Shown: positions 1 through 43,236 of the stretch, piece by piece | How the letters are laid out: each line of letters opens with the position of its first letter | Numbering within the stretch: the stretch's first letter is position 1 | From: Candidatus Altarchaeales archaeon ex4484_96 | Lineage (GTDB): Archaea > Altiarchaeota > Altiarchaeia > IMC4 > QMZM01 | Assembly (NCBI GenBank): GCA_002254405.1 | Contig: NJDH01000002.1 | Location: forward strand, 1-43,236 | Direction: 5' to 3' | DNA length: 43,236 bases | Translations under genes and position numbers: made by a program | Notes under the pieces: model-generated | What the model saw: the letters and a program-made list of their open reading frames with translations, nothing else | Told to the model about the DNA's origin: nothing | Databases searched by the model: none

Positions 1-51
1 GCCTTCCCCGCCCTTATCAACCCATCCGAGCCCCCCTAAAGGAAAACTTGA

Positions 52-125
52 TGCGGCTGTCGGGATTTGAACCCGAGTCGCAGGCTTGGCAAGCCCGAGT
101 GATAACCAGGCTACACTACAGCCGC
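52..125 (-). tRNA. tRNA-Gly (anticodon GCC)
   Basis: Minus strand GCGGCTG...CAGCCGC acceptor stem (7 bp), anticodon loop TTGCCAA, T-arm TCGGG-TTCAAAT-CCCGA, discriminator A; no intron. Confidence 0.96.
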
Positions 126-205
126 ATAAGGGATGATATTATAAGATTAAATCAATAAATAAAATATAATAGCATATATAATAGCATAAAAAAAAAAAGG
201 ATAAA

Positions 206-1198
206 ATGCTAGCTTATCTTATTGTTTTCGTGGTATCCTTTCTAAGCACATACCTGAGCGCCCCATGGATTATGCCCAAACTAAAAAGAGCCGGATTAAC
301 CGGGGTCGACGTGAACAAAAAAAACAAACCAACACTACCCGAGATGGGGGGATTCATAATAGTCGGAGGATTCTCAGCAGGAGTGCTGTCTATGATTTTC
401 ATGCACACCTTCAGCCAACACATACAATCCATCCTAGGCATCAGCCTAATAAACGAATTAGAACTAAAACTCGTATTAGCCTCACTTAGCACAATACTAA
501 TCATGACCATCGTAGGAATCTTCGACGACCTGTTCGCAATGAGACAATCCATTAAAGCACTCCTCCCCCTGTTCGCCGCCCTCCCGCTGGTTGCCGTGCA
601 AGCAGGAATATCAACCATGAAATTCCCCTTATTGGGGACAATAGATTTCGGGATACTCTATGCCCTTGTACTAATACCTGTTGGCATAACCGGAGCATCA
701 AATGTGACAAACATGCTAGCCGGATTCAACGGATTAGAGGCGGGTATGGGTTTTATTGCCTGCATGTCTCTAGCATTCATAGCATGGCATATTAACAGCG
801 CAGAGGCATTGCTTCTATTGCTTTCAATGGCAGCGGCATTGCTTGCTTTCCTCAGATACAACTGGTATCCTGCAAAGCTATTAATGGGGGATATTGGAAC
901 CCTCTCCATCGGGACCGTATTAGCCGCATCAGTTATAGTGGGGAACTATGAGACAGCGGGGGTTATCGTCACCCTACCCTACATCATGGATTTTATTATC
1001 AAATTAATTAACAGGTTTCCAAGCGACAACTGGTGGGGTGAGCCGATAAACGATAAACTAACCTGCAACAACAAACCAATAAGCCTCTGCCAGTGGATTA
1101 TGAAACTAAGCGGGGGAATAAAAGAAACACATTTGGTGATATTATTAATCTCTATCGAATTAATATTTGGAGCAGCAGCTATTTACTCAGTGATTTAG
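206..1198 (+). CDS. Glycosyltransferase family 4 (MraY/WecA/AglH-like UDP-GlcNAc-1-phosphate transferase), multi-TM
   Basis: Polytopic; motifs PEMGG, GIFDD, NVTNMLAGFNGLEAG and MGDIGTLSIG are typical of the polyprenyl-phosphate GlcNAc-1-P transferase family. Confidence 0.9.
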   Translation: MLAYLIVFVVSFLSTYLSAPWIMPKLKRAGLTGVDVNKKNKPTLPEMGGFIIVGGFSAGVLSMIFMHTFSQHIQSILGISLINELELKLVLASLSTILIMTIVGIFDDLFAMRQSIKALLPLFAALPLVAVQAGISTMKFPLLGTIDFGILYALVLIPVGITGASNVTNMLAGFNGLEAGMGFIACMSLAFIAWHINSAEALLLLLSMAAALLAFLRYNWYPAKLLMGDIGTLSIGTVLAASVIVGNYETAGVIVTLPYIMDFIIKLINRFPSDNWWGEPINDKLTCNNKPISLCQWIMKLSGGIKETHLVILLISIELIFGAAAIYSVI

Positions 1199-1199
1199 G

Positions 1200-2516
1200 A
1201 TGGAGAAAAAAGATTTTATCGTAATAGGAGGAGGAGTAAGCGGATTATTAAGCGCATTAGCCTTAGGCAAGGAAGGCCATGATGTTCTGGTGCTGGAAAA
1301 AGAAGAACACCTTGGAGGAGTATGCCGCTCTTATAGGGTTGAAGGATACCAGGTAGACACCGGACCACATATAATAACAAGAGTAGCTCAAGGCCCCTTA
1401 AAGCATCTAATAGACAACTACTTTGACATAATCCCCAACTTCACACCACACGGACGCTACTATGTAGTATTAAACAACAGAGTTAAACCATTCCCCTGGA
1501 ACATGAGAGACTGGGTTTCATTCGACCTGCTACCTCAAACCGACAGAATGTATCTCATGAAAACACTATTTAGCATATCATATCTATTCAACAAAGGAGA
1601 GGATTTATCCAAGAAATCAGTTGCAGACTTCATAGGAAACGGATTAAGCCAGTCGACTATCAGGTTCCTCAACTGTATGTCTTATTTCATGACCGGAGCC
1701 CCGATGGAGAAAACACCTGTTGAGAGATTTATTGACTCAGAACACTATAAAAGCCAGTCAAGAGGGGTGCTGGATAAAATATACAATATCCTCATGAAGG
1801 AGGGAGCTCAGGATCAAGTATACCCCAAGGGGGGTGTACAGTCCATTATTACCTCTATCATCTCATCATTACCCAAAAAAAGGGTTGAAATAAAAACAGG
1901 GGATGAGGTTTTACGTATCAATCATGCCGAGAAAACAATAGAATCAACGGGAGGGGAATACAGGTATAATACCTTAATATACTCGGGTTTCGCATCTGAT
2001 CTACCGAAGCTGACAGAAAACAATCTACCCGAGAACTACAAGCATTCTCTCAGCAGACTAAACAGGATTAATGCCTTAACTCTATGGTTGGGTTTAAATG
2101 AGAAAATATTCAACAGAGAAGGCTCCGAGATATGGGTGGACTCCAACCCCTACACCTGGGTTGTTCCGGTCTCAAACTATGATCCTAATCTCTCACCTAA
2201 GGGTAAACAGCTGGTTGGTTTCGCCTTCAGCCTGCCTCATGGATTCAACGAAAACAAAGAAAGAAAAAGATCCCTAAAAAGCATATATGAGATAAACCCC
2301 AAAATAGAGGAGAAAGTGGATATGATACATTACCAGATGCTTATACCCGAGAAGGCGGTGTGGACTATCGACACCCTTTTTGCGGATGTTAAAACCCCCA
2401 TGGACAGCCTGTATCTGGTTGGTACTGACACGGAAGGCAGGAGTATGGGTGTCACCAGAGCCTCCTATTCAGTGAAGAAACTGCTTTCTAATCTAAGAGA
2501 AGATAAGGTAATCTAA
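1200..2516 (+). CDS. FAD-dependent oxidoreductase (protoporphyrinogen oxidase / amine oxidase-like fold)
   Basis: N-terminal Rossmann motif FIVIGGGVSGLLSALALGKEGHDVLVLEKE; C-terminal LYLVGTDTEGRSMGVTRASYS. Confidence 0.8.
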   Translation: MEKKDFIVIGGGVSGLLSALALGKEGHDVLVLEKEEHLGGVCRSYRVEGYQVDTGPHIITRVAQGPLKHLIDNYFDIIPNFTPHGRYYVVLNNRVKPFPWNMRDWVSFDLLPQTDRMYLMKTLFSISYLFNKGEDLSKKSVADFIGNGLSQSTIRFLNCMSYFMTGAPMEKTPVERFIDSEHYKSQSRGVLDKIYNILMKEGAQDQVYPKGGVQSIITSIISSLPKKRVEIKTGDEVLRINHAEKTIESTGGEYRYNTLIYSGFASDLPKLTENNLPENYKHSLSRLNRINALTLWLGLNEKIFNREGSEIWVDSNPYTWVVPVSNYDPNLSPKGKQLVGFAFSLPHGFNENKERKRSLKSIYEINPKIEEKVDMIHYQMLIPEKAVWTIDTLFADVKTPMDSLYLVGTDTEGRSMGVTRASYSVKKLLSNLREDKVI

Positions 2517-2523
2517 TCACTGA

Positions 2524-2679
2524 TTATTTTTTCCGAAACTCAGTGTAACCACATTTACCACAGGTATCCCTGTCGCTGTGATGAGCCATAAACACACCAT
2601 CACCGCATTTAGGACATGTCTTGTTTTTTCTCTTAACCTTATCCCCTGATGTATCATATTGCTCCCATTTGTTAACCAT
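2524..2679 (-). CDS. rps27ae: Ribosomal protein eS31 (S27ae)
   Basis: Own translation: [51 protein letters not shown]; zinc ribbon; not in the ORF track (too short). Confidence 0.93.
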
Positions 2680-2688
2680 AGCAATCAC

Positions 2689-3159
2689 CTAATCCTCCTT
2701 GGACTCGGCCTTTACTTCCTCCGTAGAGTCAGCCTTGGGTTCATCCGTGGGTTCAGCCTTAGACTCATCCTTGGGTTCATCCGTGGGTTCAGCCTTAGAC
2801 TCATCCGTGGGTTCAGCCTTGGGTTCATCCGTGGGTTCAGCCTTGGGTTCATCCTTAGACTCCTTCTTGACTTCATCCTTGGACTCCTTTGGGAAGTTTC
2901 TTGCAAGCCTATGCTTGGGTTCGACCCTCATACTCTCAGCATCAAAATAAACCTTCACCAAACCCTTCGCCGAATTCATACCATACTCTGTACTATATGA
3001 ATCCAATATAGTCAATTTACTATCTGAGCTCAGCACAGATAAAAGCTTTTTCCTCACATCAGCCCGGGAGGGCGTAATACCCTCAAAGCTGATTATGAAA
3101 TCATACTCCTTCCTTTTCAAAAGAGGATTATCTCTTTCTTCGATTATCTCGATATTCAT
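2689..3159 (-). CDS. rps24e: Ribosomal protein eS24 with a repetitive C-terminal extension
   Basis: Core MNIEIIEERDNPLLKRKEYDFIISFEGITPSRADVRKKL... TEYGMNSAKGLVKVYFDAESM is eS24; followed by a KAEPTDEP-type repeat tail. Confidence 0.92.
   Translation of the reverse strand: MNIEIIEERDNPLLKRKEYDFIISFEGITPSRADVRKKLLSVLSSDSKLTILDSYSTEYGMNSAKGLVKVYFDAESMRVEPKHRLARNFPKESKDEVKKESKDEPKAEPTDEPKAEPTDESKAEPTDEPKDESKAEPTDEPKADSTEEVKAESKED
2741..2844. repeat. Imperfect tandem repeats encoding the eS24 tail
   Basis: 20-mer tcatccgtgggttcagcctt is present exactly at 2741-2760, 2777-2796, 2801-2820 and 2825-2844 (spacings 36, 24, 24 nt). Confidence 0.95.
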
Positions 3160-3160
3160 T

Positions 3161-3664
3161 TTAACCCATCCGCTCCATCATATTATTGACCTTCACTCTC
3201 ATACCCTCAGTTACCTCAACAGCAACCAAGCCCTCACCAGGCTGCCCGTAGACCACCACCGAGCCCAGGGGAGCAAGCTTGATAGCAACCAAGGTAACCA
3301 AATCCTCCTCACCATCGATATATAATTTATATTTCTCATCAGAATCAAAAACCTCACCCAGCACCCGAAAAACCTCAGGAGTTAACAAACCAGCTGGGTT
3401 TTTGACTTCCAACAACTTAGCCTTAAACTGCTCAATAACCGAGGACACCCCAACATACTTCCTTTTTATTCTACCATCATATACTATGAGCCAGGGATAA
3501 AAACCAGCCTCCAAGGCATCCTGGGAAACCCTATCCCCCACGCACACAAGATTATCTGATTCAACCCGTAAATCACGGATATCGCAAAACACCTCACCCA
3601 AGGGTTTTTTCAGCCCCTTACGTAAAGAGGGGGGAAGCCTTAAAATCTTATACTCCATAATCAC
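3161..3664 (-). CDS. GTP-dependent dephospho-CoA kinase (DUF359 family)
   Basis: LRPPSLR-like start, VGDRVSQDALEAGFYPWLIVYDGRIKR, NPAG, DGEEDLVTLVAIKLAPLGSVVVYGQPGEGLVAVEV; typical position beside spt4/rpoE. Confidence 0.9.
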   Translation of the reverse strand: MIMEYKILRLPPSLRKGLKKPLGEVFCDIRDLRVESDNLVCVGDRVSQDALEAGFYPWLIVYDGRIKRKYVGVSSVIEQFKAKLLEVKNPAGLLTPEVFRVLGEVFDSDEKYKLYIDGEEDLVTLVAIKLAPLGSVVVYGQPGEGLVAVEVTEGMRVKVNNMMERMG

Positions 3665-3837
3665 CTGACCTTCAAAGCATACTCTCCAGGGGTTTTAATG
3701 CTCATCTTAGCTGCTATCTGTGAATTATCAGGGTCAACAACAGCTAAATAACCACTCCAATACTGGGAGGTATGCGCCCCGCATACGGGACATACATCTT
3801 CTTCCGCAATCCTCATGCACTTCTTACATGCTCTCAT
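3661..3837 (-). CDS. spt4: Transcription elongation factor Spt4 (RpoE'')
   Basis: Own translation: MRACKKCMRIAEEDVCPVCGAHTSQYWSGYLAVVDPDNSQIAAKMSIKTPGEYALKVR (58 aa); not in the ORF track. Confidence 0.95.
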   Translation of the reverse strand: MRACKKCMRIAEEDVCPVCGAHTSQYWSGYLAVVDPDNSQIAAKMSIKTPGEYALKVR

Positions 3838-4424
3838 TTTTTCTCAATATCCCCGGTTTTCTTATTTTTGACCTCATCCAATCGCTTCCTCTCATCCTCA
3901 AGCCAATCCAGCTTACCCAGATAAGGCTGTCGCATCGTCAAACCCACCTTAGAGTCCGAGAACCGAGGTTTAAGGCTGACCGAAACAATCCTGGCTCTCA
4001 CCATATCATCCTTTTTAAGTATCTTCTTGCTTTCCTTACCCACCAGTGAAGCATTTTTCATATCATATCCTACAAAATCCTCTGTAACCTGAGAAACATG
4101 AACCAATCCATCCATTGGACCAAAATTAACGAAAGCACCGAATTCGGTTATCTCGGTTACAATACCCTCAACAACCTCATTAAGCCTAGGCTGATATACG
4201 AGAACCTCAAGAAGGCACTCATAGTATACCGCACCATCCCCCATGACAATCTTGCCTTCACCGGTATTTTTTACCTTATTCACTGCCAATATTATGCCAA
4301 CGTTTTTATCTATCATACCAGCTGAAGTGGACTCGTACTCTGAGACAATAACCTTATCCAACTCCTCCCCAAAACGCCTTGGAGGGACCCTGACCGTGTC
4401 CTTGATTGTAAGTAGTTTATACAT
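3834..4424 (-). CDS. rpoE: RNA polymerase subunit Rpo7 (RpoE')
   Basis: MYKLLTIKDTVRVPPRRFGEELDKVI..., S1 domain VVEGIVTEITEFGAFVNFGPMDGLVHVSQV. Confidence 0.95.
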   Translation of the reverse strand: MYKLLTIKDTVRVPPRRFGEELDKVIVSEYESTSAGMIDKNVGIILAVNKVKNTGEGKIVMGDGAVYYECLLEVLVYQPRLNEVVEGIVTEITEFGAFVNFGPMDGLVHVSQVTEDFVGYDMKNASLVGKESKKILKKDDMVRARIVSVSLKPRFSDSKVGLTMRQPYLGKLDWLEDERKRLDEVKNKKTGDIEKK

Positions 4425-4462
4425 TATACCACCAAATAATAGATTAATATTTTGCTTTTAAT

Positions 4463-5395
4463 CTAAAAAACCCCCTCAATTAATGGGACAATCTGCTTTT
4501 TCCTTGACATAACACCATCCAGATAAACCCTGTTGTCTTTAACCTCAACATCAAAAGCTGCCTCTATTTTATTTGATAAGCCGGAAACCAAAAGCTCGGA
4601 GCCCTCATCCATTATGTTAGTCACCATCAAAACCAGCAGATCATAATCTTTGGATTCTCTGATATCATTGAGTTCATCTAAAAGCTCATCCCGCCTCATC
4701 TCGGATTCCGCACTATCCACCACCTCAATCTGCCCTATGCCCACTTTGCTGTTTTTGAAGTCGAAGTCCTTGAAGTCTGAGTAGATAATCTGGTTGGCTG
4801 ATAAACCCTCAAGAGAGGATTTAGCTTTCTTAACCTCTATGCCGAAGGCTTTGATATCATTTATTTTAGCCAATTGAGCCATCTTCTTTGCGACCCTCCA
4901 ATCCTTCTCGGTGGTGGTAGCGGACTTGAATACCACGGTATCCGATAAAATAGCGGACAACAACAAACCGGCTATTCCTTCATCAATGTTTTTCGCGGTG
5001 GAAAGGAACATGTCTCCCAGTATGGTTGCTGTTGAACCCACAGGTTCGTTAAGATAGTATATGGGCTCAGAGCACTTGAAGTTAATCTTATGATGGTCTA
5101 TCACCTCCAATATCTGAGCCCCATCATATCCCTCAACAGACTGGCTTTTCTCGTTGTGGTCGACTAATATAATATTCAATCCAGTAGCATCCTCAAGTAA
5201 AACAGGTTCGCTGAAACCAAACCGCTCTAATACATAAGCTGTCTCCGAATTCATCTCACCCATTCTGGCCGCAATATATTCGTTTCCGGGATCAACCTGG
5301 TTTTTGAATTCAGCGTACGCTAAAGCCGAACATATTGAATCAGTGTCCGGGTTCATATGCCCTATCACGTATATTTTTTCGCTCATTTTTAACAT
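4463..5395 (-). CDS. ppaC: Manganese-dependent (family II) inorganic pyrophosphatase, DHH-DHHA2
   Basis: IYVIGHMNPDTDSICSALAYA; DHH motif VIDHHKINF; C-terminal SRKKQIVPLIE. Confidence 0.93.
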   Translation of the reverse strand: MLKMSEKIYVIGHMNPDTDSICSALAYAEFKNQVDPGNEYIAARMGEMNSETAYVLERFGFSEPVLLEDATGLNIILVDHNEKSQSVEGYDGAQILEVIDHHKINFKCSEPIYYLNEPVGSTATILGDMFLSTAKNIDEGIAGLLLSAILSDTVVFKSATTTEKDWRVAKKMAQLAKINDIKAFGIEVKKAKSSLEGLSANQIIYSDFKDFDFKNSKVGIGQIEVVDSAESEMRRDELLDELNDIRESKDYDLLVLMVTNIMDEGSELLVSGLSNKIEAAFDVEVKDNRVYLDGVMSRKKQIVPLIEGVF

Positions 5396-5778
5396 AACCC
5401 CAAGTTTTTACCTGAACGCATGCATATTATATCAACACCCCTATCTCTCAGGCTTTTTTTCAACATCGCATCAGCCGTGCAAACCATTATTTTTTTATCT
5501 TTGTTCAAGTCAACATATTTGATTATGTAATCGTCCACGTTCCCTATGCTTTCCAGGAGCTTGAAATCTTTTTTTTCTATCAGCTCCAAAGCAACCCTCG
5601 CAGCCACACCATCAACTCCCCTGGATGCATTGGATATCGATTTGAGCTCCTTCAGCACACCCGTGAAGGTAATAATCTCATGTCTTTCGCTTACCAGCTC
5701 ATTTAATGCATTTATTATATCGATTTTGTTTTTATGTGATATCATGAAAAAATTTGTGTCAATGATAATATCAATCAT
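5389..5778 (-). CDS. PIN-domain protein (Fcf1/Utp24-like rRNA-processing type)
   Basis: IIIDTNFFMI start, conserved acidic residues, VCTADAMLKKSLRDRGVDIICMR; adjacent to aif2g as in many archaea. Confidence 0.82.
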   Translation of the reverse strand: MIDIIIDTNFFMISHKNKIDIINALNELVSERHEIITFTGVLKELKSISNASRGVDGVAARVALELIEKKDFKLLESIGNVDDYIIKYVDLNKDKKIMVCTADAMLKKSLRDRGVDIICMRSGKNLGLC

Positions 5779-5783
5779 CTTAT

Positions 5784-7001
5784 TTATTCAAACACCGTTC
5801 CATAGCCGATAAGACGCCATCTGGCTCCGAAACGTCTGCTTAAAGCCAGCCTGTCACCCCCCTCAACGCAAATAGGCAGCTTCAAACTTAATTGGGTCTT
5901 CCCAGGGTCCTGCACTACACCCACAGTAACAGCAGAGCCCGCAGCAAGCATCAGTGTTTCAGATTTCGCCAGAGGTTTGATTTTTATGTTATCCTTGCTT
6001 CCAATAAGCTTATCCAGCAAGCTAACCTCAAGATTTATTTTATCTCTAGCAGCCGGGACACTGCCAGGGTATCCCATAACATTCCCTGATAGGTTATCGG
6101 CTTTGGTTAAAGCAGGATCAAGCTTTGTTCCAATAGCAATCAACCCACCCGGACCCGCCTCCTCAAGAATTGCGTTGCCTGCGTTCAAGCTGACTATCTC
6201 GCTTTTCAGAGGATAATAACTGTTTTTCTTTTTCACTCCAGGGGATAACTCTATTTCATCACCTATCCTGAATCTACCCTGATAAAGCGAGCCACCCACA
6301 ACACCGCCTTTTATCAAATCAGGTTCCGTTCCGGGACGGTTTACATCAAATGAGCGCGCTATCCTCATCTTAGGCTCCTTTTGCATATCTCTTTCGGGTG
6401 TGGGAATATACTGCTCAATAGCCTTGATTAAGACATCAGTGTTTATGTCATAGTGCGCTGCTATGGGGATGATAACCGCCTGCTTAAGGCTCGAATCCTC
6501 GATAAAGGACTTAATCTGCTCGTAGTTTTTCTTGGCCTCCTCTTTTGAAACCAAATCAATCTTGTTTTGGGCTATGACTATCTTTTTAACACCCAGTATC
6601 TCCAATGCCATTAAATGCTCTGCAGTCTGAGACTGAGGGCACTCCTCGTTTGCTGCGATAACCAACACAGCCCCGTCCATTATAGCAGCACCGGACAGCA
6701 TCGTAGCCATCAAGGTCTCGTGCCCGGGTGAGTCAACAAAAGAAACCTTCCTTAAAAGCTTTGTTTCAATACCGCAGTTTGGGCATATTTTTTTGACACA
6801 ATAACACTCGGGTTCATCGCATTTAGGGCATTTATAGAAGGAACAATCAGCGTAACCTAAGCGGATGGAGACCCCCCTTTTAATCTCCTCAGAGTGTTTA
6901 TCGGTCCATATACCAGATAAAGCCTTTGTCAGGGTTGTTTTACCATGATCGACGTGACCGACGAGGCCGATGTTTATTTCAGGCTGAGCATTAGATGACA
7001 T
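5784..7001 (-). CDS. Translation initiation factor aIF2 gamma subunit
   Basis: GLVGHVDHGKTTLTKALSG, DSPGHE, AQNKIDLV, zinc knuckle CPKCDEPECYCVKKICPNCG. Confidence 0.97.
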   Translation of the reverse strand: MSSNAQPEINIGLVGHVDHGKTTLTKALSGIWTDKHSEEIKRGVSIRLGYADCSFYKCPKCDEPECYCVKKICPNCGIETKLLRKVSFVDSPGHETLMATMLSGAAIMDGAVLVIAANEECPQSQTAEHLMALEILGVKKIVIAQNKIDLVSKEEAKKNYEQIKSFIEDSSLKQAVIIPIAAHYDINTDVLIKAIEQYIPTPERDMQKEPKMRIARSFDVNRPGTEPDLIKGGVVGGSLYQGRFRIGDEIELSPGVKKKNSYYPLKSEIVSLNAGNAILEEAGPGGLIAIGTKLDPALTKADNLSGNVMGYPGSVPAARDKINLEVSLLDKLIGSKDNIKIKPLAKSETLMLAAGSAVTVGVVQDPGKTQLSLKLPICVEGGDRLALSRRFGARWRLIGYGTVFE

Positions 7002-7010
7002 TCTATGAGA

Positions 7011-7439
7011 TTATTCCTTTTTTTCCTCCTTGGTTTTTTCCCCGGAATCCTCGGCTTTACCAACCCCAAGAAGATCAACTATGCTTTTTTTACCTGACTT
7101 TAAGACTTTAGTGTTAATCTGCGCCGTGTTCTCATCCACACGCCCCCCTCTAACTGTTTTCTTCTTTCGGATTTTGCCTTTAGGGCGGTATCCACTACCC
7201 CCCTTCAGTAAAACCTTCACCATCGCAGACCCCCTAACACCTTTTTTCAACGGGAAACCGGATTTATCGCTTCCCCCGGTTATCTCAAGGCTGTATCCGG
7301 TGAGACCCAGAAAGGAAGCATCAAATGATTCACCTATTCTCATCCCATTAAGTCTTTTCGCCTTCTCGTCTTTAACCTCCTGCTGGTAGCTTCTCCCATC
7401 CTTTGGATTTGATATCGTAATCTTGTATTCCATTTTCAA
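7011..7439 (-). CDS. rps6e: Ribosomal protein eS6
   Basis: YKITISNPKDGRSYQQEVKDEKAKRLNGMRIGESFDASFLGLTGYSLEITGGSDKSGFPL... RKKKTVRGGRVDENTAQINTKV. Confidence 0.96.
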   Translation of the reverse strand: MKMEYKITISNPKDGRSYQQEVKDEKAKRLNGMRIGESFDASFLGLTGYSLEITGGSDKSGFPLKKGVRGSAMVKVLLKGGSGYRPKGKIRKKKTVRGGRVDENTAQINTKVLKSGKKSIVDLLGVGKAEDSGEKTKEEKKE

Positions 7440-7511
7440 ACCAGATAAAAAAAAAACATTAAATCAAGAAATGTGGTCTAATGATATAAGAATAAAATAA
7501 TAAAAAAGGGC

Positions 7512-9389
7512 TTAAACCCCCATTTCACTTATCTTCTTTTTTATCAGAGCGCTTACGGCTTTGCCGTCGGCTCCTCCCCCAAACTCACTTAATACCTTGC
7601 CAGTTAAGGGGCCAACAGCCCTTAAACCCTGTTCTTTTATGAAAACCTGGTTTTCTTCAACTATTTTATCAACAACATCAAGCAATCCCTTATTGGATGC
7701 CATACCCAGTTTTTCATCCCTTACAATATCCTCCACGGTTTTAGCGGGATTACGCGCTATTCCAAGCAGAACCTTAATAACCGAGTCCCTCGATATTTTA
7801 CCCTCACCCAGATAATCAAATAACATCCTAAAATGATGCTCCCCCAGGTGTTTGACCTCAACATCAAACCTCTTTTTGATTTCCTTCGGCGTGGAGGTTA
7901 AGGTTGTAGCCATAAAAGTCGGGTCAACATTAGGGTACTCATCCACCAACCCGATAAACCTCTGATTTACCGCAGACCGCAACACTTGGTTGGCTAATTC
8001 CTCGCTTAAGCCCACCCTAAGATAATCCTTAATCAATTCATCCGGTTTTTTCGGCAGATTCTTTTTTAATCTAGAAATCGTTTTATCGCTTAATTTGATA
8101 AGAGGCTCATCGGTCTCTGGATACATCCTGGCTGAACCGGGCAGAGGCCGCATATACACTGTTTTACCATCCCCTGTTGATCTGCGGGTTTCCTCGGGAA
8201 CGCCCTCAAATGCCTTAACACACCTGTTAAACAGAGTATTAGAGACCATCTGTGCTGTTTTTTTGTTCTCCAGGAAAATAGCGTATGCGTCGTTTACGCC
8301 CTCGCATAATCTATTGCCTAATAGCTTAACCTCCTTAGAAGAAAGCCCGTAACCGGGTAGTTCATCAGAGTGTATAATGCCTTTAACGCCTGAGATGTTT
8401 TTTGCATACTGTGCCAGCTCTGGGCCCAGTTTATTTTTCAACAAACCCCTGAAACCAGGTAATCTCATAGCATACACGCGGGCTTTGGAATCCAACCTTT
8501 TTATGAAAAACTTCGACTTTGTTTCAGAGAAATAATCGGTTAAATCAATCAGTTCATGCACTAAATCGGATTTCTTAACCCCCCTGTTTTTTAATTCCTT
8601 CAATACCTCAAGAAGCATCAACTGCCTTTTAACCTCAGCTGCCATCACCTTATCTATTAATTTTAAATCCTGCACCCCCTTGATTTCAATGCGCTCACCC
8701 CCCTTAATCGAGACATTCAAATCCTGCCTGATAGTGCCCAAACCCCTTTTAACCCTGCCGGTTGCCCTCAAAAGCAGACCAAGTTTCTCGGCAACCTCCC
8801 TGGCATGCTTTGGGTTTTTTATGTCGGGGCTGGTCCCCAGCTCCACCAGGGGAATGCCAAGGCGGTCAAGGCGGTATACTGTTGTATTGGATTCCGTCCT
8901 TATTTTACGCGCCGCATCCTCCTCCAGGCATATCAGGGGGATGTCCACCCGCCCCTCGCTCGTTTTAAGAAACCCGTCAACTGCGACAAGCATTGTTCTC
9001 TGGAAACCCGAGGTGTTTGAGCCGTCTATCACGGTTTTTCTCATCACCTGCATCTCATCCACCAAAGAGCCGTTAAGCAAAAGAGATATCTCACATACTA
9101 TCTCCAAAGCCTCCTGATTAAGCAGGTGAGGCGGCTCTTCGTCCAGCTCAACAAGGCAATTCAAATCAGCGTATGCTTCATAAACAAAGCGCCTGTTCCT
9201 ATAAAACTCATGCAGGGCAGCCGGGTCCACCTCGCCTATTTCGCCCGCAACAGCCCTCATCCGCCGCTCCACCCTAAAATCAGGTTCATCCTCAGCTATC
9301 ACCGAAGGACAGCCGCAGAAAAGCTTATGGGTGTCAAGCTGCTGGTGTATTTCTATCCCCGCCTTAAATCCAAGTTTCTTATAGTCCAT
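7512..9389 (-). CDS. gatE: Glu-tRNA(Gln) amidotransferase subunit E
   Basis: Start assigned to MDYKKLGFKAGIEIHQQLDTHKLFCGCPS (cat at 9387-9389), not the 714-aa ORF start; GAD-domain and GatB-like sequence. Confidence 0.95.
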   Translation of the reverse strand: MDYKKLGFKAGIEIHQQLDTHKLFCGCPSVIAEDEPDFRVERRMRAVAGEIGEVDPAALHEFYRNRRFVYEAYADLNCLVELDEEPPHLLNQEALEIVCEISLLLNGSLVDEMQVMRKTVIDGSNTSGFQRTMLVAVDGFLKTSEGRVDIPLICLEEDAARKIRTESNTTVYRLDRLGIPLVELGTSPDIKNPKHAREVAEKLGLLLRATGRVKRGLGTIRQDLNVSIKGGERIEIKGVQDLKLIDKVMAAEVKRQLMLLEVLKELKNRGVKKSDLVHELIDLTDYFSETKSKFFIKRLDSKARVYAMRLPGFRGLLKNKLGPELAQYAKNISGVKGIIHSDELPGYGLSSKEVKLLGNRLCEGVNDAYAIFLENKKTAQMVSNTLFNRCVKAFEGVPEETRRSTGDGKTVYMRPLPGSARMYPETDEPLIKLSDKTISRLKKNLPKKPDELIKDYLRVGLSEELANQVLRSAVNQRFIGLVDEYPNVDPTFMATTLTSTPKEIKKRFDVEVKHLGEHHFRMLFDYLGEGKISRDSVIKVLLGIARNPAKTVEDIVRDEKLGMASNKGLLDVVDKIVEENQVFIKEQGLRAVGPLTGKVLSEFGGGADGKAVSALIKKKISEMGV

Positions 9390-9432
9390 CTGTGAGTATA
9401 TTTTTATGTGATAGAGTATTATTAATTGAGTG

Positions 9433-10023
9433 ATGGAGGAAGAAAACCAGCTGAACCTGAGGGAAGAATACAGCAGTATAATAAATTCCCCGCAGGATAA
9501 GGGCAGGCTGAACCCAAGACATGTTTTTTTCCCCGCCATACTCGCCGGCTTAAGCATCAGCGTAATAGCATACTTTTGGGATATAACCCAATATGGTATT
9601 TTATTCGCATCCTTTGGCTCATCAGCTTTCATATTATATGTCACACCCAATGCCAAACAGGCTCAACTGAGAAACATACTAGGGGCTTATCCGCTGGCGG
9701 GATTCTTCGGTTATCTGTCTGCGACCTACATAATGCCTTACATAAATTTCGCGGATATCACATTCGATTACGCGGTTACGGGGGGTATAGCCGTCATGTT
9801 GACCACCCTGGCAATGCTTACCACCAGATTCGAGCACGGGCCGGCGGCGGGAGCAGCCCTCGCCTTCGTGATAAAGGAACCTGATGTGATAGCTGTTTTT
9901 CTTCTGATAGGCGGAGGCATCACCCTGCTGATAATAGCCAGAATATTAACCTTTATGGTTAAGGAGGAATACGAGCTAGAGCAGGCCATTAGACATACAC
10001 TGCATCTGGGTGAAACAAAATAA
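9433..10023 (+). CDS. HPP-family integral membrane protein
   Basis: Four to six TM segments; ILFASFGSSAFILYVTPNAKQAQLRNILGAYPLAGFFGYLSA resembles the HPP family signature. Confidence 0.65.
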   Translation: MEEENQLNLREEYSSIINSPQDKGRLNPRHVFFPAILAGLSISVIAYFWDITQYGILFASFGSSAFILYVTPNAKQAQLRNILGAYPLAGFFGYLSATYIMPYINFADITFDYAVTGGIAVMLTTLAMLTTRFEHGPAAGAALAFVIKEPDVIAVFLLIGGGITLLIIARILTFMVKEEYELEQAIRHTLHLGETK

Positions 10024-10048
10024 CTTAACTCGCTCCCTAAATAATTAA

Positions 10049-11197
10049 GTGAACACTAAATCAAAGATTTACCTGAAAAAAAGATTCAAAAAATATTTCT
10101 GGGACAACATAATCGATGCACCTGATGACATAGAACACCGTGAGTTTGGAACAGGGACCCTGGATGCTAAAATAAAGGTAAGGCATAAATCCTTCAAATC
10201 AGCTAAGGAACTCTCAGGTTATCTGAAAAGAGAAGCACCCTACTTCATCTCCTATTCTGCAGCATACTATCGTTTCCCGGAAAACCAGCCTATGGAAAAA
10301 AAGCAATGGATTGGAGCAGAGCTGGTATTCGACCTAGACAAGGAAATGGATTATTTTATTGAAGAATCACTCAACGAGGTGAAAGAGGAGGCCTTAAACC
10401 TATTCGAGTTTCTATTAGAGGATTTTGGTGTTAGAAAAAAAGACATCAAAATCAATTTCTCAGGCAGCAAAGGATACCACATTCACGTCTCCAACCCCCA
10501 GGTGAATGCCTTAGACAAAGACTCAAGACAGGAATTAGTTGATTACGTTACCGCCAACGGATTTGACCTCGATTATTATTTTACCAGAGAGGCTGTAAGC
10601 GGCGTAAACCTAGGGGGGCGGGGAGATTTCCACTCCAAAGACGATAATACCGCAGTAGTCAGAGGCCCAACCGAAGGGGATACAGGCTGGGCTAAAAGAG
10701 CATATGATGTTGCAATGGACCTGGTTTCATCTGACGAGGATAAACTGAAAAAAGAATATAAACTAAGAACAAAACAGGCGAAAATAATAGCCAGCAACCG
10801 AGAACATAACCAGCGCTTTCTAAGGGAGGGTAAATGGGATGCACTAAAGGGTTTAACCAAGCATATGAGAGAAAAGATTATTGAGCGCTATGCTGTTTCA
10901 ATGGTAGAAGACACCGACCGGATGGTCACAGCCGACACCTCACGACTCATCCGGCTCCCCAACACGCTTCATGGAGGAAGCGGGTTAATAGCCAAAAAAA
11001 CAAAAAACCTGGAGTCATTCAATCCGCTGATTGATGCAATAGCATTCAGCGAAGACGAAGTTGAAGTTATTGTGAAAGAAAATACACCCGCATTCCACCT
11101 AAACGAGAACACATTCAAACTTCGGAAAGGAAAAAACAGGATACCAGAATATGCAGCAGTCTATCTGCTTCTCAAGGATAAAGCCGAAATCGCGTAA
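10049..11197 (+). CDS. priS: DNA primase small (catalytic) subunit
   Basis: GTG start; INFSGSKGYHIHVSNPQV and SRLIRLPNTLHGGSGLIAKK archaeal/eukaryotic primase motifs; LVFDLD. Confidence 0.95.
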   Translation: MNTKSKIYLKKRFKKYFWDNIIDAPDDIEHREFGTGTLDAKIKVRHKSFKSAKELSGYLKREAPYFISYSAAYYRFPENQPMEKKQWIGAELVFDLDKEMDYFIEESLNEVKEEALNLFEFLLEDFGVRKKDIKINFSGSKGYHIHVSNPQVNALDKDSRQELVDYVTANGFDLDYYFTREAVSGVNLGGRGDFHSKDDNTAVVRGPTEGDTGWAKRAYDVAMDLVSSDEDKLKKEYKLRTKQAKIIASNREHNQRFLREGKWDALKGLTKHMREKIIERYAVSMVEDTDRMVTADTSRLIRLPNTLHGGSGLIAKKTKNLESFNPLIDAIAFSEDEVEVIVKENTPAFHLNENTFKLRKGKNRIPEYAAVYLLLKDKAEIA

Positions 11198-11200
11198 AAA

Positions 11201-12079
11201 CTAGATACCATAAAGCTTCGAGATAAAATCAGGGGCGATAATGTCTCTAACCAGAATCGCACCCGTATGCACGTGTATATCATCGCCTTCTATTATGATG
11301 TTTCCTCCATCGAATGTTATCTTATTGGATTCAGAGCTATTGAACCTTATCGAGGGCGTTAATTCACTGCAATCAAATAATTCCCCTGTTTTGTTTACCT
11401 GCTGCAGGGCGCTGCTAAAAGGCTGGCTAACGCATTTGGAGCCGTTCATCGAATAGGGGAAAATCAAAAGCATGTTTTGTTCCATCGACTCCCTCATCTC
11501 CTCGGGTGTTATCACCCCATCGTTGTCTAAATCTTTAGCCTGGGCTGTAGCCGCCTGAAGATAACCTAAAGCCCCCAACACATCACCGTATCCTGATACT
11601 GCATCAACCCCCAGCCTTGAGTCAAGCAAAACATTAACACGCTTCCATTGTCCTGAAGCACGATAAATAATATCAAGATCATCAGGACATGATATGTTAT
11701 CCCTAAGGCAGGCGAAAGCATGACAAGCGTTAAGCAGGCTATGAGATGAATCACCCTCTATCAATACAGAATCCCCTTTAATGTAGACGCCAGTGGAATC
11801 TGCTTTTCTTACGTCGATAACATGACCCTGGCGGTCAGGCAGTGAAATAGCAGACAACTCAAAGTTGCAGGTCAGTATATCCCTATCTGCTGAATCCCTC
11901 AGATTGATGTAGCGCCAGAGCGTAACCTCACTAAAAGGTATATCCGACTTAATGCTCACCCCCGCAATATTGGTCTGATAGCTGTAGTCCGGGGTGCTGA
12001 ATAGATAATATACTGCCAAAACACCGGCGACAAAAAAAAACACCGCAACAGCAATATATTTAATCCTCTCCGCGTTCAT
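11201..12079 (-). CDS. Uncharacterised membrane-anchored extracytoplasmic protein with an EF-hand-like loop
   Basis: Single N-terminal TM (IKYIAVAVFFFVAGVLAVYYLF); loop DLDNDGVITPEE; several Cys. Confidence 0.7.
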   Translation of the reverse strand: MNAERIKYIAVAVFFFVAGVLAVYYLFSTPDYSYQTNIAGVSIKSDIPFSEVTLWRYINLRDSADRDILTCNFELSAISLPDRQGHVIDVRKADSTGVYIKGDSVLIEGDSSHSLLNACHAFACLRDNISCPDDLDIIYRASGQWKRVNVLLDSRLGVDAVSGYGDVLGALGYLQAATAQAKDLDNDGVITPEEMRESMEQNMLLIFPYSMNGSKCVSQPFSSALQQVNKTGELFDCSELTPSIRFNSSESNKITFDGGNIIIEGDDIHVHTGAILVRDIIAPDFISKLYGI

Positions 12080-12106
12080 CTTGACTTATATCATCCGACC
12101 CGGTGA

Positions 12107-12799
12107 TTAAATATCATATCTTTTCGAGCCATAAAGCTTGTTCACTTCTCCGACGACGCTGCTGAACGCAACAATCTCCCCCTCACATAAGCCAAAATAT
12201 ATTTCGGTGACCACAGAACCGACCTCGGATAAAACATTAGCTAGCTTCGAATCCTTCAGGAAGGGGGCGCAAATCTGGGAGTAATATGATACACTTTCAG
12301 CGGAATCGGCTATAGATTCCAAAAGTTTTTTGTTTTTGTAGGCGGCCGCCAGATTACCTATCAGGCTGTTGGGGTCTAGTTTCGAAAGTCTTGACTTTAT
12401 CTTCTTAATGTTGTTTTTATCCTCTAGTTTCTGTAAATCAGATACTAAATCAGTTAATAGCGTTTTTTTTGTGCCGGCATCCCCCAGCAGAATCTCCAGC
12501 GCCTCATCTCTTATGGCCTCATATTCCCTGTCAAAATCCTTCTTTGGGTTAAAGTTATCCACAACATAGGCCTTAAACTCGTCCAGGCTCTTGTTTCGTT
12601 TGTGAACCGCTTTTCTGAACTCATCATCTGATTCATAATCCTTTGAAAGCACCCTCTCAAAGGCCTTAAAAAGCTCATCTATTCTCTCCTCGTCCAGGTT
12701 CTCCGGTGCCGTACCCAATAAAAGCTCTAATCCTGTGAAAAAAACCTTCTCCAGCTGAAATATTCTCTCAGCAAGTATCGAAGCGTCTTCATCGGACAT
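12107..12799 (-). CDS. Uncharacterised helical cytoplasmic protein
   Basis: ORF with start placed at MSDEDASILAERIFQLEKVFF (cat at 12797-12799); no family recognised. Confidence 0.6.
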   Translation of the reverse strand: MSDEDASILAERIFQLEKVFFTGLELLLGTAPENLDEERIDELFKAFERVLSKDYESDDEFRKAVHKRNKSLDEFKAYVVDNFNPKKDFDREYEAIRDEALEILLGDAGTKKTLLTDLVSDLQKLEDKNNIKKIKSRLSKLDPNSLIGNLAAAYKNKKLLESIADSAESVSYYSQICAPFLKDSKLANVLSEVGSVVTEIYFGLCEGEIVAFSSVVGEVNKLYGSKRYDI

Positions 12800-12847
12800 A
12801 TTGATACTATATTTCTCAGTCTCATATAAATAAACAAGTAACTGAAA

Positions 12848-13843
12848 ATGCATCTGAAGGTGAGGAAAAAAAACGGGGAAGAAATCAGGAATAAACTCCT
12901 TAAAATGGATGCATTAGATAACATGCGCAGGGTGCAATCAGACGATGAGTATATTTATTTCCCTCTGAAAAAAAAGATGGTATTGCCCAGCACCACAATA
13001 GTTGAAAAAGAGGGATTAGCCAAAAAACATAAACCCCGCAGCCTGCGGGAAAGCCTTGAAGGTAGGCTCCCCGATGAATTGATGAATAATCTGCCTAAAT
13101 CATTTGACCTGATTGGGGACATCGCCCTGCTTGAGATACCTGCGCCGCTATTAAATAAAAAAACCATTATTGGTGATGCACTGCTTAATTCCTTCAAAAA
13201 CATCAAGGTCGTAGCCAGGAAAAAAACATTAATCAAAACCAGATACCGCACAAGAGAGGTTGAGGTTCTCGCAGGAGAGAATAGAACAAAAACAACCCAC
13301 AGGGAACACGGCTGCATATACCTGGTGGATATCAAATCCGCTTATTTCTCACCCAGGCTAAGCCACGAGAGAATGAGGGTCGCTGAACAGGTAAGTGAAG
13401 GCGAGAGAGTTCTGGTCATGTTCGCGGGCGTGGGACCTTATGCTATATTAATAGCCAAAAAAAGAAACCCTAAAAAGGTTGTTGCAGTTGAATTAAATCC
13501 CGAAGCCGCAGAATACATGAAAAAAAACGTTGCCTTAAACAAGGTTAAGGTTGATGTTATTGAAGGGGATGTGAGAGATATAACCCCAAAACTTGGATTA
13601 TTTGATCGCATAATCATGCCTCTTCCCAAAGACGCCGGAGATTTTCTTGATGTGACTTTACCGGCTTTAGATGAGGGAGGAACGGTTCATTACTATGATT
13701 TCGCAGCCGATGAAACAGAAAGCAAAAAAAAATTAGATAATAAAACAAAAAAACTCGGATACAAGATAAAGATACTTGATTCAGTTAAATGCGGCAGCTA
13801 CAGCCCCAACCTGTATCGGACATGCGTGGATTTTAAGCTATGA
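12848..13843 (+). CDS. trm5: tRNA (guanine37-N1)-methyltransferase, Trm5 family
   Basis: TRYRTREVEVLAGENRTKTTHREHGCIYLVDIKSAYFSPRLSHERMRVAE; SAM motif VLVMFAGVGPYAILIAKK. Confidence 0.93.
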   Translation: MHLKVRKKNGEEIRNKLLKMDALDNMRRVQSDDEYIYFPLKKKMVLPSTTIVEKEGLAKKHKPRSLRESLEGRLPDELMNNLPKSFDLIGDIALLEIPAPLLNKKTIIGDALLNSFKNIKVVARKKTLIKTRYRTREVEVLAGENRTKTTHREHGCIYLVDIKSAYFSPRLSHERMRVAEQVSEGERVLVMFAGVGPYAILIAKKRNPKKVVAVELNPEAAEYMKKNVALNKVKVDVIEGDVRDITPKLGLFDRIIMPLPKDAGDFLDVTLPALDEGGTVHYYDFAADETESKKKLDNKTKKLGYKIKILDSVKCGSYSPNLYRTCVDFKL

Positions 13844-15559
13844 TTGCTGGATGTAATAGTATTCGCCTGTGCTTTTCTGCTCCCGGTCCTTCACAGAACC
13901 CGGTTTATTGGCTCTAGGCCGCCCTGAATCAATATCTCTCCTGAAGGAAACATCCATCTGCTTCAGAAACAGATTCATCCCATCCCTCAGGCTAAGAGAA
14001 CCTGAAGCACTGCCTTCAACCCCGGATTTGCCTGAGAAAACCATCAGCTCATCGGATAAATAATCAAGCAGCAGGATGTCGTGGTCTACCACAAGCACCG
14101 TGGTTTTTTTCTCCTGGGCGAAATGGGTCAGTATTTTAGCAAACCTAAGCCTCTCCTCAACATCAAGATAAGCTGACGGCTCGTCCAGCAGATACAGGTC
14201 GGCTTTTTTACTCAAGCAGTCAGCTAATGCAACCCTCTGCAGCTCACCCCCCGACAGCTCATCCAATGAAGAAGCAAGAAGATGGGATAGATTCAGTTTC
14301 TCGATGAAATAAGCGTTTAATTTCAGCGAATTCACGCTATCAGAGGATGTCTTAATATACTGTGGCTTATATGAGACCAGCATGTCAATATCCAGTTTAA
14401 TGTTATCAGGTGATACAACATCAGCCAGCATCTTAACGAAGGTTGTTTTTCCGGTGGCATTAGGCCCAAGTATACCCAACACCTGAGGTTTATATAATAA
14501 GCTGCCTTCCACTATTAAATCAAACCCGGGGTATTTCTTCTCCAGAATAGGATACTCTACCAGCTGCCTTCTCTTGACAGCCTCGTTGGGGGATGCAATA
14601 GTATACGATAATTCACCCCTGAATCTTACGTTCTCTGATTTAAGGAAACCAGACAGATACTCGTTTAAGCCCACCCGAACCCCCTTTATGTTGGATACGA
14701 CCCCGTATGCACCGGATTTACCATATAATATGTGAACATAATCCGATAGATAATCTAACACCACAAGATCGTGCTCGATGACGAATACATTACTGTCGGA
14801 TAAAGACCTGATAGTGCGGGCTACATTAAGCCGCTCCCGAACATCCAGATAGGAGGAGGGCTCATCCAGCAGATAAACATCGGCTTCCCGGATAAGGCAC
14901 GCTGCGATAGCCAGCTTCTGAAGCTCCCCCCCGCTGAGTGAATCAACCTTTTTATTTAGGAAAGAATCCAACCCCAAAGCATCTGTTAATTCCCCCAGCT
15001 TACCTAACTCATCCCGTTGCTTGAGCACATCCCCAGCAGAGCCCTTAACAATACGGGGAATCGATTCCACATACTGGGGCTTATAGACTGCCTTAAGCGT
15101 TCCATCAGCAAGTTTCGACAGATAATTTTGGATTTCATTGCCGCGGAATCTCTCTAAAACCTCATCCCACCTAGCATCGCCTCCCAGATTAGGTTTAAGC
15201 TCACCGGCGAGTATCTTTAAAACAGTGGTTTTCCCGATTCCGTTGCTGCCCACAATCCCCACCACACCATCTTTTGGGGTGGGCAGGTTAAATATCCTGA
15301 AACCGTTTACACCATACTGGTGTATTGGTTCGCTTAGTTCCTCAGGCAGATTTATTATCGATAAAGCACCATAAGGGCATTTTTTAACACATATCCCACA
15401 TCCGCTGCATAGTATTTCACTTATCACCGGCTTACCTGAGTCCTCATCCACTGTTATGGTCTCATCACCTGTTCGGACTTTCGGGCATACCCTCATGCAA
15501 AGCATCCGACAGTCACCGGGCTTGCATCGGTCCCTATCTAAAACAGCTATGCGAGGCAT
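13838..15559 (-). CDS. Ribosome recycling ATPase ABCE1/Rli1
   Basis: N-terminal FeS domain (CKPGDCRMLCMRVCPKV; CSGCGICVKKCPYGALSIINLP) plus twin ABC domains (GSNGIGKTT, LSGGELQ, GPNATGKTT, LSGGELQ). Confidence 0.97.
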   Translation of the reverse strand: MPRIAVLDRDRCKPGDCRMLCMRVCPKVRTGDETITVDEDSGKPVISEILCSGCGICVKKCPYGALSIINLPEELSEPIHQYGVNGFRIFNLPTPKDGVVGIVGSNGIGKTTVLKILAGELKPNLGGDARWDEVLERFRGNEIQNYLSKLADGTLKAVYKPQYVESIPRIVKGSAGDVLKQRDELGKLGELTDALGLDSFLNKKVDSLSGGELQKLAIAACLIREADVYLLDEPSSYLDVRERLNVARTIRSLSDSNVFVIEHDLVVLDYLSDYVHILYGKSGAYGVVSNIKGVRVGLNEYLSGFLKSENVRFRGELSYTIASPNEAVKRRQLVEYPILEKKYPGFDLIVEGSLLYKPQVLGILGPNATGKTTFVKMLADVVSPDNIKLDIDMLVSYKPQYIKTSSDSVNSLKLNAYFIEKLNLSHLLASSLDELSGGELQRVALADCLSKKADLYLLDEPSAYLDVEERLRFAKILTHFAQEKKTTVLVVDHDILLLDYLSDELMVFSGKSGVEGSASGSLSLRDGMNLFLKQMDVSFRRDIDSGRPRANKPGSVKDREQKSTGEYYYIQQS

Positions 15560-15560
15560 T

Positions 15561-16202
15561 TTATTTTATATTAGAAGAGTACATTAGATGGTTTTTCTCC
15601 AGATCCCTGCCTTCCCCCAATGGACCGTGTCCTGGCAGTAACCGTTTCACTCCGTCTTTGAGATATAGTTTATGCAGGTTATCCAATGAAATCATAAGTT
15701 TATTGAAGTCCCCCCCTGGCAGGTCGCTTCTCCCTATGCCGTCCCTGAAAACAACATCTCCGCTGAATAAATAACCAGAGTCTCTCTCATATAAACAGAC
15801 GCTTCCAGCACTATGACCTGGGGTGTAGATTACCTTAAGCCGGGCCTCACCTAAATCAATAACATCCCCGTGACCTAATATAACATCAACTTTAATCGGA
15901 GGGTATTGGGTGTTGAACAGATCACATAATATGTGTTTGCTGTCCCCCACTTCAAGATACTCTGCTGCCAGCTGATGAGCGTAAACTCTTGTGTTGTAGT
16001 TTAGCACAATCTGCGATGCGAGGGCAACATGATCATAGTGCTCGTGGGTTAGTATGAGATAGTCTATTTGGATATTTAACTTACTAGTCTCTTTTATTAT
16101 ATTAGCGTAATCTGTTCCAGTATCCACTAAAGCGGTCTTATCTGATTTCACAAGATAGGAGTTGGAGCCATATCCCACGCCCGGTATCGGATAAACCTTC
16201 AT
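15561..16202 (-). CDS. MBL-fold metallohydrolase (glyoxalase II-like)
   Basis: LTHEHYDHVA (THxHxDH), TPGHSAGSVCLY, FSGDVVFRDGIGRSDLPGG, LLPGHGPLG; start assigned at MKVYPIPGVGYGSNSYLV. Confidence 0.88.
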   Translation of the reverse strand: MKVYPIPGVGYGSNSYLVKSDKTALVDTGTDYANIIKETSKLNIQIDYLILTHEHYDHVALASQIVLNYNTRVYAHQLAAEYLEVGDSKHILCDLFNTQYPPIKVDVILGHGDVIDLGEARLKVIYTPGHSAGSVCLYERDSGYLFSGDVVFRDGIGRSDLPGGDFNKLMISLDNLHKLYLKDGVKRLLPGHGPLGEGRDLEKNHLMYSSNIK

Positions 16203-16312
16203 AGATAGATACTGTGAACAGGGGATTATATACAAAAATATAAGCCGACGACAGACGAGCCACACACGCAAACGCTAGTGGCTCAAAAAAAGACAAAACA
16301 ACAAAAAAAAAA

Positions 16313-16453
16313 GCCGAGGTGGCAGAGTTCGGACAAACGCGCGGGACTTGAGAAATCCAAACCCCAAGGGGGTTTGATTCCCCCCTAAATCCAATGGATT
16401 TAAGAGATCCCGTTCCCCTCTGGGGAGCTAGGGTTCAAATCCCTACCTCGGCG
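16313..16453 (+). tRNA. tRNA-Ser (anticodon TGA) with a 54-nt intron (16353-16406) at position 37/38
   Basis: Acceptor GCCGAGG/CCTCGGC, discriminator G, variable arm CCCC-TCT-GGGG, T-arm TAGGG-TTCAAAT-CCCTA; spliced anticodon arm CGGGA-CTTGAGA-TCCCG. Confidence 0.93.
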
Positions 16454-16808
16454 TCGGAGTATGCCGACGACAAATGGCGCACACCCCCAACCCAGGGAGT
16501 GCACCTTAATCCTTAATAGGTCTTTTCAATCATACAATCTATATAAAAAAGAGGAGAGAGTGATCCCCTCCCACGGTTTAGGTGAAAATCCTTACTCGAC
16601 ATCCACCCAAAAAAAAAACAGGGGAATAACAGGATAGAACCGCTTATTTTTATATACATGTTCGCTATAATAATAGTTCGTTCTGGTTTAGCACACGCAT
16701 CTAACCAAAAAAAAAAACCGGCGAGCGGAATATAAGACCGCGAATGGAGTTGGTTTACTCTATTTATCCGGTAATCACACCACAACACCAACAGAATAAA
16801 TAAACAAA

Positions 16809-17315
16809 ATGGCGAAGAAACCCGAGAAAAAAGAAGAAAAAAAACCCAAAGAATCCAAGAAAAAACAAGGAGAGGACTTCAAATACAGACTAAGGCTAGC
16901 AGGATTCATACTAGACGGAAACCAGAACCTGGTAAAAGCATTAACCGGAATAAAAGGTGTGGGAAGACAAACATCCTATGCAGTAATCAAATCACTAAAC
17001 ATGGAAACCCACAGAAAACTAGGCACACTCGAAGACGACGAAGTAACAAAAATAGAAGAAACACTCAAAATCCTGGATAAAAAACTCCCCCCATGGATGC
17101 TCAACCGCCAAAAAGACCCATACAGCGGAGAAAACAAACACGTAATCGGCTCAGACCTTGAGATGGCCAACAGAGACGACATACTCAAGCTGAGAAAAAT
17201 CAAAGCCTACCGAGGAGTCAGACACTCAATCGGATTACCCGTCAGAGGACAACGAACAAGAACCTCCTTCAGGAAAGGAACCACAGTAGGCGTAAGCAGG
17301 AGGAAGACCAAATAA
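16809..17315 (+). CDS. rps13: Ribosomal protein uS13 with a Lys-rich N-terminal extension
   Basis: [40 protein letters not shown]... [23 protein letters not shown]. Confidence 0.97.
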
Positions 17316-17317
17316 AA

Positions 17318-17881
17318 ATGGGCGACCCCAAAAAACAAAGAAGGAAATACGAGAGACCCAGACACCCCTGGAAAGAAGAAAGAATCAACCAGGAAACCCA
17401 GATATCAGAAAAATACGGGCTCGTAAACCGAAAAGAAATATGGAAAGCTAAATCCAAGATAGACCGCTTCAGAAAAGGAGCCAGAGAATTCATGGGCTCA
17501 GAAGACCCAGAAACAGAGAAAAAGAAAACCCAGCTGTTAAGCCGCCTAAACAAACTAGGACTCATCGAATCACACTCCCTGGAAGACGTATTAAGGCTTA
17601 AAACAGAAGACCTGCTGGAAAGGCGACTGCAGACTATAGTATACCGCAATGGCTTAGCGAACACAATAAAACAAGCAAGACAATTTGTCGTCCACGGCCA
17701 TATACTCGTAGGAGACAGGATAGTAAACGTACCAAGCTACATAATAGAAGATGGGGTTGAAAACCAAGTGAAGCTGAAAAAAGAAATGAAAGCAGCCGAG
17801 AAACCCAAAAAAAAGGATAAACCAGAGGAAAACAAGGAAACAAAAATAAAACCAGCTAAATCAGAGAAGAAAAAAAGATAA
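17318..17881 (+). CDS. rps4: Ribosomal protein uS4 with a charged C-terminal tail
   Basis: [26 protein letters not shown]..., S4 domain [38 protein letters not shown]. Confidence 0.97.
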
Positions 17882-17883
17882 AG

Positions 17884-18369
17884 ATGACGGATGAAAAAAC
17901 AAAACCAGATGATAAAGAAACCAAGATAGAGAAAAAAGAGGAAGAAACAGAACCAAAGACTGTAGCTAAACCAAAAAAGAAAAAACAGCTTTGGGGCGTA
18001 CTACACATATATTCCTCCAAAAACAACACAATACTGCATGTCACAGACATAACAGGATCCGAGACCATAAGCTTTAAATCAGGAGGGCAGATAGTGAGAT
18101 CCCAAAGAGAGGAATCATCACCTTATGCCGCGATGAAAGCAGCCAGCTTAATAGCTGATGATATCATAGGCAAGGGAATAACAGGATTGCATATTAAAGT
18201 CAGAGGGCCAGGCGGACACAATGGCCCAAGATACCCGGGTAAAGGAGCGCAGGCTGCTATAAGAGCAATATCCAGAACACCCCTGACCATAGGGAAAATA
18301 GAGAATGTCACCCCCATGTCAAGGGGAGGCTGCAGGCCTAAGGGAGGTAGAAGAGGCAGAAGAGTGTAA
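17884..18369 (+). CDS. rps11: Ribosomal protein uS11 with a charged N-terminal extension
   Basis: [35 protein letters not shown]... [15 protein letters not shown]. Confidence 0.97.
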
Positions 18370-18373
18370 TAAA

Positions 18374-18961
18374 ATGAAGCTCAAAATAAACAAAAAAACA
18401 GATAATAGAATAGAATTCAATTTAGAGGGTATTGACTCCTGCATGGCAAACGCGCTGAGGAGGATAATAATATCAGAGATACCTATTATGGCAGTGGAGG
18501 AGGTAACATTCTATGATAACTCCTCTGTGATACACGATGAATTACTGGCTCATAGGATGGGTCTGGTTCCCCTGAAAACAGATCCAGCAGGCCCAGACAG
18601 CATTAAAATAAGCCTGGATGTCAAAGGCCCTAAAACAGTGTACGCCGGTGATTTAAAGCTGGCGCAGATAAAAGCCAAAGGAGCAGACAAGAAAACAGAT
18701 GATATAGTAGTATACGATAAAATGTTGCTGGTGAAACTCACCGAAAACCAGAAAATAAAACTCGAGGCAACAGCTAAATTAGGCAAAGGAAAAGAGCATA
18801 TGAAATGGCAGGGTGCTCTAGCATCATATGAGCAAGTAGACGATGAAAAATTCGTTTTCTTCGTTGAAAGCTACGGCCAGATGAAGATTGAGGATCTGAT
18901 AAAAAAATCCCTTAACATATTCAAAGAAAAAATTGAGGGATTCAAGTCAGGTATTAAATAA
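18374..18961 (+). CDS. rpoD: RNA polymerase subunit Rpo3 (RpoD), short form without Fe-S domain
   Basis: MKLKINKKTDNRIEFNLEGIDSCMANALRRIIISEIPIMAVEEVTFYDNSSVIHDELLAHRMGLVPL; start moved to the ATG at 18374. Confidence 0.95.
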   Translation: MKLKINKKTDNRIEFNLEGIDSCMANALRRIIISEIPIMAVEEVTFYDNSSVIHDELLAHRMGLVPLKTDPAGPDSIKISLDVKGPKTVYAGDLKLAQIKAKGADKKTDDIVVYDKMLLVKLTENQKIKLEATAKLGKGKEHMKWQGALASYEQVDDEKFVFFVESYGQMKIEDLIKKSLNIFKEKIEGFKSGIK

Positions 18962-18964
18962 AAA

Positions 18965-19097
18965 GCGGGGGTGCCCGAGCTGGTCAAACAACTATGCCTT
19001 ACATTCAAAATAAAACCTGGGGGCTTGTTGGGCTAAAGGGGCACGGTTGAGGGCCGTGTGGTGTAGGCCTACGCGAGTTCGAACCTCGTCCCCCGCA
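18965..19097 (+). tRNA. tRNA-Leu (anticodon GAG) with a 49-nt intron in the D-arm (18988-19036)
   Basis: Acceptor GCGGGGG/CCCCCGC, discriminator A, anticodon arm CACGG-TTGAGGG-CCGTG, long variable arm, T-arm GCGAG-TTCGAAC-CTCGT; removing the insert restores GCCCGAGCTGGTCAAAGGGGC. Confidence 0.92.
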
Positions 19098-19117
19098 TCA
19101 GACTACAATAAAATAAG

Positions 19118-19480
19118 ATGAGAACACACTACGCTGAAGACGTGAACCGGTTAAAGCTCATAGAAGAGCTGAAGAAAGCAGCTAAAGAAAAAGAAGCTGC
19201 TGTGTGGGATAAGATAGCTGAGGAACTATCTCGCTCCAGAAGAAACCGAAGATGCGTTAACGTGTGGAAAATCAATAGATACACAGAGAAAGGTGATATA
19301 GCCTTAATTCCCGGGAAGGTTATGGGTGATGGTATACTCGACCATAAGGTAGAGGTAGCCGCATTCAAGTTCACCGAAAATGCAAAACAAAAAATTAAAA
19401 GCTATGGGGGTAAAACGATATCAATCCCCGAGCTGCTTAAGAAAAACCCCAAGGGTTCGAAAATCAAGATAATATCATAA
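19118..19480 (+). CDS. rpl18e: Ribosomal protein eL18
   Basis: LIEELKKAAKEKEAAVWDKIAEELSRSRRNRRCVNVWKINRYTEKGDIALIPGKVMGDGIL. Confidence 0.96.
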   Translation: MRTHYAEDVNRLKLIEELKKAAKEKEAAVWDKIAEELSRSRRNRRCVNVWKINRYTEKGDIALIPGKVMGDGILDHKVEVAAFKFTENAKQKIKSYGGKTISIPELLKKNPKGSKIKIIS

Positions 19481-19481
19481 A

Positions 19482-19925
19482 ATGATTATTGATGCACGTG
19501 GATGTATTGTAGGGCGGCTGGCCTCACACGTAGCCAAGAAATCGCTCGCAGGAGAACAGGTCATTGTGGTTAACGCCGAGAAAGCGATTATATCGGGAAG
19601 AGATAAAATGATATTATCCGAGGAAAAAGACAAGCAGGATATAAGAAATCTCGGCAACCCCCTGAGAGGGCCTTTCCATCATAAGAGACCCGATAAATAC
19701 CTGAGGAAAGCGATAAGAGGGATGCTTCCCTACAAGAGATACAGGGGCAAAAAAGCCTACGAGAATGTGATGGTTTACGTGGGTCTGCCAAAAGAAGAAA
19801 TCAAAAAAAGGCATGGTATAGAAGTCAAGGACTCGGATTTAATCGAATTAAAGGATGCAAGGAAGAAGGTTAGAAATCACCTGACACTCGGAGAAGTATG
19901 TTCAGCTATTGGAGGAAGATGGTAA
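19482..19925 (+). CDS. rpl13: Ribosomal protein uL13
   Basis: IIDARGCIVGRLASHVAKKSLAGEQVIVVNAEKAIISG... AIRGMLPYKRYRGKKAYENVMVYVGLP. Confidence 0.96.
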   Translation: MIIDARGCIVGRLASHVAKKSLAGEQVIVVNAEKAIISGRDKMILSEEKDKQDIRNLGNPLRGPFHHKRPDKYLRKAIRGMLPYKRYRGKKAYENVMVYVGLPKEEIKKRHGIEVKDSDLIELKDARKKVRNHLTLGEVCSAIGGRW

Positions 19926-20339
19926 ATGGTCGAAGTCGTTAACACAGCAGGTAAAAGAAAAACATCTATTGCCAGAGCATCAATCAAGAAAGGTGCGGGT
20001 AATATGAAAATAAACAGGGTTCCATTAAGCGTATACGGAACCAAGATTGCTAGGATGAAAATAAATGAGATTCTGGTAATAGCATCAAATTACATTAACA
20101 TGAATAAGATAGATATAGACGTTAAGGTAGCAGGAGGGGGGTTCATGGGACAGACTGATGCTGTGATATCATCCATCGCAAGAGGTCTTGTTAAGTGGAG
20201 CAAGGACGAGAAACTACATAACGCGTATCTTGAGTACGATAGGACGGTTATAGCCGGGGATCACAGGCAGACGGAGCCGCATAAGCCCTCCCAGAGCAGG
20301 AAGGGCCCCAGGCATAAAAGACAAAAATCATACAGGTAG
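19926..20339 (+). CDS. rps9: Ribosomal protein uS9
   Basis: VNTAGKRKTSIARASIKKGAGNMKINRVPL... VAGGGFMGQTDAVISSIARGLV... KGPRHKRQKSYR. Confidence 0.97.
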   Translation: MVEVVNTAGKRKTSIARASIKKGAGNMKINRVPLSVYGTKIARMKINEILVIASNYINMNKIDIDVKVAGGGFMGQTDAVISSIARGLVKWSKDEKLHNAYLEYDRTVIAGDHRQTEPHKPSQSRKGPRHKRQKSYR

Positions 20340-20351
20340 ATTAAAAAAAAA

Positions 20352-20549
20352 ATGATTATACCAATCAGGTGTTTCAGCTGTGGTAAACCCATAGCACAGG
20401 ATTGGGAGGAATACTCCAAAAGAGTTGAGAAAGGAGAAAACCCGAAGGATGTTCTGGATTCGCTGGGGCATACCCGATACTGTTGCCGCAGGATGTTCAT
20501 ATCTCACTCGGAATCCATTGATGAGATAATGAAATATAAAAAGATATAA
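20352..20549 (+). CDS. rpoN: RNA polymerase subunit Rpo10 (RpoN)
   Basis: [25 protein letters not shown]... [18 protein letters not shown]. Confidence 0.97.
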
Positions 20550-20551
20550 AA

Positions 20552-20740
20552 ATGGTTGAAGAAGCAACATACACCAGATACGAGAAAGCAAGGCTCATCG
20601 GGGCGCGAGCCCTCCAGATAAAGATGGGGGCACCCCTACTAATGAACCCGCCCGAAAACGTTAAAAGACCGATAGATATCGCCAAGCTAGAGCTTAAAGC
20701 AGGCATATTACCTATTACTGTTAAAAGAAAAACAAAATGA
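20552..20740 (+). CDS. rpoK: RNA polymerase subunit Rpo6 (RpoK)
   Basis: [25 protein letters not shown]... [20 protein letters not shown]. Confidence 0.96.
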
Positions 20741-21420
20741 CCGAGGAAACAACAGTCAACATAGAGGACGAGCTACTGGTGCCATTAGATGATTATCTGT
20801 CTAATGGAGTGCATGTAGGCCTAAAATACAAGATGGCTGACATGGAGGAATTCGTCTACAAGACCAGGAGAAACAAGCTTTCGGTTTTTGATGTCAGAAA
20901 AATAGATGAGCGGATACGTATCGCCGCAGATTTTATCTCCAGATACACACCAGAGGACGTATTGGTGGTCTCCAACCGGGTTTATGGAAGAAAACCGATA
21001 AAAAAGCTGTCAGAATATACGAAAATAAAGGCTATAACCTCCCGTTTTGTTTCAGGCACGCTCACCAACCCAAACATACAATTTTACATGGAACCCAAGC
21101 TTTTGATTGTAACAGACCCCAGCAGCGACCAGCAGGCAATAAAAGAGTCCTCTGCGATGGGCATACCCGTGGTGGCTATATGCGACACCAACACCAGAAT
21201 CAAAAACATAGATTATATAATACCATCCAACAACAAAGGGAAGAATTCGCTTGCCCTGATTTACTGGATATTAACAAGAGAGATACTTAAAAGAGGGGGT
21301 GTTAAAAAATTCGACGCCAGCATAGAGGATTACATATCAAAGGCTGAACCCCAACCTTATCTCATAAAAATGCAGGAAATCCAGAGAAGACAGAGGATGA
21401 AAAGAAAAAGAAAGAGATAG
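20737..21420 (+). CDS. rps2: Ribosomal protein uS2
   Basis: [46 protein letters not shown]... [31 protein letters not shown]. Confidence 0.96.
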
Positions 21421-21421
21421 A

Positions 21422-22687
21422 TTATAATCTTCCCTGGTATGCTGTTTTATCTGCGAGTTCCTCTTCTATTCTCATAAGCTGGTTGTATTTAGCGTTTCGC
21501 TCAGACCTGCATGGAGCGCCTGATTTAATCTGGCCTGTACCTAAACCTACAACCAAATCGGCTATGTATGAATCCTCTGTTTCTCCGCTTCTGTGTGATA
21601 CCATGGTGTTCCACCCATTTTTTGATGCGAGAGAGTGGGCTTCGATGCTTTCTGTTATGGTTCCAATCTGGTTTATTTTCAATAGGAGGGCATTACAGGC
21701 TTTTTTATCTATCGCCTGCCTTATCCTTTCCACATTAGTCACCAGCAAATCATCCCCCACAATCTGGAGTTTATCTTTAAAGTATTCTGTGAAGCGAATC
21801 CAGGAATACCAGTCATCCTCAGCGAAAGGATCTTCAAGCGAGACGATTGGATATTTGTTGAGCATCCTCTCATAGAGGGTTCCCAGCTCAGACCCGCTTA
21901 TTTTCTCCCCCCCGATAAGGTATTTACCGTTCTGGTAGAAACTGGATGCGGCTGCATCCATTCCCAGCTCGATTTCCTTAGAGTAGCCTAATTCATCAAC
22001 AGCCTCAAGTATGAGCTCAAGAGGCTCTTCTGGTTTAATCAGGGGAGGTGCGAATCCCCCCTCATCCCCAACGTTAATCGAGTTCATGCCGTATTTTCTT
22101 TTAAGTAAGTCTTTAAGCTCAATATATGTTTCAGAGCACATCATAACAGCCTGTTTGAAGTTGGCTGCCCCGGTTGGAAGAATCATGTACTCTTGGATAT
22201 CAAGTTTATTACCCGCGTGCTCTCCCCCGTTTATCACGTTCATGGAGGGGGTGGGCAGTATCAGTCTCTTGTTTGATGCAAGCTGTCCTATTCTCTCATA
22301 GAGGGGGATATTCAATTCTCTTGCGGAGGCTCTTGTAAGGCACATGCTGACTCCCAGTATAGCGTTAGCGCCTAATTTGGATTTATTTACGGTGCCATCC
22401 AGTTCAATCATCAGGTTATCGATTTCTTTTTGGTTGCGGCAGTCCATTCCTGCTATTTCCCTGGATATTATGTTGTTTACGTTATCTACTGCCCTAAGCA
22501 CTCCCTTGCCGTGATAGTTTTGATTGCCGTCTCTTAGCTCCAAGGCCTCGTGTATTCCCGTGCTGGCTCCCGAGGGTAGTATAGCCCGAACCTGTGATTT
22601 ATCTGTTGACATCTCCACCTCGACCGTGGGGTTGCCGCGTGAGTCTAATACCTGCCTTGCCTTGGTTTTTGTTATTTCATATGCCAT
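21422..22687 (-). CDS. eno: Enolase
   Basis: ITKTKARQVLDSRGNPTVEVEM... GASTGIHEALELRDG... SLEDPFAEDDW... MVSHRSGETEDSYIADLVVG. Confidence 0.97.
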   Translation of the reverse strand: MAYEITKTKARQVLDSRGNPTVEVEMSTDKSQVRAILPSGASTGIHEALELRDGNQNYHGKGVLRAVDNVNNIISREIAGMDCRNQKEIDNLMIELDGTVNKSKLGANAILGVSMCLTRASARELNIPLYERIGQLASNKRLILPTPSMNVINGGEHAGNKLDIQEYMILPTGAANFKQAVMMCSETYIELKDLLKRKYGMNSINVGDEGGFAPPLIKPEEPLELILEAVDELGYSKEIELGMDAAASSFYQNGKYLIGGEKISGSELGTLYERMLNKYPIVSLEDPFAEDDWYSWIRFTEYFKDKLQIVGDDLLVTNVERIRQAIDKKACNALLLKINQIGTITESIEAHSLASKNGWNTMVSHRSGETEDSYIADLVVGLGTGQIKSGAPCRSERNAKYNQLMRIEEELADKTAYQGRL

Positions 22688-22728
22688 TTTATCTACTATT
22701 TTATGGTTGAATATTTAAAAGATAGATT

Positions 22729-22746
22729 ATAATGATTAATCATTAT
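22729..22746. promoter_or_regulatory. Perfect 18-bp palindrome ATAATGATTAATCATTAT in the eno/ferredoxin intergenic region
   Basis: Read directly; identical to its reverse complement; 14 nt upstream of the ferredoxin ATG. Confidence 0.6.
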
Positions 22747-22760
22747 GAACGGTATTTAAA

Positions 22761-22943
22761 ATGGCAGACATACAAATCGACAAGGAAGCGTGTATAGGAT
22801 GCGGAGTATGCGTAAACAGCTGCCCTGTGGGAATATTCGAGATGGAAAACGACAAAGCCGCAACCAACGGCAACGTAGATGACTGCACCCTGTGCAAGAC
22901 ATGTGAAAGCTCATGCCCTGCTGGAGCAATAACCGTTACCTGA
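22761..22943 (+). CDS. 2x[4Fe-4S] ferredoxin
   Basis: CIGCGVCVNSCPVG and CTLCKTCESSCPAG motifs; 60 aa. Confidence 0.95.
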   Translation: MADIQIDKEACIGCGVCVNSCPVGIFEMENDKAATNGNVDDCTLCKTCESSCPAGAITVT

Positions 22944-23631
22944 GTGAATCCCTAATTTGAGAGAGACCAGGCTCATCTAATCTATCGGATAACTGGCCAT
23001 CCCCCATCAGATAAACGCTATCGGATAACTCAGACAGCGCAAGATCGTGGGATGCGATAACAACAGTATGAGTCCTCTGAAGCTCGTCTATGAGCTCCAT
23101 GAAATCCCCCCGAATCCAGGGGTCAAGACCGAGAGTAGGCTCATCCAATACCAGAATATCTGGGCCCATTGATAATACGGTAGCAATAGAAACCCTTTTC
23201 TTCTCCCCGAAACTCAGGTGATTCGAGGATTTAACCCCATACCCCTCTAAACCGACGACATCAAGGGCTTTAGCCACCTTATCCTCAAGCTCTTTACCCT
23301 TGATGCCCGCATTAAGCGGACCGAATGCAACATCCTCATAAACCGATGGCATGAAAAGCTGGTCATCTGGGTTTTGGAATACCACACCAACATTACTGCG
23401 AATTAATTTAAGGTTTTTTTCATTCACATCAAGACCCACAACCCTAAGCTTACCCCGGGCAGGGCGCAAGATACCATTGAGATGTAAAAGCAACGTTGTC
23501 TTGCCTGAACCGTTGGGTCCGATAAGGCAAACAGACTCGTTTCGTCTAACCCTCAGGTTAATATCTCTCAGAGCCAAGCTACCATCAGGGTAGGTGTAGC
23601 CTAAACCCGATGCCTCAATAACATATTCCAT
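22936..23631 (-). CDS. cbiO: Cobalt/nickel ECF transporter ATPase CbiO
   Basis: GPNGSGKTT, VFQNPDDQLFMPSVYEDVAFGPLN, LSFGEKKRVSIA; start placed at MEYVIEASGLGYTYPDG. Confidence 0.93.
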   Translation of the reverse strand: MEYVIEASGLGYTYPDGSLALRDINLRVRRNESVCLIGPNGSGKTTLLLHLNGILRPARGKLRVVGLDVNEKNLKLIRSNVGVVFQNPDDQLFMPSVYEDVAFGPLNAGIKGKELEDKVAKALDVVGLEGYGVKSSNHLSFGEKKRVSIATVLSMGPDILVLDEPTLGLDPWIRGDFMELIDELQRTHTVVIASHDLALSELSDSVYLMGDGQLSDRLDEPGLSQIRDSLR

Positions 23632-23632
23632 T

Positions 23633-24355
23633 TTACCAGATGGATACAATAGATGAAAAAATAAACATAAAAAAGACATAAACAAAGTCTGTGTAGGTTA
23701 AACAGCTGGTTTTGATTGGTTTAATATCGCCTGTGAAACCCCGCGAGCACATAGACTGATAGACTCTCTCCCCGCGCTCATAGCTTCTGATGAAAAGAGC
23801 ACCTATTATGTTGCCTGCAGTTCTAAGCGAATCAATTAGCTCCATATGGTGCGCTCTTGAATCCCTGGCCTTTTTCATCCAATAAAACTCATCAACAAGA
23901 ACAAACATATAACGATACATGAAGGATACGACCTGGATTAATACCCTGGGTGTTTTTAGTTTCTCAAACCCGGCCAGCAGATCATTGAAGGATGATGTTG
24001 ATATAAGCAAAATCATGCAAAGAAGCGAAAGCGATGATTTAACCAACACATTAAATAAAAGCATGAAACCGCCTTCCCCCATAAAAGGCAGGGATAAGAC
24101 AACCAGTAGGCTGAAAGGCAGTAGCACAACAAAGCGTTTTAAAGCAAATACTGGCGGTATTCTCGAAGCAATAAACAAAACCAGCAATATGAAAAAATAC
24201 AATATAAACCTGTGTATCGCTTCAATCGGGGTTAGTACTATAATGAAGACAAGCAACAGCAGGGTTATTATCTTGGATCTGGAATCCAGCCTGTGCATAA
24301 ACGAGTTAATCCGGGTGTGTTTGTCTAAAAACTCATGCTCCATTTTTTTTCTCAA
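23633..24355 (-). CDS. cbiQ: ECF transporter T component CbiQ
   Basis: HTRINSFMHRLDSRSKIITLLLLV start, ARDSRAHHM and MCSRGF motifs, multi-TM. Confidence 0.9.
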   Translation of the reverse strand: MRKKMEHEFLDKHTRINSFMHRLDSRSKIITLLLLVFIIVLTPIEAIHRFILYFFILLVLFIASRIPPVFALKRFVVLLPFSLLVVLSLPFMGEGGFMLLFNVLVKSSLSLLCMILLISTSSFNDLLAGFEKLKTPRVLIQVVSFMYRYMFVLVDEFYWMKKARDSRAHHMELIDSLRTAGNIIGALFIRSYERGERVYQSMCSRGFTGDIKPIKTSCLTYTDFVYVFFMFIFSSIVSIW

Positions 24356-24635
24356 GTAAACTGCCTATCACATAGACAAACACAAACATCAATAAAACCC
24401 CGGTTAACCCGGCAAAAGAAGCCGCCAGGCTCTCGTTTGGTAGCAAGCTTAGCTCATAGTCGGGCATAGGTGATGTAAAAAGCGGCTCTGATTCCAGGGT
24501 AGTCCATTGACCTCTCTCACCTAATATTTGCGCAACCCACTCAAGACCATCGGGATCGGATGAGGCATAAAGTGAGACTATTGAAGATAATAATATAGCA
24601 ATAACCAAACCCCATATAACATAATCATCGCCCAT
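24333..24635 (-). CDS. CbiN/NikN-like small membrane component (PDGLE domain)
   Basis: SDPDGLEWVAQ motif between two TM segments; located between cbiM and cbiQ. Confidence 0.85.
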   Translation of the reverse strand: MGDDYVIWGLVIAILLSSIVSLYASSDPDGLEWVAQILGERGQWTTLESEPLFTSPMPDYELSLLPNESLAASFAGLTGVLLMFVFVYVIGSLLEKKNGA

Positions 24636-24636
24636 C

Positions 24637-25278
24637 TTATATCTTCTCCAGTTTAAGCAAATCAGGTCTCACCCTCATAATATAAGCGAGTGATGTGAAG
24701 GTCAGCGCAGCCTCAATCAAACCCACAAAAGCGTGAACGCTTACCATAAGAGGAACCGAAACCCCGAGAGGAGAGAAACCAGATAAGGATATCTCCATAG
24801 CGCAGAAAAAAGAGGCTAAAACAACAGAAATCCATGCTGAGGCTGCCGCCCCGATTAATAATGCGTTTCTCCCTTCTATTTTTTTACTCAGCTGGCTGTA
24901 AAGGTAGTATCCCCCTATTGTTCCGATAAAGCCCATATTGAACATGTTAGCTCCCAAGGCGGTTATGCCTCCGTCCTGGAATACCAAAGCCTGAACGATG
25001 AAAACGCAGGCCATAACAATGGAGGCTGTATAGGGTCCCAGCAGAACGGCTGCGAGTACTGAGCCGAGTATATGGCCTGATGTGCCCCCAAAAACAACCA
25101 GATTGACGTTAAGCATCTGTCCCGCGAAAATGAAGGCCGCCAGAACACCCATTAAGGGAACCTTCTTTTCCCCCAGCCTATCGTTTGTTTTTTTGATGGC
25201 ATAGGCTAGTATGATAATGCTGATAATCCACATCAGTGTCCATATCTGGGTGCAAAGAAACCCGTCAGGTATGTGCAT
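24637..25278 (-). CDS. cbiM: ECF transporter S component CbiM
   Basis: MHIPDGFLCTQIW start, GGTSGHILGSVLAAVLLGPYTASIVMACVFIVQALVFQDGGITALGANMFNMGFIG. Confidence 0.96.
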   Translation of the reverse strand: MHIPDGFLCTQIWTLMWIISIIILAYAIKKTNDRLGEKKVPLMGVLAAFIFAGQMLNVNLVVFGGTSGHILGSVLAAVLLGPYTASIVMACVFIVQALVFQDGGITALGANMFNMGFIGTIGGYYLYSQLSKKIEGRNALLIGAAASAWISVVLASFFCAMEISLSGFSPLGVSVPLMVSVHAFVGLIEAALTFTSLAYIMRVRPDLLKLEKI

Positions 25279-25309
25279 TTTATCTATATAGTATTACGAT
25301 AATAAGAAA

Positions 25310-25326
25310 GGTGTTACCAGGTGTTA
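25310..25326. promoter_or_regulatory. Direct repeat GGTGTTA-N3-GGTGTTA, candidate NikR operator
   Basis: GGTGTTA at 25310-25316 and 25320-25326 (10-bp phasing) between cbiM and nikR. Confidence 0.4.
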
Positions 25327-25360
25327 AGTTTTTAAATAAACGTGCTACCAATATATTCTA

Positions 25361-25777
25361 ATGGACAAACAACACACGCAAAGAATAGGAGTCTCACTAC
25401 CACCTAAACTGCTGGATAAATTCGACAACATGATAGGAGAGATGGGATACAACAACAGATCAGAGGCCATAAGAGACGCAATAAGAAACTACATGCTCAA
25501 AAACCAGCTCAAAGACGAAGGAGGGGATGGAGTTGGGGTAATACTGATAACATACGACCACCACAGGCGCGGAGTAACCGAGTTAATAACCGATATACAG
25601 CATCACCACATTAGTGTCATAGAATCCAGTACCCACCTGCACCTGGACAAAAACAACTGCATGGAACTGATAATAGTGAGAGGAGAGATACGGGAAATAC
25701 AAAAAATCAAAAACAAGCTAAGCTCGGTGGCAGGAGTCAAACAAACAGAGCTGATAATCACATCAACAATCAGATAA
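25361..25777 (+). CDS. nikR: Nickel-responsive regulator NikR (ribbon-helix-helix)
   Basis: QRIGVSLPPKLLDKFDNMIGEMGYNNRSEAIRDAIRNYM, C-terminal YDHHRRGVTELITDIQHHH ... HLHLDKNNCMELIIVRG. Confidence 0.95.
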   Translation: MDKQHTQRIGVSLPPKLLDKFDNMIGEMGYNNRSEAIRDAIRNYMLKNQLKDEGGDGVGVILITYDHHRRGVTELITDIQHHHISVIESSTHLHLDKNNCMELIIVRGEIREIQKIKNKLSSVAGVKQTELIITSTIR

Positions 25778-25785
25778 TACATATC

Positions 25786-27075
25786 TTATTTCGCCTTCTC
25801 CCACCTTTTAATCTCAAGAACCTGAGAAAGAGTGGAACCCTTTTTTATCTCGGACCTCACCCTGTTTTCTCTTTCAAACACATCCATGGCACGATTAGCC
25901 ACCTCCAACGCATCCTCTTTTGGGACAACCACCACACCATCAGCATCCCCCACCACCCAATCACCCGGCCTAACGGTCATTTGGCCGCATGATATGGGTA
26001 TGTTTATTTCCCCCATACCCTTGGGTTCGCCTGCAGCAGGCTTAATCTCCCTGGCAAAAACATTAAAACCCAACCCCCTTATCTCTTTAATATCCCTAAC
26101 CGCACCATCAACAACAACAGCAGCAATCTTCTTTCTAACACAGCTTTCGGATGCCAGCTCACCCCACACAGCCTTCCCAGTGCCACCAGCATCCACCACA
26201 ATAACGTCTCCCTCACCGGCTTCATCAATAGCCTCAATAGGTTTAGCCCAGTCCCCAGGATAGGTTTTCACCGTAACCGCAGGCCCCATAAAACCAGCAC
26301 CCGAGAAAAGCCTGATACCCTCCATAACACCAGCCCGATGCATAGCATCGCTTATATTAGCTGTTGAAACCCGCTTATAAACCTCGCGCGGTTCAATGAA
26401 TCTCTTATAAAGCGTGCTTTTAACTGGTTTCTTCAAACTCATCGCCTTTTTAATATCTTTTGTGGCCTTAGCAGCATCCGAAGCTTTAGTAATCGCACCA
26501 CCCACTATGACAATACAGGCCCCGTTTATTACGGCTTTAGCCGCAGACTCCGAGTTTAATCCGCCCGCAACAGCTAAAGGAGTTTTTATTTTACCAGACA
26601 GCCTTAATAGAACATCCAAGGGATCTACACCAGACATCTGCTGGTCTATGCTAACATGCACGCAAATGAAATCAACTCCCAGCTCCTCAAGTGCCAGGGC
26701 TCTATTTATGGGATCGGCTACGTTCATCAAATCGGCCATAATCATGCAACCATAGTTTCTGCCAGCTGAAACAGCCTCCCTTATCGTGGAATCATCAGTA
26801 ACCCCCAAAACAACGACAACATCAGCTCCCGCCTTACAAGCAGCTTCAACCTCAAAGCGGCCGGTGTCCATGACCTTCATATCAGCAACAATTTTTTTGT
26901 CAGGGAACAACCTGCGCAACTCCCTTACAGAATCAAGTCCCTCGCTTTTGATTAATGGGGTGCCCACCTCAATCCAGTCAACCCCCCCTGCAGCCGACTC
27001 ACGGGCTGTCTTAATCGCTCTTTTAAGATTGACATAGTCTAGTGCAACCTGCAATATGGGAAAAGAAGTGCTCAT
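25786..27075 (-). CDS. Bifunctional 3-hexulose-6-phosphate synthase / RraA-like protein
   Basis: N-terminal LQVALDYVNLKRAIKTARESAAGGVDWIEVGTPLIKSEG...IVADMKVMDTG (HPS); C-terminal RraA-like NISDAMHRAGVM...GDWVVGDADGVVVVPKEDA. Confidence 0.9.
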   Translation of the reverse strand: MSTSFPILQVALDYVNLKRAIKTARESAAGGVDWIEVGTPLIKSEGLDSVRELRRLFPDKKIVADMKVMDTGRFEVEAACKAGADVVVVLGVTDDSTIREAVSAGRNYGCMIMADLMNVADPINRALALEELGVDFICVHVSIDQQMSGVDPLDVLLRLSGKIKTPLAVAGGLNSESAAKAVINGACIVIVGGAITKASDAAKATKDIKKAMSLKKPVKSTLYKRFIEPREVYKRVSTANISDAMHRAGVMEGIRLFSGAGFMGPAVTVKTYPGDWAKPIEAIDEAGEGDVIVVDAGGTGKAVWGELASESCVRKKIAAVVVDGAVRDIKEIRGLGFNVFAREIKPAAGEPKGMGEINIPISCGQMTVRPGDWVVGDADGVVVVPKEDALEVANRAMDVFERENRVRSEIKKGSTLSQVLEIKRWEKAK

Positions 27076-27127
27076 GATAAATAGATTAGAAAATAAAAAG
27101 AAAAAAGAAAAAAAAGAGGGGGGTATT

Positions 27128-29043
27128 TTAATGCCCCTTCTTTTCCATCTCCTGGATTTCTTTCACTATTTCAGGGTTGCTTAAGGTTGTCACATCACCC
27201 GTGTCCTCGTCGTTTGAGATGGCCGCAAGAACCCTTCTCATAATCTTACCTGAGCGGGTTTTAGGCATGTCGGGTACAATCCAGACATGCTTTGGTCTTG
27301 CTATTTTACCTATCTCATCACAGATGGCATCCGATACCTTAGCAGCAATCGCCTTATCAGGGGTGATTCCCGGCTTCAGAGAGATGTATACGTCAGGTAG
27401 CATACCCTTTATATCATCTTTAACCGGTACAACAGCTGCCTCAGCCACCTCCTCAACAACAAGAGACGCGGATTCCAGTTCCTTCGTTCCCAGACGGTGA
27501 CCTGCTACGTTAATAACGTCGTCAAGCCTGCCCAGTATCCTGAAATAACCGTCTTCAGCCAGCAAAGCAGCATCTCCAGCCAGATACGGCCAGTCGCGCC
27601 AGTCCTTGCTGTTCTTGTCCTTGCAGTATCTCCCGTAGTAGGTGTCAACGTACCTTTCCCGGTTGCCCCATATCGTCTGGAAAGCTCCAGGCCACGGGGC
27701 TTTAATGCAGATATTACCTGCCTTTCTTTCACCGGGTTTGATTTCCCTATCCTCGTCATCAAAGATAACAGGATGGATACCAGGTACACCAGGTCCTGCA
27801 CTGCCCGGCTTCATCGCATCCAACGCGGGCAGGGTGCTGCAAAGGAAACCGCCTGTCTCGGTCTGCCACCAGGTGTCGACAATCACTGCCTTACCCTTAC
27901 CAACCACATTATAGTACCATCTCCAGACCTCGGGCTCAATCGGCTCACCAACAGTCGTCATGTGCTTGAAGTTGTAGTTGTACTTTTTTGGTTCATCCGG
28001 ACCAACTTTTCTTAACGCCCTGATTGCTGTCGGAGAGGTGTGGAAGATGTTCACGTCAAGCTCTTCTGCTATCCTCCAAGGCCTTCCGGGATCCGGGTAG
28101 GTTGGCGCACCCTCGAATATTACCGTCGAAGCGGCTAATGCAAGAGGTCCATACACTATGTAGGAGTGTCCCGTAATCCAGCCAATGTCTGCCATACACC
28201 AGTACACATCCTCGGGATGAATATCCTGGACATACTTTGATGTGCCCGTAACATAGGAGAGATAACCTCCCGTGCTGTGCTGGCATCCCTTGGGTTTACC
28301 TGTTGTTCCGCTGGTGTACATCAGGAAAAGCGGGTCTTCTGCTGGCATCTTCACCGGGTCAACCCTGGCTCCGCGGTATTTCTTAAGCAGGTCGTTCACG
28401 AAAACATCCCTGCCATCGACCATCGGAGTCACAGCCGAAAATCCATTGTAATAAGGATATCGCTTTTCGAGTCCTCGATTCTTTCACCAGCTGCTTTGCC
28501 GCTGAATCCACCGAAAACCACTGAATGGATTATACCCAACCTTGCGCAAGCAAGCATGGTTATCGGAAGCTCCGGGACCATTGGTAGGTGGACCGTTACC
28601 CTATCACCTTTTTTCAATCCCATGTCTTTAAGCAGTGCAGCAAATTCGTTGACGCGCACATAGAGTTCCTGAAATGTTATGTGCTCGATTCGCTCCTCTT
28701 CGTTCTCCGAGACGAAATGAATCGCTGTCTTGTTTTTGTGCTTATCAAGGTGTCTGTCAACACAGTTGTAGCAGACGTTTATCTTCCCGCCTACAAACCA
28801 CTTCCAGCATGGTGCGTCGCTTGTGTCAAGTGTCGTGTCCCAGTACTCATACCAGTCCAGAAGGTCTGCGTATTCCTTGAAGCATTCCGGGTAATTATCC
28901 AGACTAAACCGCTCACGTATGTCGCTGTCGGTCATGTTCGCTTGGGCAATAAAGCTCGTGGGAGGTTTAAAATATTGCTCCTCCTGCCAGTGAACAGCTA
29001 TCTGTGCCTCAGATGCTTCTGTTTCTTCATCTGTTTTTGTCAT
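27128..29043 (-). pseudogene. acs: AMP-forming acetyl-CoA synthetase, disrupted into two ORFs (28429-29043 and 27128-28432)
   Basis: Upstream ORF ends ...SKSDILITMDFRL*; downstream ORF begins MTPMVDGRDVFVNDLL...YTSGTTGKPKG; different frames, with about 40 residues of the expected Acs sequence absent at the junction. Confidence 0.88.
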
Positions 29044-29080
29044 CTCAATTCACCTCCGTTTTATATTGTATTATCTTTTT

Positions 29081-30340
29081 TTACTCGTTGTGATGTGGTG
29101 CCTTTGTAAGGAAGGCCAGTACTGCCGCTATCACACACATTACTCCGGATATGATAAAGGCCATATCGTAGCTTCCTAGTATGTCTTTAGCCTGTCCGGC
29201 CAGTATCGGTCCGATGATTCCTGCCACACCATAACCCAAAAATACCATAGCATAGTTTCCGCCATAGTTCTTTATTCCGAAGAAGTCCCTTGTAGCTGCC
29301 GGGAACAATGCGAAGTTTCCTCCGAACATGAAACCAATCCATGCCGCGGCTACCGCCAGTCCTGTGGTGTTCGAACCAAGACCCAAAAATATCAGGGCGA
29401 ACATCATCAAGGCCTGTAGGAAGAACATCAAAGCCATAGCCATTGGTCTTCCCAGTTTGTCGGATAACCAGCCCCATACTATCCTGCCAGCTCCATTAAA
29501 TATCGATAGTATTCCGACTGCTGTTCCAGCAGCAGCTGCCGCCAGCCCGGAGTCGATTCCATAAACCTTAAGTATTCCGATTGTCATCAAACCGGCTGAT
29601 GCGGCGAACACGAACATCACAAGAAGCATCCAGAACTGGGGTGTTTTTATCATAGCCCCACGCTCCCAGTCCTCTGATGTCGCGGTCTTGGCTGACGGTG
29701 CAGGTGGCACCCATCCTTCGGGTTTCCATCCAGCAGGTGGATTGCTCAGCAGAAATGCTCCAACACCTCCAACAGCTAAGAACATTATACCCCATATCTG
29801 CAGGGTACCGCCGAGGCCGTATTTTGCCAGAAGTTGTATTAAATCAATCTGTATTCCTATCATGTTTATTCCCTTACCTGAGAGAACGGATATGAAAAAC
29901 GCTCCGCCCCCGAATCCGGCTACTGCTAGACCTGTTGCCAGACCAAGTTTATCCGGGAACCACTTTCCTAGTGCCGCAATAGGGCATACGTAAGCTAATC
30001 CGATTCCTGCACCAGCTCCTATACCCAATGTCAGCAAGAACCACATGAAGTTTCCGGTCATGAAACCCGATGCCACGTATGATAATCCAAGCAATCCCGC
30101 ACCTACAAGCGCGATTTTCTGGGGACCCATCTTGTCCTGCAACTTACCAGCCCATACCATAACCAGAGCAAATGTTGCTAGTGCCACAGAGAATACTATC
30201 TGGGTTTCTGTTACACTCCATGCAAAATCTGCTTTCAGTTCAGCGGCAAAAACACTCCATGCATAAACTGCCCCTAAACATAATTGAAGCATAAGCGCCC
30301 CAATCATGACCAACCATCTATTACCTGCTTTTTCAGCCAT
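29081..30340 (-). CDS. MFS transporter, OFA (oxalate/formate antiporter) family
   Basis: 12-TM; LCLGAVYAWSVFAAELKADFAWSVTETQIVFSVALATFALVMVWAGKLQDKMGPQKIALVG; adjacent to acs. Confidence 0.9.
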   Translation of the reverse strand: MAEKAGNRWLVMIGALMLQLCLGAVYAWSVFAAELKADFAWSVTETQIVFSVALATFALVMVWAGKLQDKMGPQKIALVGAGLLGLSYVASGFMTGNFMWFLLTLGIGAGAGIGLAYVCPIAALGKWFPDKLGLATGLAVAGFGGGAFFISVLSGKGINMIGIQIDLIQLLAKYGLGGTLQIWGIMFLAVGGVGAFLLSNPPAGWKPEGWVPPAPSAKTATSEDWERGAMIKTPQFWMLLVMFVFAASAGLMTIGILKVYGIDSGLAAAAAGTAVGILSIFNGAGRIVWGWLSDKLGRPMAMALMFFLQALMMFALIFLGLGSNTTGLAVAAAWIGFMFGGNFALFPAATRDFFGIKNYGGNYAMVFLGYGVAGIIGPILAGQAKDILGSYDMAFIISGVMCVIAAVLAFLTKAPHHNE

Positions 30341-30382
30341 TTAGATACCTCGTTTTATTTTTTTTCCCTAAATAGAGATAAT

Positions 30383-30405
30383 TTATCATTATTAATCATT
30401 GATAA
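30383..30405. promoter_or_regulatory. Inverted repeat TTATCA-N11-TGATAA overlapping the predicted MFS transcription start region
   Basis: Read directly: TTATCATTATTAATCATTGATAA; contains ATTAATCATT. Confidence 0.45.
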
Positions 30406-30456
30406 TAAGGTTATATAAATAAAAGATGAAGAATATTCGACTAAAGACGAAATATC

Positions 30457-30471
30457 ATGATTAATCATTAT
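30457..30471. promoter_or_regulatory. Palindrome ATGATTAATCAT(TAT), same motif as 22732-22746
   Basis: 15 nt identical to part of the eno/ferredoxin palindrome; 12-bp perfect palindrome core. Confidence 0.5.
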
Positions 30472-30490
30472 ATTTATTGGAACCCGCGGA

Positions 30491-31414
30491 TTAAAGACGG
30501 CTCCAATAGGGTTTCCTCAAATAATTAAAAACCGAAACCCCCGCAATAGCACCCTCCCCCACAGCAGTCGCAACCTGCAATACGCCACCGGTAACATCAC
30601 CGGCAGCATAAACACCATCAACATTGGTTTTCTGGCTTTCATCCACTATAACATATCCTGTTCCGTTAAGATTTACCCCAGCCTCCTGGGCTATCAGAGT
30701 GGAGGGCACATAACCTACGGCGATAAAGACCCCATCCACGTCAAGTTCGCTTTTTTGTTTTGTTTTATTGTTCACTAACATAACAGAATCAACCATCTTA
30801 TCGCCTTTAATCTGCGTTAGCTCAGTATCATACAATATCTTCACTCCCTTCTCAGCTAGTTGCTCGCACCTCACCTGCTCGGCTCTCAGCATATCCCGCC
30901 TGTGGATTAAATAAACAGTGGATGCCATCTCAGAAAGAGTCAATGCTTCATCCACAGCTGAGTTGCCGCCTCCGATGACAGCCACCTTACGGTCACGGTA
31001 GAAGGGAGCATCGCATGTTGCGCAGAAACTCACACCCCGCCCGATGAACTCAGCCTCTCCTTTTATCCCGAGCTTCCTGTGCTCTGTTCCGGATGCGAGA
31101 ATAACAGTCTTTGTTTGAATCTTTTTTTCCCTGGTTGAAACTTCTTTTATTTCGCCTTTAAGCGAGAGCTGAACTACCTCATCGGGCATTAACTCAACAT
31201 CAAACCCCTTAAGCTGCTCGCTTAGTTTCGACCCGAAATCCATCCCGGATATCGAGCTAAAACCAGGATAATTCTCAAGTGACCTGGCGTTAACAATGTA
31301 TCCGCCTATGATTCCTTTTTCTATGAGCAGGGTTTTCAGCCCGCTTCTTTTAGCATATAACGCGGCCGTGCAGCCAGCCGGCCCCCCGCCGATAACAACA
31401 ACATCATAAACCAT
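30491..31414 (-). CDS. trxB: Thioredoxin reductase
   Basis: VVIGGGPAGCTAALYAKRSG, CATCDAPFYRDRKVAVIGGGNSAVDEAL, YAAGDVTGG. Confidence 0.95.
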   Translation of the reverse strand: MVYDVVVIGGGPAGCTAALYAKRSGLKTLLIEKGIIGGYIVNARSLENYPGFSSISGMDFGSKLSEQLKGFDVELMPDEVVQLSLKGEIKEVSTREKKIQTKTVILASGTEHRKLGIKGEAEFIGRGVSFCATCDAPFYRDRKVAVIGGGNSAVDEALTLSEMASTVYLIHRRDMLRAEQVRCEQLAEKGVKILYDTELTQIKGDKMVDSVMLVNNKTKQKSELDVDGVFIAVGYVPSTLIAQEAGVNLNGTGYVIVDESQKTNVDGVYAAGDVTGGVLQVATAVGEGAIAGVSVFNYLRKPYWSRL

Positions 31415-31455
31415 CCTAGATAAGTTAATACTATTAATGTATTATATATCAAGCA

Positions 31456-33270
31456 TCAACCAAACAGCTCATCTATTAATTCCAGATACATGGCGCTGCT
31501 CCATGCCTGCATGCCGCAGCCAGCGGATTTTCTCACACCCGCAGGCGACAGCTCCGAATGATGCCCGAGCATGCCATCCCACAAAATATCATCCGTTGAA
31601 GCCTCAACAATAGCGTCAACATAACTCCCAAAGCCTTTCGCATCAGTCCTATGCAAAACAAGAGCAGCCAGATTATTCAAATAAAACCAAGAATCACCCC
31701 GATGATAGCTTGCAGGATTCTCCCCCGTATGCTCATCCAAAAAAAGCCCGCTTTTTTTATCAATAGAGGATAGACCACCCCAATCAAGCCAAAGACGAGC
31801 CAAAACATTGCGAAAACACCTAGCCCACAACCCCCGAGATAAAATCCCGGGATAAACATAAGCCGCAATAAAAACATTAGGTCTGATAGTCGCATCACCC
31901 ACCCCATCCAGCAGAAGACCATCCCGGTAAAAACAACGCCTTATCCTGCGAACAAACTCATCCCTAAGATAAAAAAATACATTAGATGACTTATCAAATT
32001 TCTTAAGCCTAGTAAGCCTATAACCCAAAGCATACATCCTCAAAAGAAACGCCTGAATCTCCAACCTACAGCCTAACCGACCATCATCTGCGTAAACCGA
32101 GTCCATCCAGGTTTCCTTAGACCTGTTCATAAGAAACTCATCTGTCATATAATTCTCGTTCATCCTGCAAACACTTTTGATAAAAGCCTCCAAAACAACA
32201 TCCCTCTCCTTCATCAACAGCTTATTAAAGCACTCATCGAATCGCAGAAAAAGCCAACCAATAGAATCGGCGTTTGTCGCAGACACCACACCCGGTAGAT
32301 TAGGTAACCTCCCATCTTCAGCAATCAATCCAAGATAATCGAATAAAATCTTTTTTTTAACAGGCCAAGACACACTCTTTAACGAAACCAGCTCATCCCT
32401 GCTCCACACCTGAAAAAACCAAGGCAAACCCGCATGCACCCGACCATCCACTGTAAGCTGCTTCAGTGATAATCTACACGCATTATAGGCGAAAAACACA
32501 TCCTTCGTCTTTTTATCCTTGCTCTTGAAAAAATCACCGCATACAGAAGACTCAACCTCTCTTCTATCCTTGCTCTCAAGGCCTCTTAGGTTTTCATAAA
32601 CATAATCCACCTCATCAAGAGCCTCATTTTTAGCCAAAGAAAAAGAAACCGCGATTTTTTTGGTATTTAATCTCAGCAAATCATAAACACCCAATTCCAC
32701 GGGAGGGGAATTACGCTCCCTATCCAGCTGATAATGAGCTCCAACCCATCTCTCAACCCTATCGTAATCCAGATGCTCGGGTTTAAATGCAACATAAAGC
32801 CGGTATTGTGCCTCACCTGATTTAGGGTTATTCTTCGTGTACTCGATAAGAAGCTTATCATCCACCTCCGACAGCCCATAAAACCTGCCCATCGCAGCAG
32901 GCTCATAAGAGGGTCTGATATCCAAACAGATTCTTATCGGTTCTTTTTTCCCCAGACGATAAACAAAACTGTTTATACCCGAAGGCATAAAAAAAACCTC
33001 CCGATTAGAGCTAATAAACCTATCCACCCTATAGAACTTATTCAACACCCGCCTGACCTCAAAAACCCTATCCGGACCCAACTCGGCGATAACCCGATAA
33101 AGCATGTTATCATGTGAGAAAAAAACCCCCATATACCTGCTCAACCTGTGAGATGATGGGTTGTTGGGAAAAAAAGTATAACCCAGCCTGTTGTTTGATA
33201 AAAGAAAGGATGTTTCTTTATTGGTTTCCTTCGATGTTGTTTTTTTCCCGAGTTTGTGGATAATCTGCAT
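31456..33270 (-). CDS. Glycogen debranching enzyme-like (amylo-alpha-1,6-glucosidase family)
   Basis: AGLPWFFQVWSRDELVSL; ASYHRGDSWFYLNNLAALVLHR; SAGCGMQAWSSAMYLELIDELFG; beside glycogen synthase. Confidence 0.88.
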   Translation of the reverse strand: MQIIHKLGKKTTSKETNKETSFLLSNNRLGYTFFPNNPSSHRLSRYMGVFFSHDNMLYRVIAELGPDRVFEVRRVLNKFYRVDRFISSNREVFFMPSGINSFVYRLGKKEPIRICLDIRPSYEPAAMGRFYGLSEVDDKLLIEYTKNNPKSGEAQYRLYVAFKPEHLDYDRVERWVGAHYQLDRERNSPPVELGVYDLLRLNTKKIAVSFSLAKNEALDEVDYVYENLRGLESKDRREVESSVCGDFFKSKDKKTKDVFFAYNACRLSLKQLTVDGRVHAGLPWFFQVWSRDELVSLKSVSWPVKKKILFDYLGLIAEDGRLPNLPGVVSATNADSIGWLFLRFDECFNKLLMKERDVVLEAFIKSVCRMNENYMTDEFLMNRSKETWMDSVYADDGRLGCRLEIQAFLLRMYALGYRLTRLKKFDKSSNVFFYLRDEFVRRIRRCFYRDGLLLDGVGDATIRPNVFIAAYVYPGILSRGLWARCFRNVLARLWLDWGGLSSIDKKSGLFLDEHTGENPASYHRGDSWFYLNNLAALVLHRTDAKGFGSYVDAIVEASTDDILWDGMLGHHSELSPAGVRKSAGCGMQAWSSAMYLELIDELFG

Positions 33271-33284
33271 CGTAGTGCATTCTT

Positions 33285-35081
33285 TTAGTTATATACTTTC
33301 TTGATCGCTGAATTATGTGCCATAACATAATTGTTTATCAAAACAGCCCAATCAACCATCAAAGCGATATTGTATGCTTCCACCTTGTTTTTAACCCTCT
33401 GGTTTACGCTGAGTTTCGAGAAATCATAAAGACTATTATAAAGGATGTCTATTTTTTTCTTATGTGACTTATTGAATATCTCAAGGATGTAAACGCCCCT
33501 GTTGACCCTGCTCGTATCCTGCATAAGGTACCTGCCGAATCCAGCGTAATCGGTTGTGATAGAGGCAACACCCAACGCAGCAGTTTCAAGAGGCGTGTAC
33601 CCCCAGGGCTCATAGTATGAGGGGAAAACACCAAGATGAGACCCAAGTATCGCTTCATCATAGTTTAAGTCAAGCAAACTATCAGCCCCCGTCAGATAAA
33701 TAGGATAGAATATCGTCTTCACCCTGTCTTCTTTGGCGTTTAATAGATTGTTTTTCTTCAAATGAGACAATATAGGGTCGCTTTCCTCCTGAGGCAAATC
33801 ATGCGTACACAACGGAGGAACGCCTTTTTTATGGAATTTCAGGACCTTCTTTTTGGTCTCAAAGCGGATTTGCTCCTTGAGTATGTGATTCACTGCAGTG
33901 GATTTGCCTGAAATCAGGTTCCTGATAATCCTGTTTTTTATGTCATTAATGCTGTCCTCAATAGACTCCTGTATGTCCTCAAAGTAGGTCCTGTTATGGG
34001 TTATCTCGGGTTTAATTCGCAGGGTGTCCCTTGGAACCCAAAAGAATGCGACAATGGTTTTCTTGGATTTCTCCTTTTTAAGTTTTCTGTTAAGCTTCGC
34101 CAGAGACTCAATAAATAAATCAAATCCCTTGTTGTGGAACTCATATCTGCCTGTGGTGAAAAAAATGAGTGTTTTGTTTAAATCAAACTGATAGTATGGA
34201 AAGAAATAATAGGTTAGAAACTCCTTTATCTTCTCCTTGTAGGAGAGGTGGTCAACCGATATCTGCTCGAATGTGCGGTTTTCATCGATGTTCATACCAT
34301 TATAAAGCAGTATATCGGGTTTTTTCCTCAGAAAATTATTAACCTGCAAAGCCGTTATCTCGCTTACCGTGGTGAAAACATCCGCTACATGAGCTGAAAC
34401 CCTCTCCACCTGATGCTTAGGGTGTACATGCCAATCATAAGCCTCCTTTTCAGGGTCCATATTATTAATCTTATGATACAATTCCACGTTGTTACCTGCT
34501 AATGCGCGACCCAGCATTGTACCGTGTGTGGTGAAAACAGAGGCAATTTTCACGTCATTCATTTTAAGGTGTAGTAGGGCTCCGCATGAAAGCCACTCGT
34601 GGAAGTGGGCTACAATCTTCTGGTCTCTGAACTGCTTTGTCTTAACCAATTCCTCAAGAAGCTCCCCTGCGGCCGCACCCCACAGCATTGGCTCATCAAA
34701 GTCGTGAAAATAGGTTCCCAGTGAATCAATCTCGAAGCTTGTCCACAGCTTGCCTTTAAGCTCATAGTTGCGGGATGTATAGCCCTGGTAGTCTACAAGT
34801 ATTGTGTTAGGTTGTTTGTGGGTAAGCCATTTACCGAAATGGCATACAATACCTTTCTTTTTAAGTTTCTCGAAAACCTTACCTAACGCCTTAGGCGGTA
34901 TCTTCTCCTGGAACTCAGATACTGCTTTTTCATGAAAATAAGGCCCAATTAAAAAATAATTGCTCCCGTATATTCTCAGGGTTGCAGGTATCTTTGATTT
35001 GATAACTGTGTTTATGCCACCTACCTTGTTGCAGACCTCCCAGCTTAACTCGAAAAGATAATCTGCTTTCTTTTTCACCAT
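33285..35081 (-). CDS. Glycogen synthase, eukaryotic-type (GT3-like)
   Basis: LFELSWEVCNKVGGINTVIKSK; FTTHGTMLGRALAG; SYYEPWGYTPLETAALGVASITTDYAGFGRY. Confidence 0.9.
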   Translation of the reverse strand: MVKKKADYLFELSWEVCNKVGGINTVIKSKIPATLRIYGSNYFLIGPYFHEKAVSEFQEKIPPKALGKVFEKLKKKGIVCHFGKWLTHKQPNTILVDYQGYTSRNYELKGKLWTSFEIDSLGTYFHDFDEPMLWGAAAGELLEELVKTKQFRDQKIVAHFHEWLSCGALLHLKMNDVKIASVFTTHGTMLGRALAGNNVELYHKINNMDPEKEAYDWHVHPKHQVERVSAHVADVFTTVSEITALQVNNFLRKKPDILLYNGMNIDENRTFEQISVDHLSYKEKIKEFLTYYFFPYYQFDLNKTLIFFTTGRYEFHNKGFDLFIESLAKLNRKLKKEKSKKTIVAFFWVPRDTLRIKPEITHNRTYFEDIQESIEDSINDIKNRIIRNLISGKSTAVNHILKEQIRFETKKKVLKFHKKGVPPLCTHDLPQEESDPILSHLKKNNLLNAKEDRVKTIFYPIYLTGADSLLDLNYDEAILGSHLGVFPSYYEPWGYTPLETAALGVASITTDYAGFGRYLMQDTSRVNRGVYILEIFNKSHKKKIDILYNSLYDFSKLSVNQRVKNKVEAYNIALMVDWAVLINNYVMAHNSAIKKVYN

Positions 35082-35096
35082 CTTTTAAGTAGCCAC

Positions 35097-35432
35097 CTAA
35101 CCATTTAATTGCTTTATTTTTTCTTTAACATGGCGGCTCGTGCTTTTTCTGGTCTTAAGTTTGCGGATTTCATCGGCTAATTTAGCGTCCCCTATTACCT
35201 CCTTAATCCAGTTAGCGAAATCGTTTTTGTAGGGGTTCACATGGTAGTGGAATGTTTCAAAGCTCATCTTTGAAAGCTCGTTCGCTAGATCCTCCAGATT
35301 CTTCAGCACCGGCCCATCATGCACCCAGAACACCTTGTCTTGGGGAACATCAACTATGGCTTTTTTTTTCTTCCTTGCTTTCTTCTTTTTAGCAACCATT
35401 TTCTTAATCCTCTTTAAATCAATTTCGTTCAT
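35097..35432 (-). CDS. Small protein of a glycogen-cluster-associated family (DUF5752-like)
   Basis: FWVHDGPVLKNLEDLANELSKMSFETFHYHVNPYKNDFANWIKEVIGD; Lys-rich N-terminus. Confidence 0.7.
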   Translation of the reverse strand: MNEIDLKRIKKMVAKKKKARKKKKAIVDVPQDKVFWVHDGPVLKNLEDLANELSKMSFETFHYHVNPYKNDFANWIKEVIGDAKLADEIRKLKTRKSTSRHVKEKIKQLNG

Positions 35433-35680
35433 TTTGTATGGAGTGGTAAATATCCATAGTATTTTATATTATACTTGTTAGATTAAAAATAAGGCTTCAA
35501 CTGATGTGTGTTAGAGTCTTTTTTATTCAGTAGAATACTGTTCTATGGATGAAATAAACACCTAAATAATGCACAATGACCCAATAATGCCACAACACGG
35601 GGTTTTTTGTCTCAATAATCCCTTAATGCAATTTATGTCACTAATATTTATACGTCCTTAAACCATTAGATTTACATAAA

Positions 35681-36049
35681 ATGACCTCAATACTAGTGAT
35701 AGAGGACTCGATATTCGAGAGAAAAGCAATAACAGGACATCTCAAGAGACTAGGATACATTCAAATAACAGAAGCAAGCAATGGAGAAGAAGGACTGAAG
35801 ATAGCCAAAGAAAAGATACCAGATATCATATTGCTGGATCTTAGGATGCCGGGCATGGATGGGATGGATGTGATAGAAGAGCTTAAAAAACACCAAACGA
35901 ACATAAAAATAATTGTAGTAAGCATAATCAGAAACAAGAGAATAGTGGAAAAGTGCCTTGGACTGGGCGCAGACGACTATCTCAGTAAACCAGTATCCCA
36001 AGAGAAACTAAAAGAAAAAATTGACAAAGTATTAGGTTCTGGCTCCTAA
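35681..36049 (+). CDS. Stand-alone response regulator receiver (CheY-like) protein
   Basis: ILVIEDSIFERK, IILLDLRMPGMDGMDVIEEL, VVSIIRN, LGADDYLSKPV. Confidence 0.93.
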   Translation: MTSILVIEDSIFERKAITGHLKRLGYIQITEASNGEEGLKIAKEKIPDIILLDLRMPGMDGMDVIEELKKHQTNIKIIVVSIIRNKRIVEKCLGLGADDYLSKPVSQEKLKEKIDKVLGSGS

Positions 36050-36080
36050 TTTAAAGCCCGCCCCTTAAATAGATAAGAAG

Positions 36081-38027
36081 ATGAAAAAAACAGTACTTGC
36101 CTTTTGCCTGCTTATTTTAATTGCAACAGCTAACCAATGCTTTGCAACCCAGATAATAGTCATCAACGAAACACAAGAGGATATATACACCCTGGAGCGG
36201 ATAACACTATCAGGTGACCTAGAAAAAAACCTCCTAATAATCCAGGGCACAGGTGAGATAATCCAGGGAGAGAATGTAAAGGTCTATCTATTCGGGCCAG
36301 CATCGGATGTGCTGGTAACCGATTTAAAGATTAACGGCCAAGAAACAACCGTATCATTTGATGATGGAGGCTATTTTTTTATCGCAGACGAGGGGTTGAT
36401 AAAGCTTGAAGGCAAGCTGATAATCAGAACCATAGGACAGATTATACTACACGTCAACGGGCCGATAAACAAACTGGAGTTTGATTTAGAGCATGGGTAT
36501 GCCATAGACGGAGACCGCTTTGGAGTCTACAAAAATAGAATCACACTACAGAGAAGTGAAAAAGTAGCCATGTTGATAGACGGTAACTTCAGATACACCT
36601 ATGCTGAGAGAAACAGCTTCAACTATCTCATATACTTCAAGGCCTACGGCAGCTCACTGGGAAGCTACACCCTGGACCTTCCGAACAATGAAATAGTCTC
36701 TTCGGTTAGCGGAGCTATGAAATGGGAGCAGTCAGGAAACAAGCTACTGCTTGATTTACAATCCAATGAAGCATCAATCTCAATCACCGGATTATTTAGC
36801 ACCCGGGAAATCAGAGTACCATTAAAAGAGGATAAACACCATGTCTTGATTGAATCAGACCCTGAGAAGAAAATCAGCATCTCAACCAACGCCAGGGAAA
36901 TAGACCTCTCCGAGTCAAGCATGAACTCACAGTACTCAAACGCCAGAGCATTCATAGCATCAAGAAATAACGGCTTTTCCGTAACCGTAAAGCAGCTCGA
37001 GGTTCTGCCCTCACTTTCGGCCTCTGTAAGAATGGCAACCAACCAGATAGCCATAACAGAAAAAGGCAGCATCGTTGGTGAAATGAACTATGACTACGCG
37101 AACACCGGAATGGACTACATCGAAATAGACGCTCCGGGAACCCCGCTTTATGCTTCAACCGACAGGGCTGCTGTGAAACTAACGAAAGAGGAGAAATTAT
37201 TCCTGTCTTTTCCTAAAACCGAGCACGGAAACCTCGACCTAGTGTATTTCACCACCACCAACCCGCTTGGTCCGATAACAATGATTGAAATACCGCTTGC
37301 GAAAACGGATTTACCCATTACCACAGCCAACACATACATATACCTTCCTGCAAGCTATAGGGTACTTAATACATTCGGTGCCGAGGGCGGAAGCGAGCTA
37401 CCGGCTCCTGAGACAACCATCCTGTTCATTATTATACTATTCCTTCTTTCGGCAGCCGTTAAACAAAACAAGAAATTCATCACAGGCTATATTGTTTTTT
37501 CCATAGGATTATTCACATTCAACCTGGGTTTGTTTACCCTGCTGGTTGGGTTAACCCTGGCCGCCATAGCTAGAAAAAACCTTCCCGCGGGTTTCAACCT
37601 CAGATGGGTTCTCGCAGGGGCCGCATTACTTGTAGCAGTGTTCATGCTTTTGATTGTTCCAATACTCATCTGGCAGATGGGGGTTTTCAGTATGGGCTCC
37701 TCCCAGGTTACCCGGATGGAAGGTAACTACGCCACGGTCGACGAGGCAACAGCTCCAGGAGCGCCCAAGGGACTTCAGATCATAGGAGAAGACAGCGAGG
37801 GAGCCATAACAGTACCAACAAGGACAGGAGTCTACCCGGTAAAGCTGGAACTGCCCAAGACGGGTAAGACAATCACTGTGAGAAACCACCTTGTGACCAA
37901 GGAGAAACAAATAAGCCTTACCGTTCTATTAATAGCCGACTGGTTTAAATACCTGTTATATGTAATTTCATTAATAGCAGGATATCTCACTTATCGGGAG
38001 TATAAGATGGAGGAAAAAATTGAGTAG
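36081..38027 (+). CDS. Uncharacterised secreted/membrane protein, large extracytoplasmic beta-rich domain plus TM cluster
   Basis: Signal peptide-like N-terminus MKKTVLAFCLLILIATANQCFA; TM segments around ETTILFIIILFLLSA, FITGYIVFSIGLFTFNLGLFTLLVGLTLAAIA, WVLAGAALLVAVFMLLIVPILIW, LTVLLIADWFKYLLYVISLIAGYL. Confidence 0.8.
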   Translation: MKKTVLAFCLLILIATANQCFATQIIVINETQEDIYTLERITLSGDLEKNLLIIQGTGEIIQGENVKVYLFGPASDVLVTDLKINGQETTVSFDDGGYFFIADEGLIKLEGKLIIRTIGQIILHVNGPINKLEFDLEHGYAIDGDRFGVYKNRITLQRSEKVAMLIDGNFRYTYAERNSFNYLIYFKAYGSSLGSYTLDLPNNEIVSSVSGAMKWEQSGNKLLLDLQSNEASISITGLFSTREIRVPLKEDKHHVLIESDPEKKISISTNAREIDLSESSMNSQYSNARAFIASRNNGFSVTVKQLEVLPSLSASVRMATNQIAITEKGSIVGEMNYDYANTGMDYIEIDAPGTPLYASTDRAAVKLTKEEKLFLSFPKTEHGNLDLVYFTTTNPLGPITMIEIPLAKTDLPITTANTYIYLPASYRVLNTFGAEGGSELPAPETTILFIIILFLLSAAVKQNKKFITGYIVFSIGLFTFNLGLFTLLVGLTLAAIARKNLPAGFNLRWVLAGAALLVAVFMLLIVPILIWQMGVFSMGSSQVTRMEGNYATVDEATAPGAPKGLQIIGEDSEGAITVPTRTGVYPVKLELPKTGKTITVRNHLVTKEKQISLTVLLIADWFKYLLYVISLIAGYLTYREYKMEEKIE

Positions 38028-38538
38028 AAAGGGTTTAATTGTTGGCAGGTTTCAGCCTTTTCATTTCGGGCACCTGAAGTTTATTGAATGGGTGGCAAAC
38101 GACGTAGACTACCTTATCATCGGAGTAGGCAGCTCACAGGAAAGCCACACGCTGGAAAATCCCTTCAGTGCCTCAGAAAGAAGGGATATGATAAAAAAAT
38201 CGCTGAAAACAAGAATCAGATACGAGATAGTGGAAATAAACGATATCAATAACGACAACCGATGGGTATCGCATGTTGAAGAAATCAGCCCAGAGTTTGA
38301 TGTAGTATACGCCAACGGGGAAAAAGAGAAAAACCTGTTCAAAAACGAAGGCTATGAGGTTAAGACAACCCCGATGTTTAACAAGAAACAATACTCTGGC
38401 ACAGAAATAAGAAACAGGATGATAGACGGCAGACCATGGCATGATTTTGTTCCGCAGGGAACAATCGAGGTTATTGAAAGAATAGATGGAGCCGGCCGAG
38501 TCAGAAGATTATATGAGAGTTATAGCTATAGAGATTAA
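38020..38538 (+). CDS. nadM: Nicotinamide-nucleotide adenylyltransferase (NadM-type)
   Basis: GLIVGRFQPFHFGHLKFIEWVANDVDYLIIGVGSSQESHTLENPFSASERRDMI; KQYSGTEIRNRMI; TTG start. Confidence 0.95.
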   Translation: MSRKGLIVGRFQPFHFGHLKFIEWVANDVDYLIIGVGSSQESHTLENPFSASERRDMIKKSLKTRIRYEIVEINDINNDNRWVSHVEEISPEFDVVYANGEKEKNLFKNEGYEVKTTPMFNKKQYSGTEIRNRMIDGRPWHDFVPQGTIEVIERIDGAGRVRRLYESYSYRD

Positions 38539-38778
38539 AACCAGTATCCACCCGGCTAAAACAATAAACTTCAAAAACCGCTTGAATCCCTCAACGAACT
38601 CCAGTATAAGCCACAAAGCGGTTACCGGAATCAGCATGGAAATAGCGTCCGCGTACTTTTGCGCATAAACAGGATTAGCCTGATATAATGTGATACCAAG
38701 CAGATATTCTATCCCCTGCCTGATTAGATCATACAGGAAATAAAATACATTAACCATGAAAGCAATCTCTTCGGCCAT
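38509..38778 (-). CDS. Small uncharacterised membrane protein
   Basis: 89 aa with two or three hydrophobic segments; convergent with, and overlapping by 30 bp, the nadM 3' end. Confidence 0.6.
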   Translation of the reverse strand: MAEEIAFMVNVFYFLYDLIRQGIEYLLGITLYQANPVYAQKYADAISMLIPVTALWLILEFVEGFKRFLKFIVLAGWILVLISIAITLI

Positions 38779-38819
38779 AACGGTTAATTATCTGATAAAC
38801 AGGCTAATATATCTATCTT

Positions 38820-39905
38820 TTATTTCAGGGATTCAACGAACTCATCGAATAGATAATAATTGTACCAGGGACCTGGGTGACCCTCAGGATGATACTGGAC
38901 AGCGCTAACAGGCAGCTCCTGATGCACTATTCCCTCAACCGAATTATCGTTTAAGCTGATATGAGATACCTGAAGGCTATCAGGCATGGACTTCTCATCA
39001 ACAGCGAAACCATGGTTTTGGGAGGTGATATGCGCTCTCCCCGTATTTAAGTCCTTGACCGGGTGGTTGCTGCCCCGATGCCCGAACTTGAGCTTATAGG
39101 TTTCAGCACCCAACGCTAATGCTATCAACTGCAGCCCAAGGCAGATACCGAACATCGGCAACCCCTCGTCTAAAAGATTGCTTATGGACTCGATTAGATA
39201 CGATGGTCTCTTGGGGTCCCCAGGTCCGTTGGAGACCAGTATGCCATCCGGCTGCATGTCCATGATTTCTTCAACACCTGTTTTAGCCGGCACCTGAATC
39301 ACGTTAACTCCCCGGCCAACAAGCAGGTTGATTATGCTTCTTTTAACACCGCAATCAATTAATACAACGGTTTTATCCCCGACAGCATCATGTTTGATTA
39401 TCTGGTCAACTGATACCATATCAACCAGATCAAGCTCCGATATGTTTTTTAGCTTGCATGCCCGCTCCCTCAAATCAGAGAGCTCACCCGCCTCAAACGG
39501 ATACTTTAATATGCCGTTTAATACCCCATGTAATCTGATTTTCCTGGTCAGAAAACGGGTGTCTAAACCTGCGATACCGGGTATCCCATATTCGCTGAGA
39601 AAGCCATCGAGGTTGTTTTTTTGGGCTGAATCTCTTGCGTTATAGTTCAGCTCCCGTATGATGAAACCCTCGGACTGTATCTTATAGGACTCAAATGCCT
39701 TATCGCTTATGCCATAATTGCCTACAAGAGGGTAGGTCATTAATAGAATCTGGTACTTGTATGAGGGATCCGTTAAAGCCTCCTGGTAGCCCGTCATCGA
39801 GGTGTTGAATACGACCTCACCCGATGCCTCGCATTCGGCGCCAAAGCCGGTTCCCTCAACTACCGTACCGTCAGCTAAAACCAATACCGCATTTTTTTCC
39901 ATCAC
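38820..39905 (-). CDS. carA: Carbamoyl-phosphate synthase small subunit
   Basis: ALVLADGTVVEGTGFGAECEASGEVVFNTSMTGYQEALTDPSY; GICLGLQLIALALGAETYKLKFGHRGSNHPV; SAVQYHPEGHPGP. Confidence 0.96.
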   Translation of the reverse strand: MMEKNAVLVLADGTVVEGTGFGAECEASGEVVFNTSMTGYQEALTDPSYKYQILLMTYPLVGNYGISDKAFESYKIQSEGFIIRELNYNARDSAQKNNLDGFLSEYGIPGIAGLDTRFLTRKIRLHGVLNGILKYPFEAGELSDLRERACKLKNISELDLVDMVSVDQIIKHDAVGDKTVVLIDCGVKRSIINLLVGRGVNVIQVPAKTGVEEIMDMQPDGILVSNGPGDPKRPSYLIESISNLLDEGLPMFGICLGLQLIALALGAETYKLKFGHRGSNHPVKDLNTGRAHITSQNHGFAVDEKSMPDSLQVSHISLNDNSVEGIVHQELPVSAVQYHPEGHPGPWYNYYLFDEFVESLK

Positions 39906-39941
39906 ATAAATTATTGGATTAGGGATAGATATTTAGCCCAT

Positions 39942-41273
39942 CTACAGTATCGGCAGGTATTTCTCCAGCTCGTAATTACTAACACGCGTCCGGTAATTAT
40001 CCCACTCGATTTTTTTATTGTCTATAAATTTCTCGTATATATGGTCTCCTAGGGCTTTCCTGACCAAATCGCTTTCCTCGGTTCTTTTAATTGCTTCCCA
40101 CAGGTTGCTTGGCAGTGTGTTTATGCCCTTGTTTTCTCTCTCATGATAATTCATCTCGTATATGTCTTCCTCCACGGGATCAAGCAGGGAGGTCTTGTTT
40201 TTTATCCCATCAAGTCCTGCTGCGAGCATAACAGAAAACGCCAGATAGGGATTGCATGCCGGATCCGGGCTTCGAAGCTCTATTCTGGTGGATTTTTCTT
40301 TGCCAGGCTTATACTCGGGTACTCTAACCAAGGCTGAACGGTTCTTTTTAGCCCATGAAATGTAGACCGGAGCCTCGTATCCGGGGACCAGTCTTTTGTA
40401 GCTGTTAACCCACTGGTTCAGTATGGATGTCATCGATGGTATGTGGTTTAATATGCCGGCTATATAGTGTTTGGCTAAGTCCGAAAGGTAGTATTCTCCG
40501 TTTTTCTTGAAGAAGGCGTTTTTGTCCCCCTTAAAAAGAGACTGGTGGACGTGCATTCCGCTGCCGTTTTCCCCATATATTGGTTTCGGCATGAATGAAG
40601 CATATACGCCATGCTGCATTGCTACCTCCTTGACGACCAGGCGGTATGTCATTGCGTTATCAGCCATTTTCAGGGCTTCACAGTACCTTAAATCTATCTC
40701 ATGCTGGGAGGGGGCTACCTCATGGTGACTGTATTCAACCTGTATGCCTATGTTTTCAAGAGTTAAAACAGTCTCACGCCTGAGGTCGCTTGCAACATCA
40801 AGGGGTGTTAAGTCAAAGTAGCCTCCCATGTCAAGTCCCTCGGGGCATTCGGCGCTCTTGAAGTAGAAATACTCCAGTTCAGGGCCGACATAAAAGTCGT
40901 ATCCCATTTTTTTGGCTTCCTCAAGATTTCTTTTTAAAGCCCACCTAGGGCATCCGTCGTATGGTTTGCCGTCCGGCTGCAGTACATCGCAGAACATTCG
41001 GGCTACTGCGTGTTCTTCTTTAGGCCTCCAGGGTATTATCTGGAATGTCTGGGGGTCTGGCATGGCTATCATATCGCTTTCATGTATCCTGGCGAACCCC
41101 TCTATTGAGGAGCCGTCGAATCCCATCCCGTCTTCCAGTGCGGTTTCGAACTCGCTTGATGTTATCGCAAAGCTCTTCAGGGAGCCTAGGATGTCGGTGA
41201 ACCATAATCTGATGAATTTCACTTTTTTCTTCTGCACCTGTTCCATAACATAGTTTTTGTTTTTTTTCTTCAT
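39942..41273 (-). CDS. glnA: Glutamine synthetase type I
   Basis: VKFIRLWFTDILGSLKSFAIT; GFDGSSIEGFARIHESDM; NGSGMHVHQSL; RSPDPACNPYLAFSVMLAAGLDGI. Confidence 0.97.
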   Translation of the reverse strand: MKKKNKNYVMEQVQKKKVKFIRLWFTDILGSLKSFAITSSEFETALEDGMGFDGSSIEGFARIHESDMIAMPDPQTFQIIPWRPKEEHAVARMFCDVLQPDGKPYDGCPRWALKRNLEEAKKMGYDFYVGPELEYFYFKSAECPEGLDMGGYFDLTPLDVASDLRRETVLTLENIGIQVEYSHHEVAPSQHEIDLRYCEALKMADNAMTYRLVVKEVAMQHGVYASFMPKPIYGENGSGMHVHQSLFKGDKNAFFKKNGEYYLSDLAKHYIAGILNHIPSMTSILNQWVNSYKRLVPGYEAPVYISWAKKNRSALVRVPEYKPGKEKSTRIELRSPDPACNPYLAFSVMLAAGLDGIKNKTSLLDPVEEDIYEMNYHERENKGINTLPSNLWEAIKRTEESDLVRKALGDHIYEKFIDNKKIEWDNYRTRVSNYELEKYLPIL

Positions 41274-41361
41274 TTTAATGCCCTCAATATTATTTTTTAT
41301 GAATTTTATATATAAAAATTAATGATTTCTTTAATAAAAAATAAAAAAATTAAAGAATCGT

Positions 41362-41709
41362 TTAAATCGCTTTTATTCCATGTTCCTTTGTTCGAATCCT
41401 CACCACATCACTCAACTCATGGATGAAAATCTTGCCGTCACCGACATTATCCGTACCAACCGCCCCGCATATCAAATCAACCACCCTGTCCACTTCATCT
41501 GCCTTAACGACAATTTCCAGCTTGATTTTCTCTATTAAATCCACGCTGTATTCACCAGCACGCCACTGCAGCTTAATACCCTTCTGCCTGCCCCGGCCTC
41601 TTACCTTAGTCACGGTCAGGCCATGGAATCCCGCATCATCCAAAACCCCCTTCGCTTCCTGCAGTTTCTCGGGTCTGATTATTGCTTCAATCATGTACAT
41701 CATAATCAC
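41362..41709 (-). CDS. glnK: Nitrogen regulatory protein PII (GlnK)
   Basis: MIEAIIRPEKLQEAKGVLDDAGFHGLTVTKVRGRGRQKG; GEYSVDLIEKIKLEIVV; GDGKIFIHELSDVVRIRT. Confidence 0.96.
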   Translation of the reverse strand: MIMMYMIEAIIRPEKLQEAKGVLDDAGFHGLTVTKVRGRGRQKGIKLQWRAGEYSVDLIEKIKLEIVVKADEVDRVVDLICGAVGTDNVGDGKIFIHELSDVVRIRTKEHGIKAI

Positions 41710-41710
41710 C

Positions 41711-42932
41711 TCACGAATAGGCTATCTCCCGGTGCTGGGCGATATCCAGCCCAAGATACTCCTCTTTTTCGGATATCCTCAATCCAACCAATTTATCTAT
41801 TAGCTTCACCAGTATATAGGTCACCACAAACGCATATAATACGACGGCAATAACTGACAGTAACTGAGCTATTAACTGGTTGAGATTCCCTGCAACAAGG
41901 CCCCCGCTTATATCCGGGTTCACTGTAGTCGATGCGAACACACCCGTCAACAACGCGCCCAGGCTGCCTCCGACCCCGTGTATCGCAAAGGCGTCAAGCG
42001 ATTCGTCAATCTGGGCCCTGGACCTCAGCAAAACAGCGAAGTAACATAATGCCCCAACCAGGAACCCCATCACAACAGATGAACCCACATCCACATATCC
42101 TGCTGCAGGCGTTATGACAACCAATCCCGCAACGGCACCCGATAGCATTCCAAGCAGGGAGGGTTTTCCGTCCAGATACCATCCGATAATCATCCAGGTT
42201 AAGGCTGATGTTGCAGCTGCCGTGTTGGTCACAAGGAATGCGTTAGCTGCCAGCCCGTTGGCGGCTAGTGCGCTTCCAGCGTTGAATCCAAACCACCCGA
42301 ACCATAAAAGAGCGGTTCCAATAGCCGTCATGGGCAGGTCATGGGGTTCGATGCTGTATTGCCCGTATCCCTTTCTCTTGCCTATGACAAGCGCTATTGC
42401 CAGGGCAGATATGCCGCTGGATATGTGAACAACCGTGCCGCCTGCAAAATCAAGTGCTCCCAGGTTCCCAAGAAATCCTCCCCCCCCAGACCCAGTGGGC
42501 TATTGGAGCGTAAACTATCGTGGACCATAATACGATGAAAAGAATCCATGAGATGAATTTCACTCTTTCGGCGAAGGCACTTGCTATGATTGCCGTGGTT
42601 ATTATAGCGAACATCATCTGGAACGCCGAAAACACCATATGCGGGAGATTTGAGGCAAGCTCTGATGCTTCCTGACCCACCCCATTCAATAACAGGTAAT
42701 CCATATTTCCGACGAATCCCCCGATATCCGAGCCAAAGGCCATGCTATAACCAAAGAAAACCCATTGTACGCTGATGATTGCCATTGTCACGAAACAAAG
42801 TGACAGCATCGATATTATGTTTTTTCTCCTGACCATCCCCCCATAGAACAATGCCAGACCGGAGGTCATAAGCATTACCATTGCCGTGCATACCATTATC
42901 CATGCGGTGTCTGCTGCTATTATCTCACCCAT
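41711..42932 (-). pseudogene. amt: Ammonium transporter Amt, interrupted by a +1 frameshift in a G8 tract
   Basis: ORF 42450-42932 gives ...[17 protein letters not shown]; the remainder ([22 protein letters not shown]... to 41711) lies in another frame; 8 C on the plus strand at 42480-42487. Confidence 0.93.
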
Positions 42933-43059
42933 TATTTCACCTTATATGAATGTTTCTTTAAATAATATTGTATTTGTTATATAAATATGCAAGTTTTTTC
43001 TTAATAATTAATTAAATTAATCATATAGATATAGTATTTTTGTTGAAATCTTCATCATA

Positions 43060-43236
43060 GGTTTATGTGCACTTGCTGAATTGACAAAAAAAAACCATAA
43101 AATAAAAGGTGATTACTCAAAATCCGTACCAGATCACCCATAAATTATTTCGAACATCGTCTTAAATATGTCAGAGTTTCGGTGGTTGAACCGAAACTCC
43201 ATCTCTTTGAGATACAGATAGTAGTTGTTTTTGTGT
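43060..43236. mobile_element. Probable end of an IS1595-like insertion sequence (partial)
   Basis: Transposase 3' end followed by the candidate terminal sequence GGTTTATGTGCACTTGCTGAATTGACA at 43060-43086; the boundary is inferred. Confidence 0.45.
43134..43236 (-). CDS. C-terminal fragment of an IS1595/ISXO2-like transposase (continues beyond the window)
   Basis: Own translation to the window edge: HKNNYYLYLKEMEFRFNHRNSDIFKTMFEIIYG*; the YLKExEFRFNHRN motif is typical of this transposase C-terminus. Confidence 0.75.
   Translation of the reverse strand, partial: HKNNYYLYLKEMEFRFNHRNSDIFKTMFEIIYG

Follow-up and report, generated by a model that had tools for sequence, protein, structure and literature searches.

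The perfect 18-bp palindrome that lies between the divergent enolase and ferredoxin genes of an Altiarchaeota contig is almost certainly a genuine operator, shared by a coherent set of genes of energy and carbon metabolism. Comparative sequence analysis leads to an overall explanation that we hold with good confidence, namely that the palindrome and its relatives constitute the operator and the regulon of a transcription factor combining a PF03444 winged helix-turn-helix (wHTH) with a pair of CBS domains. The window, i.e., the whole stretch of 43,236 nt that was analysed, is contig 26 of a 919-kb archaeal MAG (G000) with an estimated completeness of 60%. No published description of an operator or regulon for this palindrome was found in open-access text, nor was any operator, regulon or ligand found there for the PF03444 wHTH + CBS family, which we take to be the predicted archaeal transcriptional regulators of COG2524. 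To our knowledge, operator and regulon have been established for few archaeal transcription factors, and for none in the uncultured Altiarchaeota.

A preliminary description of this DNA had placed the palindrome 14 nt ahead of the ferredoxin start codon, close to a TATA-like box, and had pointed to a 15-nt copy elsewhere in the window, and all these elements were recovered. The palindrome ATAATGATTAATCATTAT (operator 1) lies exactly at 22729-22746, with the core ATGATTAATCAT at 22732-22743, and nucleotides 22747-22760 separate it from the ferredoxin ATG at 22761; the ferredoxin TATA box TATTTAAA occupies positions 22712-22719 of the plus strand, with a gap of 10 bp to the 16-mer operator core, and the 15-nt copy ATGATTAATCATTAT is found exactly at 30457-30471. 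Operator 1 is the sole perfect palindrome of at least 16 bases in the whole window. The predicted regulated gene on its right (22761-22943, plus strand) encodes a 2[4Fe-4S] ferredoxin of 60 aa (Pfam Fer4, 3.6e-15), and the divergent enolase gene (21422-22687, minus strand; Pfam Enolase_C, 2.1e-124) has a probable TATA box, TTTAAATA, at 22753-22760 of the minus strand. In three species the operator is centred between the two divergent TATA boxes and forms an island of identity within the enolase-ferredoxin region, the stretch TTATAATGATTAATCATTAT around it being identical in G001 and G002. The distance from the end of the enolase-strand TATA box to the operator is 10 bp in G001 (TTTATATA) and 7 bp in G000 (TTTAAATA), a spacing from which enolase is probably co-regulated through operator 1, in keeping with the link to glycolysis advanced in the preliminary description. 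Ferredoxin genes that are not linked to enolase are also preceded by a site (G003, G008 and G011). A single-protein scan of the genome contigs with enolase as the query gave no match. As the palindrome has no loop, a reading as an RNA hairpin was discarded.

The 15-nt copy sits between a thioredoxin-reductase-like gene and a gene for an MFS transporter, 114 nt upstream of the start codon of the latter (30340, minus strand). It belongs to a distal operator (operator 2, 30455-30470, core at 30457-30468) that matches 15 of 16 positions and lies upstream of the MFS TATA box (TTTATATA, 30412-30419, minus strand). Ten bp downstream of this box there is an additional proximal and degenerate site absent from the preliminary description, operator 3 (CAATGATTAATAATGA on the minus strand, 30386-30401), which matches 13 of 16 positions, and the same MFS gene in G001 and G002 has stronger copies (14/16). 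The transporter, predicted to be regulated (29081-30340, minus strand), is of the L-lactate or oxalate-formate type (NCBIfam SfMCT, 391 bits against a cut-off of 320), and its relatives in G001, G002 and G004 have sites as well. Downstream of it lies an AMP-forming acetyl-CoA synthetase gene (acs; 27128-29043, minus strand; Pfam ACAS_N and AMP-binding), which in G003 and G005 has an operator of its own. The acs gene of the window consists of two overlapping ORFs of the minus strand (28429-29043 and 27128-28432), whereas in relatives it is a single ORF (651 aa in G003, L137), so that the split may reflect either an assembly frameshift or a broken gene.

Beyond the window, a genome-wide search and a comparison with related genomes, both proposed in the preliminary description, found the motif above background in G000 and in its relatives. 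The core ATGATTAATCAT occurs three times in the 919 kb of G000, against 0.18 expected and none for the reversed pattern, a control that may give too few matches in coding DNA; the third copy is located on another contig, ~25 nt ahead of an hdrA-like gene. Measured against the same control, 12 genomes of the family to which G000 belongs contain 15 exact cores versus 0 and, when up to two mismatches are allowed, 55 copies of the 16-mer TAATGATTAATCATTA versus 7; G000 itself, with up to three mismatches allowed, has 12 copies of the 16-mer versus 2. Moreover, 54 of 62 sites with two mismatches in 16 are intergenic in sequence that is 16% noncoding and 84% coding (p = 9e-35), which excludes the case, considered beforehand, of a motif located mainly inside genes.

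The genes behind the sites are, in several genera, the energy and carbon genes that had been anticipated. A site at the start of a ferredoxin gene is found in G000, G001, G002, G003, G008 and G011, and sites accompany hdrA-like genes in G000, G004, G005, G006, G011 and G012, lactate/oxalate-type MFS genes in G000, G001, G002 and G004, and acetyl-CoA synthetase genes in G003 and G005 in addition to the MFS-acs locus of the window. Further predicted members are PEP synthase (ppsA; G000), formylmethanofuran dehydrogenase A (FwdA; G002 and G011), the gamma subunit of pyruvate:ferredoxin oxidoreductase (POR; G001), Mrp/Ech-like membrane proteins (G000, G001, G003, G005, G011 and G012), lipoate ligase (G003, G005 and G008) and GcvH (G010 and G011), where the ferredoxins of G008 and G011, the PEP synthase of G000 and the MrpE of G001 and G003 were identified by their translated start and not by a profile. 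Genes of three of these classes (ferredoxin, hdrA-like and lipoate ligase) have sites in more than one genus and with differing neighbours, so that the pattern is not inherited synteny. These results support and extend the earlier idea that one dimeric regulator links glycolysis and ferredoxin with the use of organic acids; a single dimeric protein would bind at all the sites.

Other genes were observed next to matches of the motif. A small protein of unknown function (~90-110 aa) has operator-like sites in three genomes (L005 1501-1894, L124 678-1080 and L138 1040-1817), and in G004 and G005 it comes after a gene resembling ATP synthase subunit D. Genes for stand-alone CBS-domain proteins of the MKVKEIMH... 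type adjoin sites in G011, G003 and the more distant G050 (L131, L045 and L321), and the same site, AAATGATTAATCATTA, accompanies the gene of a DUF6834-like protein, whose function is likewise unknown, in G002 and G011, which represent two genera (L052 631-1398 and L142 1-596). In G001, two identical intragenic matches (L119, 1084 and 2714) fall in an apparently repeated surface-protein gene and are probably a chance match copied by duplication. The ORF at L041 1539-1967 (G002) looks like an assembly chimera; a MetV-like reading of this gene was dropped, and the locus was not used as evidence because the fragment lies at the end of a contig and its cysteine-rich start runs into a GH35 domain.

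The candidate regulator is a protein of 289 aa encoded in G000 (contig C51, 11607-12473, minus strand), whose gene is preceded by two degenerate sites according to the degenerate-site scan. It has an N-terminal PF03444 winged helix (2.9e-30, 104.2 bits against a curated cut-off of 21) and a C-terminal CBS pair (Pfam CBS, 2e-24, in two stretches), the same domain make-up as the PF03444 wHTH + CBS proteins of methanogens and Altiarchaeota, to which it is ~40-58% identical. The Pfam scan yielded PF03444, HTH_11, Rrf2 and CBS only, and membership of the TrmB family was rejected as no TrmB domains were present. Orthologs with 52-85% identity occur in G001, G003, G004, G005, G006, G010, G011 and G012, and the sequence GTIRNQMQ, a putative recognition helix, hardly varies among 34 orthologs, which fits with one motif being kept over long distances. 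The regulator gene has sites in its own promoter in G000, G001, G006 and G012, as well as in an IMC4 Altiarchaeales genome, and in G004 a site precedes the FKBP-regulator operon; no site was found directly before the gene in G003, G010 and G011. G010, an incomplete MAG, has the regulator gene together with one site versus one in the control. By sequence, the HTH part had no match among solved structures. For the G004 ortholog, AlphaFold gives a model (mean pLDDT 84.8) that comprises a winged helix (residues 1-73), a beta domain (84-166) and the CBS pair (172-288). Foldseek matched this pair to Bateman modules that bind nucleotides or SAM, among them AcuB (AMP/ADP/ATP) and MJ0100 (MTA/SAM). The second CBS repeat contains a canonical T-x-x-D motif (TRTD), which suggests binding of adenosyl nucleotides.

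Relatives of the candidate were found at more than 550 archaeal loci. In the best 80 of them, the 250 bp upstream of the regulator gene contain 12 exact copies of ATGATNNATCAT, versus a single copy in the other ~480 kb (p = 1.5e-16), although the loci from Methanobrevibacter cannot be counted as mutually independent. In Methanobrevibacter a conserved block, TATCATGATAAATCATTA, stands directly upstream of the TATA box of this gene, and regulator loci of ANME-2 also have ATGATNNATCAT. In this line, the 51 other archaeal genomes examined gave 20 sites in the 13 with PF03444 versus 17 in the 38 without it (p = 0.001). Many exact ATGATNNATCAT matches fall inside genes in the methanogen genomes, and therefore a methanogen regulon is claimed for the regulator gene alone. 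Two PF03444-bearing genomes (G029 and G051) have an exact ATGATWWATCAT before an frhB-like gene for the beta subunit of F420-hydrogenase (L318 and L319). The hdrA gene was rejected as a shared methanogen target, the site of Methanobrevibacter olleyae being missing from the other Methanobacteriaceae hdrA promoters examined.

From the own-promoter sites and the co-occurrence of motif and gene, the PF03444-CBS protein is the likely binder of the palindrome. A different assignment, which we consider improbable, gives the operator to another HTH protein, such as a dimer of the MarR, ArsR or TrmB type, and leaves the PF03444-CBS gene merely as one of its targets. Sequence data hardly distinguish a target from a regulator, sites occur in G002 and G008 (MAGs that are 75-80% complete) where no PF03444 gene was detected, and an unrelated HTH gene of G004 (L127) also has a site. 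Against this assignment, the PF03444-CBS promoter keeps its site in Methanobrevibacter and ANME-2, two groups in which most of the other conserved targets were not observed, the excess of the motif follows PF03444 across genomes, and no second HTH gene recurs beside the sites.

A close-up view of the sites showed that the six columns flanking the search pattern on each side are also palindromic (TTTA...TAAA, ~0.55 bit each), giving an extended consensus, AATTTATAATGATTAATCATTATAAATT, with the core ATGAT-NN-ATCAT and a symmetry over ~28 bp. The 16-mer mostly begins 8-15 bp after a predicted TATA box and therefore covers the expected transcription start. This position and the very AT-rich composition of the motif could be those of a core-promoter element, either an initiator or a TATA-like AT-rich sequence, instead of an operator; such an element is very improbable in view of the length of the symmetry, of the few promoters per genome that have the motif, of same-family genomes without it (G007 and G009 have neither the 16-mer nor the PF03444 regulator gene) and of the sites that also occur upstream of the TATA box, as observed for the distal copies of the MFS gene and of the regulator's own gene and for Methanobrevibacter. 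Chance repetition of an AT-rich palindrome can practically be dismissed: with 0.23 palindromes of 18 bp expected per 43-kb window of such sequence a single one is by itself not surprising, but the counts refute this origin through the genome- and family-wide excess, the intergenic placement and the common targets.

For the PF03444-CBS factor, we propose that a homodimer, in which each subunit contributes the winged helix, the central beta domain and the C-terminal CBS pair, would bind the palindrome and sit just downstream of the TATA box, over the transcription start, where it would repress by blocking the recruitment of RNA polymerase. Archaeal factors that bind over the transcription start usually repress, and a role as repressor appears rather more plausible than not for the candidate. 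The single operator between enolase and ferredoxin would serve both divergent promoters, and the regulon would comprise ferredoxin, Hdr, the uptake and activation of acetate and lactate, PEP synthase, formylmethanofuran dehydrogenase, POR and ion-pumping membrane complexes. The CBS pair would sense adenylates, and hence energy charge, or a related adenosyl ligand; adenylates themselves are put forward tentatively, at slightly below even confidence. Acetyl-CoA synthetase and PEP synthase both form AMP, so that energy charge would be a natural signal.

Some of these features recall known regulators. CcpN of Bacillus subtilis is an HTH + CBS repressor of gluconeogenic genes with a small regulon (gapB, pckA and a small RNA). 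The candidate resembles it in pairing an HTH with a CBS pair and in having sites near the transcription starts, judged from predicted TATA boxes only, of gluconeogenic genes (ppsA and enolase), but differs from the bacterial protein in the archaeal TATA promoters on which it would act, in a much larger predicted regulon and in its predicted targets in ferredoxin, Hdr, C1 and acetate metabolism. AcuB of the Bacilli, a CBS (Bateman) protein, senses adenine nucleotides and tunes acetyl-CoA synthetase post-translationally via AcuC (PMC13121692). The folds matched by the candidate include this protein's CBS pair; the parallel between adenylates and acs is an analogy only, and, unlike the candidate, AcuB has no DNA-binding domain. 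Archaeal regulators of the TrmB type likewise connect glycolysis with gluconeogenesis and have binding sites close to promoters (e.g., PMC10817205), but they belong to another domain family, recognize another motif and respond to sugar ligands.

Altogether, the analysis adds to the preliminary description a named candidate regulator, a wider predicted regulon and copies of the same putative operator ahead of that regulator's gene in methanogens and ANME-2. The widespread PF03444-CBS family thereby gains a concrete candidate DNA site, which can be tested in tractable methanogens. More speculatively, one ATGAT-NN-ATCAT operator might define an ancient energy-charge regulon of Altiarchaeota, methanogens and ANME, in which AMP/ATP would be read through the CBS pair to switch the energy metabolism of ferredoxin, Hdr and acetyl-CoA; if true, such a regulon would be a transcriptional counterpart of AMPK. 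For energy-limited archaea, the finding suggests that acetate use, electron carriers and gluconeogenesis are tied to one signal.
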